Below, in pieces: positions 1 through 64,000 of a stretch of DNA of 64,000 nt. Within the stretch, counting starts at the first letter, position 1; each line of letters begins with the position of its first letter. The stretch is from a virus. The stretch is from positions 1 through 64,000 of IMG/VR virus record IMGVR_UViG_3300025108_000028; one strand, given 5' to 3'. Made by a program: the position numbers and the translations under genes. The notes beneath the pieces are model-generated. The model was given only the letters and a program-made list of their open reading frames with translations. It did not search any database and was not told the DNA's origin.

Positions 1-1
1 A

Positions 2-2059
2 ACTGGTGTTTATGACTTTGTTCCTGCTGTAAACTTTTGTGGAACTGGAACATTTACATGGAAAGTTACTGATGGTTCATGTGAAAAAGAAGCAACAACA
101 ACATACAATATAAGTTGTGTTTGTGATATACCATCATTTGCCGTTTATCAAGGAGCTAATCAACCTTGTGGAGCAGCATCAACTGCACCTTTATATACTG
201 GTGCTTCAGGTGGAGCTTATCAATGGGTGGGTGACTATTGTGATCCAGATAATGCATATACTGATGTAACACTTACAACAGAATATTCTCTTGATGGTGG
301 TACAACTTGGATAGCAGGTCTTCCAGCAGGAGCAACAATACAAAAAGATGTACCTGCACCATGGAAGTTTACTTTTGATCAGCCTTCTGTCCCAGCGGGT
401 AATCAGCAATTTAGATTTACACTTCAAGATGTAGATGTAACTTGTAAGAGCGAGTACATTTTTAATGTAACTGCAGCTTTAGATATATTAAATAGATTTG
501 AATTTCAGGTATCAAATGAAGCTGGAACAGCAACAGCTGCAGCAGCACTGTTTCCTTTCAGAGCTAATACAAATTTACCTGTATTTGGAGCTACTGGAGG
601 TACGTGGAATCCTTCAGCTCTTCCTAATTCACAAAACTGGATGGGAAATTATGTTAATCAAGGACGAAGATTAACTCAATTTACATCTCAACCAAATGGT
701 CTAGCTGGTTCAGGTTTAAGTAATAATGATGAAGCATTAAATATTACACCAAGTGGTGGAACATACCCAGGGGTTGCAAATTCAACGTTTCAATTAGTAT
801 ATGTAACTGCTGGATATCAAACTAATTCAACTCTTATTGAGACAAGAACGCCAAATATTTGGGTTAATCCTATGTCTTACCCTGCTAATGATAATATATC
901 AGTGGGTGATACCATAATTTTTGATGCTGCTACAATAAATAATGCTTTTAATTTATCAGGTGGAAATGCTGTAACAGGTAGTCTAACTTATGTAATTCAA
1001 AATGAAGATGTTGGTTATGCTCCTTTAGCTACATCAGCAATAACTTTAGCAGCTAATGCTAATTCTGGTCATGCTTGTAATGATGGTGCATTTAAAATAT
1101 ATGCTGCTATTACGAATGCTTCTGGTGCAACAGAAGTTTATTATTTACTTAGAACCTCTACTTCTAACGGTAGTCCGCAAAATCCTTTTACTAATAATCC
1201 AAATCCTATAAGAAGATATAGTTTAGACAGTGTTTCTCCTTCAATTGGATATTTAACTGGACCAGGTGGAAGAACTTGGTCAAGATCATATTCAAGTGGT
1301 ACTCAAGCTGGAGTAGGACAAGCAGGAGCACCTGCTATAATGAGTTCTTCTAATATTGATTACACATTCCGTGGTTCTGCAATGTCTAAATCTAATACAA
1401 TGTATAACTATGATGGAGGATATGTAATTCCACAAAATAATCAAGATACAGACTATAGTTCTACAGGAGCGCAAAGACTTCAAGCAGATGTTATACAACA
1501 GATAGCTGCTAATAGTATAGATGGTAATATAGTTTTTTATATTGCAGGAGATACTTGGGCCAAAACATCTGCTACAACTTTAGCAACAGGTATAATTAGT
1601 TCAGTAGATGCTAATGGAGGAGTTACTGGTATAACATTACAAAGTGGTGGCGTTGGTTATAATCAAGGATTATTTACTAGTAATGCTTCTGGTACTACTA
1701 GAGCAGAATATTTTTTAAGTGGTGGGGATAATCAATGTTCAGCTTTTGTAACTATGAGCGGTACAACAGTTAATGAAAGTATACAGTCTGTAATCTCAAT
1801 ATCTAGACCAGGTTCAGGTTATGTGGTTGGACAACCTTTTGCTTTTGATCCAGATCTTACATGGGTTGCACACTCTCATGGTGATGCAGCAACTCTTAGA
1901 ATATTTAAAGAAGACCCAAATAATACACTAGATCAAATAGAAGTATTTAATGGCCCTCCTTTTAATAACACTGGTACAGCAACTGGTACAGCATTTAAAG
2001 CAGGTGACGGAACATCAGTGCAAGTAAATATATTTACGGGTGTAGTAACAATTTTATAA
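2..2059 (+). CDS. Tail or appendage structural protein, 5' end outside window
   Basis: The reading frame is open from the first bases, so this is the last 685 residues of a longer protein; the GTG at 227 is not a start. The sequence is rich in Gly, Thr, Asn and Ser with almost no helix-forming stretches, as in beta-rich phage appendages. The first 75 residues contain several cysteines and an Ig-like stretch (FTWKVTDGSC). Near residues 548 and 601 there are two related Gly-rich turns, SGGVGYNQG and RPGSGYVVG, suggesting short beta repeats. It is followed by a TAATG-coupled small gene and sits on the late strand. No enzymatic motif is visible; a tail fibre, baseplate or decoration role is inferred from composition and position. 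Confidence 0.7.
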   Translation, partial: TGVYDFVPAVNFCGTGTFTWKVTDGSCEKEATTTYNISCVCDIPSFAVYQGANQPCGAASTAPLYTGASGGAYQWVGDYCDPDNAYTDVTLTTEYSLDGGTTWIAGLPAGATIQKDVPAPWKFTFDQPSVPAGNQQFRFTLQDVDVTCKSEYIFNVTAALDILNRFEFQVSNEAGTATAAAALFPFRANTNLPVFGATGGTWNPSALPNSQNWMGNYVNQGRRLTQFTSQPNGLAGSGLSNNDEALNITPSGGTYPGVANSTFQLVYVTAGYQTNSTLIETRTPNIWVNPMSYPANDNISVGDTIIFDAATINNAFNLSGGNAVTGSLTYVIQNEDVGYAPLATSAITLAANANSGHACNDGAFKIYAAITNASGATEVYYLLRTSTSNGSPQNPFTNNPNPIRRYSLDSVSPSIGYLTGPGGRTWSRSYSSGTQAGVGQAGAPAIMSSSNIDYTFRGSAMSKSNTMYNYDGGYVIPQNNQDTDYSSTGAQRLQADVIQQIAANSIDGNIVFYIAGDTWAKTSATTLATGIISSVDANGGVTGITLQSGGVGYNQGLFTSNASGTTRAEYFLSGGDNQCSAFVTMSGTTVNESIQSVISISRPGSGYVVGQPFAFDPDLTWVAHSHGDAATLRIFKEDPNNTLDQIEVFNGPPFNNTGTATGTAFKAGDGTSVQVNIFTGVVTIL

Positions 2060-2238
2060 TGAGTAAAGTAAAAACAAATAGTGCAAGTAACCCTATGAGT
2101 CCACACAGTCCTAAAGTAAGGACTGGTGGCTCAGTAGTTGCTAATAAAAGTACAGGTAAAGGTGGCTTTAAAGTTGCTCAAGATTCAACTGTATTGGGTA
2201 CAATGAATGGTATAATGAAAGATCAGTATAACAAGTAA
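2059..2238 (+). CDS. Small basic hypothetical protein, 59 aa
   Basis: The ATG overlaps the stop of the preceding structural gene (TAATG), indicating translational coupling. The product is 59 residues, rich in Lys, Ser, Gly and Asn, with no membrane segment. It is the last plus-strand gene before the strand switch: its stop ends one base from the stop of the minus-strand gene at 2240, with no hairpin terminator between. Function unknown; co-expression with tail genes is the only clue. Confidence 0.6.
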   Translation: MSKVKTNSASNPMSPHSPKVRTGGSVVANKSTGKGGFKVAQDSTVLGTMNGIMKDQYNK

Positions 2239-2239
2239 G

Positions 2240-2551
2240 TTACTTTAGATCTTCTAACTCTTTTTGTAAACATGCAAGTGCACGCCAAGCAACTTTTGCT
2301 GTATGACGTATTCCGTCATCATCAATTGTTCCTGCATCTATAAGGTGCCTAGCTAATGCATCAAAATCATCATTAGATTTATTACGATCCCAATGTAATG
2401 GTTTATCAGGATGATGTTGTTTGTTTCCTTGTAAGGAGACTCTTGCTATTTCCATAATAGCATCCGGGAAGTATTTAAGAACACCAGTAAATACTGGAGT
2501 TTCTTTTCTTTTTTCAGCTTTATCCATAAATAGCCATTCTTTTTTTATCAT
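2240..2551 (-). CDS. dATP/dGTP diphosphohydrolase-family protein (DUF5664)
   Basis: The 103 residues match the family annotated as dATP/dGTP diphosphohydrolase N-terminal domain (DUF5664), common in phages. The signature runs PVFTGVLKYFPDAIMEIARV, then GNKQHHPDKPLHW, then ARHLIDAGT and HTAKVAWRALACLQ. The conserved His, Asp and Glu positions fit a metal-dependent all-alpha NTP pyrophosphohydrolase. It would remove dNTPs or modified nucleotides in the cytoplasm. ATG at 2551 is used; M9 at 2527 is an alternative start. It overlaps the upstream gene by four bases. Together with MazG at 4871 it suggests management of the nucleotide pool. Substrate is inferred from the family name only. Confidence 0.75.
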   Translation of the reverse strand: MIKKEWLFMDKAEKRKETPVFTGVLKYFPDAIMEIARVSLQGNKQHHPDKPLHWDRNKSNDDFDALARHLIDAGTIDDDGIRHTAKVAWRALACLQKELEDLK

Positions 2552-2754
2552 TTCTTTTTCTTTTTTCTCCTTTCAGCCATAACATCTTCAATCTTTCTAA
2601 CTTCATATGCTCCACATGGACCATTTGCAGCACGAGATGTTGCTTTCCTATTGGTTCTTTGCCAACTGTAAATTTGACTATCTTCACTACATGGTATAAA
2701 GTTTATACCTGCTTTATTATATCTTTCTTGTTCTCTTTTTTCTTTCTTTGTCAT
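2548..2754 (-). CDS. Hypothetical basic protein, 68 aa
   Basis: Small, highly charged protein: N-terminus MTKKEKREQERYNKAG, C-terminus ERRKKKKK, with a central stretch containing two cysteines. It overlaps both neighbours by about four bases, typical of a translationally coupled operon. No domain is recognised. The basic ends could allow nucleic-acid binding, but nothing else supports that. Confidence 0.6.
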   Translation of the reverse strand: MTKKEKREQERYNKAGINFIPCSEDSQIYSWQRTNRKATSRAANGPCGAYEVRKIEDVMAERRKKKKK

Positions 2755-2942
2755 TTGTCTTTATTTTTACGATAATCAATTATGAATCCTACAGCTACTA
2801 GTATGTTTAAACCTAAGCTGGCAATAACCTCATGAATATCTTTATATGTATTTATACTTAGATGTACATGTCCAATTACCCAAAATGGAATTGCCATTTG
2901 CTGACTATACCATATTAATGCAAACTCTAGAAATTTTTTCAT
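2751..2942 (-). CDS. Small membrane protein, 63 aa
   Basis: Two hydrophobic stretches (roughly residues 5-25 and 38-56) are followed by a basic tail DYRKNKDK, so this is probably a small inner-membrane protein with two spans. ATG at 2942. It overlaps the downstream gene by four bases and is preceded by a non-coding stretch with a strong hairpin (2982-3018). Holin-like or superinfection-related roles are possible but not shown. Confidence 0.55.
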   Translation of the reverse strand: MKKFLEFALIWYSQQMAIPFWVIGHVHLSINTYKDIHEVIASLGLNILVAVGFIIDYRKNKDK

Positions 2943-2981
2943 AACTAATTTTTGGTTTTTATATTTTGTAAATTAGGTGTA

Positions 2982-3018
2982 GGGGCCTACATGTAAAACA
3001 TGCAGTTGGTTTAGCCCC
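2982..3018 (-). promoter_or_regulatory. Structured RNA element, two stacked stems
   Basis: Read on the minus strand, an inner 8-bp stem CTGCATGT/ACATGTAG closes a three-base loop and stacks on an outer GGGGC/GCCCC stem with an 8-base bulge on the 5' side. The inner stem is complete only on the minus-strand RNA (one G-U pair); on the plus strand it has an A-C mismatch, so the transcribed minus strand is the likely functional one. It lies 39 bases upstream of the 63-aa membrane-protein gene. No U-tract follows, so it is not a standard terminator. Confidence 0.45.
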
Positions 3019-3022
3019 ATTA

Positions 3023-3106
3023 TTATTCACCTAACTTCCTACCTTTTAGGATCCATATTATATATATTATTATAATTAAAAAAAGTATTCTTAATCCTGG
3101 GCTCAT
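3023..3106 (-). CDS. Tiny single-span membrane peptide, 27 aa
   Basis: The start codon overlaps the stop of the DUF932 gene as ATGA. The 27-residue product is a continuous hydrophobic helix (LRILFLIIIIYIIW) followed by a basic tail KGRKLGE. This layout fits a tiny membrane protein. Its short length makes chance possible; the coupling is the main support. Confidence 0.4.
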   Translation of the reverse strand: MSPGLRILFLIIIIYIIWILKGRKLGE

Positions 3107-3984
3107 ATTCTACCCATGTACATTTCTTGAACTAATACTTTTTCTGTTATATCTATATCAATTGGAACTTCAACAATATCTTCCATAACTATGTCTATGT
3201 CATTAACATTAGTATTGACTTCTAGATTAGCATATAAGTTATTGTTTATTACTTCAGCAGTTACAAAATCATGAAAGTCTTTTTGATCTGATAACCAATC
3301 TCTTGGATGTGCTTTCTTTAATGCATGCGTTACATGATTATAAAAAGCCCATGCACTGTTATTACTCTGACCATAATCAAAAGATGGTTTATCCATTTCT
3401 TTCTTTATCATAGATACTTGTTGTGTGTCTATTATATCTTCATCAATAAATAATCTTCCTACTAACTCTGACTGCTGTTTACAGCTAAGTTTAACAGACT
3501 TTAGATATTCTTTATCATTTATTAATCTTTTATAATATACTTCAGCATTCTTGATTTGATCCGTCATATGTAACTTAGTATCCATATTAGCTGTTCCGGT
3601 ATGCTTTCTAGTGTAATTCATCATATCACCAGCAACCATTCCGTTTGAACATACTTTAACATAAGCTCCTATAGCACACTGAAACCTTGTACTTTTATCA
3701 TAAGAGTTTGTCCAAGAGAACATCATACCTAGTTCTTCTTCTTCCATTATACTGCTATCAACAGGATTTAGAGGCTTTAAATGATAGATACCTTGTGCTA
3801 CATTAGCATTCATATTAGATCTATAGACCTCTTTTATTATAGTGAATCCACTTGCATTAAGTAGACTCATAGTGTTGTCTATCACTTCTTTGTGTGATAT
3901 GACTGTGTAAGATTTACCATGGTTAGGTAAAGGTTGACTTTTTAGAAATGCTTTAGTCACTTCTGTTGGTTTTTTATATCCCAT
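3103..3984 (-). CDS. DUF932-family protein
   Basis: This 293-residue protein has the features of the DUF932 phage/plasmid family: a central F-C-A-I-G-A-Y-V-K-V-CSNGMV motif followed by RKHTG, and a later NSAWAFYNHVTHALKK segment. Family members are common in phages and plasmids, and their biochemical role is not established. The length is slightly below typical. ATG at 3984; the 50 bases upstream are AT-rich and non-coding, separating it from the radical SAM gene. The C-terminal 45 residues are rich in Asp, Ile and Val (DIDIVMEDIVEVPIDIDI). Confidence 0.75.
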   Translation of the reverse strand: MGYKKPTEVTKAFLKSQPLPNHGKSYTVISHKEVIDNTMSLLNASGFTIIKEVYRSNMNANVAQGIYHLKPLNPVDSSIMEEEELGMMFSWTNSYDKSTRFQCAIGAYVKVCSNGMVAGDMMNYTRKHTGTANMDTKLHMTDQIKNAEVYYKRLINDKEYLKSVKLSCKQQSELVGRLFIDEDIIDTQQVSMIKKEMDKPSFDYGQSNNSAWAFYNHVTHALKKAHPRDWLSDQKDFHDFVTAEVINNNLYANLEVNTNVNDIDIVMEDIVEVPIDIDITEKVLVQEMYMGRI

Positions 3985-4035
3985 AATTATAAACTTATTA
4001 AGTGTAAATATAATAAATTAATCTGACTCAGCAAA

Positions 4036-4878
4036 TTAAAATATATATCTTATTGTGTTTAAAGGAAAATACTTCTTGTATATATCCTTGAATTCATTGA
4101 TTAGCCTGCCTTTATGTTCTAAAGGATACCTCATAACGCCTGATTGATTTTTAACTTCATAAGAACGCCTCATTAGTTCCTGGGCTTCTGGTGATGCTTT
4201 AATCATTTGGTTCTTATGATTGGTTAAAGCTATAACCTCACATTTATTTATACCTGCTAGTTCTTTTACCTGTTTAAAAAGCTTATTATATTCTTCTTTC
4301 CAACCGGGATAAAAGACTAAAGGGCTATAATTAAGATGAACTTGCCAACCTAAATCTTTGAGACGGTTAACATCAGCTATACGGCTTTCTATCTTTTGCA
4401 TCTTAGGTTCTAATATATTAGAATACTTCTGAGGCATAAGACTAACACGTACTCTTGGAGGCTTGTTAAAATTACTAACGTCTAACGTTAATAGTCCTGG
4501 ATACTTTGTAGCCATTGTTGTATTAAGATTTTTATGTTTATCATACATAAGCAAGTAATCATATAAAGAAATTCCTGCTTTCTTTACATGTTTTTGCATA
4601 AGTACTAAATCTGTATTACAAGCAATGTCTACCATTGTGTATATAGGGTCTTGTTGATCAGGTACCTTATAGTAACTTTTTTCCCAATCAACAACAGACT
4701 TAAATATTTGGTCAACGTTTCTATTTACAAAAACTCTTTTACCATTATACCTAGACATATAACAATAGGTATCTACACAGCCACCAAAACAACCATATAT
4801 GAGGTTTGGGGCTATGCAGTTAGCACTATTATTATTTGGTTTAGTTACAAGAGTTGTTGTTTTCTGTACCTTAATCAT
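4036..4878 (-). CDS. Radical SAM protein similar to spore photoproduct lyase
   Basis: The 280-residue protein shows the layout of spore photoproduct lyase-like radical SAM enzymes. A cysteine cluster YGCFGGCVDTYCYMSRYNG (C30, C34, C39) is followed by VFVNRNVDQIF, then VRVSLMPQ, then the family-like string around residues 160-210 with Ep.m..iesRia..nrL...GW and FYPGWKEEYNKLF. Spore photoproduct lyase uses a [4Fe-4S] cluster and SAM to split a thymine dimer. Here the spacing is CX3CX4C instead of the usual CX3CX2C, so cluster binding may differ. It overlaps the MazG-like gene by eight bases, consistent with a role in DNA damage or nucleotide handling. Substrate is unknown. Confidence 0.65.
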   Translation of the reverse strand: MIKVQKTTTLVTKPNNNSANCIAPNLIYGCFGGCVDTYCYMSRYNGKRVFVNRNVDQIFKSVVDWEKSYYKVPDQQDPIYTMVDIACNTDLVLMQKHVKKAGISLYDYLLMYDKHKNLNTTMATKYPGLLTLDVSNFNKPPRVRVSLMPQKYSNILEPKMQKIESRIADVNRLKDLGWQVHLNYSPLVFYPGWKEEYNKLFKQVKELAGINKCEVIALTNHKNQMIKASPEAQELMRRSYEVKNQSGVMRYPLEHKGRLINEFKDIYKKYFPLNTIRYIF

Positions 4879-5230
4879 TTCTTATGTAAGCTGACTCAGT
4901 GCCAGATATAATATCTATATCTTTTACTTCAATATCTTTTACAAATTGACCGTTAACCATCTTTCCGGTACGTTTAGAGATTACATCATAAGCTGACTTG
5001 AGGCAGTATTCTAAAGATACATTCTGCATCTTAGCCTGAATAATCAAGGTGACCATAATATCACCCATAGCATCAACAATCTCTTCACGGTCATCAGCAT
5101 TGATAGCCGTGCAGAGTTCAGTTGTTTCTTCTAATGTTTTCAACGCTTGGGCCATTGGTGTGGCTTTGTCAAAAATACCTTTTTCTTCTGCCCAGCTTTC
5201 TACTGCACATTCTAGTTCAAAATAATCCAT
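4871..5230 (-). CDS. MazG-like nucleotide pyrophosphohydrolase
   Basis: The 119 residues contain the MazG/all-alpha NTP pyrophosphohydrolase metal-binding pattern: E34-E35-x-x-E38 in KTLEETTELC and E50-x-x-D53-x-x-x-D57 in EEIVDAMGDIMV. Such enzymes hydrolyse (d)NTPs to monophosphates and pyrophosphate; phage versions are thought to remove non-canonical nucleotides or alter the host alarmone and nucleotide pool. One domain only, as in short phage MazGs. The gene starts five bases downstream of the polymerase stop and overlaps the radical SAM gene, so it belongs to the DNA metabolism operon. Confidence 0.8.
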   Translation of the reverse strand: MDYFELECAVESWAEEKGIFDKATPMAQALKTLEETTELCTAINADDREEIVDAMGDIMVTLIIQAKMQNVSLEYCLKSAYDVISKRTGKMVNGQFVKDIEVKDIDIISGTESAYIRND

Positions 5231-5234
5231 ATGT

Positions 5235-7226
5235 TTAAAATAATTTTAATTGATTAGATGACACCGTTAATATACTATTTATCTCAGACTCAATTGCTTG
5301 TAGATAATAAAGCTTATTGATATTATAGTTTTCCCATTTAGGTTCTACTTGCATATCATTAAATAAACTTTGTAACCACTTACCAGCCTCTAGTTGTATT
5401 TCACGATCATCATTTTTGTTAACTTTTACGATCTTTACTCCATCTTTAGATATAAAATACCTATTGATTTTTTGTAATTTATCTTCAGTGTACTTGCCAT
5501 CTTTAACATATCTTGCTACTTGTTGCCAATTACCCTTTGATTTACCACCTATACAATAATCTAGAATGTTTTTATTTTGTTCTAGATAGTCTTCAGGTAA
5601 TATGTTTTTTACGAAGAAAGCATATATAGCTTTTGGTATAACTAACTTAGACTTGTTTTTATGTAACTGTAGGTTATGAAAATCAAATCTACCTTTCAGC
5701 TTAACAGGAGCATAGCTAAACTTATCATTCTTGACATTAAATAAATAATGTGGTAATGATTGTTTTACTTCTCTAAACTTTGTTATGTCAACATCAATAA
5801 AGTTGTTTACACCTATATAGTTATTTACATCTGAAAGTATTAATTTTTGATATTCATCATGTTCTAAGTTTAAACTAGTTTTCTCCTCCCACTCTTTACA
5901 TATCTGCATATATAAATCATAGTGCTCTCTTGGTATAATAGTTTCTACACCATCCGTGTTCTGTAATAAAGCAACAGCACCCGGTATACGCTCCATGATT
6001 TGTTCATACAACATCATCAACGTTAGCTGACCATTAATTGTAATTCTCATACACAATTCTGGATCATAAAAGAAGCTATTTACATCATTGCTAAGACCAA
6101 ATGTAGAATTAAGTATAATCTTATATACATAATTCATTGGATTGCTCTTAGGAATCTTCTTACGCTCTTCAAAGAACCACTCATACTGATCACAAAACTG
6201 GTCAACTGGAAAATGTTCAGGAGACCATTTATTTTTGATTGCTAAGTTTGGGTAAAAAGATGTTACATCTGAACTCATAATTAACATATCATCATCACTT
6301 TCATAAACACCTTTGTTAGCAGCACCATGTGCACCACCTAAACCAAAATGTGTCTTTACAGATTTATAGTTTATATGATATTTGAAACTACCTTTCAGGT
6401 TAGAAGCATCTATCTCTAAAGTTTTAAACCTATCATGTAGTGTTTTAAACTCTTGAGATGTAAATGAAATGTATGGTAATAAAATATCAGATACTTTAAT
6501 ATTAGATCTATGAGTCCTCATTTGTTTGAGATCTCTTTTTGGTATATTAAGCTTTTCTGATAAATAATAACCAAATAGTTCTTTACTAATTCTTGGTTCA
6601 GAGGCGCTATATAGATTTATATTATATGTATCTGTTAGTTCTTTACGTAGTTTAATCTGTGACTTTGACCTATTAAATATTTCTTTGGTTGACTGTACAT
6701 CATTAACATTATATTCAATGATAGTGTTAATCTCCTCAAGAGTTTTAATTTCAGCTGTATGATCTATAGGCATTTCTAATATATTTTGCCAGTCCATACT
6801 ATATTGTATCCACTTAAGACTAGAACGTTTAGCCGGGTTATCCCAATGGTGTAACTTAAATAGATCTATCTGACCTATTTTCATCTTCCATATGGGGTAA
6901 TCCATAAACTCTTTGTTATTAGACTTATTAATACAGTACTGTGCGTACTTATAAATTATATTAGCTATCTCACATCCTTTAAGATTGTCCCATAAATAGT
7001 AATTATCTATTATATATTGAGTGATCTGGCCATCAAATGCTAAACCATTGTATGATATATGCCACTCTTTATTATCTACATTATCTTTTAAGAAACTTAT
7101 AAAATCATCAAAATCATTACGCAGGTCATGAACAACAAATGTTTTACTCTCATTTGTTTTATAATGCTCAAATACCCCGGTGAAACAATTAGATAAAGTT
7201 TCATAGTCCATTACCCAGTGTTTCAT
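5235..7226 (-). CDS. Family B DNA polymerase with 3'-5' exonuclease
   Basis: This 663-residue protein is the replicative polymerase. Exonuclease motifs are clear: Exo I DYET (D7, E9), Exo II YNGLAFD (N60, D65), Exo III YNVND (Y172, D176). Polymerase motif A is SSDVTSFYP (D320), motif B KIILNSTFG (around 369-377), and motif C LQNTDGVE (N423, D425). Motif C reads NTD where the family usually has DTD; the second, metal-binding Asp is kept. The compact length is below that of T4-type polymerases. It acts with the primase, DnaB-like helicase and SSB-like protein encoded at 15-19 kb on the same strand. Confidence 0.9.
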   Translation of the reverse strand: MKHWVMDYETLSNCFTGVFEHYKTNESKTFVVHDLRNDFDDFISFLKDNVDNKEWHISYNGLAFDGQITQYIIDNYYLWDNLKGCEIANIIYKYAQYCINKSNNKEFMDYPIWKMKIGQIDLFKLHHWDNPAKRSSLKWIQYSMDWQNILEMPIDHTAEIKTLEEINTIIEYNVNDVQSTKEIFNRSKSQIKLRKELTDTYNINLYSASEPRISKELFGYYLSEKLNIPKRDLKQMRTHRSNIKVSDILLPYISFTSQEFKTLHDRFKTLEIDASNLKGSFKYHINYKSVKTHFGLGGAHGAANKGVYESDDDMLIMSSDVTSFYPNLAIKNKWSPEHFPVDQFCDQYEWFFEERKKIPKSNPMNYVYKIILNSTFGLSNDVNSFFYDPELCMRITINGQLTLMMLYEQIMERIPGAVALLQNTDGVETIIPREHYDLYMQICKEWEEKTSLNLEHDEYQKLILSDVNNYIGVNNFIDVDITKFREVKQSLPHYLFNVKNDKFSYAPVKLKGRFDFHNLQLHKNKSKLVIPKAIYAFFVKNILPEDYLEQNKNILDYCIGGKSKGNWQQVARYVKDGKYTEDKLQKINRYFISKDGVKIVKVNKNDDREIQLEAGKWLQSLFNDMQVEPKWENYNINKLYYLQAIESEINSILTVSSNQLKLF

Positions 7227-7238
7227 TTTTTATGTTTT

Positions 7239-7562
7239 TTAAGAGCTAGAGTCATTATTCTCTTTCTCATTTGAATTAGTGTTTCCATCATTATAATTTT
7301 TAAGTGCCACTACTTTAGCTTCTAGTATTAGATCCATAATACTATCATAGATACTTTCTACCGCTTCTGGTGATCCATCACGCTCTAACTTTTTATCTAT
7401 TTCTCTCTCATATAAGTCAACTGTTTTGATTACATGCTTAATCTTTTGTTTAACTTTTTGAGTATGTATATACTGTAACCCGTGTGCTATCTCACCCATG
7501 CACTTAGTCATAGCAAACAGGATGTTAACATCCATTATTTCTTCTGCTTTTAATTGTTTCAT
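7239..7562 (-). CDS. Hypothetical helical protein, 107 aa
   Basis: No family recognised. The sequence is mostly charged amphipathic helix (residues 30-80 rich in Lys, Glu, Ile) and ends in a low-complexity tail of Asn, Glu and Ser. It sits 12 bases upstream of the polymerase gene and is probably co-transcribed with it. A terminator lies on its 5' side, so its transcript likely begins in the 75 bases between it and the 7638 gene. Confidence 0.6.
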   Translation of the reverse strand: MKQLKAEEIMDVNILFAMTKCMGEIAHGLQYIHTQKVKQKIKHVIKTVDLYEREIDKKLERDGSPEAVESIYDSIMDLILEAKVVALKNYNDGNTNSNEKENNDSSS

Positions 7563-7581
7563 AATTTAATTTATTAGAGCC

Positions 7582-7606
7582 AAAAAAAGCCCAAATCAAT
7601 GAGCTT
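7582..7606 (-). terminator. Intrinsic terminator after the 7638 gene
   Basis: On the minus strand a 7-bp stem AAGCTCA/TGGGCTT with a six-base loop is followed by a run of T. It lies 31 bases beyond the stop of the 139-aa gene and separates the 8-14 kb unit from the polymerase unit. Confidence 0.7.
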
Positions 7607-7637
7607 TCTTTTTAAAAATCAATAAAGTGTTAGACCT

Positions 7638-8057
7638 TTACTGACCAGGTAGAATTAAATTAGATGTTTTAGTTTCCTTTACATCTACATTCATAAACTG
7701 TGTGTAGTCAAATTCTGAAGCATTAACAGCAAACATATGAATAAAAGTTTCTATATCAGCTTTATCATTAAGATAAAACTCAGAGAAAGTATCTACTAGC
7801 CTTCTCTCTTCTTTAACCGTTTTACCAGTTTGTTGATTTGGTGTTTTTAATCTTTGTGGATCTCCGTTATCATCTAACTTTGGTACCATATGATAAGATT
7901 GTTTCATCACTTTACTGATGACAGCTAAAATACCTGACGCAGGGTCAAACATAGCTTCTGTATAAGGTGAGTCTAAACTCACAGGAATTAATGTAAAAGA
8001 ATTTACATTTCTAAATACTGATTTTACCAGCATCATATTTTGTCCTATTTGTGCCAT
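7638..8057 (-). CDS. Hypothetical protein, 139 aa
   Basis: A soluble protein with no domain I recognise. The N-terminal half is probably beta-rich (VFRNVNSFTLIPVSLDSPYTEAMFD split over residues 14-38) and the C-terminal half is acidic. It ends the operon that includes two further unknown genes and the PD-(D/E)XK nuclease, as shown by the terminator just downstream. A DNA-replication accessory role is suggested only by location. Confidence 0.6.
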   Translation of the reverse strand: MAQIGQNMMLVKSVFRNVNSFTLIPVSLDSPYTEAMFDPASGILAVISKVMKQSYHMVPKLDDNGDPQRLKTPNQQTGKTVKEERRLVDTFSEFYLNDKADIETFIHMFAVNASEFDYTQFMNVDVKETKTSNLILPGQ

Positions 8058-8065
8058 AATTGGTT

Positions 8066-8644
8066 TTATTTATTGCTCAAAGATATTGAAGTATCTTCTA
8101 ATAACCTAGCTAAAAGATAATTATTATCAACTAAGGTTTCTTTTTCTAGATCTGGAGGTGTGCATATCTCATGAACATCTTTCAATTGTTCAACTGATAC
8201 ATTCAAGAACTCTGCATATTCTTCATGACTTTCTTGTGGTGATAAAAATGAATGAACATACTCAGAAACCTTATCATCATCTCCAAAATAATCTAATATA
8301 TTAATTTTACTATCTATACTTATGTTTGAATACTTACCTTTAATGAAGTTATCATAATCAAACTTTAATGAAGTAAAATCATAAACTATCAGGTGTCTTC
8401 TCTCACTAAGTTTTATATGCTTATAAAAATGTTTATGAGAAAATACATGCTTTTCCAAAAACAATATAAATTTCTTAGTCATAGGGGTCTGATATAAACA
8501 CATAAACATTGTATCATCAATAGAGTAGACATCTTCCAAGGCTATATAAGTTTGCCTAGGAACATGTCCAATGCCTTTTTTGTACCCAAGTAATGGATAC
8601 ATAAAAACTTTACTCTTTTGAAAATAGTCTGTGTAAACACCCAT
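8066..8644 (-). CDS. Hypothetical protein, 192 aa
   Basis: No recognisable domain, signal peptide or membrane span. The region around residues 65-100 is rich in His, Lys, Phe and Tyr (HVFSHKHFYKHIKLSERRH), and the C-terminal third is acidic and helical. It starts one base from the stop of the exonuclease-like gene and is followed after eight bases by the 139-aa gene, so the three are likely expressed together. Confidence 0.6.
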   Translation of the reverse strand: MGVYTDYFQKSKVFMYPLLGYKKGIGHVPRQTYIALEDVYSIDDTMFMCLYQTPMTKKFILFLEKHVFSHKHFYKHIKLSERRHLIVYDFTSLKFDYDNFIKGKYSNISIDSKINILDYFGDDDKVSEYVHSFLSPQESHEEYAEFLNVSVEQLKDVHEICTPPDLEKETLVDNNYLLARLLEDTSISLSNK

Positions 8645-8645
8645 A

Positions 8646-9641
8646 CTATAATTTAACTTTATTTACTAAAAATTCATAGGGTAAACTATAGTTTCTTTCA
8701 TTATAATGATACTCAGCTGCTTTTAATACACCACCAAGACCTTCTGCCCAACCACCTAATGTTTGTTGAGACACATCAAATACATAAGTTTGATTATATT
8801 TATCAATTACAACAAATTTAAAGTCTATTGTATAATCATCACGGTTCTCTACAGATTCCATATAGTCCCATACTAACTTACAATATATAGCTGCTTGCAA
8901 CCAATAATTATAAAAATCTACTGTTTCTTTAAAATCACTTATTGTTTTACCTGTGGTTTTTAAATCAGTTATAACAGCTTTTTTCTCCTTATGATCTATG
9001 CTAAAGAAATCTATATAACCATGTAAACCAAAAGGTAAACCTTTCAATTTACAGCTAAGGTATTTTTCTGCATGTGTTTCATAATCATCTAATTCAAAAT
9101 CTGTAGGTGCCTCTTCAAATATAGCCATAACATCACTGTTACTTTTAATAATCTCAGATTGATCTTTACATCTTAGTAAAGTATCTTCATCTATTACATC
9201 TACATTGCTATTAGATAAAAATTCCCAGTAAGGTTCAAACTCATCTTTTATGATTTTAACTATACGTTGTTCATCTGTTTTAAGAGATTGATACAAGTTC
9301 ATTTCTTTGAGTGAATCCAATACTATTTCAGATGGAACATCAAAGAGCTTTTCTGCATCTGTATACAAAGACATATTTTTTAATACCTTTCTGACACTAT
9401 CTGATGGTGCTTTACCGGGTGTTATACTAAACTTATCTTTTAAATTATCAGGTTCAAATAATAAACAATGAAGTAGCTTTCCTTCTACTAAATGCTTATC
9501 TGTTCTAACCTCTTTATCTTTTAATATATAATCCTTATAAAATAAGAATGGTGAAAATAATAACTTGTTTAAAGAAGAGTAGCTAAAGCAAAATTTATTA
9601 TTTGCATAAAACTCCTCTTCTTTTTGAAAATTTCTATTCAT
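8646..9641 (-). CDS. PD-(D/E)XK nuclease, RecE/exonuclease VIII-like
   Basis: The 331-residue protein has the layout of phage PD-(D/E)XK exonucleases: an N-terminal SYSSLNKLLFSPFLFYKDY motif, GKLLHCLLFEP (H58), the catalytic core GYIDFFS (D211) and AVITDLKTTG (D226, K228), then a helix with WLQAAIYCKLV. Exonucleases of this type resect DNA ends for recombination. A Sak4-like ATPase (16675) and an SSB-like protein (15975) could be its partners in a recombination module. It overlaps the upstream gene by eight bases. Confidence 0.8.
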   Translation of the reverse strand: MNRNFQKEEEFYANNKFCFSYSSLNKLLFSPFLFYKDYILKDKEVRTDKHLVEGKLLHCLLFEPDNLKDKFSITPGKAPSDSVRKVLKNMSLYTDAEKLFDVPSEIVLDSLKEMNLYQSLKTDEQRIVKIIKDEFEPYWEFLSNSNVDVIDEDTLLRCKDQSEIIKSNSDVMAIFEEAPTDFELDDYETHAEKYLSCKLKGLPFGLHGYIDFFSIDHKEKKAVITDLKTTGKTISDFKETVDFYNYWLQAAIYCKLVWDYMESVENRDDYTIDFKFVVIDKYNQTYVFDVSQQTLGGWAEGLGGVLKAAEYHYNERNYSLPYEFLVNKVKL

Positions 9642-10776
9642 TTACGTTTTCTTCTATTTTGTCTACAATATACAAATTATCTAAATCAACTTTAAATATA
9701 TCTGAACTATCACCAACAATTGGTCCAAGTAAAGTATTTAAAAGCTGCTTTCTAGATTTATCTACTGCAAACCTTGTTAATTTTCTATCTTTTGCTAATA
9801 ATGATAAGTAATTATTAAAACTATATATGGTGTTTGTGTTATGAACTCCTTCATATGCTTTTAATCTATTACGCATTGCCTTAACATTAACTGAATTCCA
9901 GTTATTTGTACTCTTGAACCATTCATATTTCCAATAATATAATCCTGATACTACATCAAAAGATTTTTCTATATTACAATTAGCCATCATTTCTACTGCT
10001 AAAGATCTGTTGTCTATATCTGTGCTTTCAATCATTTTTCTAATATCTTCATATTTATCATTCCCTATTACTGCTAGCTCACTATCAATAATATTAGATA
10101 TATCAGTATCAAACACAATTTGACTTGTTGACTGCATAAGATTATTAAAAGCTTCCGCACTCTTTTTAGGTAATATCCAATCATTACCCTCATCATTACT
10201 CAGATCTTCATCAATCATATATTTATTTACCTCGTCATATAATTTAGGGCTGCTGCCGTTCCAATGCTTATTTACTTTAAAATCTATCATACTAAAAGTT
10301 GGAGTTTCATTTAAAAACTCTTGTATTTTAGCTGTTGCTAAATCAGTAAATGCATCTTTATCTGCTTTCATCCATTTTACAACTTGAAATAAAGACTGAT
10401 ATGGTATAGAACTAGCCCATGTTCTTTCAAGTAGGGTGTCAAATAATTTTAATGATACTATACATATATCTGCTTTTGTTATATCTCTTATAACTTTACA
10501 ATTATATTTATCTTTTATCAAATCCATTTTTTGTCTTGGCAGAGTTATCTTAGGAAATCTATATATTTTTTTATCCTGCAGATCTATTTCTTGATCACTT
10601 TCTACTACAGGTAAACCTATTTTTTCTAAATCTTCAGCTTCAACTTGCCAACCATTTTTATTATATAGCCATTGCTCTTCAACTTTATTAAATTCTATAG
10701 CGGATGCTTTAATTTTGCCATTTGAATCTATATGCTCATCATATAGATAAATATTAAATTTGTACTTCGGTCTCAT
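9634..10776 (-). CDS. Hypothetical protein next to MoxR/VWA, related to the 10784 product
   Basis: No known family. Residues about 70-115 (IYRFPKITLPRQKMDLIKDK followed by CKVIRDITKADICIVS) resemble residues about 68-112 of the next upstream protein (KAFILPKCNVSQDRLKSALK followed by GITVTNDYELADLIIGH). The shared pattern is LP-basic helix-x-V-x-D/N-ADI-I-V. The two look like diverged duplicates. The C-terminal half is helical and rich in Asp, Asn and Ser. Tight linkage to the MoxR ATPase and VWA protein suggests it is a substrate or adaptor of that machine; this is inference. Confidence 0.6.
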   Translation of the reverse strand: MRPKYKFNIYLYDEHIDSNGKIKASAIEFNKVEEQWLYNKNGWQVEAEDLEKIGLPVVESDQEIDLQDKKIYRFPKITLPRQKMDLIKDKYNCKVIRDITKADICIVSLKLFDTLLERTWASSIPYQSLFQVVKWMKADKDAFTDLATAKIQEFLNETPTFSMIDFKVNKHWNGSSPKLYDEVNKYMIDEDLSNDEGNDWILPKKSAEAFNNLMQSTSQIVFDTDISNIIDSELAVIGNDKYEDIRKMIESTDIDNRSLAVEMMANCNIEKSFDVVSGLYYWKYEWFKSTNNWNSVNVKAMRNRLKAYEGVHNTNTIYSFNNYLSLLAKDRKLTRFAVDKSRKQLLNTLLGPIVGDSSDIFKVDLDNLYIVDKIEENVNE

Positions 10777-10783
10777 AATTTTT

Positions 10784-11815
10784 TTATTTTAAATATTTTT
10801 GATATTCTTTTTTAACAGCTACTTTAAATGTGTAAAGGTCTCTGTTATGAATGCTTATCTCTCTTCTTACTATAGGTTCAAGATATCTAAACGTTATTGT
10901 GTCAAGTTTACCTTCTTGCTCTAACCATAATATCATGTCTTGTGCACTCTTACGGTTAAAATTGTGAAAGTTTGACGAATCCAACCAATACTGTAGATCC
11001 TTATCTCTATTGTCTGCATATGTTATACTACTACAATCTTGTGCAAACTGCCATAATAAATGATAGTTTTTCTTATAGTCTATAGTAGGAACAATTTTAA
11101 GAGCTAAAGCTTTATCATCACCATATGAATTCAACTGGGCCTTAAGATCACTGAGAAGTTGCTCATCAAGAGTCATTTTGGTAGCAGACGCATGAAGGAC
11201 TGTCTCAGGATCAATAACACTAACATCTGTAGTATCAATTATATGAGCTAAGTTTATAGCCATACCAGTTAACATCCAGCTATCATATAAGCTATCTTCT
11301 ATATCTATATCATAGTATCTTACATTATCTGTAATCTTTGGTGTAATGATACATTCTAGACCCGAATTAGCTATATTTTTAAGAACGCCATGTCTATTCA
11401 CATCTCCTTTTGTAGTCTCATAATTCCATAACTTATTCATCATTATAGTAGTTGGAATATTCTCCGCATTACTTAATTTATGAGTTGTTATTTCTTCATG
11501 ACCTATGATTAGATCAGCCAATTCATAATCATTTGTTACAGTTATACCATGCTCTTTAAGAGCAGACTTTAATCTATCTTGTGATACATTACACTTTGGT
11601 AGTATAAAAGCTTTCTTTTTGGTTCTAAAAGTTTGGTCATCCTCAGTAGGGACCGTTAGTATAGTGTTTATCTTTTCATAAGTTGTTTTATCTTGAGTAC
11701 ATAATACTTTATTAATACCTGTACTAGAAACTAACCCATAAGTAGGGTCAGTCTCTAGTCCAAAGTATACTAAAGCATCAGTATCAAAATCTTGATATAC
11801 TGATTTATTTGCCAT
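10784..11815 (-). CDS. Hypothetical protein next to MoxR ATPase, 343 aa
   Basis: No recognised domain. The central segment FILPKCNVSQDRLKSALKEH followed by TNDYELADLIIG resembles the neighbouring 380-aa protein, implying duplication. The stop of the MoxR gene's 5' neighbour spacing is tight: only one base separates this start from the MoxR stop. The N-terminus (YQDFDTDALVYFGLETD) and the C-terminal basic helix have no clear relatives that I can name. Likely part of the same complex or pathway as MoxR and VWA. Confidence 0.6.
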   Translation of the reverse strand: MANKSVYQDFDTDALVYFGLETDPTYGLVSSTGINKVLCTQDKTTYEKINTILTVPTEDDQTFRTKKKAFILPKCNVSQDRLKSALKEHGITVTNDYELADLIIGHEEITTHKLSNAENIPTTIMMNKLWNYETTKGDVNRHGVLKNIANSGLECIITPKITDNVRYYDIDIEDSLYDSWMLTGMAINLAHIIDTTDVSVIDPETVLHASATKMTLDEQLLSDLKAQLNSYGDDKALALKIVPTIDYKKNYHLLWQFAQDCSSITYADNRDKDLQYWLDSSNFHNFNRKSAQDMILWLEQEGKLDTITFRYLEPIVRREISIHNRDLYTFKVAVKKEYQKYLK

Positions 11816-11816
11816 T

Positions 11817-13088
11817 TTATTTCATTGTCATTTGGACAATCTCTGGGATCATCATTAGTTTATTAAACTTCTTTTTATTACCATTAAATATGGTACGTAC
11901 AATTAAATACTTAAGATCATTAGTAAAATAATCTTTAGTACATAATGCTTTAAGTCTATCAGTTACTTTCTGATTTATTGTATTATCCTGAGAATATACA
12001 ACAGAGAAGTTACCAAGTCTTGTAGCTAAAGTAGACGCAATATCTGCACGATATGTGTCATCTTTACCAATACAACTTCTAAGCTCATTAAGAATATATT
12101 GCTCATTTTCATGTGTCAATAAATCTTTTGGTGTTACCAGCTTATCAAGTTTATTATTAATAAAGGTTGTAAACATAGAAGCAAAAGCATCACCTACACT
12201 ACCTTCACCAATCATTTGAATCATACCAAGGTTATCTTCAAAGCTGTCAAAGCTTGATATTGCATTAAAGAATGTAGTAATAGATCTTGCATTTGTTTCT
12301 TGTGTTACAAGCTCTGGATGTAAAAGCAAGAAGTTAATACATCTTGTATCAATCCCTGCACCTTCTGCCCATTGTGCCCATACATTAACATCAAACTTCA
12401 AGTTAGCGGTTACATATCTGGTTTTCTGTGCACTATCTACACTGTTAACCATATAATCCCCGTTATCTGGATTTGCTGTTAAAATTATATGCCAGTCTTT
12501 TGGTAAAGTCCATGAAATATAAGATTGTCTGTCAATCAATTCCATAACTGCTTGAATAAATCTTGTATCAGCACGGTTCCAGTCATCTAGTAATAAAATA
12601 CCACCAGCCTTTGCATCAGCAATCCATTCAGGAGCACAATAAGACATTCTGTTCTTACCTGTCATTTTGTATCCATTTTTTAGATACTCTTGCACGGCAA
12701 GTTCATCAACCCATTGTCCTACTTTCTTGGTAACTGTTTGATTAAGATTAGCTAAACTAGTACCTGCAGCTCTTTGTGTTGCTGTAACCATAGACAGATT
12801 ATCTTGTTGTTTTATTGCTACCTTTTTTTCTTTATACATCTGGAACTGACGTACAGGGAAGCCTACTAAGTCACCTAACTCTTCTATCTGTGCTAAATTA
12901 AGTTTTACAAACTTTAGGTTATTATCTTGAGCAAGCTCTACTATAGTAGAAGTCTTACCAATACCTGATTCACCTACTACTTCTACTGATACAGAATTCT
13001 TTCCTGCTTCTTGTAAATACCTGTTGTTGGTAATTATATGATTTACAAATCCTTTTAGTTCTGTTACATTTAAATTTACTTGTGCCAT
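11817..13088 (-). CDS. MoxR-type AAA+ ATPase
   Basis: The 423-residue protein has Walker A GESGIGKT (39-46), Walker B GGILLLDDWNRAD (about 164-176) and the sensor-like segment LTANPDN, the MoxR pattern. MoxR ATPases act as chaperones or remodellers with VWA-domain partners, which is exactly the next gene downstream (13100, upstream in transcription). The region after Walker B includes FIQAVMELIDRQ, typical of MoxR. The last 150 residues are helical and family-specific. It acts in the cytoplasm; the client is unknown, and the two unknown proteins at 9634-11815 are the best candidates. Confidence 0.85.
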   Translation of the reverse strand: MAQVNLNVTELKGFVNHIITNNRYLQEAGKNSVSVEVVGESGIGKTSTIVELAQDNNLKFVKLNLAQIEELGDLVGFPVRQFQMYKEKKVAIKQQDNLSMVTATQRAAGTSLANLNQTVTKKVGQWVDELAVQEYLKNGYKMTGKNRMSYCAPEWIADAKAGGILLLDDWNRADTRFIQAVMELIDRQSYISWTLPKDWHIILTANPDNGDYMVNSVDSAQKTRYVTANLKFDVNVWAQWAEGAGIDTRCINFLLLHPELVTQETNARSITTFFNAISSFDSFEDNLGMIQMIGEGSVGDAFASMFTTFINNKLDKLVTPKDLLTHENEQYILNELRSCIGKDDTYRADIASTLATRLGNFSVVYSQDNTINQKVTDRLKALCTKDYFTNDLKYLIVRTIFNGNKKKFNKLMMIPEIVQMTMK

Positions 13089-13099
13089 TTTCTTTCTAA

Positions 13100-14263
13100 T
13101 TAATTAAGTTGTATTTTCTGTCCTGGTAAATCTTCATTTATACTACTCCTGCTACTATGCACCCATAATGTATTATGAGGACAGTTATCAGGAGAATATG
13201 CTTCACCATCTGTTAAATATATAAGGGCTGTATATTGCCCTTTGTTTTCATTAAAGTGATCTATTACTGGTTGGAAGCTTGTCCCACCACGACCATGTAT
13301 TTCCCAATCCTTTTTTGGATTAAATTCCTTCACGCTATTCAAGCGGGTATCACACTGTGCAACTGTAATTTTATGACCAGTCTTATGCATATGCGTAAGC
13401 TCACTAAAGAATTCCTTTAGTTCATCATTGTTTACAGATCCACTTGTGTCAACACCAACAAGTATATGATTCTTGAATTTAATTTTAAGTCCCGGATTAG
13501 CTGAATAACGTTTATTGTATTTACGTCTCAGCTTTTTAGTATAAACTATACTAGAGTTACCTACAAATCTTCTTAGATAACCTTTCCAATCAAACTTTGG
13601 TGGTTCAATATGCATTAGTCTATGAATTAAATCAGCAAGCTCACCAGGCATACTACCTTGTTTCTTTTCTGTTTCCTCTGCGGCTGCTTTTAATTGATGT
13701 TCTATCTGCTTTTGAACCAACTTCTTATCAGCTTCAGGTAATTCTTCAAAATCTTTCCATGTGCTATGACAATAAGGTGACTCACCATTCATTTTATCCA
13801 TTAAACTATCTAGAGATGGGGATGTCCCGTCCTCTTGTGCCTGCTCCAAAAGTCTATAATATTCTTTTGTACCGGCTTTAGTAGGGAGGTTTAGTTCTGG
13901 GAAACTTGATAATAATAAACCACCTTCAGGTAATTTACTTTCCAGTATGTACTGGTTTATCTCTAAATCTGCAGCTATATTAAATAGCTTATGATCACTG
14001 TAGAGATCTCTTAATATTAAATGACCAAATGCAATATGCAATAGCTCATGTTTAATTAATCCAAATCTGTGATCTTCACTGAGTTCATTATAAAACTCTG
14101 GGTTTATAGTCAATTGCATACCAATACCTTGCTTACTAACTCCTGCTGTAGGAATCTTATTGCTGTATTGCTTATTGATACCAATTAAAAAGAGCCCATA
14201 AAAGGGCTCTGTAAATATTAAACTTTTGGTTGTTCTTGCAACCTGGTCTTGTATATTTATCAT
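13100..14263 (-). CDS. VWA-domain putative metallopeptidase (DUF2201-like), MoxR partner
   Basis: The 387-residue protein combines an N-terminal metallopeptidase-like domain with a C-terminal VWA domain. The first carries KHELLHIAFGH (H72, E73, H76), a zinc HExxH motif. The VWA domain has the complete MIDAS set: GVDTSGS (D272, S274, S276), GGTSF (Thr 328) and LIYLTDGEA (D352). This architecture, DUF2201 with VWA-like domain, is normally paired with a MoxR ATPase, as here, 11 bases away. A terminator-like hairpin lies inside the coding sequence near the start codon. Whether it is proteolytically active is unknown. Confidence 0.8.
   Translation of the reverse strand: MINIQDQVARTTKSLIFTEPFYGLFLIGINKQYSNKIPTAGVSKQGIGMQLTINPEFYNELSEDHRFGLIKHELLHIAFGHLILRDLYSDHKLFNIAADLEINQYILESKLPEGGLLLSSFPELNLPTKAGTKEYYRLLEQAQEDGTSPSLDSLMDKMNGESPYCHSTWKDFEELPEADKKLVQKQIEHQLKAAAEETEKKQGSMPGELADLIHRLMHIEPPKFDWKGYLRRFVGNSSIVYTKKLRRKYNKRYSANPGLKIKFKNHILVGVDTSGSVNNDELKEFFSELTHMHKTGHKITVAQCDTRLNSVKEFNPKKDWEIHGRGGTSFQPVIDHFNENKGQYTALIYLTDGEAYSPDNCPHNTLWVHSSRSSINEDLPGQKIQLN
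14185..14210 (-). terminator. Terminator-like hairpin inside the VWA coding sequence
   Basis: On the minus strand a perfect 7-bp stem AGAGCCC/GGGCTCT with a six-base loop TTTTAT is followed by TTTTTAATT. It lies 54-79 bases inside the VWA gene, after the start codon. The shape is that of an intrinsic terminator, so it could limit read-through into the VWA-MoxR-9634 block. It also encodes residues EPFYGLFLI, so chance cannot be excluded. Confidence 0.5.
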
Positions 14264-14559
14264 CTTTTTATTTTTCTAAGAATATCCATGTATATATCAT
14301 CTACTTTACTTTTTTTAATGAATGCATAAATTTTATTTGTGTCTAATGAGTTAATTTTAAAGCTATATTTTACAGCTATACAAAAATCTACACGATCTTT
14401 AAACATTAAAGCTTTGGCCATAAGTCTATTAACTACTTCTTTTTCCTGGTAGTCAGTATTATTATACATATGCCAAGCCAATTCTTTATCTTCTTGTAGA
14501 CCACTAAACATTTCTTTGTATTTAAAAAATTCATCAAGAGTTATTACTTTTTTTTTCAT
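14260..14559 (-). CDS. Hypothetical protein, 99 aa
   Basis: Small soluble helical protein with many Lys, Asp and Met residues and no recognised domain. Its stop overlaps the VWA start (ATGA-type) and its start lies inside the 3' end of the RusA-like gene, so it is translationally coupled on both sides. It may belong functionally to the MoxR/VWA block. Confidence 0.55.
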   Translation of the reverse strand: MKKKVITLDEFFKYKEMFSGLQEDKELAWHMYNNTDYQEKEVVNRLMAKALMFKDRVDFCIAVKYSFKINSLDTNKIYAFIKKSKVDDIYMDILRKIKR

Positions 14560-14932
14560 TCTCTATTAATTCTATCCATACGCCTGGGTTCTTTTTATCA
14601 TAAGTATATTGTTCAAATGCAGGAATTATAAACTCTGCATTATCATCTTCTATCCAACCATACTTGACCATATCATCTTGCACTGTTTGTGCAGGATTTA
14701 TATAATCAAACTTATGGCGGCTGCCTCTAATAAATTCAAAAGAAATTTTTACTGGAAGCTTATGCTTCTTGAGCTCTTTCTTGAACTCTTCAGTATATTT
14801 AAGATAAATGTCTTTAGTAGCTTTCCTGTAGTTCATTACAGCTTTGCTAGCAATAAAGTATTTACCTGTCCATCTTCTTCCGTTTTTACTAGAAGGTACA
14901 TTTCCTGGTATAAACCATCTATTGTTCTTCAT
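14534..14932 (-). CDS. RusA-like Holliday junction resolvase
   Basis: The 132 residues follow the RusA pattern: N-terminal FIPGNVPSSKNGRRW, a strand VKISFEFIRGS, then FDYINPAQTVQDDMVKYGWI and EDDNAEFI. In RusA the conserved acidic residues in the D..N.....D and DD segments bind metal and cleave four-way junctions. Length matches RusA (about 120 residues). It would resolve recombination intermediates before packaging. It lies between the primase and the VWA block and overlaps the next gene by 26 bases. Confidence 0.75.
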   Translation of the reverse strand: MKNNRWFIPGNVPSSKNGRRWTGKYFIASKAVMNYRKATKDIYLKYTEEFKKELKKHKLPVKISFEFIRGSRHKFDYINPAQTVQDDMVKYGWIEDDNAEFIIPAFEQYTYDKKNPGVWIELIENEKKSNNS

Positions 14933-14933
14933 A

Positions 14934-15911
14934 TTATTTATTTAATGTTTCTTTTAATAAGGGCTTAAGCATAGAGTGTACTTTATCAAAACCATGATTC
15001 TTCATAGCATCTGATATATCTTTAGACATAGTTGGTACACAACCGTGTATTTTATATGTTTCTAAATATCTTTGTACAGCTTTTACGCCTGCATCATCAT
15101 TATCAAATAGAGTTATAACTTTTTTATACTTCTGCTTCAGATTAAATATTATATGAGGTTTAATCATTGTATTTTCTGAATCAGGGCATATTACTTCTAT
15201 ATTATAACCCATACCTTTAAGACACATAGCATCTTTAAGTGAACTGCATATTACTAAATAAGGTTGATTGTATTCTAGTTGATCAATACCTTGTATATAA
15301 TTCTTAACTTTATGAAACTTATGCTTTTTACTATGAGGTTGATATATTTTATATACTTCACCGTTTTTATCAAAGTAACCATAACAGCATTTGCTTCCAA
15401 CTTGTAAGCTTTTATGCAAACCATTATCATCCTTGGCCATATTAAAATAATCAATTGGTTTTACATTATATTTAGTTAACATAGTTTTACCTATTCTAAA
15501 TGATAACCAATACTTTTGATCTTCAATGGTCCAATTTCTATACTTTATATAATCTATCTTCCACTTTGCTTGTGGTTTAAATGATTGATCTATTGATCCG
15601 CCTGATTGTATAAAGTTGTTGTAGTCTTGAATTATTCTCCTGGTTGCTTGTGGATAACCTAAGTTAAATAGTAATCCAACTAAGTCAGCCTTGTTACCAC
15701 CTTTACCTGTTGAGAAATCTTTAAATTTATATTGCATAATTGATTTATCAACATATATGCAGAAACTTGGTGTCTTCTCATTAGGATTAAATATAGATCT
15801 AATCTTAATATCTTGACCCGTAAGTTGCTCAGGTAAATCTAAATAATATTGAAATACCCAATAACTTGGTATTTCTGATTCTTCTAATTTTAAATTTTTA
15901 GTGCTGAACAT
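14934..15911 (-). CDS. DnaG-type primase with TOPRIM domain
   Basis: The 325-residue protein starts with a primase N-terminal-like region (IRSIFNPNEKTPSFCIYVD, DFSTGKGGNKADLVGLL) and has a TOPRIM domain at 217-300: LVICSSLKDAMCLKGMG, VICPDSEN, and ITLFDNDDAG with D270 and D272. No zinc finger is seen. The TOPRIM glutamate is replaced: SSLKD stands where EG..D is expected. It would make RNA primers for the family B polymerase. A TATCTTTG box lies five bases before the ATG at 15911, and a terminator isolates it from the SSB-like gene, so it begins its own transcript. Confidence 0.8.
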   Translation of the reverse strand: MFSTKNLKLEESEIPSYWVFQYYLDLPEQLTGQDIKIRSIFNPNEKTPSFCIYVDKSIMQYKFKDFSTGKGGNKADLVGLLFNLGYPQATRRIIQDYNNFIQSGGSIDQSFKPQAKWKIDYIKYRNWTIEDQKYWLSFRIGKTMLTKYNVKPIDYFNMAKDDNGLHKSLQVGSKCCYGYFDKNGEVYKIYQPHSKKHKFHKVKNYIQGIDQLEYNQPYLVICSSLKDAMCLKGMGYNIEVICPDSENTMIKPHIIFNLKQKYKKVITLFDNDDAGVKAVQRYLETYKIHGCVPTMSKDISDAMKNHGFDKVHSMLKPLLKETLNK

Positions 15912-15915
15912 AAAC

Positions 15916-15923
15916 CAAAGATA
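15916..15923 (-). promoter_or_regulatory. TATCTTTG -7 box upstream of primase
   Basis: On the minus strand TATCTTTG matches the Bacteroidota -7 consensus TAnnTTTG. It ends four bases from the primase ATG, which would give a leaderless or nearly leaderless mRNA. It follows directly after a terminator. Confidence 0.5.
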
Positions 15924-15925
15924 TT

Positions 15926-15958
15926 AAAAAGAAATGGGCCCAGCATAACACTGAGCCC
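15926..15958 (-). terminator. Intrinsic terminator after SSB-like gene
   Basis: Minus-strand stem GGGCTCAG/CTGGGCCC (8 bp, one G-U) with a seven-base loop, followed by ATTTCTTTTT. It begins 16 bases after the SSB-like gene stop. Confidence 0.8.
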
Positions 15959-15974
15959 AATCTTTAGGTTTATA

Positions 15975-16649
15975 TTATAAATCAAAGTCACTACCTGTTG
16001 AAGATACAGGCTCAAAACTATTTGTTGGTGCTGACTCTTTCTTTACAAAGGGTCTAAAATGATTTGTATTATTTCTATCAAACGTTAGTAAGTTAGAAGA
16101 CTCTGCATCAATTGCTTCCAATGGCATACCATCTCTACTTCTTTTAGGTAAGAATAGATCATTGTTAACATAACCTTCTTTGTTTTCCCACTCACGTGCA
16201 CCTAAACAAGCATTGATGTAACCAGTTTCTGAACAAATCTTTGCAGCTTTAATCATAAAGTCTTCAATAGTATTTGCCTCAATAGCATCTAACTCAGTTC
16301 TTTTACCAACTACTTCAGATAAGAATACCATTGCTTTTAGAACTTCAGTATCACGACTAATCTCATTTCCATTATTTAATGTAGCATCTTTAAATGGATA
16401 TGGAGAAAATCTTACTCTACCAACTTGGCCTGCATAGCGCTCACCATTAGGATTATTCATATCTTTTAAGAATCCATTAAATTCTCCTGTAACTGGCTCT
16501 GATTCTACATGCAATGTGATATTGTATGCTTCAGAGTCATAAGGTGTCTGATCAAATGTAATTGAGTTAATTTTCACTTTGTGATTTCCTGTTCCAATAA
16601 CTGGTTTTGTCCCACCATTACCGGCAGACATGTCTTTAGTACTTAACAT
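15975..16649 (-). CDS. Putative single-stranded DNA-binding protein
   Basis: The 224-residue protein has a beta-rich core (residues 20-110, for example GNHKVKINSITFDQ, YNITLHVESEP, GQVGRVRFSPYPF), then a helical segment, and a disordered acidic tail ending SDFDL. An acidic C-terminal tip is typical of SSBs, where it recruits replication partners. It lies between the primase and the Sak4-like ATPase, the position expected for an SSB. I do not see a textbook OB-fold signature, so the call rests on tail and context. Confidence 0.55.
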   Translation of the reverse strand: MLSTKDMSAGNGGTKPVIGTGNHKVKINSITFDQTPYDSEAYNITLHVESEPVTGEFNGFLKDMNNPNGERYAGQVGRVRFSPYPFKDATLNNGNEISRDTEVLKAMVFLSEVVGKRTELDAIEANTIEDFMIKAAKICSETGYINACLGAREWENKEGYVNNDLFLPKRSRDGMPLEAIDAESSNLLTFDRNNTNHFRPFVKKESAPTNSFEPVSSTGSDFDL

Positions 16650-16674
16650 AATTTACTTTTTTATTAATTATTAA

Positions 16675-17358
16675 TTATTGATTATACTTTTCAATACAAT
16701 CTTTTACAAACTGCAGGTCATTTGGGATAAACTTATCCTCAAACATACCCATTGGTGATTTACATGTGTTCTCTCCTGAGTTTTGTGTTTCAAAACCATA
16801 TTCAAGTTCACCATCATCATTTTTATTTACTTTACCAAATAATACTATAGAGAATAGTCCTTCTAATGTTAGAGTATTGTCAATCATTTTGCCAATAGTC
16901 TTAGCTTTAATTTTTCTATTCCCATTTATATCAGTTGAATCTTCTGAGTGAGTCAAAAAGATTACTGTTAAATCTTCTCTTAGATCTTTAGGTAACTTAG
17001 CAACCATGGCTAAATTTGCTGCAATCTGAGTAAATTTATCATATCCTTTTTCATTTGCTCTATCAAAATATTCAAAAGAACTCATATATTGCCAATCATC
17101 TACAACTAGATTAGTTATATGTGGCATTTTATCATTAACATGTTGTATAGCTTTAACTATACCTGCAGAAGAAGACGCTGAGGTTAAATTTCCATCTTTA
17201 TTTTCTTTACTGATTTGTGTATACTTGCTTTTCCATCCTTGAAATGGAAGTGGTTTGTTAGCAATGTTTATAATGAAAGTCTCTTTAGGGTTTAATGTTC
17301 TGATTGAGGTAGACTTTCCTGTACCTGAATCTGCAATTACCAATACGCTGTTTGCCAT
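16675..17358 (-). CDS. Sak4-like RecA-fold ATPase (phage recombinase candidate)
   Basis: The 227 residues form a minimal RecA-fold ATPase: Walker A IADSGTGKST (8-17) near the N-terminus, NLVVDDWQYMSS as Walker B, and VIFLTHSED as a sensor strand. Single-domain phage ATPases with this layout (AAA_24/Sak4) support single-strand annealing together with SSB; the SSB-like gene is next door, 25 bases away. An ACTGCTCCC-type element lies 77 bases upstream of the ATG at 17358, inside the preceding gene, and may drive this gene separately. Confidence 0.75.
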   Translation of the reverse strand: MANSVLVIADSGTGKSTSIRTLNPKETFIINIANKPLPFQGWKSKYTQISKENKDGNLTSASSSAGIVKAIQHVNDKMPHITNLVVDDWQYMSSFEYFDRANEKGYDKFTQIAANLAMVAKLPKDLREDLTVIFLTHSEDSTDINGNRKIKAKTIGKMIDNTLTLEGLFSIVLFGKVNKNDDGELEYGFETQNSGENTCKSPMGMFEDKFIPNDLQFVKDCIEKYNQ

Positions 17359-17359
17359 A

Positions 17360-17914
17360 TTACTTGTTTTTGATTATAGTTATTAATTCTTTTAATGTAT
17401 TATTTAATTCATCTAGTTTATTTACTACAGGAATTAGGTCGGGAGCAGTGGAGGAAGGGAGCAGTTCATCTGGATTTGGTAAATCTGGATTAGCAAAATC
17501 TATGATTGCTTTACCTCTACTTGTTACATCATTAATAACTTTAAGTTCATTGACAGGTATTATGTGTCTGATAAAACCAGCACTTGATTGTATTAATTCA
17601 TACTCATCTCTCCAATGTGGATTATGCTTATGCAAATATAACGTTCTCTTTGGATCCTCTGTATCATAATCTATAGATACAAACTCTGTGTATATATCTT
17701 CACCTTTCTCAAATTCACTGGGAAAGAAACTGATATGTAAATCATCTTTTCCAGATGGTCTATACGCCATCTTAGGTATATATAGAGAATTAATTATTCC
17801 CATTGTTTGGAAGTAATCCTCATGTTCTTCTCTGAGGGCTGCTACCTTTTGCTTTCTTTCTTGAGGTGTTAGTCCCATTCTTTTTTTATTATTTAAGTTT
17901 TTAGTATTTATCAT
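17360..17914 (-). CDS. Hypothetical protein, 184 aa
   Basis: No recognised family. The N-terminal 45 residues are basic and helical, the middle is mixed (MAYRPSGKDDLHISFFPSEF) and the C-terminus is helical with a Pro/Ser/Thr linker (ELLPSSTAPDLIP). That linker is encoded by unusually C-rich codons because it overlaps the ACTGCTCCC element on this strand. It overlaps the helicase gene by four bases (ATGA). A second ATG (M13, 17878) could be the start. A replication accessory role is inferred from position only. Confidence 0.6.
   Translation of the reverse strand: MINTKNLNNKKRMGLTPQERKQKVAALREEHEDYFQTMGIINSLYIPKMAYRPSGKDDLHISFFPSEFEKGEDIYTEFVSIDYDTEDPKRTLYLHKHNPHWRDEYELIQSSAGFIRHIIPVNELKVINDVTSRGKAIIDFANPDLPNPDELLPSSTAPDLIPVVNKLDELNNTLKELITIIKNK
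17436..17465 (-). promoter_or_regulatory. ACTGCTCCC double element, copy A
   Basis: In gene orientation this is ACTGCTCCCTTCCTCC followed by ACTGCTCCCGACCT. It is one of four copies (also 26866, 28946, 29750), each 33-77 bases before a minus-strand ATG. This copy lies within the 17360 coding sequence and 77 bases before the Sak4-like gene. Confidence 0.5.
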
Positions 17915-18867
17915 CTGCGTTCTTGTTGTCCTGGTGTTAACATTTCTTCTATTTGCATTTGTTCAAACTTTGCTTTAAAGAATGACATACGTGCATCACC
18001 ATTTCTGGCTTTTAAAAAATGTAGCACCAATGTTCTATCATTTTCTATTATATATCTATCAGGCCCATAGTATCTGATCTTCTGCTTAGCTGGCCGGTTA
18101 ATACCAATCAACATATCTGCATGTTGTAACATTGCATCTGAGCCAAATATATCTGACTCAAGTATATAATTACCATACTTACCATCTATAGCTCTGTCTG
18201 GATTATCTATATTCCTATTTAGCTGTGATAAAGCTATAAATAAACATGGATAATCTCTTTTACATTGTGTAAAGAACTCACCTAATTCAAATAACATATC
18301 TAAACTACTATTCTGATAGGGTGCTCTCTTTACAAGCATTGTATGATCTAATGTTATAATAGTATTTACACCTTTATGTAAAGTCATATACTGATCAATT
18401 TGCTCACGCATTTGATTTACAGTCATAGGTGTACTAATTATATCAACCGGGTGCTTTACTCTTTCTTTTGCATACTGATGACATTTGTTTAATTCATTAG
18501 TACCTAATACAGATCCTGCACTACATAATTCTTTATATGTCTTGCCGGTTATAGAACTGAATTCTCTAATAGCTGATGTTCTACCAACCATCTCAAATTG
18601 AAATTCTAATACTCTAAATTTATCATTTGGATTTAATGCAAAAGACTCTCTTATAATTTGATCTTTAATTAATGTTTTACCTGAACCAGGTCTACCACCA
18701 ATTACTGTCAATGTATTCCACTCTAATCCATCTGTAGCAGCATCATTAAACTTAGGCCAAGGTGTATATATAGATTTCTCTTCCCCTGTAGATCTCCTGT
18801 ACATGTACTTAAGAGCTTCATTAAAGGCTGCATATTGCCCAACCCATGCTTCTGATGTTTTTTTCAT
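17911..18867 (-). CDS. DnaB-type replicative helicase
   Basis: The 318-residue protein contains the RecA-like core of DnaB helicases: LTVIGGRPGSGKT (Walker A 58-65), a downstream strand VLEFQFEMVGRTSAIREFSS resembling DnaB motif 1a, NTIITLDHTMLVKR as motif 2/Walker B, and LFIALSQLNRN as motif 3. The N-terminal primase-interaction domain of full-length DnaB is missing, as in many phage helicases. It should unwind DNA at the fork as a hexamer and act with the primase at 14934. It overlaps both neighbours by four bases. Confidence 0.85.
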   Translation of the reverse strand: MKKTSEAWVGQYAAFNEALKYMYRRSTGEEKSIYTPWPKFNDAATDGLEWNTLTVIGGRPGSGKTLIKDQIIRESFALNPNDKFRVLEFQFEMVGRTSAIREFSSITGKTYKELCSAGSVLGTNELNKCHQYAKERVKHPVDIISTPMTVNQMREQIDQYMTLHKGVNTIITLDHTMLVKRAPYQNSSLDMLFELGEFFTQCKRDYPCLFIALSQLNRNIDNPDRAIDGKYGNYILESDIFGSDAMLQHADMLIGINRPAKQKIRYYGPDRYIIENDRTLVLHFLKARNGDARMSFFKAKFEQMQIEEMLTPGQQERR

Positions 18868-19430
18868 ACTACGTTTTCTTTAAAGTGTTCATCTTCTGTG
18901 CTTACTCCGTCAACTATCATATCACAATAATCAGCTAATCTAGAATGTTTAACTCTATGCTTATCTTGTTTAGATATAAAGTATTGACTTGTCTGCATAT
19001 ACAAGTAGTCTGCATCTCTATACTCATTCACATACATTCTGGTTGCTTTTATTATATCATCCCATGTATGATCATAAGTTTCAAAGAACCATCTAAAATT
19101 TTCTCCTAATGCTTTAACATTATTTCTTGCTGGATTACCGCTTGGTAGTTTCTTAGCAGGAAATATTTCTCTATAAGTATGGATCTTATCATTAAAGTCC
19201 TTACCCATGAGTTGTATATCAGTTTTCTTTTTAGCTTTAATAAAATAGTTATCTAGCTTTGCACAAAATGCTTTTGCATCTGGTGTCATTTTATAAAGAC
19301 CATCCTCTAGAGTGAGCATGTTCATTTTTAATAAATATTCTTTGTCTTCAGATAATGAATTAGGTAATGATACGCCTTGCTTCATTCCAAATAGGATCAA
19401 CGCTTGGTTTGGTGTTATCTTTACTTTCAT
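18864..19430 (-). CDS. Hypothetical protein between helicase and DnaA-like gene
   Basis: A 188-residue helical protein. I chose ATG 19430 because the sequence from there (MKVKITPNQALILFGMKQG) reads as a natural N-terminus and a purine-rich AGAAG precedes it; ATG 19454 would add eight residues. Either way the 5' end overlaps the 3' end of the DnaA-like gene in another frame by about 70-95 bases, an unusually long overlap. The C-terminal part has many aromatic residues (YVNEYRDADYLYMQTSQYF). Its place beside the helicase makes a loader or replication accessory role plausible. Confidence 0.55.
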   Translation of the reverse strand: MKVKITPNQALILFGMKQGVSLPNSLSEDKEYLLKMNMLTLEDGLYKMTPDAKAFCAKLDNYFIKAKKKTDIQLMGKDFNDKIHTYREIFPAKKLPSGNPARNNVKALGENFRWFFETYDHTWDDIIKATRMYVNEYRDADYLYMQTSQYFISKQDKHRVKHSRLADYCDMIVDGVSTEDEHFKENVV

Positions 19431-19869
19431 TATCTTCTGAAATAGTTCCCACATATTTTTCTAAGTGTTTTAAAGTGTTATCATGAGCATCCATAACTTT
19501 TTTATCATTTGTAAAAAATCCATTTTCAATCATTGTACATGAATTGATGATGGTTGCATGGTTGCGTTTTAAAAATCTACCTATACTACTTTTAGTATGT
19601 CCTTCCTTGTGTGCCAAGTAAGACATTACCTGTACATATACAAGGTAATCTCTGAATCTAGTCCTATGCTGTAGATTTTTAACTCTACTAAATTTTGGTT
19701 CATTCTCATGTAGAGCTGCTAATGCACTGTCATGAAATATACCTAAAGGAATCCTTTTGTTTTTTTCTTGGGGGGTGTAAATATACAATTTTACTCCATA
19801 AGATGTATAAAAAGATTTTTTAAATTCAGCAATATCTTGCTTCTGGTTAAGTTCCTGGTTATTAGCCAT
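19360..19869 (-). CDS. Stand-alone DnaA domain IV-like DNA-binding protein
   Basis: Residues 85-118 of this 169-residue protein resemble the duplex DNA-binding domain of DnaA: LAHKEGHTKSSIGRFLKRNH followed by ATIINSCTMIENG. In DnaA the equivalent signature is a helix-turn-helix ending GRDHTTVLHACRKI. The AAA+ ATPase part of DnaA is absent. The protein could therefore bind specific double-stranded sites, for example at the phage origin, or compete for host DnaA boxes. A TATCTTTG box lies 22 bases upstream of the ATG, and the downstream genes are the unknown 18864 protein and the DnaB-like helicase. Confidence 0.65.
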   Translation of the reverse strand: MANNQELNQKQDIAEFKKSFYTSYGVKLYIYTPQEKNKRIPLGIFHDSALAALHENEPKFSRVKNLQHRTRFRDYLVYVQVMSYLAHKEGHTKSSIGRFLKRNHATIINSCTMIENGFFTNDKKVMDAHDNTLKHLEKYVGTISEDNESKDNTKPSVDPIWNEARRIIT

Positions 19870-19891
19870 TTATATTAAAATTTAAGGTTAT

Positions 19892-19899
19892 CAAAGATA
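19892..19899 (-). promoter_or_regulatory. TATCTTTG -7 box upstream of DnaA-like gene
   Basis: Minus-strand TATCTTTG, fitting the Bacteroidota TAnnTTTG -7 consensus, 22 bases before the ATG at 19869. It overlaps the gap between the UDG stop and this operon. Confidence 0.55.
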
Positions 19900-19906
19900 G
19901 TAAAAT

Positions 19907-20596
19907 TTACCATTCTATACAAGGTATATCTTGCTTTTCTAACTCTTGGTTTACTTTATTAAAGACATCATTACAATCCCATTCACCACCTCTGTATGCT
20001 GCTGAAGCTGGATGTGTAACTTTATAAATTTTTTGATTATTAAGCATTGTTTCCCATGCTTCTGCTTTCTTACCCATAAGTATTACAGGTATGTTTTTCT
20101 TATGTCTATTTATATTTTCAAATATATATCTTGAAAATGGTTTCCATAAATCATAATGTGAGCCAATAGAGTTTACTTCACATGTAAATGCTGTATTAAT
20201 AAGTAATACGCCTTGGTTAGCCCAACATCTTAAATCAGTGTGATCTGTACCAATTGCTTTGTTTATATATTGTAAAGACTTTTCTGCTTTACCTTTTCTG
20301 CTACAGCTAAAAGCTATACCATCCGCAACACCTAGCTGTGGATAAGGATCTTGACCTACTATTATACATTTAAGATCACTATAATTACATTCTTTAAAAC
20401 CATTAAAGATGTCTTTAAATCTAGGTGTAAATCTTCTTTCTGCATTTACTAAGCTTACTAGTCTTTCAACTATAAGATCAAAGTCAAGACCATTTATAAA
20501 AGGAGTAAGCATAGGTGCCCATCCTGAGTCTTGTAGTTTATCATTTGCTGAATCTCTTAATTCATTTATGTCAATGTTAATTGGTATTTGTTTCAT
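19907..20596 (-). CDS. ung: Uracil-DNA glycosylase, family 1
   Basis: The 229-residue protein has all main family 1 UDG motifs: IIVGQDPYP (catalytic Asp 83), GIAFSC, WANQGVLLINTAFTCE with the Asn-containing strand, and a leucine-loop equivalent THPASAAYRGG (His 195). The usual GQDPYH and HPSPLS motifs are slightly altered to GQDPYP and HPASAA. It removes uracil from DNA in the cytoplasm. UDG is a common partner in Bacteroidota phage replication modules. It is divergent from the plus-strand gene at 20639; 42 bases separate them. Confidence 0.9.
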   Translation of the reverse strand: MKQIPINIDINELRDSANDKLQDSGWAPMLTPFINGLDFDLIVERLVSLVNAERRFTPRFKDIFNGFKECNYSDLKCIIVGQDPYPQLGVADGIAFSCSRKGKAEKSLQYINKAIGTDHTDLRCWANQGVLLINTAFTCEVNSIGSHYDLWKPFSRYIFENINRHKKNIPVILMGKKAEAWETMLNNQKIYKVTHPASAAYRGGEWDCNDVFNKVNQELEKQDIPCIEW

Positions 20597-20613
20597 AATT
20601 AGTTAATTATTTG

Positions 20614-20621
20614 TATCTTTG
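20614..20621 (+). promoter_or_regulatory. TATCTTTG -7 box, plus strand
   Basis: TATCTTTG lies 17 bases before the ATG of the plus-strand gene at 20639, in the divergent gap with UDG. It matches the Bacteroidota -7 consensus and fits initiation of this lone plus-strand gene. Confidence 0.55.
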
Positions 20622-20638
20622 ATTAAAATCTATTTATT

Positions 20639-21055
20639 ATGTCTGAGAAAAAAACTATTATAAGCTACGATGTTACTAAAAACATGGACTGTCAAATAAA
20701 TCCAGCATTTATTAGCGGCTTACAGCAAATATACTATAGATATATTACTGAGTTTTATGATGATGTAGGAAATTTTGGTGAACTTATAAAAGACTTTAAC
20801 CTATTGGTTACTAATCCTAAAGAAGCTAAAGCTAAGAATAGAATTTTTACACCTGTTGAGAGTGATATTTATACACTATATTCCCTTATAACATTACTTA
20901 AAGGATTTGCTGTTGAACAAGGTTTAGAAAGAACTGAAGAAACTGCTGTAGATAAAGAAGCATTTAAAAATGCTGCTGATAAAGCTATGAAAGATAGTAG
21001 CAATCCTATAGAGATACTAAATAATCTTACTAAAAACTTAGGAGAGCTATCTTAA
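20639..21055 (+). CDS. Hypothetical protein, lone plus-strand gene in the early block
   Basis: A 138-residue acidic helical protein with no recognised domain. It is the only convincing plus-strand gene between 2240 and 29680, and has its own TATCTTTG box 17 bases upstream. Its stop overlaps the stop of the minus-strand gene 21047 by nine bases, so transcripts converge. Opposite orientation and its own promoter suggest separate timing of expression. Residues 15-60 (QINPAFISGLQQIYYRYITE) look helical. Function unknown. Confidence 0.7.
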   Translation: MSEKKTIISYDVTKNMDCQINPAFISGLQQIYYRYITEFYDDVGNFGELIKDFNLLVTNPKEAKAKNRIFTPVESDIYTLYSLITLLKGFAVEQGLERTEETAVDKEAFKNAADKAMKDSSNPIEILNNLTKNLGELS

Positions 21056-21430
21056 TTGCATTCCATTAAAGTCACCTATCTCTATACATGACTGTATTGC
21101 TAAGTTCAACTCATCTTTATCACAGTCTGCAAAAGATTTACAATACTCTTGTTTGTCTCTTACAAAACATAGCCCTGCGGATCTTTTCACTTGTATTTTG
21201 GCTTCTTCAAAGGTGTAACCAATTTCTTGTGCTATTTCTCTAATCATTGCATGTACACGTGCTAATTGTGGGTTACTACCCTTATCACCACTCACACCTA
21301 CAAATATTTCTAATTTAGATCCTTCTTCAAGCTGCTCAAAGAACTTTCTATACTTAGTACCCATTGCTTTAATAGGGAAATGTAGTTGACCGTCTTTAAC
21401 TGATGCTTTTATGTATAAATTATCTTTCAT
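21047..21430 (-). CDS. Possible NinB-like recombination protein
   Basis: The 127 residues begin with a beta-rich segment and continue with KGSNPQLARVHAMIREIAQE followed by GYTFEEAKIQVKRSAGLCFV. This order, N-terminal strands then a helix with a Met-Ile-x-x-Ile pattern and a later Lys-rich helix, recalls phage NinB proteins, which bind single-stranded DNA. The likeness is weak and I cannot confirm it. The start overlaps the stop of the 49-aa gene upstream as ATGA. Confidence 0.5.
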   Translation of the reverse strand: MKDNLYIKASVKDGQLHFPIKAMGTKYRKFFEQLEEGSKLEIFVGVSGDKGSNPQLARVHAMIREIAQEIGYTFEEAKIQVKRSAGLCFVRDKQEYCKSFADCDKDELNLAIQSCIEIGDFNGMQLR

Positions 21431-21576
21431 AAAGATATTATATTGTATAAACCAGTAACTGCTACGCTAGATAAAAATATTACTATCATCCAAAAGCAAC
21501 CTTTATAAACTTTTTCCATTTGTTCAGGAGATCTTCCTTGATTGCTCCTGTACTGTCTAAATTTTTTTTGTTTCAT
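21427..21576 (-). CDS. Small single-span membrane protein, 49 aa
   Basis: ATG at 21576 lies inside the end of the 48-aa gene, and the stop overlaps the next start as ATGA. The product has a basic N-terminal half (MKQKKFRQYRSNQGR) and one transmembrane helix at residues 27-47 (FWMIVIFLSSVAVTGLY). The positive N-terminus predicts it faces the cytoplasm. Function unknown. Confidence 0.5.
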   Translation of the reverse strand: MKQKKFRQYRSNQGRSPEQMEKVYKGCFWMIVIFLSSVAVTGLYNIISL

Positions 21577-21703
21577 TTTGTTTAATTTTTTTTAATGTTT
21601 CTAATAAAAGTATAGCAACATCCAGGTTCCTTTGTGAGGTCCCCGGATTTACTTCTACTTTATCTAATAAAGTTATAATATCCTCTACTAAATTAGCTTT
21701 CAT
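21557..21703 (-). CDS. Small hypothetical protein, 48 aa
   Basis: A 48-residue helical, soluble protein (start MKANLVEDIITLLDKVEVNP) whose start overlaps the end of the 21693 gene and whose end overlaps the next small gene by 20 bases. Overlaps on both sides support translation. No domain recognised. Confidence 0.5.
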   Translation of the reverse strand: MKANLVEDIITLLDKVEVNPGTSQRNLDVAILLLETLKKIKQNETKKI

Positions 21704-21935
21704 GATATTCTAATACTTTTTCTTCTATATCTTCTTCTAATAAATGTTGTACATCTACGGTAACTTGATTACCGTTAGTATCCGTGTTAGTATACCAAAC
21801 ATGCTTTATATCTGCCGTTGGCCCATAACCCGGTGTCCCTGGATCTCCATTAGAATCATACCATTGGTCTGGTTCTCCTGGATCATAAGTATATTCTACT
21901 TCTACTGTTTCTCCTGTGTTAGTTATAAATTCCAT
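21693..21935 (-). CDS. Hypothetical acidic protein, 80 aa
   Basis: The start is ATG at 21935, overlapping the previous stop as TGATG; a GTG just before it is less likely. The 80 residues are rich in Asp, Glu, Thr, Pro and Gly (YDPGEPDQWYDSNGDPG), with a predicted beta first half and an acidic helical end. No family recognised; possibly a DNA-mimic by charge alone, which is speculative. Confidence 0.55.
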   Translation of the reverse strand: MEFITNTGETVEVEYTYDPGEPDQWYDSNGDPGTPGYGPTADIKHVWYTNTDTNGNQVTVDVQHLLEEDIEEKVLEYHES

Positions 21936-22174
21936 CACAAAAATCTTAGTGCTCCTCCGTCAACATAAACAAACTCTTGTGCACACTCAGTACACTTGGC
22001 GTTTGATTCATTGCGTAACAAAGTTGGCATATTACAGTTAGGACAAGGAGTTTCTCCTTCTTCTATATATTCTTCAATTGCTTTTCTTGCGTAGCTATGT
22101 ATCATTGCATCATGTGCACCACGATACTCTAGCTCTTCTTGTTGCTCAATAAAGAGCTCTTTCATTCTTCCCAT
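21935..22174 (-). CDS. Zinc-ribbon protein, 79 aa
   Basis: The C-terminal part carries a four-cysteine zinc ribbon: CPNCNMPTLL then CTECAQEFVYVDG. The N-terminal 40 residues are an acidic helix with a Lys/Arg patch. Such small proteins often bind nucleic acid or partner proteins such as RNA polymerase. It starts just two bases from the stop of the SF2 helicase gene and is coupled to the 80-aa gene that follows. Confidence 0.6.
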   Translation of the reverse strand: MGRMKELFIEQQEELEYRGAHDAMIHSYARKAIEEYIEEGETPCPNCNMPTLLRNESNAKCTECAQEFVYVDGGALRFL

Positions 22175-22176
22175 AA

Positions 22177-23298
22177 TTAATTTTTTAGTGGATTATAACG
22201 TTTTATTTTACTTGAGTCAAATGAACTAAGAGCTGACTCTACCCATTTCTCATCTTGTGTTCCTTTATAGCATAGTATATGGCATACAGCTGTCTCAGTT
22301 GGGTTAAGTCTTAATAACCTACCAATCCTTTGTGCTGTTTTCTTTTCATTACCATATGCATGCATAATAATACCTTGTTTTAGCTGAGGTATTGTAACAC
22401 CTTCTGATAACTGTAACACACAGGATAACTTATTTATACGTCCATCTGAAAAGTATTCTAAGTTATCTGCTGATTTATTATTTCCTGAATGATAGCTGTA
22501 CTTACAAACACGGTCTGCTTGATCTTGTGTGTTTGCAAATATTATACATTTATCATCTATATTATTAACCATAGACTTAACATATGCTTCTTTAGTAGTA
22601 TATTCCATAAGTGCACGCATTCTCATAATATAAGCCCATTGCTGTTGCTTAGGAGTTTGTGCTTCTGCTACTCTACGAGTAACATAAGTATAGTCTTTAA
22701 TTTCACTTGTGTACCAGTGTCCACCATTTTTGTTTTTCTTCTTAAGTGATGGTACACCTGATAATTGTAAATCATGTATAACTATTCTATAATCATTTAA
22801 TATGTTTGAGTCAGTAGCATCATCAACTTTAAATGTATATTTTATAGGACAGTATTTTTGTACAAGCTTTCCCTTCTCTGATTGTTTATCTCTTGGCGGT
22901 GTGCCTGTCAAACCTAATATCTTACCTGTATAAGGGCCTAAAAACAATTCATGAGAGTGTTTTAATGAATGACACTCATCTAAATACACTATGTCATAAT
23001 TATTAGGATCTTTCTTTTTAAGAGATATATAAGTTGTAAAAGTAATATGCTGAAGTAGGGACTCTAATCCCATTTTGCCTAGTTCATCAATCCAAGACTG
23101 AGTAACTGAATGCTTTGGTACTACTACCAAGACTTGTATAAATTGATTAAAGTTCATCTGCAGGTGCTGTATAGCAATTCTTGTTTTGCCTACACCCATA
23201 GATATACCTAAACCACATCTTTTATGTTGTGCTGCAATTGCTAGTGCGTCACTCTGTACTACATCTCTGGAAAGATTAGCTGAAGGATTGTATGCCAT
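22177..23298 (-). CDS. SF2 DNA helicase/ATPase
   Basis: The protein (373 residues from ATG 23298) has SF2 motifs in order: Walker A GISMGVGKTRIAIQ, motif II YLDECHS, motif III LGLTGTPP, and motif VI QRIGRLLRLNP. An in-frame TTG at 23331 would add an Asn-rich N-terminus and is less likely. Phage enzymes of this type remodel forks or recombination intermediates. It is probably the last major helicase of the replication set, alongside the DnaB-like protein. A small ORF overlaps its 5' end. Confidence 0.85.
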   Translation of the reverse strand: MAYNPSANLSRDVVQSDALAIAAQHKRCGLGISMGVGKTRIAIQHLQMNFNQFIQVLVVVPKHSVTQSWIDELGKMGLESLLQHITFTTYISLKKKDPNNYDIVYLDECHSLKHSHELFLGPYTGKILGLTGTPPRDKQSEKGKLVQKYCPIKYTFKVDDATDSNILNDYRIVIHDLQLSGVPSLKKKNKNGGHWYTSEIKDYTYVTRRVAEAQTPKQQQWAYIMRMRALMEYTTKEAYVKSMVNNIDDKCIIFANTQDQADRVCKYSYHSGNNKSADNLEYFSDGRINKLSCVLQLSEGVTIPQLKQGIIMHAYGNEKKTAQRIGRLLRLNPTETAVCHILCYKGTQDEKWVESALSSFDSSKIKRYNPLKN

Positions 23299-23372
23299 AA
23301 TATTATTGTTATTGTTAAGATTATTGTCCAAACTAATGTTTTTATTAGTCTATCTTTTTGATATTGTTTCAT
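23259..23372 (-). CDS. Possible 37-aa membrane peptide overlapping the helicase start
   Basis: The ATG overlaps the stop of the 23369 gene as ATGA, and the 37-residue product has a basic head (MKQYQKDRLIK) followed by a hydrophobic helix TLVWTIILTITIILW. It overlaps the first 40 bases of the helicase gene in another frame. The coupling favours translation; the overlap argues for caution. Confidence 0.35.
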   Translation of the reverse strand: MKQYQKDRLIKTLVWTIILTITIILWHTILQLIFPEM

Positions 23373-23584
23373 TTCTCTTTGGTGTTAAAGGTTTTGTAGA
23401 AATCTTCAAATGTTCCGTCTCCGTCACATTCATACATACCATCTTGCCAAGCAGACTCCATCACCTCTTTCTCTTTCTCAAGCATTGCTTCGGCTGCCTC
23501 AATACACGGAGCAACCTCGTAAGAGTCTCCGTACTTGGCTATTTCCCACATTTGGTCAATCAACTCCTGCATTGGTGTTTTCAT
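23369..23584 (-). CDS. Small acidic protein, 71 aa
   Basis: Soluble helical protein with many Glu and Met residues (CIEAAEAMLEKEKEVMESAW) and no recognised domain. Base composition is richer in G and C at third positions than its neighbours, which may mean a different origin. It starts just downstream, in gene direction, of a repeat region and the tRNA cluster. Confidence 0.6.
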   Translation of the reverse strand: MKTPMQELIDQMWEIAKYGDSYEVAPCIEAAEAMLEKEKEVMESAWQDGMYECDGDGTFEDFYKTFNTKEK

Positions 23585-23607
23585 TTCTCTTTTGTTTTAA
23601 AGGTTTC

Positions 23608-23661
23608 GTAAGGTTTTACTCTTACTTTATATAGTCTATTGTAAGGTTATACTCTTACTTT
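23608..23661 (-). repeat. Two 21-bp direct repeats, each with a short hairpin
   Basis: GTAAGGTTTTACTCTTACTTT at 23608-23628 and GTAAGGTTATACTCTTACTTT at 23641-23661 differ at one base. Each contains the inverted repeat GTAAG...CTTAC. TTTTAAAGGT flanks both ends of the region. It separates the tRNA cluster from the 71-aa gene and may serve in processing, termination or promoter function. Confidence 0.6.
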
Positions 23662-23672
23662 GGTTTTAAAGG

Positions 23673-23746
23673 TGGACCCTACAGGACTTGAACCTGTGAC
23701 CTATCCGTTATGAGCGGAGTGCTCTGACCAACTGAGCTAAGAGTCC
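23673..23746 (-). tRNA. tRNA with CAT anticodon (Met or Ile2)
   Basis: Minus-strand cloverleaf: acceptor GGACTCT/AGGGTCC (7 bp, one G-U), D arm GCTC/GAGC, anticodon loop CTCATAA giving CAT, T arm ACAGG/CCTGT with loop TTCAAGT, discriminator A. The CCA end is not encoded. The anticodon stem has one mismatch at its base. Initiator, elongator Met and lysidine-modified Ile cannot be separated from sequence alone. Confidence 0.9.
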
Positions 23747-23749
23747 TGG

Positions 23750-23835
23750 TAGCCGGAGTGGGACTTGAACCCACACGAACTATCCAGTTCAACAGATTTT
23801 AAGTCTGTCATGTCTACCAATTCCATCATCCGGCC
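23750..23835 (-). tRNA. tRNA-Leu (TAA)
   Basis: Minus-strand cloverleaf with acceptor GGCCGGA/TCCGGCT (first pair G-U), anticodon stem ACAGA/TCTGT with loop CTTAAAA giving TAA, a long variable arm typical of leucine tRNAs, and T arm GTGGG/CCCAC. Discriminator A is followed by CCA-like bases 23747-23749, which touch the start of the tRNA-CAT. It reads UUA, favoured in this AT-rich genome. Confidence 0.9.
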
Positions 23836-23838
23836 TGG

Positions 23839-23912
23839 TGATCCCACTAGGATTTGAACCTAGAACCTACAGCTTAGAAGGCTGTTGCTCTATCCAGTTG
23901 AGCTATAGGACC
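23839..23912 (-). tRNA. tRNA-Arg (TCT)
   Basis: Minus-strand cloverleaf with acceptor GGTCCTA/TGGGATC, D arm GCTC/GAGC, anticodon loop CTTCTAA giving TCT, T arm CTAGG/CCTAG. It reads AGA, the main Arg codon in this window. It lies six bases after the HNH gene stop, so it is probably cut from the HNH transcript. Confidence 0.9.
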
Positions 23913-23918
23913 ATAAAG

Positions 23919-24188
23919 TTATGTTCTAGAGCCTGAAAATCCTAATTCATAAGATTCTTCTGGGTGTTCTTCTATCCACATGTGACAGTTTCTGCAAACT
24001 GGTAACCATGTAGATGTATCTAAGTGATAAATACCACGACCATGCATATGATGGACATCAGTAGCTTGCACAGAACACTTATGGATCTTTGCATGACATA
24101 CTGGTTTGTCTGTTAAATACTGCCTACGCAATTTGCTGTAAGCAGTATTTAATTTAGACATTTTACTTGAGACTTTTTTGATGCTCAT
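23919..24188 (-). CDS. HNH endonuclease
   Basis: The 89 residues contain a compact HNH fold: two cysteines in KPVCHAKIHKCS, then DVHHMHGRG with the catalytic His pair, LDTSTWLPVCRNCHMWIEEH completing the zinc-binding cysteines and the final His. Phage HNH proteins may be homing nucleases or part of DNA packaging. This one is free-standing, directly upstream of a tRNA cluster and coupled to the preceding gene by ATGA. A packaging role is less likely as the terminase is 12 kb away on the other strand. Confidence 0.85.
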   Translation of the reverse strand: MSIKKVSSKMSKLNTAYSKLRRQYLTDKPVCHAKIHKCSVQATDVHHMHGRGIYHLDTSTWLPVCRNCHMWIEEHPEESYELGFSGSRT

Positions 24189-24703
24189 TTTTTTAGCTGT
24201 AAATAGTTTTTAGGAAGTAAACCTAAAGACATGAATTTTAATATAACATCCTCATATGTAATACCTAAGTCTTTGAAACTCATGGTATTAGTATAATCAT
24301 CTAAAATCTCATCAGCAGGTATACTTGCCATATACTGTGCTGTTGGTGAATGCTTGAATGTTTCACTAAGATAAGCATTTATACGCTTATTACAAATAGT
24401 TTGTTTCCATGCATTGATCTCTCTTTGGCTTCTTTTCCAAACTTTAGTTATTCTACGTTTCTTGTCCCAATGTAGCTTCTTAACTTCTTCAGGTTTATAA
24501 ACCTTGAGGCCATGAAGTACACGTTTAAACAAAAAATGTTGATACGGATTTAGTTTAGTATAACTTAAAGAGTTTACTATTGATTCAGGATGTAACTGGT
24601 ATTCTGTTAATATCCCATAGTATTGGTAGCGTTCCTCTCTCTTTGAGAGTAACTCACGTTGTTGTTGTTGTTTGAGTATATTTATTTGATCTTGAGATAG
24701 CAT
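24185..24703 (-). CDS. Hypothetical basic helical protein, 172 aa
   Basis: Strongly basic and helical, with a Gln-rich start (DQINILKQQQQRELL) and a Lys/Arg-rich middle (KKLHWDKKRRITKVWKRSQR), suggesting nucleic-acid binding. No family recognised. Its stop overlaps the HNH start (ATGA). The upstream gap includes a TTAATCACTT leader motif shared with three other minus-strand genes. Confidence 0.6.
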   Translation of the reverse strand: MLSQDQINILKQQQQRELLSKREERYQYYGILTEYQLHPESIVNSLSYTKLNPYQHFLFKRVLHGLKVYKPEEVKKLHWDKKRRITKVWKRSQREINAWKQTICNKRINAYLSETFKHSPTAQYMASIPADEILDDYTNTMSFKDLGITYEDVILKFMSLGLLPKNYLQLKK

Positions 24704-24747
24704 AATGATTTAGTTGTTATTGATTAAGTAAAGTGATTAAAGTATTA

Positions 24748-24785
24748 AGCCTGCATAGAAATTAACTAAAATCTCTACACAGGCT
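24748..24785 (-). terminator. Possible terminator or hairpin after the 24809 gene
   Basis: Minus-strand arms AGCCTG and CAGGCT with inner TAGA/TCTA separated by a mismatch; a T-rich but broken tract follows. It lies just beyond the 24809 stop. Weak as a terminator. Confidence 0.35.
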
Positions 24786-24808
24786 CTCTACATATTTAGA
24801 AAACTATA

Positions 24809-25417
24809 TTATAGTTCAAAAGTCTCTTCTACGAGTTCTTCTGTTTCTTCACTTACTTCATCAGTAACTTCATCATTGCTTTCTTCTAAGTCATCAACAT
24901 CATCTACTGTAGAGTTATCAAAGCCTTCTGATTTAATATCAAATGCTTCTTCTACACTAGCTGCTGGTACACCTATACTGTTAGACTTAGTATTACTAGT
25001 TCCATTAGCATCTTTGATGTCTTCACCATTTGTATGAGCTAATAATACGTCTTGTGCTGTAGTATCAGCTACAAAAAACGTTTTCCTATAAATAGGTTGA
25101 CCATCAACACAACATATGATACCTGTATCACCTGCGTATTTATAATCTCTATCTGGATCATTACTATTGAATGGTTCCAATTGCTCTTTAATAATGATTT
25201 TACCTGCTAACTCACTGTTTGCTTTAAAATCTAATGATTGTAAGTCTTCTAACTTACCATGTAATAGAGTTGATACTTTAGATCTTTTGACCCAACCTCC
25301 ATTACCAAAGGTTACTCTGTCTTGTTGTAATCTGATGTACCCATACTCTGAGTTGTTGTTTGATTGACGGATAACATTGCCCATGTCATCAGCTAAGATA
25401 ATTACTTGCTTTTGCAT
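24809..25417 (-). CDS. Hypothetical protein with acidic C-terminal tail, 202 aa
   Basis: The N-terminal 125 residues look globular and beta-rich (GYIRLQQDRVTFGNGGWVKR); the last 75 are disordered and very acidic, ending EETEELVEETFEL. That tail resembles those of SSBs and DNA-mimic proteins, but I see no OB-fold signature. It stands alone between two intergenic gaps. A role in DNA replication or counter-defence is speculative. Confidence 0.6.
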   Translation of the reverse strand: MQKQVIILADDMGNVIRQSNNNSEYGYIRLQQDRVTFGNGGWVKRSKVSTLLHGKLEDLQSLDFKANSELAGKIIIKEQLEPFNSNDPDRDYKYAGDTGIICCVDGQPIYRKTFFVADTTAQDVLLAHTNGEDIKDANGTSNTKSNSIGVPAASVEEAFDIKSEGFDNSTVDDVDDLEESNDEVTDEVSEETEELVEETFEL

Positions 25418-25458
25418 TTTTTTGAAATTTAATAAATTAATAATTGTTTTGTTGATGA

Positions 25459-25728
25459 CTACACGTCATCTGAATGAAAATATGGATCATCTAGCTTTTC
25501 ATAAGCTTCCAGTTCATCTAATGCTTTCTCATACTCTTCTATGAACTCTGGTTCATCTTGTACGGAAGGCACTTGTTTACCTGAAAACCTATTATAAAAC
25601 GGATTGACCACTTCTTTGGTGTATGCTGAACTTAAACCATTAAGGTCCTGTACTTCTTCATCAGTTAATGAGAGGTATTGCTCTACTGAGCATTCAATTA
25701 TACGTCCATTGGGCAGTTGTACTATCAT
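25459..25728 (-). CDS. Hypothetical acidic protein, 89 aa
   Basis: Start placed at ATG 25728 (MIVQLPNGRIIECSVEQYLS); the longer TTG start at 25740 falls on a TATCTTTG promoter box. The protein is acidic, helical in its second half (FIEEYEKALDELEAYEKLDD). No domain recognised. The box nine bases upstream suggests its own promoter with a very short leader. Confidence 0.6.
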   Translation of the reverse strand: MIVQLPNGRIIECSVEQYLSLTDEEVQDLNGLSSAYTKEVVNPFYNRFSGKQVPSVQDEPEFIEEYEKALDELEAYEKLDDPYFHSDDV

Positions 25729-25737
25729 ATCTGTAAA

Positions 25738-25745
25738 CAAAGATA
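25738..25745 (-). promoter_or_regulatory. TATCTTTG -7 box upstream of the 25459 gene
   Basis: Minus-strand TATCTTTG, nine bases before ATG 25728. Same octamer as the boxes at 15916, 19892, 20614 and 58841. Confidence 0.5.
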
Positions 25746-25827
25746 AAAATATAACTAACCCTGGCTCACTAATTTTAAGGAATTAATGTCTAAGATCAAA
25801 AATAAATTGCATATATATAGCTATCAC

Positions 25828-26079
25828 TTATATGATAACCAACTTGCCCTTTACTCTTTTTATGTAATTGTGCTCTCTCAGCTCTTTTAATAGTTTAAAT
25901 ATGTACCTTTGGGATACATCTGCTGAGTCAGCTAATGTTGAAGCAGACGGATATGCTTCACGGTTTTTATCTGCATAGCACGCTATGAGACTATATAACC
26001 CTTTTGCTTGTATAGACAAACTTGGATCTGACAATACTTTGTATTTGACTATCCCAAACCTATCTGATTTCTTGGACAT
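25828..26079 (-). CDS. Winged-helix HTH regulator (HTH_36-like), 83 aa
   Basis: The sequence follows the HTH_36 pattern of replication initiators and phage regulators: SIQAKGLYSLIACYADKNRE, then AYPSASTLADSADVSQRYIF, then KLLKELREHNYIKRVKGKL, giving three helices and a wing. It should bind DNA and could regulate early genes. It overlaps the 26060 gene by 20 bases and ends before a short gap containing the 25728 promoter. Confidence 0.75.
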   Translation of the reverse strand: MSKKSDRFGIVKYKVLSDPSLSIQAKGLYSLIACYADKNREAYPSASTLADSADVSQRYIFKLLKELREHNYIKRVKGKLVII

Positions 26080-26272
26080 GGTCTTTTAAAAGCATTAGCA
26101 TGGCCATAGATTCACTTTCTTCTTTAGCAAGTTCATCACTGTTCATACCATACTTGTCATTCATATATCTCCCAAAGGATATATTCTTGCCATTAGCGTC
26201 TTTTAAAGCATTGTCTAATAGTTTCCAAGATGCTTGTTCACTATGTAATAAAGCCATTGATATTTTTGCCAT
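26060..26272 (-). CDS. Hypothetical protein, 70 aa
   Basis: Small helical protein rich in Met, Ala, Lys and Asp with no recognised domain. It lies two bases from the 26275 gene stop and overlaps the HTH gene, so all three are in one operon downstream of ACTGCTCCC element B. Confidence 0.55.
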   Translation of the reverse strand: MAKISMALLHSEQASWKLLDNALKDANGKNISFGRYMNDKYGMNSDELAKEESESMAMLMLLKDHVQEIR

Positions 26273-26274
26273 AA

Positions 26275-26832
26275 CTATTCTTTTATAGTATTATCTTCTG
26301 TTTGCTCTACATTCATAAATAAATCAGCTTGATGTATAGGCTCAGAATCTGTAGCCAATATATCAAAATATTTAATATCATCAACAGATACAGCTATTAA
26401 TTCTAATGGTGAACAAGAGTGCTCATACATTTCCAATTGCTTTTCTTTATTATGATACATAAATTCTATCTTAATGCTACTATAGAAAGGATTAAATGGT
26501 TCTGATCCCCATGAAGTATCACCTATAACTTTTGCATATACCATACCATGGCCTGCATAAAGACCCATATCTTGCAATATGTCTTCTTCATACTTGTCTG
26601 ATCTATGATAAGATGGTGGTATTAGTTTTACATAACCATTTAGTGTCACTGGTTTATATACTTCTTCTATAAGACTTAAGTGTACTATAGATTCTTTTGC
26701 AGTGTCATTAAGATTATCCATAAGGATCTTAAACATGTGTTCATAGTTCTGCGGTTCTTTTGATTTGATAGAGATAGCATTACTTAGAATGTTCTCCATC
26801 ACTTTTTCTGAAATTTTAAATTGATTTGCCAT
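26275..26832 (-). CDS. Hypothetical protein, 185 aa, first gene after element B
   Basis: A soluble protein with no recognised family. N-terminal 75 residues are helical, the middle (YVKLIPPSYHRSDKYEEDIL) mixed, and the C-terminal end acidic. It heads the operon that includes the HTH regulator. An ACTGCTCCCTACCT element is 33 bases upstream of its ATG, and an imperfect inverted repeat lies beyond it, so it is probably regulated. Confidence 0.6.
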   Translation of the reverse strand: MANQFKISEKVMENILSNAISIKSKEPQNYEHMFKILMDNLNDTAKESIVHLSLIEEVYKPVTLNGYVKLIPPSYHRSDKYEEDILQDMGLYAGHGMVYAKVIGDTSWGSEPFNPFYSSIKIEFMYHNKEKQLEMYEHSCSPLELIAVSVDDIKYFDILATDSEPIHQADLFMNVEQTEDNTIKE

Positions 26833-26865
26833 TGTTTATTATTATTTTAAGGTTTGACGAATGAG

Positions 26866-26881
26866 AGGTAGGGAGCAGTGA
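26866..26881 (-). promoter_or_regulatory. ACTGCTCCC element, copy B
   Basis: Gene orientation TCACTGCTCCCTACCT, 33 bases before the ATG of the 26275 gene. One of four copies of an unexplained motif upstream of minus-strand genes. Confidence 0.55.
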
Positions 26882-26885
26882 GTAT

Positions 26886-26933
26886 GATATGCAACAGCTA
26901 CATGATATAAATCACGTATATGCTGTTGCTATC
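26886..26933. repeat. Imperfect inverted repeat, GCAACAGC arms
   Basis: GATA-t-GCAACAGC pairs with GCTGTTGC-TATC over 12 bases with one bulge; the arms are 23 bases apart. No T-tract follows, so it is more likely an operator or RNA structure than a terminator. It lies just upstream of element B, in a 196-base gap between the 26275 and 27029 genes. Confidence 0.5.
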
Positions 26934-27028
26934 AAGGGTCATCACTTACATAACCAATCTCAAGGCCTAACTATAGTAGTATATATTATATATAAATATC
27001 TACTGGTACTGTTTGTATGAACCGTGGT

Positions 27029-27358
27029 TCACTTTTTTTCTATACTAAACTCAAATGATACGAAAGGTATGAGTAATAACCATGATACTCTATGTTTTAT
27101 ATCTGGATCTACACCAAAGGCAAATCCAAATATAGGTATAAACTCTACCTTGACGTTAGGGAACATCTTTATCTTTGACATAAAGACGAGGTACATAACT
27201 GAGTTTGCTACAACAACTACACCTAGTAAGGTAATAGTTGTTAGCATAAATGTGTCTACATCATAATTTGTTACAAAATTATATGTACCTATTACGAATG
27301 CTAGTGGTAATACCACAACGTATAGGATTTTTACTAATGATCTGATGAATGATTTCAT
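27029..27358 (-). CDS. Membrane protein, 109 aa
   Basis: Start placed at ATG 27358 (MKSFIRSLVKILYVVV); a longer start at 27394 would run into the small lipoprotein gene. Predicted membrane helices at about residues 9-26 and 38-60, with a further hydrophobic stretch toward the C-terminus, so two to three spans. Basic N-terminus suggests it faces the cytoplasm. It follows two lipoprotein genes and is preceded by the TAAGTGATTAA leader motif (as read on plus). Function may be in host-envelope modification. Confidence 0.6.
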   Translation of the reverse strand: MKSFIRSLVKILYVVVLPLAFVIGTYNFVTNYDVDTFMLTTITLLGVVVVANSVMYLVFMSKIKMFPNVKVEFIPIFGFAFGVDPDIKHRVSWLLLIPFVSFEFSIEKK

Positions 27359-27381
27359 AATTTGATTTATTAAGTGATTAA

Positions 27382-27552
27382 TTAACGACCCCATTTGGAT
27401 CTTTTGTGTTTCTTATTTGGTTTCCAGTAGTTTTTTTTGGCCCATGCTTTCTTTGATTTAGATGTCTTACATCCACGAGATGATCCACAAGACTGAAGTA
27501 CTGGTCCTCCTATAAATAGGAGTAACATTAAATAAAGGATTTTCTTTTTCAT
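27382..27552 (-). CDS. Small lipoprotein, 56 aa
   Basis: The ATG overlaps the stop of the upstream lipoprotein gene as ATGA. The product has a classic type II signal: basic start MKKKILYLMLLLFIG, then lipobox LQSC (C22). The mature part is only 35 residues, very rich in Lys and aromatic residues (KKAWAKKNYWKPNKK). A lipid-anchored basic peptide on the inner or outer membrane is expected. Phage lipoproteins often block superinfection; that role is inferred. Confidence 0.7.
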   Translation of the reverse strand: MKKKILYLMLLLFIGGPVLQSCGSSRGCKTSKSKKAWAKKNYWKPNKKHKRSKWGR

Positions 27553-27908
27553 AATTTTGCTATTGAAGATTGAACTGTTATTACTACGTATTGTTGACCA
27601 TTATTGATAAGTCTATTATCAAAGAGATAATATAAATCATCTCCTACATACTCTGGTTGTCCATTTGCTCCTGGTACATACCATGGTTTAACTATATATA
27701 CATAGTCATAGTCTGAAGATGTAGGTAACAATGGATAACATTGATTGGTAGGCCAAGCTACATTGTAGTCAACTAATTCTACTTCAGTATCATACTGATA
27801 AATTATGTTAGTACATTGTATTTGTTCTGGTTCAGTAATTTCTAATTCCTCTTTCTGACAAGAGGTGAATGCTAAGGTTAGGCATAAGCCTATGAATAAA
27901 TGTTTCAT
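27549..27908 (-). CDS. Phage-encoded lipoprotein, 119 aa
   Basis: The N-terminus MKHLFIGLCLTLAFTSCQKE carries a signal peptide and lipobox FTSC (C17), so it is exported and lipid-anchored. The mature domain is about 100 residues, acidic, probably beta-rich (VDYNVAWPTNQCYPLLPTSS) with a second cysteine. The charged residues after the Cys (QKEELEIT) do not match the clear SDDD-type surface signal of Bacteroidota. Likely superinfection exclusion or envelope modification, by analogy with other phage lipoproteins. Confidence 0.75.
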   Translation of the reverse strand: MKHLFIGLCLTLAFTSCQKEELEITEPEQIQCTNIIYQYDTEVELVDYNVAWPTNQCYPLLPTSSDYDYVYIVKPWYVPGANGQPEYVGDDLYYLFDNRLINNGQQYVVITVQSSIAKL

Positions 27909-27921
27909 GATGGTTTTTATT

Positions 27922-27932
27922 TAAGTGATTAA
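27922..27932 (-). promoter_or_regulatory. TTAATCACTTA leader motif
   Basis: Minus-strand TTAATCACTTA, 13 bases before the lipoprotein ATG. The same or nearly same string lies 12 bases before ATG 27358 (27371-27381), and similar strings 12 bases before ATG 28133 and 27 before ATG 24703. Confidence 0.35.
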
Positions 27933-28133
27933 TTATATACGATGATAGTAATCATCTGCTACGATGACTGCTGGTATCCAACCAATGAGTAACATAGTAA
28001 ATATGGTTGCTCCATGGCTAAATGATTGTTTAAATGTAATAATATCTGTTAGATACCATACGATAGTATTGACGATTAATAAAGTGATTACGAATGTGGT
28101 TATGCATACAAGCATAGTTTTAGTCTTTAACAT
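27933..28133 (-). CDS. Small two-span membrane protein, 66 aa
   Basis: Two hydrophobic helices, residues 7-28 and 42-59, joined by a short polar loop, ending in YYHRI. It is the first gene of the membrane/lipoprotein cluster. Its leader has a variant TTAGTGATTAG (plus reading) at 28146. Function unknown; a holin is possible by topology, but the endolysin gene is on the opposite strand. Confidence 0.6.
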   Translation of the reverse strand: MLKTKTMLVCITTFVITLLIVNTIVWYLTDIITFKQSFSHGATIFTMLLIGWIPAVIVADDYYHRI

Positions 28134-28494
28134 AATGATTTAGTATTAGTGATTAGTAAATAACTTAGAGTGCTTATCCATCTTATGTTGACTAGCTATA
28201 CATGTATCTCATGCTTTAGTTGTCCAATGGCTGACACTATCTCAGAATAGTCAGTGGTATTGCTTGACTCATATCTCTAAGCTTTTGATTACAATATTCC
28301 GGGTACTATGTCTATTATCCTATAGAGGAAGAGACAAACATTACCCATGTAGTATTGTTGAGTGTAATTGTTACTCTTGTAGTAGTGTTAGCTATATTAA
28401 TATATTAATGTGCTATGGAAGTTATGATAGTGGTAAAAGGTGGTATATTGTGGGTATGTGATGTCATACTGTTTGTATAACACACATTAATGCA
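28134..28494. other. Gene-poor stretch
   Basis: I see no convincing coding sequence on either strand. A 65-residue plus-strand frame (28264-28461) has atypical composition and no upstream signal. The stretch contains runs of short AT steps and a weak inverted repeat near 28231. It may carry the promoter of the 27933-28133 gene and its downstream cluster. Confidence 0.4.
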
Positions 28495-28535
28495 CAAAAA
28501 ATAAAAAGATTAACCAGCTTTTACACTGATTAATC
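28495..28535 (-). terminator. Intrinsic terminator of the 28558 gene
   Basis: Minus-strand 10-bp stem GATTAATCAG/CTGGTTAATC with an eight-base loop, followed by TTTTTATTTTTT. It lies 22 bases after the gene stop. Confidence 0.85.
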
Positions 28536-28557
28536 AATTTATCTACGGTTTACTAAA

Positions 28558-28893
28558 CTAAACTGCCTCTACCCATCTCAAATCTGTTTCTTCTCCAGTT
28601 GATAGGTTCATTACTGGATTATCAGACAATCTAAAGCCAGGCATCTTATCACCTCTGTTTAGTTTGCTCTGTAATTGTTTTATTGTAGGATGATCTGCCT
28701 TCATTACTTGACCTGTCTCTGGGTCCATTAGGCTTAACACACCAAAGCTAATGTTGGTCTGCTTTCTACTTGCCACTTTTAAACCGGCTATAGTAGTTTC
28801 AGATTGTACCATTGGCACATCTGATACAATAAGTGTTGCACTGTTAGTATTCTGATTGATACTAAATTTTCTAAAATAAACTGCTGTTTGCAT
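28558..28893 (-). CDS. Unknown protein, paralogue of the 29351 product
   Basis: 111-residue protein that aligns along its whole length with the 29351 product (same VYFRK start, NISFGVLSLMDPETGQVMK, HPTIKQLQSKL, GFRLSDNPV, TGEE and WVE end). The fold is probably beta-rich. No database family comes to mind. It is a monocistronic unit: element C 52 bases before the start, and a strong terminator after the stop. Duplicate genes with dedicated signals imply high or special expression, possibly of an anti-host or DNA-binding protein; function unknown. Confidence 0.7.
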   Translation of the reverse strand: MQTAVYFRKFSINQNTNSATLIVSDVPMVQSETTIAGLKVASRKQTNISFGVLSLMDPETGQVMKADHPTIKQLQSKLNRGDKMPGFRLSDNPVMNLSTGEETDLRWVEAV

Positions 28894-28945
28894 AATAAAT
28901 GTATTTAATGAATAATTATTTTGTGTATAAATGTATACGTATTAT

Positions 28946-28979
28946 AGGTGGGGAGAAGTGAAGAGGAAGGAAGCAGTGA
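28946..28979 (-). promoter_or_regulatory. ACTGCTCCC double element, copy C
   Basis: Gene orientation TCACTGCTTCCTTCCTCTTC followed by ACTTCTCCCCACCT. Like copy A, it is a double motif joined by a pyrimidine-rich linker. A TATAAT follows at once. It lies 52 bases before the 28558 gene start. Confidence 0.55.
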
Positions 28980-29044
28980 ATATATACAATAGGATTGTAT
29001 GGTCTATAGCAATAGGATTTGAAATGTATACCCTAAAGCAGTAG

Positions 29045-29074
29045 AAAAAAAAAGGTGTGATTTTACACACCCTT
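29045..29074 (-). terminator. Intrinsic terminator of the 29079 gene
   Basis: Minus-strand stem GGTGTG/CACACC with a six-base loop TAAAAT, followed by ten T residues. It begins just after the stop. Confidence 0.85.
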
Positions 29075-29078
29075 AATC

Positions 29079-29276
29079 TTATTGACCCATATCCATATCA
29101 TTAATCATATCTTCTTGGAAGTTACGACTGATACCTGTTTTCTTAGGATACATATCTTGTTTGAGAGATTCATACACTTGCATAAACTCTTCTACGTTCA
29201 TATCTCCTGCTTCTTGACAGATAGCATCAAGTTTTAGTTTTATCTTGTGATGGATTTTAAATAAGTTGTTTTCCAT
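29079..29276 (-). CDS. Hypothetical protein, 65 aa
   Basis: A small, acidic, helical protein (VEEFMQVYESLKQDMYPKKT) located between the two paralogues. It has terminators on both sides, making it a single-gene unit, but no ACTGCTCCC element in its short upstream gap (37 bases to the upstream terminator). No domain recognised. Confidence 0.6.
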   Translation of the reverse strand: MENNLFKIHHKIKLKLDAICQEAGDMNVEEFMQVYESLKQDMYPKKTGISRNFQEDMINDMDMGQ

Positions 29277-29310
29277 GTTAATTTAGTACAATGCTCTCCA
29301 GCGTTAAGTT

Positions 29311-29341
29311 AAAAAAAGGGTGTGCTGTTACACACACCCCT
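29311..29341 (-). terminator. Intrinsic terminator of the 29351 gene
   Basis: Minus-strand stem GGGTGTG/CACACCC with a short loop, followed by seven T residues. It starts ten bases after the stop. Confidence 0.85.
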
Positions 29342-29350
29342 TGTTCCTGA

Positions 29351-29680
29351 TTAGGCTTGTTCAACCCAGAACAGGTTCTGGTTCTCTTCACCAGTCTGTA
29401 GATTAACTACTTTTTGCTCACTTAACCTGAAGCCAGCCATCTCGTCACCAAGGTTGAGCTTTTGCCCAAGAGCTTTGATTGTTGGATGAGTACTCTTCAT
29501 CACCTGATTAGTTTCAGGGTCTATTAGAGATAACACACCAAAGGAGATGTTCCCTTGTGTTCTTGTTGCAACAGACAGACCAGCAAGTGTAGTCTTGTTG
29601 TTTGACATTGGAGCTGAGCTCACGATGATTGTTGCTGAGCCAGTAGACTCATTGATGTTTAGTTTTCTAAAGTAAACCAT
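29351..29680 (-). CDS. Unknown protein, paralogue of the 28558 product
   Basis: 109-residue protein about half identical by eye to the 28558 product, with matching motifs ISFGVLSLIDPETNQVMKS, HPTIKALGQKL and GFRLSEQ. Codon use here is richer in G and C than in the other copy (CTCACC, GGTTCTGG), so the two copies diverged or were acquired separately. First minus-strand gene after the divergent junction; element D lies 69 bases before its start. Confidence 0.7.
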   Translation of the reverse strand: MVYFRKLNINESTGSATIIVSSAPMSNNKTTLAGLSVATRTQGNISFGVLSLIDPETNQVMKSTHPTIKALGQKLNLGDEMAGFRLSEQKVVNLQTGEENQNLFWVEQA

Positions 29681-29725
29681 AATTTAAAATATTTAAAAAA
29701 TTAATTAAAATTGTGGAACATTACA

Positions 29726-29735
29726 GGGGTACCCC
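29726..29735. promoter_or_regulatory. GGGGTACCCC palindrome
   Basis: Perfect 10-bp palindrome in otherwise AT-rich DNA, between element D and the 29351 start codon. It could be an operator. It is the most GC-rich palindrome noticed in an intergenic region of this window. Confidence 0.4.
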
Positions 29736-29749
29736 CAACCACAAACACT

Positions 29750-29763
29750 AGGTGGGGAGCAGT
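29750..29763 (-). promoter_or_regulatory. ACTGCTCCC element, copy D
   Basis: Gene orientation ACTGCTCCCCACCT, 69 bases before the 29351 gene start and in the divergent gap between early and late blocks. Confidence 0.55.
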
Positions 29764-29890
29764 TTATTATGGCATCTCAAGCACGCTAAATATATAATTT
29801 TGCCAGGGCCGGGATGGGGGCATACAAACTTTTTTACTCAGGTGAGGGGTAGGTTATGACGGAAAAATTTTTATAGGATTTATAATTTTA

Positions 29891-29907
29891 GTATATTGTT
29901 TCTATAG
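29891..29907 (+). promoter_or_regulatory. Candidate late promoter GTATATT...TATAG
   Basis: GTATATTGTTTCTATAG, 26 bases before the first plus-strand late gene. Similar strings precede 40909 (variant), 46171, 47512 and 59265. Confidence 0.45.
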
Positions 29908-29933
29908 ACGCAGTTTAACTTAAATTACATAAC

Positions 29934-30260
29934 ATGGCAAATTGGGATGACAACAGTGGGGAGGATAATAAAAATGGACTGACTGAAATAGAGCAAATGC
30001 AACTAGACGCAGTAATGCTTGATACGGCATATAACAACTCCTATTTAGTTCTAACTAATCAAATAACATTTGAAGACTTGTTGACTGAAAGATTTACAAA
30101 AGGGGGCGAGGCTGTAATGGCTTTTGATCCAACTGAAGGCCCACTGCAAGAAGAATTAGAAAATATGATTAGTTATTATATTCAAGAAGAAGCTTATGAG
30201 AAGTGTGCTAAACTGCAGAAACTCGTAAATAAGATTTATCCACAAACCATAAATGAGTAA
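29934..30260 (+). CDS. Hypothetical acidic protein, 108 aa; first late gene
   Basis: An acidic, helical protein with no recognised domain (start MANWDDNSGEDNKNG; C-terminal helix EEAYEKCAKLQKLVNKIYP). It opens the plus-strand late block, 253 bases from the divergent 29351 gene. Two bases separate it from the basic-protein cassette. Confidence 0.65.
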   Translation: MANWDDNSGEDNKNGLTEIEQMQLDAVMLDTAYNNSYLVLTNQITFEDLLTERFTKGGEAVMAFDPTEGPLQEELENMISYYIQEEAYEKCAKLQKLVNKIYPQTINE

Positions 30261-30262
30261 CA

Positions 30263-30457
30263 ATGGCAACAAAAAAGAAAAAAAGTACCGTAAATAGTTC
30301 GGGTAATTACACAAAACCGGGAATGCGTAAAAGATTATTTAATTCTATTAAAGCTGGAGGTAAAGGGGGAGCACCTGGACAATGGTCTGCTCGTAAAGCT
30401 CAGATGCTTGCTAAACGTTACAAAGCAAACGGAGGCGGATATAAATCTAAGAAATAA
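30263..30457 (+). CDS. Small basic protein with GQWSARKAQMLAKRYK motif
   Basis: 64 residues, net strongly positive. The segment GGKGGAPGQWSARKAQMLAK followed by RYKANGGGYK is a motif I know from small basic proteins of marine phages. The stop overlaps the next start as TAATG. It belongs to a run of four consecutive basic proteins and may condense or bind DNA. Confidence 0.65.
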   Translation: MATKKKKSTVNSSGNYTKPGMRKRLFNSIKAGGKGGAPGQWSARKAQMLAKRYKANGGGYKSKK

Positions 30458-30579
30458 TGGCTTTACCAAATAAAAGGACTAAAAAGAAATCATCTTGCTG
30501 GACCGGATACGTAAAAAAAGGCGTAAAGAAAAAAGGAAGTAAAACCGTAAATAATTGTGTACGTAAAAAGACAAGGTAA
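30457..30579 (+). CDS. Small basic Cys-containing protein, 40 aa
   Basis: TAATG-coupled on both sides. The 40 residues (SSCWTGYVKKGVKKKGSKTV, then NNCVRKK) match a short motif C-W-x-G-Y-x-x-x-G-x-K-K-K-G...NC found in marine phage proteins. Two cysteines could bind metal or form a disulphide. Very basic, like its neighbours. Confidence 0.65.
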   Translation: MALPNKRTKKKSSCWTGYVKKGVKKKGSKTVNNCVRKKTR

Positions 30580-30821
30580 TGGCAAAAACTAAACAACAGA
30601 AAAGCCTAAGTAGATGGACTAAGCAAAAATGGACAACAGCTTCAGGTAAGAAGAGTTCAGAGACAGGTGAAGTATATGCACCTAAAAAAACTATTGCTAA
30701 GTTAAAAAGCACTAAAAAGGGTAAAGCAAAGTTAGCCGCAGCAAATAAAAAGAAACGTGCAGCTACAAAAAAAGGTAAACAACATGCAAGTCATGGTTTA
30801 CATAAAGGAAAGAAAAGATAA
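30579..30821 (+). CDS. Very basic protein, DUF5872-like, 80 aa
   Basis: Starts with SLSRWTKQKWTTASGKKSSE, the pattern of the DUF5872-type family seen in phages and giant viruses, and ends with Lys/Ala-rich histone-like sequence (KGKAKLAAANKKKRAATKKG). Net charge is extremely positive. DNA binding is probable from composition only. Confidence 0.65.
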   Translation: MAKTKQQKSLSRWTKQKWTTASGKKSSETGEVYAPKKTIAKLKSTKKGKAKLAAANKKKRAATKKGKQHASHGLHKGKKR

Positions 30822-31075
30822 TGGCAACACCAAGAAAAGGAAAAGCAAAAGTCAAAGTAACTAAATCTGGAAAGAAAGTAAGTTACGGACAAGCAGGAAA
30901 AGCTAAAGGTGGTGGACCAAGAGTAAAACCTGGTACATCAAAAGGAGATAGTTACTGTGCTAGAAGTTTAGGTATTAAAAAAAGAGTATCTAAGAAAAAA
31001 AGGAATGATCCTAATACACCAAACAACCTATCTCGTAAAAGGTGGAAATGTTCTGGTGCTAAGTCTAGAAAGTAA
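30821..31075 (+). CDS. Very basic protein, DUF6321-like, 84 aa
   Basis: Contains SYGQAGKAKGGGPRVKPGTS, GDSYCARSLGIKK and DPNTPNNLSRKRWKCSGAKS, a pattern I associate with DUF6321-type small phage proteins. Two cysteines are conserved in that pattern. Fourth in a row of TAATG-coupled basic proteins, consistent with co-translation of DNA-binding virion or condensing proteins. Confidence 0.65.
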   Translation: MATPRKGKAKVKVTKSGKKVSYGQAGKAKGGGPRVKPGTSKGDSYCARSLGIKKRVSKKKRNDPNTPNNLSRKRWKCSGAKSRK

Positions 31076-31240
31076 ATGATTGAAGTCATAAAACATACAT
31101 TAGGTATATGTGGAGAGCATTGGCACCCAAATATATTTACAGCAGTTGCGTCAGCACCAGTAGTTACTACTGCAGTATATTATATCAAATGCAAGTGTGG
31201 AGGCTGGTTTAGCCATAAGAAGGAATGCAAAAATAAATAG
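31076..31240 (+). CDS. Cys/His-rich small protein, 54 aa
   Basis: Starts directly after the previous stop. It has LGICGEHWHPN, a hydrophobic middle (FTAVASAPVVTTAVYY) and CKCGGWFSHKKEC, giving four cysteines and several histidines able to bind a metal. The middle could be a short membrane helix. Function unknown. Confidence 0.6.
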   Translation: MIEVIKHTLGICGEHWHPNIFTAVASAPVVTTAVYYIKCKCGGWFSHKKECKNK

Positions 31241-31242
31241 TC

Positions 31243-31494
31243 ATGACAGAAGGAGATTTAATAGAATTAGGATTTACTAAACAAATACAGGACACATGTT
31301 GTGATCCTCAACCTTATACATTTTACAAAACAGTTGGTAATAGCTCACCATTTATTACACCAGACAGTACTACTATTGATGATAATAATTGGCCAGTAGA
31401 AAATTATGCTATGAACTTTAAAACGTACATCAAATCGGATCTAGTTGATATGATAAACCTTATAGAAAAAAATCCGTTATTTCCACCGGAATAA
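31243..31494 (+). CDS. Hypothetical protein, 83 aa
   Basis: Small acidic protein starting MTEGDLIELGFTKQ with a CC pair and a helical end (DLVDMINLIEKNPLFPPE). No recognised domain. Last gene of the cassette that begins at 29934; a 79-base gap with leader motif follows. Confidence 0.6.
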   Translation: MTEGDLIELGFTKQIQDTCCDPQPYTFYKTVGNSSPFITPDSTTIDDNNWPVENYAMNFKTYIKSDLVDMINLIEKNPLFPPE

Positions 31495-31556
31495 AATAAA
31501 ACGTCTTTAAACTTTTGAAATTTAAACTATTTGTATATATTTGTACTAATGTTTAA

Positions 31557-31570
31557 TTTTAAAACCAAAA
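31557..31570 (+). promoter_or_regulatory. TTTTAAAACCAAAA leader motif
   Basis: A-rich leader directly before ATG 31574. Near-identical leaders precede 40909, 44317 and 58881 (AAAACCAA core). It probably acts as a translation-enhancing leader in place of a Shine-Dalgarno sequence. Confidence 0.45.
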
Positions 31571-31573
31571 GAA

Positions 31574-31879
31574 ATGTCAGACGTTAAAAAACTAAATCCA
31601 GAACTTCAGGATAAAGATCCTCAGCTAACAAAAGAAGAGTTGGCTAGCCGTAGAGAAGAAATTACAGCATTTTACAAAGACAACATTCCACATCTTACTG
31701 TTCAAGCAGAATATGAGGAGTTATTAGCTACCATTGATAAAGCTAGAGCAGAAAGACTGCAAGCTCAAATCTTTATGGCACAAGCTGCAGCCCAACAGCA
31801 ACAAGGTGCAGAAGGTCCATCAGAAGATGAAAAAGAGTTTAAAGCAGCAATGGAGAAGGCAGCAACTAATGTAGAATAA
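31574..31879 (+). CDS. Hypothetical helical protein, 101 aa
   Basis: Helical, coiled-coil-like protein with a Glu/Lys-rich first half and an Ala/Gln-rich stretch (FMAQAAAQQQQGAEGPSEDE). No enzymatic motif. It begins a new unit of late genes and is followed one base later by the endolysin. Confidence 0.65.
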   Translation: MSDVKKLNPELQDKDPQLTKEELASRREEITAFYKDNIPHLTVQAEYEELLATIDKARAERLQAQIFMAQAAAQQQQGAEGPSEDEKEFKAAMEKAATNVE

Positions 31880-31880
31880 C

Positions 31881-32801
31881 ATGAGACTGCTAAAAAAAGG
31901 TGATACCGGCAATGATGTAAAAACTTTACAGCAAAAGTTAATGATCTCTCCTGATGGAGTATTTGGACCTGTAACTGAAAAGCATGTAATTAGATTCCAA
32001 CTATCTCACAGTTTATCTGCTGATGGTATTGTAGGGTCTGATACATGGGCTATTTTATTACAAAAAGGACCACAAGTAACAGAAGATATTGATGAAGACA
32101 CTGATTCTTCTAAACAATACTTTAATACTCCCTTTAATCAGATAGTGCATAAACATTATCTTCCAGATGGTGAATACTTAAAAGGACCAATCAAAAATGA
32201 TTATATATTCCTACACCACACAGCAGGTAATAACAATCCTTATAGATGCATTGATCACTGGGGAAGAGATAGCAGAGGAAGAGTAGCTACTGAATTTGTA
32301 TTAGGTGGGATTAACCATAGAAATGGAAATGATGATTATGATGGAGTTATGGTTCAAGCTTTTCCTGAAGGATGTCAAGGTTGGCATCTTGGAAGAACAG
32401 GTTCTGGTTATATGAACCGTCATTCTGTAGGATTAGAAATATGTAACATGGGTTACCTTGATAATAACAAGAGAACATACGTAAAATCATTGTGCCAAAG
32501 AGAACAAGTGATAGGTTTACAAGAAGCTTTTAAAGGTAAACTATTATGGCATGCATACTCTGAGAAACAAATAAAAGAAACGGAAAAGTGGATTAAGTTT
32601 GTTGCTGAAAGAGATCAAATAGATATTAGATTAGGTTTAAAACAATATATCAAAAAGTACGGACCTTCAAAAGGTTTTGATTTTCAGGAAGATGCGTACT
32701 ATGGTAAGGTGAAAGGATTACTGACTCACGGAAATGTTAGAAGTGGTAAGTCAGATATATATCCTCACCCTGACATGGTTGATATGATAATGAGTTTATA
32801 A
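31881..32801 (+). CDS. Endolysin: peptidoglycan-binding domain plus amidase
   Basis: 306 residues. Residues 1-62 form a PG_binding_1 domain (KTLQQKL, SPDGVFGPVTEKHVIRFQ, SADGIVGSDTWAILL). Residues 105-250 are an Amidase_2-type N-acetylmuramoyl-L-alanine amidase with FLHHTAG (zinc His 112), VGLEICN (Glu 187) and LWHAYS. It cleaves the amide link between MurNAc and the stem peptide to lyse the cell. No signal peptide, so it needs a holin, not identified here. The stop overlaps the next start as TAATG. Confidence 0.9.
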   Translation: MRLLKKGDTGNDVKTLQQKLMISPDGVFGPVTEKHVIRFQLSHSLSADGIVGSDTWAILLQKGPQVTEDIDEDTDSSKQYFNTPFNQIVHKHYLPDGEYLKGPIKNDYIFLHHTAGNNNPYRCIDHWGRDSRGRVATEFVLGGINHRNGNDDYDGVMVQAFPEGCQGWHLGRTGSGYMNRHSVGLEICNMGYLDNNKRTYVKSLCQREQVIGLQEAFKGKLLWHAYSEKQIKETEKWIKFVAERDQIDIRLGLKQYIKKYGPSKGFDFQEDAYYGKVKGLLTHGNVRSGKSDIYPHPDMVDMIMSL

Positions 32802-33172
32802 TGGCGTTAGTAAATAAAGTAGATTTAAAATTGAAAGTAAGTATTAATGTATCAATAAAGTATCAAATACTTACATACTGTTTCTTTAATGATATAATAG
32901 TATCTAATTCAGATATTAAGTTTTTATGTGAACTAGCAAAGAATAAAGGCGTAGAGCTTACTAAATTTTGCTTGGACCTAGTATCTAAAAATATATTTAA
33001 AAGCCCGCAATCAGCTAGAAATGCAATAACAAAGGCAGAGAAAAAGGGATTACTGATCAAAGATGGTAATAATAAAAAAACAATTTCTTTAAATGAAGAT
33101 ATTAATGTTCAGTCAGAAGGTTTAGTATTACTTGATTATAAAATCTTAGGCAATGTATCCCAAGTCTCATAA
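32801..33172 (+). CDS. Winged-helix-like protein, 123 aa
   Basis: C-terminal part (SPQSARNAITKAEKKGLLIK then NNKKTISLN) reads as a recognition helix plus wing, typical of small winged-helix DNA-binding proteins. The N-terminal part is a beta strand followed by helices. It overlaps the HU/IHF-like gene by 20 bases, so the two DNA-binding proteins are coupled. Could be a late regulator or genome-organising protein. Confidence 0.55.
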   Translation: MALVNKVDLKLKVSINVSIKYQILTYCFFNDIIVSNSDIKFLCELAKNKGVELTKFCLDLVSKNIFKSPQSARNAITKAEKKGLLIKDGNNKKTISLNEDINVQSEGLVLLDYKILGNVSQVS

Positions 33173-33509
33173 AGATTTTAAAAAAGGTATTGCTGAAGAG
33201 GTAGGAGTACATGAGCAAGTTGTAGATGACTTTATTTCTTTTTATTACTCTAAAGTAAGGAAGTCATTATCAAATATATCATTTCCTAGAGTTTATGTGG
33301 AAGGATTAGGTACGTTTGAACTAAGAATAAAAAAGTTAGAAAATGCTATACTTAAAAACAAGAGTTTGTTGGGTAACATTGCTAAAAGAACTTATAATGG
33401 ATATGCAAAAAGTGAAGATGTATCTAAAAAAATAAAGCAGATGGAAATAGCCATGGATCAAATACAAAAAGATATTAAAGAAAAAAAGAACTTTAGAAAT
33501 GAAAAGTAA
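33153..33509 (+). CDS. HU/IHF-like DNA-binding protein
   Basis: 118 residues. The first 65 follow the HU/IHF pattern: DFKKGIAEEVGVHEQVVDDF, then FYYSKVRKSLSN, then VYVEGLGTFELRIKK with the G-x-GTF turn. The DNA-bending arm is shortened or replaced, and a helical C-terminal extension is added. HU/IHF-like proteins near structural genes are known in crAss-like phages. It overlaps both neighbours by 10-20 bases. Confidence 0.65.
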   Translation: MYPKSHKDFKKGIAEEVGVHEQVVDDFISFYYSKVRKSLSNISFPRVYVEGLGTFELRIKKLENAILKNKSLLGNIAKRTYNGYAKSEDVSKKIKQMEIAMDQIQKDIKEKKNFRNEK

Positions 33510-33834
33510 ATGGAGTAAATATTTAGATGTATTTAAGAATGCTGATAAGATTACAGAAGGTATTAAAAATAGTATTTTTAAAAAAGAACATGTTGAAGCA
33601 GTAGCAACTGATAGATTTCAAATATGTGTAAAGTGTTCTTTGTTTGATGCTGGAGGGGACAAATGTATTGCACCAGGTACTCAACCATGTTGTGGAGATT
33701 GTGGATGTAGCTTAGGTTTTAAATTAAGATCTTTATCCTCAGAATGTCCTAAAGGATACTGGGATGCATACACAACAGAAGAGCAAGAAGAAATAATAAA
33801 TAAACAAATAGAAGATGAAAAACTTAATAATTAA
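33499..33834 (+). CDS. Zinc-binding protein, 111 aa
   Basis: The middle is Cys-rich: RFQICVKCSLFDAGGDKCIA then CCGDCGCSLGFKLRSLSSEC followed by PKGYW, eight cysteines able to hold two zinc ions. The C-rich block ending in C-P-K-G-x-W is a pattern seen in small phage late proteins; function not established. Overlaps the HU-like gene by 11 bases. Confidence 0.65.
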   Translation: MKSKWSKYLDVFKNADKITEGIKNSIFKKEHVEAVATDRFQICVKCSLFDAGGDKCIAPGTQPCCGDCGCSLGFKLRSLSSECPKGYWDAYTTEEQEEIINKQIEDEKLNN

Positions 33835-33836
33835 CT

Positions 33837-33905
33837 ATGTATACAATGATCATGTTACTAATATTGTTATTGGTGAACAAAATTCTTATTGGTATACAAC
33901 AATAG
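33837..33905 (+). CDS. Possible 22-aa hydrophobic peptide
   Basis: A short frame starts two bases after the previous stop. It encodes a single hydrophobic helix (MIMLLILLLVNKILIGI). It could be a tiny membrane peptide or simply leader for the nuclease gene. Weak support. Confidence 0.25.
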   Translation: MYTMIMLLILLLVNKILIGIQQ

Positions 33906-33912
33906 CATAACT

Positions 33913-34725
33913 ATGGGACTAAAATTTATAGAAGAAGGACATGTGTATGAAAGCACAACTGAAGAAAAAATAAAATGGACTAGTGTCACTTCTTTGGTAG
34001 GTAAATTTAAACCTAAGTTTGATAGAGATGGTCAAGCAAAGAAATCATCTAAGAATAAAAGATCTAAGTGGTATGGTATGACCCCAAAGGAAATCATAGC
34101 AGCATGGGATGCTGAAACTGATAGAGCAATCAAACTAGGTAACTTTTATCATAACCAGAGAGAATCTGATATGTTGGATCTAAATACAATAGGTAGAGAA
34201 GGTGTGGAAGTTCCTATCATTAAACCTATTGTAGATAATAAAGGAACTAAAATAGCACCAGAACAAAAGGTTTCTGATGGTGTATATCCTGAACATTTAG
34301 TTTATTTAAAATCATTAGGAGTTTGTGGTCAAGCTGATTTAGTAGAAATTGTAAATGGTAAAATAAATATTACGGATTACAAGACAAATAAAGAAATAAA
34401 AGAGAAAGGATTTACAAACTGGGAGGGTATAACAAACAAAATGTTTAGACCAGTTAATCATTTAGATGATTGTAATCTTAATCATTATAACTTACAACTC
34501 AGTATTTATGCGTATATTATTAAAAAGCACAACCCTAAACTTAAAGTAGGTAAACTTATTATTCAACATGTAAAGTTTAAGAAAGTTGGAGAGGATAAAA
34601 ATGGATATCCAATAAATGAGCATGTAAATGGTGAGCCTGTATTAGAAGATATAAAAATTTATGAACTCCCATATTTAAAAGATGAAGTAACATCTTTGAT
34701 GATGTGGTTAAAAGATAACCAATAA
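33913..34725 (+). CDS. PD-(D/E)XK nuclease, late strand
   Basis: Start set at ATG 33913 (MGLKFIEEGHVYES); an upstream in-frame TTG at 33889 is less likely. The core is GNFYHNQRE, CGQADLVEIVNG with the metal-binding Asp, INITDYKTNKEI (Asp, Lys) and YNLQLSIYAYII, the Cas4/RecB-type nuclease pattern. Unlike the early nuclease at 8646 it is on the late strand, near terminase, and could trim DNA in packaging or degrade host DNA. It overlaps the next gene by one base (TAATG). Confidence 0.8.
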   Translation: MGLKFIEEGHVYESTTEEKIKWTSVTSLVGKFKPKFDRDGQAKKSSKNKRSKWYGMTPKEIIAAWDAETDRAIKLGNFYHNQRESDMLDLNTIGREGVEVPIIKPIVDNKGTKIAPEQKVSDGVYPEHLVYLKSLGVCGQADLVEIVNGKINITDYKTNKEIKEKGFTNWEGITNKMFRPVNHLDDCNLNHYNLQLSIYAYIIKKHNPKLKVGKLIIQHVKFKKVGEDKNGYPINEHVNGEPVLEDIKIYELPYLKDEVTSLMMWLKDNQ

Positions 34726-34979
34726 TGAAAGAATATATAGCAGCAGTAGAAGTGCAATCCAGAAAATCAAAAGTACCTACAGATTTTAGATTTGAAGAAA
34801 CAAAAATACGTATTGATCTTGATAAAATAGTATGGTTTAAAGAGTACTTTCACGTAGCAACAAATAAGTTTCAAAACTCACACACTGAAGTATTATTATT
34901 TGGTCAAAGTAAACCAATAATTTTAGTCATTGGTTACAATAAATTATGGGAAGATATAATTAAATCTAAAGAAGTATGA
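34725..34979 (+). CDS. Hypothetical protein, 84 aa
   Basis: Small protein, probably beta-rich (KIVWFKEYFHVATNKF, TEVLLFGQSKPIILVIGY). No recognised domain. Coupled to both neighbours by TAATG and ATGA-type overlaps between the nuclease and the 172-aa protein. Confidence 0.6.
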   Translation: MKEYIAAVEVQSRKSKVPTDFRFEETKIRIDLDKIVWFKEYFHVATNKFQNSHTEVLLFGQSKPIILVIGYNKLWEDIIKSKEV

Positions 34980-35494
34980 TAGTAAAATTATTTGATATAC
35001 AAAATAGCAAGTTAGTTGTAACAGAGCATTGTTATGCACTTCCGTTTCTTAAAAATATTATGGATGAGTATCCTGATAGTTATATTAAAGTATATCAGTA
35101 TATATTCTATTTAAGTTGTCCTGATCCAGATCTTAATCCATTTTTTAATTTACCTGAACATGAAAAGGAAGATATCATTATAGATGAGATTGAACTAGAA
35201 GAATCTCCAGAAGATGGTAAGATAAGGTATGCGTTAGACATGTGTAAAAAGCTATATGAAACTCCTACATACAGAGCTTACGTGGGTATTAAGGCTATGT
35301 TAGACAGACTTGCACGTTATATGGAGGTTACCCCTATAGAACATGGTAGAGATGGTAATATGAACTCTATGATTAATGCAGCAGCTAAATTTGAGAATAT
35401 AAGACAATCCTATAAAGGAGCATATACTGATATGAAACAAGAACAGGAAAGCTCAGTAAGAGGAGGTGCGGGTCTTGCTTATGATCAACTCTAA
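34976..35494 (+). CDS. Hypothetical protein upstream of terminase; small terminase candidate
   Basis: 172 residues with an acidic centre and a helical second half (YALDMCKKLYETPTYRAYVG, then AAKFENIRQSYKGAYTDMKQ), ending VRGGAGLAYDQL. Position one gene before TerL and helical composition fit a small terminase subunit, but no HTH signature is evident. A function in packaging is inferred from order. Confidence 0.55.
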   Translation: MIVKLFDIQNSKLVVTEHCYALPFLKNIMDEYPDSYIKVYQYIFYLSCPDPDLNPFFNLPEHEKEDIIIDEIELEESPEDGKIRYALDMCKKLYETPTYRAYVGIKAMLDRLARYMEVTPIEHGRDGNMNSMINAAAKFENIRQSYKGAYTDMKQEQESSVRGGAGLAYDQL

Positions 35495-35559
35495 AAAAGA
35501 AACCCAATACATTTTTTGTTATTGGGATGAACCAATTAATAATCAAATAAAAATCAAAG

Positions 35560-35838
35560 ATGAAAAAACAAGTAGTAATTCCAGTAGGCAAAAGGTTACT
35601 GATAAAAAGAAAAGCAGCAGAAACAAAAACAGCTTCGGGTCTAATCATACCTGAAATAGCACAAAAGAAAGAGTTTAAAGGAACTGTTGTTGGTGTAGGT
35701 GCTGATGTTGCAGAAATTAAAATAGGTGATGAGGTGCAATATGCTGATCACGCTATGCCAACTCCAATGGAACATGATGGTAAAGAACATTTATTATTGC
35801 AATCTGGTGATGTGTTTGCAATTATAAGATATGAGTAG
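35560..35838 (+). CDS. GroES/Cpn10-like co-chaperonin
   Basis: 92 residues matching Cpn10: VVIPVGKRLLIKRK at the start, the mobile-loop region KTASGLIIPEIAQKKEFKGT, VVGVGADVAEIKIGDEVQYA, and a C-terminal LLLQSGDVFAIIRY. The mobile loop IIP motif that contacts GroEL is present. Phage co-chaperonins such as T4 gp31 replace host GroES to fold capsid protein. It overlaps the TerL start by eight bases, so it is made with packaging and capsid proteins. Confidence 0.85.
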   Translation: MKKQVVIPVGKRLLIKRKAAETKTASGLIIPEIAQKKEFKGTVVGVGADVAEIKIGDEVQYADHAMPTPMEHDGKEHLLLQSGDVFAIIRYE

Positions 35839-38023
35839 ATCTATACCTACATATGATTCAGGTAACTGGTCTATAACAGAGTTTGAAAATGATTCTGATT
35901 TTCAGGAATACATATACTCTTTATTCAAAGAGCCAGGTGAATATGACTTTGATGAAACAAGTTATATATTCAATGAAGAGGCTAAAAGATTTAATAAAGA
36001 AGGTTTATATTGTAGTTCTCCTTTTAGATCAAAAGACTTTATGTCTTATTGGGATGATCAGAAGAACAAATGTAGGGAGGGTGTAATTTACAAGAATAAA
36101 GATAAGACTTGGTATTTAACTAGGGATTATTATATGTGGTTGAATTTTCTACCAATATTTGATAAAGAAGAAAAAAAATATGGTTTTGCTAAAGTTAGAG
36201 ATGCACAATATCATATGGCTTTATATGAACTATTAGCAGAGCTAAACAATCAACATTCAGCAATATTAAAAAAACGTCAGATTGCTTCTTCTTATTTCCA
36301 TATGGGTAAGATAATTAATACCTATTGGTTTGAAGAAGGTAGTACGTGTAAAATTGGAGCATCATTAAAAGATTATATTAATGATAAAGGTTCCTGGAAA
36401 TTCCTAGAAGAATACAAAACCTTCTTAAACGAACATACAGCTTGGTATAGACCTAGTAATCCTGAAAAGGTTTTACTATGGCAACAGCAGATAGAAGTTA
36501 AGGTAGGAAACAGAAAAACTTCACGTGGTTTAAAATCTAAAATACAAGGGGCATCATTTGAGAAAAATGCAACAACTGGTGTAGGTGGACCATGTTCATA
36601 CTTCTTTCATGAAGAGGCAGGTATAGCACCAAAAATGATGCAAACTTATGAGTACCTACGTCCTGCAATGTCTTCAGGTATGGTTACTACAGGAATGTTT
36701 ATTGCAGCAGGATCAGTTGGTGATTTGGAACAATGTAATCCCTTGAAGGATATGATACTCAATCCAAGTGCTAATGATATATATGCTGTAGAGACTAACC
36801 TTATGGATGCAGAGGGTACAATAGGTATGGCTGGTTTGTTTATACCAGAGCAATGGTCTATGCCTCCATACATTGATTCTTATGGAAACTCAGAAATAGA
36901 GGAAGCAATTATAGCTATAGACAATGAAAGAGCAAGATGGAAGTCTGAATTAGGACCTGAACAGTTTCAATTAAGAATATCTCAGAAACCAAAAAATATA
37001 GCTGAAGCTTTTGCATATAGAAAAGCATCAGTTTTTCCACAAGGTATATTGTCAAAACAATTAAAAAAGATTGAAGAGAAAGAATATTCCTATGAACTAT
37101 TAGATCTTGAAAAAGAACAAGATGGTATTGTAGCAAAACGTACAACTAAATTACCTATATCTGAGTTTCCAGTTAATAAAAAACAAACAGATAAAACTGG
37201 ATCTATAGTTGTGTGGGAAAGACCTGCTAAGAAAAAACCAGACTTTGGAGCATATTATGCTTCTATTGATCCCGTGTCAGAAGGTAAAACAACAACTTCT
37301 GATTCTTTATGTAGTATATATGTTTACAAAAATGCTACTGAAGTTACTAGAACAACTGTTTCTGGAGATATAGAACAGTTTATAGAAAAAGATAAAATTG
37401 TTGCAGCATGGTGTGGAAGATTTGATGATATAAATAAAACGCATCAAAGGCTAGAATTAATTATAGAATGGTATAATGCATGGACTATTGTTGAGAACAA
37501 TATATCATTGTTTATTCAACATATGATTGCTAGAAAAAAACAAAGATATCTTGTACCTAAACAACAAATACTTTTCTTAAAAGATCTTGGATCTAATAGA
37601 ACAGTTTATCAAGAGTATGGATGGAAGAATACAGGTACTTTATTTAAAAGTCATTTAATATCATATGCAATTGAATTTATAAGAGAAGTCATAGATGAAG
37701 AATTAGATGATGATGGTGGTGTGATGAATCAAACATTGGGTGTAGAAAGAATACCAGATCCTATGCTAATTAAAGAAATGTCTGCGTATTATCCTGGACT
37801 TAACGTGGATAGATTAGTTACGTTTGGTGCACTTGTTGCTTTTGCCAAAATACAACAATCAAATAGAGGTTATAGTAAAAGACGTGAATCAGAAGGAGAA
37901 TCTTTGGTAAATTCAGAAAAAATAAGTAAATTAAAGTATACCAGTGCGTTTAAAAATATAGGTCGTAGGAGATCTGGCTTAGGTGGTAATAGAAGACGCT
38001 CAGGTTTTAAGAATATTAAATAG
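35831..38023 (+). CDS. terL: Large terminase subunit
   Basis: 730 residues. The N-terminal ATPase has a divergent Walker A region (AILKKRQIASSYFHMGK) and Walker B CSYFFHEEAG with catalytic Glu, followed by motif III-like FIAAGSVGD. The C-terminal nuclease domain begins YYASIDPVSEG with the first metal Asp and continues with RLELIIEWYN and ENNISLF. The C-terminus is very basic (RRRSGLGGNRRRSGFK). It pumps DNA into the prohead. The size and Walker B match crAss-like large terminases. It is followed by the portal gene after seven bases. Confidence 0.85.
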   Translation: MSRSIPTYDSGNWSITEFENDSDFQEYIYSLFKEPGEYDFDETSYIFNEEAKRFNKEGLYCSSPFRSKDFMSYWDDQKNKCREGVIYKNKDKTWYLTRDYYMWLNFLPIFDKEEKKYGFAKVRDAQYHMALYELLAELNNQHSAILKKRQIASSYFHMGKIINTYWFEEGSTCKIGASLKDYINDKGSWKFLEEYKTFLNEHTAWYRPSNPEKVLLWQQQIEVKVGNRKTSRGLKSKIQGASFEKNATTGVGGPCSYFFHEEAGIAPKMMQTYEYLRPAMSSGMVTTGMFIAAGSVGDLEQCNPLKDMILNPSANDIYAVETNLMDAEGTIGMAGLFIPEQWSMPPYIDSYGNSEIEEAIIAIDNERARWKSELGPEQFQLRISQKPKNIAEAFAYRKASVFPQGILSKQLKKIEEKEYSYELLDLEKEQDGIVAKRTTKLPISEFPVNKKQTDKTGSIVVWERPAKKKPDFGAYYASIDPVSEGKTTTSDSLCSIYVYKNATEVTRTTVSGDIEQFIEKDKIVAAWCGRFDDINKTHQRLELIIEWYNAWTIVENNISLFIQHMIARKKQRYLVPKQQILFLKDLGSNRTVYQEYGWKNTGTLFKSHLISYAIEFIREVIDEELDDDGGVMNQTLGVERIPDPMLIKEMSAYYPGLNVDRLVTFGALVAFAKIQQSNRGYSKRRESEGESLVNSEKISKLKYTSAFKNIGRRRSGLGGNRRRSGFKNIK

Positions 38024-38030
38024 AATCTAG

Positions 38031-40790
38031 ATGAGAGTATTAAATGCAATGCAACTTAAGAACGGTGCTAAGGCGGAAAGTGGACCAACATTTTCTAGTT
38101 TAACGCAACCTACACAGTTTTTAACATATAAAAAGAAAACTGATGATTGGGCTGCATGGAATCTAGATTGGCTTGAATTGCAGGGTATAGAATTTTTACG
38201 TATCAATTCTAGACGCTTACTTAAAAACTATAAGCTTGCTAAAGGTATTATTGATAAAACAGATTATATTGTAGAGCCAGATAATGACTACAAAGATATG
38301 ATGGATGTTTTAACTGCTGAGAATGAATCAGCATTGGAATTAAAGTTTTATCCAATTGTACCTAATGTAATAAACGTTCTTACAGGTGAGTTTGCTAAAA
38401 GATATTCTAAAGTACAATTTAGAGCTGTTGATGATACATCTTATAATGAGATGCTTGAGCAAAAAAGAGTTCAAATAGAAGAAACACTACTTGCTGAAGC
38501 AGAAACTAATCTAGTTTTAAAGATGGTAGAAATGGGCATGGACCCAAGTTCTAAAGAAGCACAGCAACAACTTAATCCTGAAACATTAAAAACTTTACCG
38601 GAGATAGAAGACTTTTTTAGTAAGTCATATAGAAGTATGGTTGAAGAATGGGCATCTCATCAATTAAATGTAGATGAGGAGAGATTTAAAATGCAGGAGT
38701 TAGAAGAAAGAGGCTTTAGAGATATGCTAATTTCTGATAGAGAGTTTTGGCATTTCCGTATGTTAGAGGATGATTATGATGTTGAGTTATGGAATCCTGT
38801 ATTAACATTTTATCAAAAATCACCTGATCAAAGATATATATCAGATTCAAATTACGTAGGTAAAATAGATTTGATGACTGTATCTGATGTTGTTGATAAG
38901 TATGGATACTTGATGGATGAAAAACAATTAAAGTCTTTGCAAAAGATTTATCCTGCTAGATCAGCACAATATCAAGTTAATGGATATCAAAATGATGGAT
39001 CATATTATGATGCTACAAGATCCCATGAGTGGAATACTCAAATGCCTGGATTATCATACAGACAATACACTAGCAATTATTGGAATGACCCAGCAACTGG
39101 TGGTGATATTATAAGTGAAATATTAGATCAGAGTGAAGACATGACTCCATTGGATGAAGGAAACCTGATGAGAGTATCAACTATATATTGGAAGACTCAA
39201 AGAAGAATAGGTCACTTAACCAAAATAGAATTAGATGGTTCTGTTACTCAAGAGATAATAGATGAGACATTTAAGATAACTGAGAAAGCTGTATATGATA
39301 CATCTATATTCAAAAATAAAACTAAAGAAAACCTTTTACAAGGAGAGCATATAGAATGGATATGGATTAATGAAGTATGGGGTGGTGTTAAAATAGGACC
39401 AAATTTACCAGCAATGTGGAGATCAACAATGGGTGATAACATAAACCCTATTTACGTTGGTATTAATAGAACTAAACCTGGAAGAATACCTTTTCAATTT
39501 AAAGGAAACAATACATTATATGGTTGCAAACTCCCTGTAGAGGGTAGAGTTTTTTCAGACAGAAATACAAAATCTACATCATTAGTAGATTTAATGAAAG
39601 CGTATCAAGTTGGATATAATATGGTTAATAACCAAATTGCTGACATTCTAATAGATGAATTAGGAACAGTAATAATGTTTGATCAGAATGCTTTACCACG
39701 TCACTCTATGGGTGAAGACTGGGGCAAGAACAATTATGCAAAAGCATATGTAGCAATGAAAGATTTCCAAATGCTACCTCTTGATACATCTATTACTAAT
39801 ACTGAGAATGCAACTAACTTTAATCACTATCAAACTCTAAACATGGAGCAGACTAGTAGATTAATGTCTAGAATTCAACTTGCAAATTATTTTAAACAAC
39901 AATGTTTTGATGCAATAGGAATTAACCCACAGCGTCTAGGAGGTGCTGTATCAGCACAAACAGCAACAGGTGTAGTTCAGGCTATGCAACAATCATATGC
40001 ACAAACAGAAATGTACTTTGTACAACACTCAGATCAGTTAATGCCAAGAGTACATCAAATGAGAACTGACTTAGCTCAGTATTATCAAAGCACAAATCCA
40101 AGTGTAAGATTAAGTTATATTTCATCAGAAGCAGAGAAAGTTAACTTTTCAATAAATGGAACTGATTTATTGCTGAGAGACTTTAATATTTTTGCTACAA
40201 CTAAAACAAATCATAGAGCTATCTTAGAAAGTCTTAAACAGATGGCACTACAAAATAATACTACAGGCGCAAGCATTTATGAATTAGGTAATATTGTTAA
40301 AGCTGACTCAATAGCTGAAGTAACAGATATCTTAAAAGATTCACAAGAGCGTGTTGAAAAACAAAGAATGCAAGAAATGCAACAGCAGCAAGAAATGCAA
40401 CAGCAACAAATCCAAGCTAAACAACAAGAAGATCAAATGAAACTTCAAGTTGAAATGGAAGAAAATGATAAAGACAGAAAGAATGACGTTTTATTAGCAG
40501 AAATAAGATCTGCAGGTTATGGATCAATGGTTGATATAAATGAAAACAAAAAATCTGATTATCAAGATGCTATGAAAGATATCAGAGAATCACAGAAGTA
40601 TCAAGATCAAATGAATCTTAAGCGTGAAGAAAATGTTGCTAAATCAGGAATGGAAAAAAATAGATTGCAAGTTGAAAGAGAAAAAATTGCTGCTCAAAAA
40701 AGTATAGCACAGACTAAACTTGATATAGCTAAAGAGAATAAAAACAAATATGACGTATCTTCTACTAAAGAAAAGAAAGATAAAAAATAA
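38031..40790 (+). CDS. Portal protein
   Basis: 919 residues. The position between TerL and the scaffold/MCP genes, and the length, fit the portal. Residues 1-400 contain stem and wing-like mixed segments with many Trp and Tyr; residues 580-760 the helical crown; after about 770 is a Gln/Lys/Glu coiled coil (QEMQQQQEMQQQQIQAKQQE). It forms the 12-mer ring through which DNA is packaged. It is larger than most phage portals, comparable to crAss-like ones. Confidence 0.75.
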   Translation: MRVLNAMQLKNGAKAESGPTFSSLTQPTQFLTYKKKTDDWAAWNLDWLELQGIEFLRINSRRLLKNYKLAKGIIDKTDYIVEPDNDYKDMMDVLTAENESALELKFYPIVPNVINVLTGEFAKRYSKVQFRAVDDTSYNEMLEQKRVQIEETLLAEAETNLVLKMVEMGMDPSSKEAQQQLNPETLKTLPEIEDFFSKSYRSMVEEWASHQLNVDEERFKMQELEERGFRDMLISDREFWHFRMLEDDYDVELWNPVLTFYQKSPDQRYISDSNYVGKIDLMTVSDVVDKYGYLMDEKQLKSLQKIYPARSAQYQVNGYQNDGSYYDATRSHEWNTQMPGLSYRQYTSNYWNDPATGGDIISEILDQSEDMTPLDEGNLMRVSTIYWKTQRRIGHLTKIELDGSVTQEIIDETFKITEKAVYDTSIFKNKTKENLLQGEHIEWIWINEVWGGVKIGPNLPAMWRSTMGDNINPIYVGINRTKPGRIPFQFKGNNTLYGCKLPVEGRVFSDRNTKSTSLVDLMKAYQVGYNMVNNQIADILIDELGTVIMFDQNALPRHSMGEDWGKNNYAKAYVAMKDFQMLPLDTSITNTENATNFNHYQTLNMEQTSRLMSRIQLANYFKQQCFDAIGINPQRLGGAVSAQTATGVVQAMQQSYAQTEMYFVQHSDQLMPRVHQMRTDLAQYYQSTNPSVRLSYISSEAEKVNFSINGTDLLLRDFNIFATTKTNHRAILESLKQMALQNNTTGASIYELGNIVKADSIAEVTDILKDSQERVEKQRMQEMQQQQEMQQQQIQAKQQEDQMKLQVEMEENDKDRKNDVLLAEIRSAGYGSMVDINENKKSDYQDAMKDIRESQKYQDQMNLKREENVAKSGMEKNRLQVEREKIAAQKSIAQTKLDIAKENKNKYDVSSTKEKKDKK

Positions 40791-40860
40791 GTGTTAGCTA
40801 TATACTGCAAAAAACTTTTCAAATTTTCAAATATTATAAGTTTATTATAAAAGTTTATTC

Positions 40861-40879
40861 TTATATTATATATGTATAG
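40861..40879 (+). promoter_or_regulatory. Variant late promoter motif
   Basis: TTATATTATATATGTATAG in the 118-base gap after the portal gene, followed by the TTAAAACCAA leader at 40891-40900 and the scaffold-like gene. Resembles GTATATT...TATAG. Confidence 0.35.
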
Positions 40880-40908
40880 AAAGTTTAATATTAAAACCAA
40901 CAAATATT

Positions 40909-42219
40909 ATGAGTACTGAAACAACAACAGAAAGTAAAACTGTGAATAGTAAAGTAGAGCAAGTAGACATAAACTTAGATGAAATTTTTGCAGCAGCCCC
41001 AGGTGCAGCAGAAGTAACTTTACCTGAAGAGAAACCTGCAAAAAGCATTTTTTCAAGAGGAGAGAAAGCTGACATGTCATTTGCTGATCCAGATGTTACA
41101 GATACAGATGACTTAAATGCTAAAGTAGAAGAAAAAGCAGAAGTAGAAAATACTACTGTTAATGAAGATGAAACTAAATCTACTGAAGATGTTAAAGAAG
41201 AAGTAAACATTGATGAGGTTATTAATTCAATAGATGAGATAACTGAAGAAGATGAAAAGAAAGAAACTAGAGGTAGAAAAAAGATCTCAGGAATTACAGA
41301 TGTATTTTCAAAGCTTATTAAGGATGATAAAATAGTTCCTTTTGATGATGATAAAGAATTAGAAGATTATACCGCAAAAGACTGGGAAGAATTAATTCAA
41401 GCAAACCTTGAAGAAAAGGCTAATCAAGTTAGGAGAGAAACTCCAAAACAATTTTTTGATAGTCTGCCACAAGAATTACAAATAGCAGCACGCTATGTAG
41501 CAGATGGTGGTCAAGATATGAAAGGTTTATTTGCAACTTTAGCTAGTGTTGAAGAAAACAGACAGCTAAATACTAAAAGTGAAAAAGACCAAGAAAAAAT
41601 TATTACTGAATACTTATCTGCAACTGGGTATGGTAACTCAGAAGAGATTGCTGAAGAAATTGAAATTTGGAAAGATTTAGGTAAGCTTGAATCACAAGCT
41701 AATAAGTTCAAGCCTAAGTTAGACAAAATGCAAGAAAAGATTGTAGCAAGAAAACTTCAAGAACAACAACTGAAGAAAAAGCAACAAGAGCAAGCATCTC
41801 AACAATACATGAAAAATGTATATGAAACATTAAAATCAGGTAGTATAGGAGAAATTAAATTAGATAAGAAAACACAAGCCATGATATATAATGGTTTAGT
41901 ACAACCTTCTTATCCTTCTGTTAGTGGTAAGAATACTAACTTACTTGGACATTTATTAGAAAAATATCAATTTGTTGAGCCAAACTATGGTTTAATATCT
42001 GAGGCATTATGGTTATTGCAAGATCCAGATGGATACAAAGCAAAGATTATGGATAAAGGTGCTCAGAAAACTATAGAAAAAACGGTAAGAAAACTTAAGA
42101 CTGAACAATCTAATGCTGGTGGGTCTACATCTTTAGGAGTTAAAGATAAAGAACCAACCGCTCAGAGAACAGCTAAAAGAAAAATACCAAGAGCTAACAA
42201 CATATTTAAACGAATTTAA
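40909..42219 (+). CDS. Scaffold-like protein between portal and major capsid
   Basis: 436 residues, highly acidic in the first 130 (many Glu, Asp, Thr), then a long coiled coil (KLDKMQEKIVARKLQEQQLK) and a basic end (TAKRKIPRANNIFKRI). Acidic, coiled-coil proteins located directly before the major capsid gene are typical scaffolds. No protease motif is seen. It starts its own unit with leader TTAAAACCAA, 51 bases before the MCP gene. Confidence 0.65.
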   Translation: MSTETTTESKTVNSKVEQVDINLDEIFAAAPGAAEVTLPEEKPAKSIFSRGEKADMSFADPDVTDTDDLNAKVEEKAEVENTTVNEDETKSTEDVKEEVNIDEVINSIDEITEEDEKKETRGRKKISGITDVFSKLIKDDKIVPFDDDKELEDYTAKDWEELIQANLEEKANQVRRETPKQFFDSLPQELQIAARYVADGGQDMKGLFATLASVEENRQLNTKSEKDQEKIITEYLSATGYGNSEEIAEEIEIWKDLGKLESQANKFKPKLDKMQEKIVARKLQEQQLKKKQQEQASQQYMKNVYETLKSGSIGEIKLDKKTQAMIYNGLVQPSYPSVSGKNTNLLGHLLEKYQFVEPNYGLISEALWLLQDPDGYKAKIMDKGAQKTIEKTVRKLKTEQSNAGGSTSLGVKDKEPTAQRTAKRKIPRANNIFKRI

Positions 42220-42270
42220 TTAAGTAAATTAAATATAAACAATAATTATTAATCAAAAACAATCAAAATT

Positions 42271-43890
42271 ATGGCAACTCCAGTTTTAAATAATGGGATT
42301 TTCCTACGTGATACAAGCTATAAAGCTAGTTCTCATGTTGATTCTTATCACCTTACCCAAATGCTTGGATCTTCTGAGCCTATGGATATGGGACCAATTG
42401 ATTTATGGGCTATGACCCAAAAGGTAGAAATGCCTTTATATCAAATGGCTTCTTTTGGTGGAAAGAATACAATATTAGTAGACAATGCTAGAGGTGAGTA
42501 CAAGTGGCAAACTCCTATTGCACAAGATCTACCTTACATAGTAGCAGACATTGAACCAGCTAATGATAGCAAAGGTATTGATGGAACTCTATTTAAAATT
42601 AAGATCAACAAAAGAACATTTGGACATGGTGACATTATTACTTATGATAAGTATAATGGACTTGAACTTTACATCACAGCTGATGATATTATCCCAGCAG
42701 GTGACGGTTTTGTTTACACTGTTCAATTAGTTAACAACAACAACGCAGCAATCTTAGATAACAAGTATCTTGCAAAAGGAACTAAGTTCTTTAGAAAAGG
42801 TTCTGCAAGAGGTGAGTATGGAGAAAGATTCTCTGATATTGAAACAGGTTCTGGTTTCCGTGAATTCTACAACTTTGTAGGAGGAGCTGAAGCACATGTA
42901 CACTATTCAGTATCTTCAAGAGCAGACTTAATGATCAAAGGCGGATTGAACGCTGATGGTACAGTACCTGTAACTGAAATTTGGAGAAACTTTAATACTG
43001 ACCCTAACAATCCATCTGTACCTAGTATTGAAGGATTAGTAGCTAATATGGGTAAAGCAGGTGCTAGAGAAGCGTTTGAAAATGGAAGTTTGACAAGAAC
43101 ATTCATTACAAATATGGAAGCAGCACACTTATCTAAAATTGCTACGGATATTGAAACTTACCTTATGTGGGGTAAAGGTGGTAGAATTAAGCAAGATGGA
43201 CCAGATGATATTAGATTATCTGTAGGTTTATGGTCACAGTTAGATAACTCTTTCAAGAGAGTATATAACAAGTCATCATTTACTCTTGACATGTTTAAGT
43301 CTGAGCTTTACAACTTCTATCAAGGTAAAGTTGAATTCAAAGGACCAGACCCACAAAGATCACTTGTTGTACAAACAGGTATTGGTGGTATGCAACTAAT
43401 CAACAAAGCAATTGCTGATGAAGTGTATGGTTCTGGTTTAGTACAAAATGCATCTGACATTGGAGCTGTTAAAGGTTCTGGTATGGATTTAGATTATGGT
43501 TTTGCTTACACAAGCTTTACTATTCCTTTCTTAGCTAACGTTAAGTTTGTATTGAATCCAGCATTTGATAACTTAAATACTAATGACATTGAGAATCCAT
43601 TAATTGACGGAAGACCTCTAAGTTCATATAGCTTTATTATCTTTGATGTTACTGATGAAGGAAATGACAACATTCACTTGTTGAAACTTTCTTGGGATAA
43701 TCAACTTAAGTGGTTCTACCAAAATGGTACTATGGACTACATGGGAAGAACTCAAGGGTTTGCATCTTCTGGTAACTTTAATGGATATAGAGTATACATG
43801 ACTCAGACCATGCCAGCAATATGGGTTAAAGATCCAACCAAAGTTCTTAAAATTGTAATGAGAAACCCTGTTACAGGAGGATCATTCTAA
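42271..43890 (+). CDS. Major capsid protein
   Basis: 539 residues. It follows the scaffold gene, has balanced composition without repeats, and its codon use is more even (many AAC and TTC codons) than neighbours, suggesting high expression. It is followed by a terminator and several head genes. No enzymatic motif. An HK97-fold cannot be proven from sequence by eye; the call rests on gene order, size and codon use. Confidence 0.75.
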   Translation: MATPVLNNGIFLRDTSYKASSHVDSYHLTQMLGSSEPMDMGPIDLWAMTQKVEMPLYQMASFGGKNTILVDNARGEYKWQTPIAQDLPYIVADIEPANDSKGIDGTLFKIKINKRTFGHGDIITYDKYNGLELYITADDIIPAGDGFVYTVQLVNNNNAAILDNKYLAKGTKFFRKGSARGEYGERFSDIETGSGFREFYNFVGGAEAHVHYSVSSRADLMIKGGLNADGTVPVTEIWRNFNTDPNNPSVPSIEGLVANMGKAGAREAFENGSLTRTFITNMEAAHLSKIATDIETYLMWGKGGRIKQDGPDDIRLSVGLWSQLDNSFKRVYNKSSFTLDMFKSELYNFYQGKVEFKGPDPQRSLVVQTGIGGMQLINKAIADEVYGSGLVQNASDIGAVKGSGMDLDYGFAYTSFTIPFLANVKFVLNPAFDNLNTNDIENPLIDGRPLSSYSFIIFDVTDEGNDNIHLLKLSWDNQLKWFYQNGTMDYMGRTQGFASSGNFNGYRVYMTQTMPAIWVKDPTKVLKIVMRNPVTGGSF

Positions 43891-43901
43891 GAACTATAAT
43901 T

Positions 43902-43939
43902 AAAGGGGAGGGGCTAATACCTCCTCCCTTTTTATTTTT
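43902..43939 (+). terminator. Terminator after major capsid gene
   Basis: Imperfect hairpin AAAGGGgAGG...CCTcCTCCCTTT followed by a T-rich tract, 12 bases after the MCP stop. Confidence 0.7.
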
Positions 43940-43959
43940 AACCTTTAAATATAATAATA

Positions 43960-44199
43960 ATGGGAGCACCAAAACAAATAACTAAGTTGAAGCAACAATT
44001 TGAAAGCCCAGCTTATGACGGTGTATCAAGAGCAGAAACAGGAAATGCTAGATTGCTACATGTAAATGAAGTAATTAGTTGGGTACGTGATGTAGCCAGT
44101 TCTGATTCATACGCTGATGAAGCGGCAGCAGTAGCAGCCGGTTTAAAAAAAGGTGATATATATCATACAGAAGGAGCTTTAAAAATTGTTATAGGATAA
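43960..44199 (+). CDS. Small structural protein, 79 aa, head-fibre-like
   Basis: Residues 50-79 (YADEAAAVAAGLKKGDIYHT then EGALKIV) contain the short A-A-A-A-G-L-x-x-G-x-I/L-Y-x-T-x-G motif common at the ends of phage head-fibre and decoration proteins. It directly follows the MCP terminator. Decoration or fibre role is inferred. Confidence 0.65.
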   Translation: MGAPKQITKLKQQFESPAYDGVSRAETGNARLLHVNEVISWVRDVASSDSYADEAAAVAAGLKKGDIYHTEGALKIVIG

Positions 44200-44214
44200 A
44201 AGTCAAAAAACTTT

Positions 44215-44234
44215 AGCAAGGGTAAAACCTTGCT
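44215..44234 (+). terminator. Hairpin AGCAAGG/CCTTGCT
   Basis: Perfect 7-bp stem, six-base loop, 15 bases after the 43960 gene stop, flanked by short T and A runs. Weak U-tract. Confidence 0.45.
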
Positions 44235-44316
44235 TTAGAAATTAGTAATAATAAATGTACATAAATATGTACTTTTGACTGTGAGTAATAATTATTAATT
44301 AAAACCAAAAACAAAG

Positions 44317-45333
44317 ATGAGTGATTACACTATTGTAGAAAAGTATCAACAGAAGAAAAATCAAACTGTTGCTGTACGTCCATTTTTTAATCCCAATAGA
44401 GAAAACATGGGGTTAGAAAAGTATGGTCTATCATTACATGATGGAGTATACCATGAAGAGTCTTTAGCATGTTTAGAAATGAACGGTGTTAAAAGATATG
44501 TAACAGGATTAAACGAATTTGCACCTGAAGTAAAAAAGCTAGCACCAAAAGAAAAAAAGGCTAAGATTAAAGAAATTAGATCAGTAGTTGCTGAATTAGA
44601 AGCATCTCTTGCTGCTAATGTGGTTGATCCAGATGATAAAGACTTTTGGAATAACTTAACCATTATGAGCCCTAATAATGATAAATTTTGGGACAAGATT
44701 AGTATAAGATGTGGTAATGAGCCAGTATTTTTAGATCCAGAATTAGACCCTTATGATAGAATTAAACTTCATGCAATTAAGGCAGGAGGATTTTCTATTG
44801 TTGCTAAATCTTTAAAAGATGCTAAGGCTAGCCCTAAAGGAGTTAAGTTCTATTTGGATACTTTAGAAGAATCATTAACTACAAGAACTGAATTAACGAA
44901 AGTTAGAAATAAAGCATTAGTAGAATTACAAACAATGTTTGATAGTAATCCAACTAAGTTAATGTATGTTTCTAAAATATGCGATGTCAATAGTGTACAG
45001 TATGTTAAATCAACACCTAATGATATACTATATGAGAACATGGATGATTACATTCAAGGACATGGTAGTGAATCAAATAAGAAAAGAGCAGCTCAAAACT
45101 TTCTAGATGTTGCAACACTATCAATGGAAGAAATAAAGCTAAGAGCTCTTATTAAAGATGCATTGTTTTATAGATTTTTAGCTACAAAAGCAGGTGGATG
45201 GATTGAGCCTTTAGATAGTGGAGTAAGGTTAGGTAAATCACCGGGAGAGTGTCTTACATTCTTAATGGATCCTAAAAATGAAGAAACATTATTATCCTTA
45301 ATGCAAAAAATTGAACCATACTGGAATTCATAA
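44317..45333 (+). CDS. Structural or head-completion protein, 338 aa
   Basis: No domain recognised. Soluble, mixed charge, with Lys-rich helix at 70-90 and a segment PNNDKFWDKISIRCGNEPVF. It is among genes between MCP and tail fibres, so head-completion or connector is likely. A leader TTAAAACCAAAAA precedes the ATG by five bases. Confidence 0.6.
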   Translation: MSDYTIVEKYQQKKNQTVAVRPFFNPNRENMGLEKYGLSLHDGVYHEESLACLEMNGVKRYVTGLNEFAPEVKKLAPKEKKAKIKEIRSVVAELEASLAANVVDPDDKDFWNNLTIMSPNNDKFWDKISIRCGNEPVFLDPELDPYDRIKLHAIKAGGFSIVAKSLKDAKASPKGVKFYLDTLEESLTTRTELTKVRNKALVELQTMFDSNPTKLMYVSKICDVNSVQYVKSTPNDILYENMDDYIQGHGSESNKKRAAQNFLDVATLSMEEIKLRALIKDALFYRFLATKAGGWIEPLDSGVRLGKSPGECLTFLMDPKNEETLLSLMQKIEPYWNS

Positions 45334-45343
45334 AAAATAAAAA

Positions 45344-46045
45344 ATGGAAAATAATACTCTACTTGTAAAACTAAAACAGCGTCTAAACAAATTAGATAGC
45401 CAAGATTTTGACAATGTTGAATGCTGGCAATTTGTTGAAGCTTTTAATAAAGCTCAAGTTGAATGGTGTAGAAGAAATTTGCATGGGGGTAATATGTATA
45501 AAGAAGGAGATGAATTATCTAAAAGAAGAATAGATGATTTGCAACCTCTTCTCATTGAATTATCTTTAACAGGTAATGATTTTCCAGATTATTTTGAAAC
45601 AGATAATTTTCCTATAGATCAATATATGGAATTTAAGAGAGTGACAACACAAGCCAAAGATGATTGTTGTACGCCTAGGTCAATGACAGTATATTTAGCA
45701 GAAGAAGCTAATGTACCACTTATTATGAGAGACCCTCTTAAAAACCCTGATTTTGAATGGGGAGAGACATTCTGCACAATGATTAATAATACAATAAGGA
45801 TATACAAAAGAAATTTTGATATTGTAAATCCTGTTCTTACTTACTACAGACAACCAACTATTATGCAAATAGAAGGTTGTGTAAATCCATATAGTGGGCA
45901 AGTAAGTCCTGTAGATGTTGAGTGTGAATTTAAAGATGATTTAGTAGAAGTAATCCTTGATGATACAGCTGCGTTAATTGCAGGTGATATTGAAAATCTG
46001 TATCAGCAGCAAAGAGGAATGCAATCTGCAGAAAGAAATAATTAA
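45344..46045 (+). CDS. Head-tail connector candidate, 233 aa
   Basis: 233 residues, acidic, with helical N-terminal half and C-terminal helix DDTAALIAGDIENLYQQQRG. Size and location ten bases after the 44317 gene fit a head-tail joining protein, seen at this place in many tailed phages. The sequence alone does not prove it. Confidence 0.55.
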   Translation: MENNTLLVKLKQRLNKLDSQDFDNVECWQFVEAFNKAQVEWCRRNLHGGNMYKEGDELSKRRIDDLQPLLIELSLTGNDFPDYFETDNFPIDQYMEFKRVTTQAKDDCCTPRSMTVYLAEEANVPLIMRDPLKNPDFEWGETFCTMINNTIRIYKRNFDIVNPVLTYYRQPTIMQIEGCVNPYSGQVSPVDVECEFKDDLVEVILDDTAALIAGDIENLYQQQRGMQSAERNN

Positions 46046-46069
46046 TTTATGTTTTTAGTTTAAAAAAGC

Positions 46070-46083
46070 GTATATTATTATAG
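46070..46083 (+). promoter_or_regulatory. Candidate late promoter GTATATTATTATAG
   Basis: Lies 25 bases after the 45344 gene stop and about 90 bases before ATG 46171. Same pattern as at 29891, 47475 and 59206. Confidence 0.4.
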
Positions 46084-46085
46084 TA

Positions 46086-46155
46086 ACAAGAAAGTTACGG
46101 ACAGAGTAAACTGTAAAAATCTTTTTTTATAACCAGTGAGGGTAATGGTCCTCAC
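46086..46155 (+). promoter_or_regulatory. Structured leader of the 46171 gene
   Basis: Three hairpins in series in the leader: GTAAC/GTTAC near 46083, ACAG/CTGT near 46101, and GTGAGG/CCTCAC at 46136-46155 with an eight-base loop, which ends 15 bases before the ATG. They may stabilise the mRNA or control translation. Confidence 0.35.
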
Positions 46156-46170
46156 ACAATTTTATTTATT

Positions 46171-47391
46171 ATGGCATATTTTAATAATGCGTTTCAAAAA
46201 ACGTTTGTAGCATCATCAGTTGATATGGCTGGTAGTTCTGCAACAAGTGTACTTACCGCAGGTGAGTTAGCTCTAGTTGATGGCAAAGATTGGAAGTCAC
46301 TAAGTATTACAAGTCAAGCAACTCCTGCAGCAGGAGATTTAGCTTATGTAGTACAAGGTTCTTTCTATACTAAAGATTCAATTGGAAATAACCCTGGTCA
46401 TGGTGGTTACAAAGAATCAGTAAAATCAAAAGGAATCAATCCTAGATATATTACTAGATTATGGTCAGCAGCATGTTTAACTGCATCACAAGCAACAGCT
46501 AGTTTATCTTTAGCTTCTGATTGTGCACCATGTGGTAAAACACAATTTATGAGAATTGATGTAAAGGGTTCACCTGCATTAAGATTCTTAAATCACAATG
46601 CTTATGCAATTGGAGATTCAGCAAATATTTGCTGTGTTGAAGGACAAGAGTATATTGATCCAGTATTAGTAGCTGCAACAATGGCTCAAATGGTATTAGC
46701 AGATCCGTTAATCAAGCCTTTTGTAGCTGAGAAACAAGGTGGTGGTGTAGATGTAACTGTTACAGAAGCAGGAGTAGCTACAACAACTACAATAACTATA
46801 GCAGAAGCATTAGACGGAACATATGTTCCATCAACTGATCCAACTGGTGTTAAAGCAGTATCTGTAAAAGTTAATTTTGTAGGAGCTTATGTTGACACAG
46901 TATTTGGAAATTGTTCTTTTGATACAAGAGATCACTTCAATGCTGAGCCAGTAGAAGTTCTTGTTTCTTTACTTGATGAAACTGGAAACCCATGTAATGA
47001 TTGTGGAGTTGCTACAGCAACACCAGGTTCTATGCAACAAACACAAGGTGAAGAAGTAATTAGAGAATTAATTTTATCTGAAAGATACCGTCAATCTCCT
47101 TATAACCAAGGAAATGCTGACAGTGCTAGAATCAGAGAAATTGAAATGTCTGATGAAATCTTAGCTGCTGTTGATAGATCTTCAACATACAAAGCATATT
47201 ACATTCAGCATTCTGTACCAAGATTCAATAATCCTACTGGAGTATTTGATAATGATCAGTATATTTACAAAGTATATGTAAAATGTAGTGATACAGAAGC
47301 ACAATCTCAAATGGTTGCGTTTATGGAATTATTGCAAGATTGGGCAGCTGATAATGGCAACAATTTAGCATTTGACCAAAATGACTACTAA
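46171..47391 (+). CDS. Structural protein, 406 aa, abundant tail/virion candidate
   Basis: Ala, Thr, Ser and Gly-rich protein with balanced codon use like the MCP. Cysteines are in pairs (CAPCGKTQ, ICCVEG, CNDCGVAT). It is a single-gene unit with its own promoter-like motif, structured leader and strong terminator, suggesting high expression. A tail sheath, tube or decoration role is possible; I cannot assign it. Confidence 0.6.
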   Translation: MAYFNNAFQKTFVASSVDMAGSSATSVLTAGELALVDGKDWKSLSITSQATPAAGDLAYVVQGSFYTKDSIGNNPGHGGYKESVKSKGINPRYITRLWSAACLTASQATASLSLASDCAPCGKTQFMRIDVKGSPALRFLNHNAYAIGDSANICCVEGQEYIDPVLVAATMAQMVLADPLIKPFVAEKQGGGVDVTVTEAGVATTTTITIAEALDGTYVPSTDPTGVKAVSVKVNFVGAYVDTVFGNCSFDTRDHFNAEPVEVLVSLLDETGNPCNDCGVATATPGSMQQTQGEEVIRELILSERYRQSPYNQGNADSARIREIEMSDEILAAVDRSSTYKAYYIQHSVPRFNNPTGVFDNDQYIYKVYVKCSDTEAQSQMVAFMELLQDWAADNGNNLAFDQNDY

Positions 47392-47419
47392 TTAGTAAAT
47401 AGTTAGTTTGTTAATTAAT

Positions 47420-47450
47420 AAGGGTGGGAGAGAAATCTCCTGCCCTTTTT
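47420..47450 (+). terminator. Strong terminator with GAAA tetraloop
   Basis: 12-bp stem AAGGGTGGGAGA/TCTCCTGCCCTT closing a GAAA loop, followed by TTTTT. 29 bases after the 46171 gene stop. Confidence 0.9.
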
Positions 47451-47474
47451 ATTTTATATTGTCTAGATTTTTTT

Positions 47475-47492
47475 GTATATTATTTATATAGT
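47475..47492 (+). promoter_or_regulatory. Candidate late promoter GTATATT...TATAG
   Basis: GTATATTATTTATATAGT, between the terminator and ATG 47512, preceded by a T-run. Best match to the 59206 copy. Confidence 0.45.
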
Positions 47493-47511
47493 ATTTATAA
47501 ATAAAACAAAA

Positions 47512-48072
47512 ATGGCAAACAGACATATTTTAAGCCTTGAAATACCAACAGTATCTAATTGTAATTTGTTATGTATAAAAGATACAAGTCAGTATTCTGA
47601 GAACCTTGCGGTTGAATGTGAGGAGTTGCTTATTACTTTGCCAGGTTATTCTGTGCCTGTACTTATAAAAGTAGATAAAGATTTTGACATGTGTTTAACT
47701 GCATGTACGCTTGCTTTGCAATCAGAGAATTGTGGTACAGAACAACAAAATATTCCTGACGGTATATACATTATACGGTACAGTGTATCACCAAATTCAA
47801 AAGTGTATGTTGAATATAATCATTTAAGAGTAACAAAATTATTGTCTCAGTATTATGAAGTATTATGTGACTTAGATGTACATCCTTGTCAACCTGATTC
47901 TGATAAAGCTGAACTACTTTCTGAAATGAGTTATATAAGAACAATGATAGATGCTGCAGTTTCAAACGTAGAATACTGTCAATCACCTGCACAAGGAATG
48001 CAGATATATAATTATGCAAAGCAAAGATTAAATAAAATTACATGCCCTAATGGGAATTGTGGTTCAAAATAA
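47512..48072 (+). CDS. Hypothetical late protein, 186 aa
   Basis: Start moved to ATG 47512 (MANRHILSLEIPTVSN); the longer TTG start lies in the promoter. Contains many Cys, some paired. No recognised domain. Opens the tail-fibre block; a small zinc-ribbon gene follows. Confidence 0.6.
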   Translation: MANRHILSLEIPTVSNCNLLCIKDTSQYSENLAVECEELLITLPGYSVPVLIKVDKDFDMCLTACTLALQSENCGTEQQNIPDGIYIIRYSVSPNSKVYVEYNHLRVTKLLSQYYEVLCDLDVHPCQPDSDKAELLSEMSYIRTMIDAAVSNVEYCQSPAQGMQIYNYAKQRLNKITCPNGNCGSK

Positions 48073-48093
48073 TATAACATAAACCAATTAGTT

Positions 48094-48264
48094 ATGAGTA
48101 ACTGTAATATATGTGGAAGAAGATTTACTTGTGGATGTCAAAAGGCATATGATGAAAATGGTGCAGCAGTATGTAAATCATGCAAGCCTGTAAAACAAGC
48201 ATCAACAAATACATTAAGTAGAGAACTTGCACAGCAAAAAATTATGGATTTGAAATCTAAATAA
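48094..48264 (+). CDS. Small zinc-ribbon protein, 56 aa
   Basis: Starts CNICGRRFTCGCQKAYDENG and continues AVCKSCKPVK, giving a likely four-to-six cysteine zinc site, then a helical tail. Its stop overlaps the next ATG (TAATG), which supports translation. Function unknown. Confidence 0.65.
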   Translation: MSNCNICGRRFTCGCQKAYDENGAAVCKSCKPVKQASTNTLSRELAQQKIMDLKSK

Positions 48265-48803
48265 TGAGTACTACAAGAGAAATAACAAATGCAAACCAGG
48301 TAAGCAATGTTGCCTTAATGAAAGAAATTAAGATTGAGCAAAATTTTGCTAATCAAGCTTATGCTAATTTTAAGTCAGTTAAGTTTGGTATTGAAGCATG
48401 CTGCTATACAGATTTTGTAAGTGCAACATTAAAAAAAGATATATGTGATTGGCAAAACTCTATAAGTAATAAGCTTGTAGTAGCAACAGAAACACCAGGT
48501 GTATTTGTAGAGCCATTAGCAAAAGTAAATCTTAAAGCTAGTGTAAGTTGTCCAGAAACACCTACCGGTGTTTGTACAATATTAGATTTAGAAGAAATAA
48601 TACAGGATACAGGAACATATACACAATGCTTTGAAAAGGCATCTAGTGTATGGACTGTAACTCATAATTTAGGAAGTTTTCCGTCAGTTACTGTTGTAGA
48701 TAGTGGAAATACAGTAGTAGTGGGAGACGTAGATTATATAAGTTCACAACAATTAAGAATAACATTTGCAGCCTCTTTTTCAGGGTGCGTCTTTTTAAAT
48801 TAA
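48264..48803 (+). CDS. Tail-associated protein with fibre-tip-like C-terminal domain, 179 aa
   Basis: Residues 110-179 contain a common C-terminal domain of phage fibres: SSVWTVTHNLGSFPSVTVVD, then LRITFAASFSGCVFLN, the W-x-V-x-H-N-L-G-x-x-P...F-x-G pattern. The N-terminal part is helical and may attach to the virion. Likely small fibre or fibre attachment protein. Confidence 0.7.
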   Translation: MSTTREITNANQVSNVALMKEIKIEQNFANQAYANFKSVKFGIEACCYTDFVSATLKKDICDWQNSISNKLVVATETPGVFVEPLAKVNLKASVSCPETPTGVCTILDLEEIIQDTGTYTQCFEKASSVWTVTHNLGSFPSVTVVDSGNTVVVGDVDYISSQQLRITFAASFSGCVFLN

Positions 48804-48837
48804 ATAACTAAAATAAATAACAAATAAATAAAACAAA

Positions 48838-51243
48838 ATGGCAGTACAATTTTTAACAGGACTAGATGTCCAAGGAAATTTAAATCTGAATGATAATCAA
48901 ATACAAAATGTTATTATTCAGCCTCTTGGCGCTGACCCGTCAGGAATTGCAGGTAAAATCTATTATAACTCTGGTACAAATAAACTAAAATTATATGATG
49001 GTTCTGCCTGGGTAGATATAACAACAGGTGCAGATGGTAATACAACTTATGACTTAACAGCAACAGGATCTGGTAACGGAACTGCAACATTAAATTTAGT
49101 TGCTTCAAATCCAGCTAGTACTGATGCAATAGTATATACAGGTTCAGGTACAACTACAGTAACACGTGCTGGTTCTACATTCACTATTAATTCAGCTGAT
49201 CAATATGTTGGTACAGTTACAGATGTAGTAAAAGGTAAAGGAATTAGTATTACAGGTACCACAACTGTAACACCAACTGTAAGTATTAATTATGTCGGTA
49301 ATGGTAATGCAATCTTAGAGGCTGTTTCACAAAGTCCAAATTCAGAAGACTATTTATGGTTTTCATCTGCAGATGATAAAAATATCTACAAGACTACAAT
49401 TGATAAAATGCCAGGCTTTGGTAAAGATGGAACAGTTACTTCTATAGCGTCTGGAGCTGGTTTAACTGGCGGTCCAATCACTGCATCAGGAACATTAGAA
49501 GTTGATTATGCAGGAACAGATAACGTTGTATTAGCAGCAGGTGATGGAACACTTGTCACTTTAGATGGAGCAGATAAAGTTTTATTTTCTGATGATACAG
49601 ATAGCAATGCTAAATTTGCAAACTTATCTCAAGTAGCAACTTATATTAATGCAGGTGCAGGTTCTGTAACTTCTATAGATGTAAGTGGTGGAACTACTGG
49701 TTTAACAACAAGCGGTGGTCCAATTACAACTAGCGGAACAATTACACTAGCTGGTGTACTAAATGAAGTAAATGGAGGTACAGGATTAAATAAATATATT
49801 AAAGGAGATATATTATTTGCAGATGCTGCAAATTCTTTAGCTAAATTAGCAATTGGTGGAAGCGGGCAAAGACTTGCTGTTTCTTCAACAGGTGTAGTAG
49901 AATGGGTTAATGACTCTGGATCAGGTGTAACAAGTATTGAAATAACTGAAACAGGTAATGCATTAACAATTACAGGTGGACCAATTACTACTTCAGGTAC
50001 AATTAATATTGCTGGAGCAGGTTCATCAAGTCAGGTAATCCTTGGTGATTTAACTTTAGGAACTTACACAACCGGTACAGTAACAAGTGTTGGCACAGGT
50101 GCAGGTCTTAAAGGTGGAACAATAACGGCAACAGGTACAGTTGAAGTTGATTATGGTATAACTGGTCTTATAGAAGATGCTCCACAAATGGCACAAGGAC
50201 CAAAGAAAGATGACTTAATATTAATACAAGATGTATCAAGTGGTAAAGGTGAAACAGTTAAACAACCACTAGCAAAGGTTTCATTATCTTTATTTGAGGC
50301 CCCTTTTGCTGATTTAGACTTTGCATCTTTCAAAGTTACATCTCTAGCAAATGGTACAGGATCAAAAGATGCAGTTAACTTAGGACAAGTACAAGCACTT
50401 GTAGCTGGAGTTGGTGTATTCCAAGGTGGATATGATGCAGCAGCAAACTCACCAGCAATAGCAGGAGCAAGTAACATTGCCCTAACAACTGGAGATTTCT
50501 TTGTTGTTACTAAAGACGGTACTATATCATTTAATGGAAGTACAGTAGACGTAGAGGTTGGAGATACAATTTATGCTAATCAAGCAATTGGTGCAGGTAG
50601 CAATCCTCCTGCTTCAGATTATGCTATTGTTATTCAAGATCAAAACATTGCAGGAGTAGGTGCAACAGATGGGGCAACCGAAAAAGGTGTGGCTGGATTT
50701 AGTAGTGCAACTTTTGCTGGTACAGCAAATGGATTTATTACTGTTAAAGCAGGTGGAATTAGTGATGCACAACTAGCAAGCACATTTAACAAACAGATTG
50801 GTACTAGTACAAATCTTGATACAGCTGATGTAGACGTTGTAGATCAGATTAATGTTACTGATGGTGTTATTACATCAATGAGTAAAAGAACATTACCTAA
50901 TGCTGCAACAGGATCAGTTGGTGTGACAGAGATTGCAACACAAGCTGAAGTTGATGCAGGAACAGATACATTTAGATATGTAACTCCAGCAACATTAGCA
51001 AAAGCTCAAGCAAAAAGATCTTACACAGCTACTGGGCCAGGAATTGTTACAAATAGTTTTGTGATTAAACAATCAGATCATAAATTAGGTAACGGACCTT
51101 GGATCATTCAAACTTATGATCCTAAAGGAGTACAAGTATTTATGCATGTTCTTGCAGATCAAGCTTCAGGAGATATAACATTTAGTGCAACTAATAATTT
51201 AGGTGTAAATACTATTACTGTAGTAATGCAGCTTGTAGGATAA
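48838..51243 (+). CDS. Long tail fibre protein with GTVTS repeats, 801 aa
   Basis: Repetitive beta-structured fibre. Units of the form GTVTSIASGAGLTGGPITAS followed by GTLEVDYAG recur at about residues 200, 280, 360 and 415, as in fibres with triple beta-helix repeats. A segment near 460-560 (DDLILIQDVSSGKGETVK) and a C-terminal domain from about 730 (GPGIVTNSFVIKQSDHKLGN) end it. Likely trimer, host attachment. Confidence 0.8.
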   Translation: MAVQFLTGLDVQGNLNLNDNQIQNVIIQPLGADPSGIAGKIYYNSGTNKLKLYDGSAWVDITTGADGNTTYDLTATGSGNGTATLNLVASNPASTDAIVYTGSGTTTVTRAGSTFTINSADQYVGTVTDVVKGKGISITGTTTVTPTVSINYVGNGNAILEAVSQSPNSEDYLWFSSADDKNIYKTTIDKMPGFGKDGTVTSIASGAGLTGGPITASGTLEVDYAGTDNVVLAAGDGTLVTLDGADKVLFSDDTDSNAKFANLSQVATYINAGAGSVTSIDVSGGTTGLTTSGGPITTSGTITLAGVLNEVNGGTGLNKYIKGDILFADAANSLAKLAIGGSGQRLAVSSTGVVEWVNDSGSGVTSIEITETGNALTITGGPITTSGTINIAGAGSSSQVILGDLTLGTYTTGTVTSVGTGAGLKGGTITATGTVEVDYGITGLIEDAPQMAQGPKKDDLILIQDVSSGKGETVKQPLAKVSLSLFEAPFADLDFASFKVTSLANGTGSKDAVNLGQVQALVAGVGVFQGGYDAAANSPAIAGASNIALTTGDFFVVTKDGTISFNGSTVDVEVGDTIYANQAIGAGSNPPASDYAIVIQDQNIAGVGATDGATEKGVAGFSSATFAGTANGFITVKAGGISDAQLASTFNKQIGTSTNLDTADVDVVDQINVTDGVITSMSKRTLPNAATGSVGVTEIATQAEVDAGTDTFRYVTPATLAKAQAKRSYTATGPGIVTNSFVIKQSDHKLGNGPWIIQTYDPKGVQVFMHVLADQASGDITFSATNNLGVNTITVVMQLVG

Positions 51244-51258
51244 TAAAGAGTAGAATTT

Positions 51259-51306
51259 AAAGGGGAAGCATTTAAATCTAGAATTTAGTGTTTCCCCTTT
51301 TTTTTA
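51259..51306 (+). terminator. Terminator after 801-aa fibre gene
   Basis: Stem AAAGGGGAA/TTCCCCTTT with an inner arm TTTAAAT...ATTTA and eight T residues after. It starts 16 bases after the stop. Confidence 0.8.
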
Positions 51307-51340
51307 AAATATGTATATTGCAAACAAAGAATAAAATGTC

Positions 51341-52927
51341 ATGGCTATAAGTTTTTTATCTTCAATAGAAATAAACGGATCATCCACTGTTACTAGTATA
51401 GCGAATGATAACAGTTCATACACTGGTATATTAGTATGGGATGGTGCAGCATTGAAGTATAGAACCAAAGCACAGCTTTTATCAGATATTGGTGCGGGTT
51501 CAGGATCAGGTACTGTAACTTCAGTTACTGTTACAGGTTCTAATGGTTTATCTGGTACAGGAACAATTACATCAAGTGGAACAATAACCTTATCAAATAG
51601 TGATAGAGGTTCAGCTCAAAACATATTTAAAAATATTGCAGCAGCTGGTCAATCTAATATTGTTGCAGATAACAACAATGATACACTTACATTTAAAGCA
51701 GGTAGTAATATTACAATAAAAACTGACACAAGTACAGATACTATTGAGATTATTGCTAAAGATACAACAACAAACTATTATTTAAGCTCTGCATCTTTTA
51801 ATACAGGTAATGGAGTATTAACACTTAATAGATCTGGACTCAGTGCAGTAACAGTTGACCTTGACGGAAGATATGCTACAAGCTCTGGTGTTACTTCTAT
51901 AGCTACTACAAATGGTATTACTGGTGGTACAATAACCTCAACGGGTACAATTCAACTAGATAGCACTGTTATAAGAACTACAGGTAATCAAACTAAAGCA
52001 GGAAACTTAACATTAAGCAATTCATTAACTGTAACAAGTGATATACTTGGTGATGATTTAAGATGTAGATCAGGACAACAACTTGTTCTTAACGCAGGTG
52101 AATCACATAATTACCCTACTGGCCAAACAAATGAGTTTGTTTATATAAATGCTGAATCAGGATTGCAGATAAACTCTTCTCCTGATAATTGGAATAGTGG
52201 ATGGGCAGGAAGAAAAACAACAACAATAAATGATACAAGTGGTAATTCTACTTTTGCTAATGATATAACAGTATCAGGTGGTGATATTACTCTTGGTGGT
52301 ACAGGAAGAATACAAGGAGTAGATACAGTTTCATCTGGTACAGATGCAACAAGTAAAACATATGTAGATAATGCTATAAGCAATCATAGACCTTCAGCAC
52401 CAGGTGCTCCAGGTAATGTATCAGCTTCTGTAGTTGGCCAAACAATAGAAGTTGTATTTGGTAAATCAACAACAAATAATATAGATTACTATCAAGTTTG
52501 GTCATCAGATGATGGTGCAGACTTTGGTATTATAGGTCAAGTACCAGTAGATGATTTTTCTGGTACAATGACAATTGTAGACACTACATTTAATACTAGT
52601 GGTACAATGTCATACAGAGTATATGCTGTTAAAGAGGGTATATATTCAAGTCCTACTTTAGTAAGTCAAGCATTTACTGCAGGTGCACTGTCTGTTATTA
52701 ATATGTCAGTGATACAGTTGCCATCTGCATATTATGTTCAATATGATTTGCCCTTATCAAGGTTTATAGATCATATAGAAATATATATGGATTCAGCAGC
52801 AACTCAAGGTGCACTATCAAGATCTAATGCATCTTTAGTTTATAGTGGAATGAATTCAACTTATATGCATGCTGTAGGAGCAAATAGAAATTTTCACCAG
52901 TTTTGGGTAGAAGTAATAACAACATAA
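51341..52927 (+). CDS. Tail fibre protein with FN3-like C-terminal domain, 528 aa
   Basis: Residues 45-75 and 180-210 carry the same GTVTSVTVTGSNGLSGTGTI-type repeats as the previous fibre. From about residue 350 a fibronectin III-like domain appears (APGNVSASVVGQTIEVVFGK, then YYQVWSSDDG). The end (HAVGANRNFHQFWVEVITT) could be the receptor-facing tip. Related by repeat type to the genes at 48838 and 54837. Confidence 0.75.
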   Translation: MAISFLSSIEINGSSTVTSIANDNSSYTGILVWDGAALKYRTKAQLLSDIGAGSGSGTVTSVTVTGSNGLSGTGTITSSGTITLSNSDRGSAQNIFKNIAAAGQSNIVADNNNDTLTFKAGSNITIKTDTSTDTIEIIAKDTTTNYYLSSASFNTGNGVLTLNRSGLSAVTVDLDGRYATSSGVTSIATTNGITGGTITSTGTIQLDSTVIRTTGNQTKAGNLTLSNSLTVTSDILGDDLRCRSGQQLVLNAGESHNYPTGQTNEFVYINAESGLQINSSPDNWNSGWAGRKTTTINDTSGNSTFANDITVSGGDITLGGTGRIQGVDTVSSGTDATSKTYVDNAISNHRPSAPGAPGNVSASVVGQTIEVVFGKSTTNNIDYYQVWSSDDGADFGIIGQVPVDDFSGTMTIVDTTFNTSGTMSYRVYAVKEGIYSSPTLVSQAFTAGALSVINMSVIQLPSAYYVQYDLPLSRFIDHIEIYMDSAATQGALSRSNASLVYSGMNSTYMHAVGANRNFHQFWVEVITT

Positions 52928-52928
52928 G

Positions 52929-53111
52929 ATGCCAGAAAGAGGAACTGAAATAACAGATGACAGACAATATTGGTTAGATTGTCTAGCTGAATTTGAAGAA
53001 GCATTGGCTGAAGAGTTAAACATGGTAAATGTAGCTCCAGCAGGTTCTAATGATAGTATGATTAAAATGTTACAATTTGAAATACAAGAATGTTTAAAGC
53101 AACTAACGTAA
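52929..53111 (+). CDS. Small acidic protein, 60 aa
   Basis: Acidic helical protein (DDRQYWLDCLAEFEEALAEE), one base after the fibre gene stop and overlapping the next gene by 22 bases. May be a fibre chaperone by its place; no domain recognised. Confidence 0.6.
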   Translation: MPERGTEITDDRQYWLDCLAEFEEALAEELNMVNVAPAGSNDSMIKMLQFEIQECLKQLT

Positions 53112-54835
53112 GTAAAAGTGATATAAAATCCATTGTAGGATGTGCCTCTAATAATTATAGTGGGCAAGTAGCTATTGTACCTGTAACTAAAAGAGGTATG
53201 AGTAATACTACTGTGTCTTCAGGTAGTGGTGAATATGATGGTGGTGATAGAGTAATAGGTTATACAACAGCTTATGAAATAGATGGTGATTTGCTTTTTA
53301 CAGTTGGTTGGGGAGATGGATTTGCTGTACGTAGATTAAATGATGATGGTACAATGACAAGGCTATTTTTTGATTCTAATTTCTTATGGAGAGATAGTGG
53401 TAGTACATATAATCATTTACAATCTATTTGTATTGATAAAGAAAATAAGAAAGGTGTAGTTATGACTTATAATGTTAATGGCTATACTACATTTGACTAC
53501 AGTGGTCTTATGAATGGAGGATCAACCTTTGTTAAAGATCCAAGACCAACACACAGTAATCCTCAAATATATATAGGATCACAAGATACTGGTGGAGGTT
53601 ATGTAGAAAGCACAGGTCTATATTATGTAGGAGGCTTGTGTGCAGCAGGAGAATGGGCATATGCAAGTGACTATGATGCAAGACATTATAAAAGATGTAT
53701 GCGTAGAAACATGAAAACTGGTGTTGAAGAAAGATTATATATGGATGCCACAGCAGGAAATATAATGTTTGAAGGCTCCGAACCTGTAGATAGAAATGGA
53801 TACAGAGGTTGGATTATGTATGATGAAATTAATGACAGAATATTATATGCTTATTATCATAATGCTAACTTTTCTCTAATATTAGATGCATCTACAGCCA
53901 AACCTAAATCAGTTTATGTAGATATGGGAGATATAGGTCAGGGAGATGATGGTTATGAACAAGGATGGTTTATACCCGATCCAATAAATGAACCTAATAT
54001 ATTTTGGGTTGGTGCATCTGGTAGACATACTAAACTTGATGTGACTCCATGTCTTACTGGTAATAAAGCCACTGTTTTGCAAATTACATATGAAGGTTCT
54101 ACTAATCCAGGTAATAACTATGGTATTTTATTTAGAGCTGGAGTAAAGTATCAAGATGCTCAAGGTGGTAAACCAACTGATAGAATGGTAGGTCATCCTA
54201 ATTTTATTCCTACTGCAGCAGATAGAGGTGGAGCTATGATACCAGGATTCTTAGATCAAGATAATGATAGATATGTTGCTTTACGTAGACATGATACAGT
54301 TGTTGAAGATACCAGTACAGGTGGAAGAGGAAGATCTTATAGAACTGATTATGGATGTAACATTACTAGAATGTATTCTACAGGCGGTGTAGAATGGTGG
54401 ATTCAGATGGGTTATGGATATGATGGACATGGTTTTAGAATATGGGATGCAAAATATGCTAATCATTTTATACCTAATTGGGAAATAGTATATGGACCTT
54501 ATATATTAGATAACTCAGCTTCTGTTGATTTTGTTTTTTGGAATAGAGTAGATTATTTTATTCCTAATGGTTGTACATTGGGTTATTATGTGTCTAATGA
54601 TGATGGAGCAACATGGGAAGTATATTCCGGTACTGATACTGGAGAACATACGTTTTCAAAACCAGGAAATAAACTTTTGTTAAAAGTATCTGCATCAGGT
54701 GATGTATCTAAAAATGCATACAAGATGAGTGATTCAGAAGATTTTATGATGTGTGGAACTAAGTATGCATCAGAAATGGATCCTGCTATTAAACAAAAAA
54801 TGACTAAGTTTAAATTAAGAGGAAAAAAGAAATAA
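53090..54835 (+). CDS. Large virion/appendage protein, 581 aa
   Basis: Beta-rich protein with many Gly, Tyr, Asp and Trp residues and blocks suggestive of propeller or carbohydrate-binding modules ([60 protein letters not shown]). No catalytic signature recognised. Lies between two fibre genes, so receptor binding or glycan interaction is plausible. Confidence 0.65.
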
Positions 54836-54836
54836 T

Positions 54837-57800
54837 ATGGCAACAATAACTGGCTCACAAAGATTATTATCTTTAGAAGGTAACACTGTAGATACTACTG
54901 TTTCTTTAGGGGCAGGTGGTAGACTATTGGATAGTAATGGATCTGCTGGTACTAATGGTCAGATTCTTAGTACTACAGGATCAGGTGTACAATGGGTTAA
55001 TGACAAGACAGGTTCAAATAACTATGTATCAGGTATTAGCTTTAATACAACAAATGGAGTTCTAACATTAACACGTTCAGGTCTAGGAGATCTTACAGTA
55101 GATTTAGATGGTAGATATTTAACCTCTGCATCAAACTTTTATCTTGATGGTATAACTAAATCAGGTAACACACTTACGTTTAGCGTTAGTGGTACTACAA
55201 ATCAAACATATACATTTGGTAAAAATGCATTTAGTAGCTCTACTATTTATGCTGAGCCAGGTATATTTAGTGGTGGTGGTACACCAACTTTAGCTTCCGG
55301 TGTAACTGGAGCAGAAGTAAGGACATTAATTGGAGCTGGAACTGGTTCAGGATCTATGAGCTCTTGGACAATAAAAGAAGGTAATGGTACTGAATCAACT
55401 TCTGTTACTAATGGAGAGACTTTTACTATTGCTCAAGGTACCGGTATTACATCTGAGATGACATCAACAAGTAGTGGTGGAACTATAACTATTACTAATA
55501 CATTACCAGATACCGGTAGACCTGCAATATTATCTAATGGTTCAACCCCTTCTTTAAATTCAGGGATAAGTGCCGCAGAGGTAAGATCTCTTATAGGGGC
55601 AGGAACTGGAAGTGGTAGTTCTAACTTGGTTATTGGTACAACATCAACAACTGCAATGGCAGGTAATACAACAACTATTACTTCTGCACAAGCAACTGCT
55701 ATTGTAAATAACAGTAAGAAAGTATCAGATACTGGAGTACCGGCAGTTTTGTCTAATGGAACTACTCCATCATTAAACTCAGGTATATCTGCTGCTGAAA
55801 TGAGAAGTCTTATTGGAGCAGGTACAGGTAATGGATCATCCAATTTAGTAATTGGAACTACTTCTACAACAGCTAAAGCAGGTAATATAACTACTATAAC
55901 AGGTGCTCAAGCATCTGCTATAACTGCAAATACTGCTAAAGTTACAGATTCAGGAACACCAGCAATACTTTCAAATGGAAGCGCACCAAGTCTTAATTCA
56001 GGAATCAGTGCTGCAGAAGTTAGAACATTGATTGGTGCAGGGACTTCAAGTAGTGCGGGAGTTACAAGCGTTAGTGGTACTGCAAATAGAATTTCTGTTA
56101 CAGCAGGTGCCACACCTACGGTAAATGCAATTACAGGTACAGTAACTTCTTCTTCTGCTAAATTAGCAACAGGAGCACAAATACAAACAGCTATTAATTC
56201 AGCTGTAACAGGAGTATTAAAATATAAAGGAACTTGGAATGCAGCCACCAATTCCCCACAACTTCAAAGTCAAAAAGGTACTGTAGGTGAATACTATATT
56301 GTATCTACAGCAGGTAATACAAATTTAGATGGTATTACAGACTGGGCAGTAGGTGACTGGGCAGTATTCTCTGATCAAGCTACAGATGCTTGGCAAAAAA
56401 TAGATAACACACAAGTTGGTAATGTAACAGGTTCTGGGGTAAGTAAAAGACTTGCATTTTGGGATAGTGCATCAAACATTTCAAGTAATAGTGGTTTTAC
56501 AGTTAATACAGCATCTAAATCTTTAAATGTTAGTGGTCCAATAGTTTGGGATGGAGGTGGATCAACAGAATCTAATAGTGCTTATGATAATATGATTACT
56601 GGCTTTAGTGATTCAGGATCAGGTACTATAACATTAACACTTACACAACAAGATGGTGGTACTTTAACTACATCATTTAGTAATCCACAAGGTACTATGT
56701 CTTCTTGGACTATTAAAGAAGGTAATGGAACAGAAAGCACGGCTGTTACAAATGGTGAAACATTAACAATAGCACAAGGTAGTGGTATACAATCAGAAAT
56801 GACTTCTACATCTAGTGGAGGTACTATTACTATTACCAATACAGATAGAGGTTCTTCTCAATCTATATTTAAAAACGTAAGTAATAAATCAGGAACTATT
56901 GTTGCTAAAAGCAACAATGATACCTTAAATATTTTAGGTTGTAAAGGAACAAACGTAGAGATTAATGAAGAAGAACGTACTGTTATTATTTGTGCAGATC
57001 AACAAACTCTTTCTGTATCAGGTCAAACACTTACAATTTCTGATGGTAACTCTGTAACAATGCCAACTAACACAGGACCTCAAGGTCCCAAAGGAGACAC
57101 CGGGTCTCAGGGGCCACAGGGTGGTAAAGGTGATAAAGGAGATACAGGATCACAGGGTATACAAGGAATACGTGGATTAACTGGAGCAGCAGGTGCAAAA
57201 GGTGACACAGGTGATGCAGGAGCTACCGGAGCAAGAGGACCGGCAGGAACAAACGGTACAAATGGAGCAAAAGGAGATACTGGAGATAGAGGTCCTCAAG
57301 GTACACAAGGTATACAAGGTAATCCTGGAACTGCAGGAGCCAAGGGAGATACGGGAGCAAGAGGTCCCGCAGGTGCAGCTGGTGCAGCCGGGGCAAAGGG
57401 AGATACTGGTGCTCAAGGACCAAAAGGTGATACTGGTTCACAAGGTCCAGCAGGACCTAATGGTGGAACATATCACTATACTAATTCAGGTGATAACCCA
57501 AGTAAATATAGATTCTGGGGTACTTCATCTACTTATGGTATAGGAATGCAATCTGGTCAAAGTTATGGTTATTTAAATGACTATGCTACAGTATTCCAGA
57601 TGAACAATGATGCAGACCGTGGTTGGGTTTGGAAATATGAAGGACAGTCAAATAGTGACGGTGCAATGTCATTAACAACTTCTGGTAATTTAAGACTTAA
57701 AGGAGTTTCTGATGTAGGATATGTTAGAATTAATGGTGCAGATGTAATTAATGAAAAAGGAGATTGGGTAGGTAATCCAACAGGTTTGACAGGACCAAAG

Positions 57801-58340
57801 GGAGATACAGGATCTACCGGTCCAAGAGGAATACAAGGTGTTACTGGATCTCAGGGACCTGCCGGAGCTAAAGGAGATACAGGTTCAAGAGGGCCTGCTG
57901 GAACTAATGGAACTAATGGAACCGATGGTGCTAAGGGAGACACCGGATCAACAGGACCTAGAGGTGCAACCGGACCAGCTGGATCTACAGGTAGTCAAGG
58001 CCCGCAAGGTCCACAAGGTGATAAAGGACCAACTGGTAGTCAAGGACCAACTGGCGCTAGAGGACCTACCGGTAATACTGGAGCAACAGGAAGTCAAGGA
58101 CCACAGGGAATACAAGGCCCTGCTGGATCAAAAGGAGCAACTGGATCAACAGGTCCACAGGGACCAGAGGGACCAGCCGGAAAAGATGGTGCAAGTTTTC
58201 CAGTCAATCTTGATGGTAAAACAAGTGCAATTAACAGAATGGACTTTTTTGTTGAAGGCCAAAAATTCCCTGTTATGATAATAACATTAGAAGATGGAAC
58301 ACAACTTTGTTTTAATGCAGGTGATTGTCCTAGATTTTAA
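54837..58340 (+). CDS. Giant tail fibre with two collagen-like blocks, 1167 aa
   Basis: Residues 1-740 are beta repeats: a unit of about 68 residues ([20 protein letters not shown] plus [20 protein letters not shown]) occurs three to four times (55500-56060), and [15 protein letters not shown] blocks occur twice (55350 and 56700). Collagen-like Gly-x-y blocks ([16 protein letters not shown]) span 57076-57465 and 57790-58190, separated by a globular domain ([20 protein letters not shown]). The end is a 45-residue globular tip with two Cys. Expected to be a trimer that binds the host. Confidence 0.85.
57076..57465 (+). repeat. Collagen-like G-x-y repeat block 1
   Basis: About 43 Gly-x-y triplets within the 54837 gene, dominated by [12 protein letters not shown] and GSQ. 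DNA-level repeats are shuffled by synonymous codons. Confidence 0.9.
57790..58190 (+). repeat. Collagen-like G-x-y repeat block 2
   Basis: A second run of about 44 Gly-x-y triplets in the same gene, after a globular domain of about 105 residues. Confidence 0.9.
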
Positions 58341-58357
58341 TACTTAAACTAACTATT

Positions 58358-58825
58358 ATGGCAAAAAAGAAAAAAGTATCAACTAAGAAAAAGGTATCAA
58401 CTAAGAAAGCAATTAAAAAACCTACTAAGAAAAAGGTAGTAAAAAAGAAAGTTGTTAAAAAAGTAGAGGTGCCTGTAGTTAAAGAGCAGTTATCCCAAAG
58501 ATTTTATTTTGATATTGAGTCTTTAGTTACAGATGGTAATTCTTTAATAAAAGAAATACTATTTACTTACACAGGTTCATTAGTAATACCTAAATCATTA
58601 AAATCATCATATGAAAAGAAAAGTGTTACTGTACATGGATCATACATTGTAAAAGATGGTGATGAAGGAATTGTTACAACACAAGATTATAAATCATTAT
58701 CTAAAAATGATGTAAAAGTATTTTTAGTAAAGTATTTACGGGATGATTATATAACAGGAATGCAGAACATAATTAAGAAAGATTTATTACCAGACACAAA
58801 TTTAGTTGTTGATCTTCCTTGGTAG
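58358..58825 (+). CDS. Lys-rich N-terminus hypothetical protein, 155 aa
   Basis: The first 42 residues are a Lys/Thr/Val repeat (KKKVSTKKKVSTKKAIKKPT) that resembles histone H1-like tails. The remaining 110 residues are a compact globular region (RFYFDIESLVTDGNSLIKEI). It may bind DNA or a charged virion surface. Follows the giant fibre after 17 bases. Confidence 0.65.
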   Translation: MAKKKKVSTKKKVSTKKAIKKPTKKKVVKKKVVKKVEVPVVKEQLSQRFYFDIESLVTDGNSLIKEILFTYTGSLVIPKSLKSSYEKKSVTVHGSYIVKDGDEGIVTTQDYKSLSKNDVKVFLVKYLRDDYITGMQNIIKKDLLPDTNLVVDLPW

Positions 58826-58840
58826 TTTAGAAAATATTAT

Positions 58841-58848
58841 TATCTTTG
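58841..58848 (+). promoter_or_regulatory. TATCTTTG -7 box, plus strand
   Basis: Lies 32 bases before ATG 58881, with the TTTTAAAAACCAA leader between them. Confidence 0.45.
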
Positions 58849-58880
58849 AAGAGTATACAAACTTTTAAAAACCAATTATA

Positions 58881-59135
58881 ATGGCAAAATCAAAAAAAGC
58901 AAAAAAAATTTCTGCAAAGGAATTAGAAGAAGTAAAAGTAAAGCAGAATGAAATCAATACTTTATTGATGAACATAGGTAATGCTGAACTTGTAAAAAAT
59001 CAACTTGTATCTAGACATACTGAACTTCAAGCAGAATGGAAAGATATGAGTGTAGCTTTAGAAGAAAAGTATGGATCTGTAAACATTAGTTTAGAAGATG
59101 GTACTATTAGTGACATAGAAGAAGAAAAAGCTTAG
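58881..59135 (+). CDS. Small coiled-coil protein, 84 aa
   Basis: Basic start (MAKSKKAKKISAKELEEVKV), then a helix of heptad-like pattern (NEINTLLMNIGNAELVKNQL) and an acidic end. Probably a short coiled coil; function unknown. Bounded by a promoter box and a strong palindromic terminator. Confidence 0.65.
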   Translation: MAKSKKAKKISAKELEEVKVKQNEINTLLMNIGNAELVKNQLVSRHTELQAEWKDMSVALEEKYGSVNISLEDGTISDIEEEKA

Positions 59136-59160
59136 ACTTACTTTACATATTTACTTAAAC

Positions 59161-59208
59161 AAAATTTTAAAACCAGGCATTAGTTGTTTGGTTTTAAAAT
59201 TTTTTGTA
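59161..59208 (+). terminator. 15-bp palindromic terminator next to promoter motif
   Basis: AAAATTTTAAAACCA at 59161-59175 pairs exactly with TGGTTTTAAAATTTT at 59189-59203, followed by TTG. The 13-base loop is GGCATTAGTTGTT. The T-run merges with the promoter-like motif at 59206. Confidence 0.75.
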
Positions 59209-59224
59209 TATTATTATTGTATAG
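59206..59224 (+). promoter_or_regulatory. Candidate late promoter GTATATT...TATAG
   Basis: GTATATTATTATTGTATAG, 40 bases before ATG 59265 and directly after the terminator arm. Confidence 0.45.
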
Positions 59225-59264
59225 TTTACAAGCAAACATTACAATATAATAAAATTAAGTATCT

Positions 59265-61490
59265 ATGATCCCAACAAGCTCAAGTGCCTCAACAAACGGG
59301 TGTGACAATATATCATCCAATTGTGTAGTGTGGCAAGGTCCAGATATTGCATGTATTGATTTATGTACAGGTGATACAATAACTGATGTTACAGCAAAAC
59401 TAGCAACTAAAGTTTGTGATATAATTACTAACGGAGTTGATGCTAATCCTAATCTTAGTGGATTAGATCTTACTTGTTTAAATATTCAAGGTCAAACACC
59501 AACAACTTTGGTACCTGTGCTACAGGAAATGGTTAATCAGATTTGTGCTAATAGTTCTGGTACAACTGTAGGGACAAGCTCAAATTTAGCCAGATCAAAA
59601 CAAACAACAGATAGTTTACCTATAATGACATTACCTGCATGTATGCAGTATGATGATAAAAATGGAAATCCTGTAACAGAACTACGTTTAGATTTATTTG
59701 CAAGTTTAATTGCCAATCAGGTATGTACTAACTTACAAAGTATTCAGATTATAAATACAACTCTTTCAAGTTATGGTGATAGATTAAATACATTAGAAGC
59801 ATGTGTTTTACCATGTTCTGGAGTTGTAGCTGAAAAGCAAGTTATACCAACTTGTATTATTAATGTAGGTAACTTAACAGATGTATCAGTACTTCTACTT
59901 GCTTTAGAACAAAGATTTTGTGCTTTAGAAAATGCTGTTGGAACACCAACACAGATTAACTCTGCAATAAGTCAAACTTCATTGATAGGGTCTACAAGTT
60001 CATTATCATCAGAAGCAACATACGGTTCTATAACTGGATATAATAATAACCCTAGTACACTTGCACAAAGTGTTCAAAATGCATGGATTGTTATTGATGA
60101 TTTATATAATGCAGTTTCATCTATACAAACAAATTGTTGTCCGACAGGTTGTGATAGTGTTGTTTTTGCATATACAACAAGTAATGTTTTAAATGCTGCA
60201 GGATCTATAGATGCTATAAACTTTGATTTCACATCATCATCTATACCATCTTCATTTACAACACCTGCTGGATCTTCTGTTATTACTTTAACAGATTCAC
60301 TTGGTTCAAGTGCAACAGCAGTAGTAGATGTGACGCAGCTACAATCTAACGGGGGAGGTTACAATTTTCCAATACCAACATTAAATCAGTATGGAAATAT
60401 AAGCGTTTCTATAGACTTTAAAGTTACTGATAGTACATCAACTTGTGAATCAGTTGAATCATCTGTAATAGATGGTGTGATTCCTTGTCCAACTATATTA
60501 TTTACAGATATGACAGTATCAGGTGGAAATGCAAACTTTACAAATTTATTAGGTGTAACAGCACAGTATACCTTAACAATTAGAGAAGCTTCATCAAACA
60601 ATGTTGTTGGTACATATGTTATTAACAATCCAGGATCACAAGTTACACAACCAATAGGAGGATTAACTGCAGCAACAACTTATACAGCAGAGCTTCAAAT
60701 TATAATAAATGGTCAAACAAAAGAGTGTGACAGAGTAGATTTTAATACTGCATCAGCAAGTGCACCTTGTGATGCTGGTATGGATGTAGCATTTATTATA
60801 GACTACACAGGAAGCATGGGGGATGAAATAGATTTTATTAAAACTGGGATGTCTGGTATAATTAATACTATAGATACTTCTTCAGGTTCTAACAACTATA
60901 GAATAGGTATAATAACTGTTGATGAAATGCCAGGTTCAGATGCGCCAAATTATGGAGCTTGTGCAGACTATACGTCATTACCTGCTACTCAAAAAATTGC
61001 TAATACAGGAATTGGGGTAACACAGTATTTAACAGCATGGGAAATGTTCTCAGACAATAATGGAACAACAGCAAATACCCAAGTTCAAAAACTTAATGGT
61101 GGTGTTGATGGAGTATGTGTACAATTGGGTGATGGTAATTATTCTCCTGAACCTACAGATATGGCAATTGGTCAAGTATTAACAGGAAATTTCTTAAATG
61201 CATTTAGAGCAAATGTAGCAAAATATATTGTTGTAATAACTGATGCTTTACCAGGAGGTGATGATGATGCTTTCACTCCAACTGATTATACATACATTGG
61301 TCAATTAACAAATCAAGCTAATAATCAAGGTGTTAAAATAATTGTATTAGGTGATGGTGTGGATGCTACATTTGATAATGGAGGAACAATTGTTTACCCA
61401 TGGAGAGAGTTAGCAATTAATACTGGCGGATCTTGGAATGCAAATGAAGATCCTTCAACAATAAACGCAGAGCTTATAGCAAGCTGCTAA
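59265..61490 (+). CDS. Tail/appendage protein with C-terminal VWA domain, 741 aa
   Basis: The N-terminal 200 residues are Cys-containing (CVVWQGPDIACIDLCTGDTI) and resemble structural proteins of Bacteroidota phages. Residues 300-500 contain Ig/FN3-like beta segments. From about residue 503 a VWA domain begins: AFIIDYTGSMGDEIDF with a MIDAS D-x-T-x-S, and later YIVVITDALPGGDD. The VWA fold binds ligands through a metal ion, so this may be an adhesin. Unlike the early VWA protein at 13100, it has no HExxH part. Preceded by a promoter-like motif. Confidence 0.8.
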   Translation: MIPTSSSASTNGCDNISSNCVVWQGPDIACIDLCTGDTITDVTAKLATKVCDIITNGVDANPNLSGLDLTCLNIQGQTPTTLVPVLQEMVNQICANSSGTTVGTSSNLARSKQTTDSLPIMTLPACMQYDDKNGNPVTELRLDLFASLIANQVCTNLQSIQIINTTLSSYGDRLNTLEACVLPCSGVVAEKQVIPTCIINVGNLTDVSVLLLALEQRFCALENAVGTPTQINSAISQTSLIGSTSSLSSEATYGSITGYNNNPSTLAQSVQNAWIVIDDLYNAVSSIQTNCCPTGCDSVVFAYTTSNVLNAAGSIDAINFDFTSSSIPSSFTTPAGSSVITLTDSLGSSATAVVDVTQLQSNGGGYNFPIPTLNQYGNISVSIDFKVTDSTSTCESVESSVIDGVIPCPTILFTDMTVSGGNANFTNLLGVTAQYTLTIREASSNNVVGTYVINNPGSQVTQPIGGLTAATTYTAELQIIINGQTKECDRVDFNTASASAPCDAGMDVAFIIDYTGSMGDEIDFIKTGMSGIINTIDTSSGSNNYRIGIITVDEMPGSDAPNYGACADYTSLPATQKIANTGIGVTQYLTAWEMFSDNNGTTANTQVQKLNGGVDGVCVQLGDGNYSPEPTDMAIGQVLTGNFLNAFRANVAKYIVVITDALPGGDDDAFTPTDYTYIGQLTNQANNQGVKIIVLGDGVDATFDNGGTIVYPWRELAINTGGSWNANEDPSTINAELIASC

Positions 61491-61506
61491 AATAAAATAA
61501 TAAAAA

Positions 61507-62067
61507 ATGGCATGTAATTGTTCAAATAATAGTAGTAATTGTGGATGCAATGATGTTGCATTAACTAACCCTTGTTCATACACTGATTGTAGTGTTGGTA
61601 GTGAAAGATGTGAAGATATTCAATGTGCTTCATGTGTAAGTTATTGTGGTACATCTTTTCAAATAGGTGATCCTGGTAGCAAAATAGTTATAACTTCTGG
61701 TGAAAGACTTGATTCTATTATACAGAAGTTTTCTATGATTTTAGCAAATGGTTTAGGTGCTTGTACATCAGATGATGTTCAACATGATCCATATAATGTA
61801 TATGCAGGTGTAGTTACTAAAAACTCTGCAGAAGTTCTGTGGAATGGAGTTTGGAGTAATAGTACTGGTATAAATATTTATATAGATACACAAATTAATC
61901 CGCAAGGATGGACATTGGTAAATGCTACACCTATTGTACCAACTACAAATAATTTTAAAATAACAAATCTAGTTCCAAATACTCTTTACAAAATTAAAGT
62001 TGTAGATGCAGGTTTAGGTTCTAGTTGTATACCTATTGAAATTTTAATTTCAACGGGAGCACAATAA
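61507..62067 (+). CDS. Cys-rich appendage protein with FN3-like domain, 186 aa
   Basis: The first 55 residues are very Cys-rich (about 11 Cys). Then a segment GERLDSIIQKFSMILANGLG resembles parts of the neighbouring protein, and the C-terminal 90 residues fit an FN3-like domain (VTKNSAEVLWNGVW, TNLVPNTLYKIKVVDAG). Likely a virion surface protein. Terminator follows. Confidence 0.7.
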   Translation: MACNCSNNSSNCGCNDVALTNPCSYTDCSVGSERCEDIQCASCVSYCGTSFQIGDPGSKIVITSGERLDSIIQKFSMILANGLGACTSDDVQHDPYNVYAGVVTKNSAEVLWNGVWSNSTGINIYIDTQINPQGWTLVNATPIVPTTNNFKITNLVPNTLYKIKVVDAGLGSSCIPIEILISTGAQ

Positions 62068-62114
62068 AATAACAACAGGTGGTGGTTTGTTGGTTTTCTA
62101 CTACAAACGTTGGA

Positions 62115-62149
62115 AGAGGCCGGGTTTAACTCCGGTCTCTTTTTTTTTC
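62115..62149 (+). terminator. Intrinsic terminator after 61507 gene
   Basis: 9-bp stem AGAGGCCGG/CCGGTCTCT (one G-U) with an eight-base loop and nine T residues. Confidence 0.9.
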
Positions 62150-62150
62150 T

Positions 62151-62158
62151 TATCTTTA
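62151..62158 (+). promoter_or_regulatory. TATCTTTA box before metallophosphoesterase
   Basis: One base from TATCTTTG, located 20 bases before ATG 62179 and directly after the terminator T-run. Confidence 0.4.
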
Positions 62159-62178
62159 CAATAATCAAAAAAATTTTT

Positions 62179-63402
62179 ATGGACAATTTAAAACAGAGAG
62201 TATTAGAATCATTAAAATGGAAAAAGCATCCTTCTATTAGTAGTGCAAGACTTGGTATAACTGAGAAACAATACAGAAAGATCAAAAAAGAATTGTTAAC
62301 TGAGAGGAAGAATAAAAAAAAGAAATCAATATTTTTTAGCAAAGCAGTAGAAAATGCTCAGGTTGTAGAAGCAATTGATTTAGAAAAAGGAGAAGGTAAG
62401 ATATCAGGAACTTTTGATCATGAACCTAAAAGTGCAGAAGAAATAATTGAGTTACTAAAAATAGATACTGATAGGTGGAAGCTATCTCAGTATTGGAATA
62501 AACAAATGGGTGATCACTGGAGAGTGTCAGCATTAGTATCTCAGATTAAAAATCCAGAAGAAAAGCTTTTTAAAGAGTTATTAGAAAACTGGAAACCCAA
62601 GACTTATAAATTACCTAAAGTTAATCTAAAGAATATTGTCTCAAATGATCCTGTGTGTGGTGTAATATCATTACAAGATATTCATTTTGGAAAAGAAGGT
62701 AATGATACTATAGATAAAGATTTTGAAGATACAGTTACCTACCTAATACAAAAGGCAGCTCCAGTTAATTATATAGAGAGAATGTATTTTGTTGTAGGAG
62801 GTGATTTAATAAACATGGATACATTTGATGGTACTACCACTAGTGGAACAGGATTAGACAACTGTATGCCTGCTACAGAGGCTTATATGCAAGCGTTTGA
62901 TGCAATGCATTGGGCTATAAATTATATTAAAGCATATTGTAAAGAATTAGTTGTTGTATATGTTCCGGGTAATCATGATAGATTATCTTCTTTTCATTTA
63001 GTTCATGCTTTATCTAAATCTATTATTAGTGATGAGATAGTTTGGGATACCAAATATGAAGAAAGAAAAGTTCATGTATGGCATAATAACTTTAATGCTT
63101 TTGAGCATGGTGATAAACGCAGCAAGAATAATCCACTGATATATGCATCAGAGTATCCAAAAGAATGGGGTGCTACAACAAACAGAACATTATTCAAAGG
63201 TCATATACATACAGATAAAAAAGTAGAATATATGACATCTAATGAAACAGCTGGTTTTATAGAAAAGACACTTCCAAGTTTAGGAAAGACAGATTACTAC
63301 CACTATAGTAACAAGTATGTGGGTAATAGAAGATCTGGTAAATTAGAAATTCAACACCCAACAATGGGAAATATATGCGTATTAACTTACCAAGCAATAT
63401 AA
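62179..63402 (+). CDS. Calcineurin-like metallophosphoesterase
   Basis: Start set to ATG 62179 (MDNLKQRVLESLKWKK) because the longer TTG start lies before the terminator. 407 residues. Residues 1-45 form an HTH-like helical head. The phosphoesterase core has all five motifs: LQDIHFG (D167, H169), VVGGDLIN (D209), VPGNHDR (N265, H266), EHGDK and FKGHIHTD. It could act as a phosphatase or nuclease on DNA or nucleotides. Unusual among tail genes, but such enzymes are found near structural genes in related phages. Confidence 0.85.
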   Translation: MDNLKQRVLESLKWKKHPSISSARLGITEKQYRKIKKELLTERKNKKKKSIFFSKAVENAQVVEAIDLEKGEGKISGTFDHEPKSAEEIIELLKIDTDRWKLSQYWNKQMGDHWRVSALVSQIKNPEEKLFKELLENWKPKTYKLPKVNLKNIVSNDPVCGVISLQDIHFGKEGNDTIDKDFEDTVTYLIQKAAPVNYIERMYFVVGGDLINMDTFDGTTTSGTGLDNCMPATEAYMQAFDAMHWAINYIKAYCKELVVVYVPGNHDRLSSFHLVHALSKSIISDEIVWDTKYEERKVHVWHNNFNAFEHGDKRSKNNPLIYASEYPKEWGATTNRTLFKGHIHTDKKVEYMTSNETAGFIEKTLPSLGKTDYYHYSNKYVGNRRSGKLEIQHPTMGNICVLTYQAI

Positions 63403-63404
63403 AG

Positions 63405-63440
63405 ACCTCACTTTAAATTTCATTAAGTGGGGTTTTTTTT
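63405..63440 (+). terminator. Intrinsic terminator after metallophosphoesterase gene
   Basis: 8-bp stem CCTCACTT/AAGTGGGG (one T-G pair) with an 11-base loop and eight T residues. Confidence 0.85.
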
Positions 63441-63462
63441 GTAAATTATAAATGTAGACTGT

Positions 63463-64000
63463 ATGATTAATAATTTTAAAAAACCTGATTTGAATGCTCC
63501 AAGATACAGACAAAAAAGATTGGGGTTATTAAATGAAGAAACATATAGAGAATTCAAAGAGAAAAAACCTTTGTATTCTAAAATAGATAATAAGAAGCTA
63601 AAAAAAATAATTAAAACATATAATGAAAATTTATGGCATGCTGTAATAGATAATAGAGATGGTGTTGAATTACCTGATTCATTAGGATTTATGTTTATTG
63701 GAACATGCCCTAACTCTAAATCAGTTAATACAAATTATGCATTATCTAATCAGTATGGTAAAGTTTTACAAAACAAGAACTGGGAAACAGATGGTAATTT
63801 AGGAAAAATATTTTATACAAACTGGTCAACAAAGTACAGATTTAAAAACAGAGAACTTTGGAGATTTAAAGCGTGTAGAAATTTTAAAAGAACAGTTGCC
63901 AAAGACTACCCAAAAAATTGGACAAAGTATGTTATAATGAAAAATAAGTATAGGGTAGCTCATCTTTATGATAAGACACCTGACAAAACTAATGAAGCTC
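63463..64000 (+). CDS. Hypothetical protein, 3' end outside window
   Basis: An open frame from ATG 63463 to the edge gives at least 179 residues. It is basic and rich in Lys, Asn, Tyr and Trp. Segments LPDSLGFMFIGTCPN, NWETDGNLGKIFYTN and WRFKACRNFKR suggest a conserved globular protein, but I cannot name the family. It has its own start region after a terminator. Confidence 0.65.
   Translation, partial: MINNFKKPDLNAPRYRQKRLGLLNEETYREFKEKKPLYSKIDNKKLKKIIKTYNENLWHAVIDNRDGVELPDSLGFMFIGTCPNSKSVNTNYALSNQYGKVLQNKNWETDGNLGKIFYTNWSTKYRFKNRELWRFKACRNFKRTVAKDYPKNWTKYVIMKNKYRVAHLYDKTPDKTNEA

Follow-up and report, generated by a model that had tools for sequence, protein, structure and literature searches.

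The window, the 64-kb stretch of DNA analyzed here, belongs to a 78.9-kb virus record, and its terminase is ∼25% identical to the terminases of crAss-like and Flavobacterium phages. A run of four small genes, p1 to p4, lies in a rightward block with the following layout:

29934-30260, plus strand: acidic 108-aa ORF, first gene of the rightward block and upstream edge of the cassette slot
30263-30457, plus strand: p1, 64 aa, net charge +18, no Cys; apparent N-terminal half of a DUF5872-type domain (GQWSARKAQMLAKRYK..GGGYK)
30457-30579, plus strand: p2, 40 aa, net charge +15, two Cys (CWTGY..KKKG..NNC)
30579-30821, plus strand: p3, 80 aa, net charge +25, no Cys; apparent C-terminal half of a DUF5872-type domain
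30821-31075, plus strand: p4, 84 aa, net charge +26, two invariant Cys (DSYCARS...RKRWKC); DUF6321-like
31574-31879, plus strand: acidic 101-aa ORF, downstream slot edge in the terminase-anchored comparison
31881-32801, plus strand: endolysin just downstream of the cassette, peptidoglycan binding (PF01471, E 4e-13) plus amidase (PF01510, E 7e-10)
35831-38023, plus strand (that of the cassette): crAss-like terminase large subunit (phrog_6681, E 9e-56)
38031-40790, rightward block: portal, recognized by match
42271-43890, rightward block: major head protein, recognized by match

The first-pass annotation described four consecutive Lys/Arg-rich genes linked by overlaps, and this description holds. 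TAATG is present at the p1/p2, p2/p3, and p3/p4 junctions, and TAAATG lies between p4 and the next ORF. The summed net charge of the products is +84, with Lys/Arg making up 28%–38% of residues. When 91 greedily chosen ORFs of the window were ranked by net charge per residue (median ∼0), p3 (0.31), p4 (0.31), and p1 (0.28) came first, second, and fourth, with rank five at 0.15; p2 (15/40 = 0.375) was left out of this ranking because a longer antisense ORF was kept. The four genes form by far the most basic run of the window. At least 595 viral stretches hold a relative of p1, at least 529 one of p3, and at least 594 one of p4, which indicates that these are real genes. The cassette had also been placed at the very beginning of the late block. 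The block is indeed late and structural, as it holds the terminase, portal, and major head protein genes, but it is opened by the acidic ORF at 29934-30260, so that the cassette comprises genes two to five.

Other features of the window include an ORF of the late block (33153-33509) with a weak HU/IHF-like match (E 0.028), a more classical candidate for a nucleoid protein than the cassette. The terminase gene begins inside a GroES-like co-chaperonin gene (35560-35838; phrog_3188, E 1e-17), which has a further, weak match to a head-morphogenesis PHROG. On the late strand, the product of 58358-58825 has a 35-residue Lys/Val-rich tail (KKKV...) followed by a non-basic part and has no PHROG match. 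Two paralogues on the early (minus) strand, 28558-28893 and 29351-29680, share 66% identity over 106 aa and have no PHROG match; a terminator-like hairpin (29342-29315) follows the second of them on its strand, in a scan that covered the end of that gene. Also on the minus strand, the overlapping small genes 27382-27552 and 27549-27908 encode lipoprotein-like signal sequences (LQSC and FTSC), and the product of the former is itself very basic (net +17 in 56 aa).

To place the cassette relative to other genes, 44 contigs of at least 25 kb were surveyed, of which 16 have a Terminase_6N match (28 do not) and 18 a PolA match (26 do not). Cassette and terminase share a strand in all 16 scorable contigs, at a median distance of 3.4 kb, and the cassette is on the strand opposite PolA in 15 of 18; contigs L036, L048, and L060 look related, so these counts are not fully independent. 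A similar picture is obtained from isolates. The module immediately follows the major capsid gene in P-SCSP1q, sits between scaffold and capsid in HTVC022P, precedes the terminase by 0.6 kb in CRP-7, lies upstream of it in HMO-2011 and CRP-1, and is found beside virion genes in S-TIM5. MaMV-DC and S-EIV1 are exceptions, with modules away from any obvious structural block and near replication or metabolic genes. Endolysin or amidase genes are also close: less than 1 kb away in the window, directly downstream in HTVC033P, and one gene from p3 in CRP-1.

The DUF5872-like motif noted in the first-pass annotation resides in p3, which aligns to positions 49–110 of the DUF5872 profile (PF19197) with E 7.4e-4 and 20.5 bits, under the curated cut-off of 27.5 bits; p1 gave no match to this profile. 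Against PHROGs, p1 matches phrog_17747 (E 2e-33) and p3 matches phrog_14910 (E 5e-15). A fused 140-aa ORF on another viral contig (L194:5824-6243) is recognized as DUF5872 above the cut-off (E 2.5e-10, 41.4 bits), and in it phrog_17747 matches residues 11–56 with phrog_14910 alongside, in tandem. Since both PHROGs and DUF5872 coincide in a single ORF, p1 and p3 are, on these profile matches, two halves of one DUF5872 domain. In the window the domain is split over two genes with p2 between them, and either half alone falls under the cut-off. A model of the fusion (77.4, pTM 0.48) gave no fold match at E 0.001 or better.

p2 and p4, in turn, correspond to segments inside or at the C terminus of long phage proteins. 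For p2, the matches fall in the interior of phrogs 4359, 10346, and 727, and a p2 HMM matches the T4-GC119 proteins of P-SSM2, S-SM1, S-SM2, and S-RIM8 as well as S-TIM5 gp066 (E 1e-5 to 1e-11); tblastn with p2, and with HTVC033P gp37, returned nothing useful. In the four T4-GC119 proteins of T4-like cyanophages that were checked (P-SSM2, S-SM1, S-SM2, and S-RIM8), a p2-like module is followed by a p4-like module in the same protein. Alignment of p4 with the DUF6321-bearing family by hhalign gave a probability of 95.7 (E 8.6e-9) over 38 aligned columns. p4 itself does not match the DUF6321 profile (PF19846; cut-off 28.5 bits), and 10 of 18 aligned relatives do, the best at E 0.0042. Homology of p4 to the DUF6321 part of T4-GC119 is supported by these comparisons, and the DUF6321 resemblance proposed earlier was right but weak. 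In contrast to DUF6321 and the cyanophage T4-GC119 family (phrog_727), p4 stands alone as an 84-aa protein, has an N-terminal part of its own, and lies under the Pfam cut-off. The p4-like gene of HTVC033P matches 550 of 50,697 phage records, mostly cyanophages.

Related arrangements were seen in other contigs. Pelagibacter phage HTVC033P (gp42–gp36, L082:5995-7340) carries seven successive small basic genes, including p1-, p3-, GLYANIHAKRKR-, and p4-like modules. A p4 gene amid other basic modules (L252:8001-8264) is present on a contig that was binned as a marine Euryarchaeota MAG and is perhaps an archaeal virus. Extra two-Cys basic modules (KKDACYKKVKSRY...KCRKVG and WF..GK..KCG) were found at L269:4425-5240 and L277:38537-40024; these occur as fused parts of T4-GC119 and as separate proteins in CRP-7.

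The composition of the cassette was examined in a sample chosen by terminase, independently of the cassette. It comprised 81 loci (80 plus the window), of which 31 cover the full slot, with the acidic gene at one edge and the 101-aa gene or endolysin at the other, and the remaining 50 were dropped because one slot edge was not found. The hmmsearch runs were made against small ORF sets with thresholds of E<1e-3 or 1e-4, and with Z 1000 for the terminase-slot and T4-GC119 module searches. Within the 31 slots, p3 occurs 25 times, p1 24, b96 (another basic module, absent from the window) 21, x55 9, p4 8, p2 6, and glw twice, and two slots hold none. These two show that the modules are not universally needed. 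All four of p1–p4 are found together in 3 of 31 loci, namely the window, a near-identical contig, and one other. Gene order varies as well (p1-p2-p3-p4, p4-p1-p2-p3, and p1-x55-p3-p4). Co-occurrence of the families, which had been suggested as a check, is upheld for p1 and p3, with both present in 24 loci, p3 alone in one, and neither in six (P 1e-5), but p4 is often found without p1 (57 of 80 p4-anchored loci, some of them because the contigs are short). Most likely p1 and p3 act together as one split DUF5872 domain.

The distribution of p4 and b96 is mutually exclusive. In the 31 terminase-anchored slots, p4 is present in 8, b96 in 21, both in none, and neither in 2 (P 6e-6). Among 157 loci baited with p1 or p3 the corresponding counts are 21, 100, 0, and 36 (P 3e-11), and in 251 loci baited with p4, p1, or p3, a set that contains genome contigs, short contigs, and in some cases more than one stretch of a contig, p4 was found in 112, b96 in 100, and both in none. 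On a terminase tree of the 29 loci with p4 or b96, the state needs four changes, every one forced by well supported branches. As judged from this tree, p4 and b96 have replaced one another at one slot no fewer than four times. Taken as a whole, the sequence comparisons describe p1–p4 as a local assortment from an exchangeable kit that unrelated marine viruses mix, split, and fuse, rather than a fixed set.

The b96 module has head-related affinities. Seven of 10 members match phrog_220, annotated "minor head protein and DNA pilot" (best E 2.9e-7), 7 of 10 match DUF5754 below the cut-off (best E 1.5e-4), and 2 of 10 match PF23980, a putative tail tube initiator family. In S-CBS2 it lies between capsid and decoration genes, and in vB_LenP_ICBM2 it adjoins lysis and internal-virion genes. 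DUF5754, or Tlr6F, is described in the passages available of PMC4642659 and PMC12220804 as conserved in polinton-like viruses (PLVs), virophages, Megavirales, and some phages, with its function given as unknown. The likeness to Tlr6F of polinton-like and giant viruses is on the side of b96; p4 has no sequence match to DUF5754/Tlr6F and no detectable homology to b96. A single family uniting p4 and b96, which look alike by eye (YCARS...W versus FxARH...W), was rejected on hhalign probabilities of 1.9 and 8.0, the former being that of p4 against b96.

Analysis of p4 and its 80 best viral relatives gave a mean amino-acid identity of 0.89, which as the best of the scan describes the closest set; the wider set of 112 gives 0.73. 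Over all pairs of the 81 sequences, 4-fold degenerate sites differ at 0.62, close to the saturation value of 0.68. With ∼89% identity next to nearly saturated silent sites, specific residues must be conserved and not just charge. In the wider sets, identity is 0.79 for p1 and 0.63 for p3, again with silent sites near saturation. The comparison of silent and encoded positions indicates strong purifying selection on p4, and likewise on p1 and p3. Most contigs of the 80 relatives have no other tested neighbor gene in common with the window. Recent horizontal transfer as the source of the similarity is rejected for most pairs by the same silent-site values, with exceptions among very close relatives (L002 and L003, for example). 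The same two cysteine columns are present in 112 of 112 p4 sequences, and likewise in 11 p2 sequences, and p1 and p3 are almost devoid of cysteine. The strict pair in p2 and p4 suggests a metal or disulfide linkage.

The predicted structure of p4 (mean pLDDT 73.8; 74 to 53 from best to worst model) is reliable only beyond about residue 41, with predicted helices at 40–55, 58–62, and 67–74, and the first ∼35 residues are basic and of low confidence. Such a model suggests that p4 is not simply a polycation but has a small folded head behind a basic tail. Comparison of the model with PDB folds gave no match, and its only significant fold matches were three viral proteins with 49%–57% sequence identity over the aligned part. 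PDB sequence searches with p1, p3, p4, and P-SCSP1q gp18 found nothing credible, and neither these nor the p4 fold searches returned a match indicating DNA binding. In Pfam, p1–p4 have no histone, HU, or IHF match.

Evidence bearing on the virion comes from T4-GC119. In the GenBank records of P-SSM2 and S-SM2 this protein carries the note "similar to Synechococcus phage S-SM1 protein." Of the features seen, this note tags 14 of 136 for P-SSM2 and 11 of 46 for S-SM2. The note is also attached to gp4, gp14, gp21, gp25, gp53, T4-GC15, and T4-GC190, all named as detected in S-SM1 virions in passages of PMC3037559, a study with a table of 41 proteins, and it is absent from gp16, gp17, gp22, DNA polymerase, UvsX, and others in these records. 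Since the tagged genes coincide with detected virion proteins, we infer that the note marks orthologues of proteins detected in S-SM1 virions. It is an imperfect marker, as gp48 and gp5 are also among the detected proteins in those passages (PMC3037559) but the gp48 and gp5-like genes of P-SSM2 do not carry it. The S-SM1 record itself labels SSM1_115 (T4-GC119) just "hypothetical protein." Set against the passages of PMC3037559, the GenBank notes suggest, without amounting to proof, that mass spectrometry of S-SM1 virions picked up T4-GC119. A literature search for Cobavirus virion proteomics found nothing.

The late position, the basic tails, the presence of kin modules in proteins labelled as components of the head or virion, and a precedent in T4 together point to internal head proteins. 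According to the passages available of PMC9026906, T4 IPI, IPII, and IPIII are small, basic proteins; each head contains hundreds of copies, and at low salt they bind DNA. p1–p4 are of comparable size and charge and are encoded in the late/structural block, but have no demonstrated sequence relation to the T4 proteins. Marine tailed phages would express the basic modules late, the products would enter the head during assembly, and they would travel with the DNA as internal head proteins in a role like that of IPI–IPIII, with p1 and p3 contributing one split domain. We hold this account, including packaging, contact with DNA, and ejection, to be somewhat more probable than not. Because the p4 slot is taken by b96 in sister phages, both should serve the same partner, either the packaged genome or the shell interior. 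Residue-level conservation combined with this substitution would mean that each module recognizes something specific and shared, such as the geometry of packaged DNA or the inner shell.

The first-pass annotation had proposed nucleoid or genome-condensing proteins packaged in the virion like a histone-like set. Late, virion-associated basic proteins remain the best-supported part of that proposal, given the terminase-linked position on many unrelated contigs, the kin modules in head or structural families, and the apparent presence of T4-GC119 in S-SM1 virions; a condensing, histone-like set is unsupported in the form proposed. In the strict sense, the set would neutralize and condense the genome, in keeping with the total charge and Lys/Arg content of the four products and with the N-terminal ∼35 residues of p4, which in the model look like a disordered tail. 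However, conservation of residues near silent-site saturation exceeds what charge neutralization needs, the C-terminal half of p4 is predicted to be folded, and the set is variable and missing in 2 of 31 relatives. Nor does a histone-like set agree with the rarity of the complete quartet, with p1 and p3 as halves of one domain, or with the exchangeability of p4. We regard strict condensation as unlikely.

A still less probable explanation is that the proteins are injected and act early, guarding the incoming genome or hitting a host target, with DNA binding serving for carriage only. T4 offers a precedent in IPI, which acts against restriction (passages of PMC9026906). The module content differs between close relatives, as in counter-defence sets. 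Counter-defence proteins usually diverge fast, however, and p4 is nearly frozen across phages in unrelated contexts. Late cytoplasmic factors that act on replicated DNA or on translation, as nucleoid or ribosome factors, and are left unpackaged would be equally compatible with the late position and basic charge, and the proximity to replication or metabolic genes in S-EIV1 and MaMV-DC agrees with them, but kin modules lie within proteins marked as head or virion proteins, and we consider such a role very improbable. Disruptins are cationic lysis peptides that damage the outer membrane. A disruptin-like function would suit the endolysin genes that adjoin the cassette in the window, HTVC033P, and CRP-1, but it is the least credible of all, since the modules sit between scaffold, capsid, and tail genes in T7-like phages, kin modules are fused into T4-GC119, and a DUF5872 protein is listed (PMC12085832, in the passages available) for an algal giant virus, which does not have to cross a bacterial outer membrane.

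Returning to internal head proteins, a broader and rather improbable extension can be put forward. Splittable, fusible, and interchangeable mini-domains (DUF5872 halves, the paired-Cys modules of p2 and p4, and the DUF5754/Tlr6F type) might line the packaged genome in unrelated tailed phages and in algal giant and polinton-like viruses, with disulfides that would keep the core locked while in oxidizing seawater and let it open once inside the reducing host, in a protamine-like manner.

Databases already list the families themselves as unknowns, and PMC4642659 and PMC12220804, in the passages available, point out Tlr6F as conserved across PLVs, virophages, giant viruses, and phages. Full-text literature searches, covering titles, abstracts, and passages, found no report of the split DUF5872 domain, the p4/b96 exclusion, or the shared kit; in them DUF6321 was unmentioned and DUF5872 hardly mentioned. 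Modules of the p1, p3, and p4 type are very common uncharacterized proteins of marine viruses, as seen from the phage records matched by the HTVC033P gene and from the ∼530–595 or more viral stretches for each. The occurrence of DUF5872, DUF6321, and DUF5754/Tlr6F-like modules in one exchangeable cassette would tie three families, one of them long noted across giant viruses and phages, to one testable place, the virion interior.
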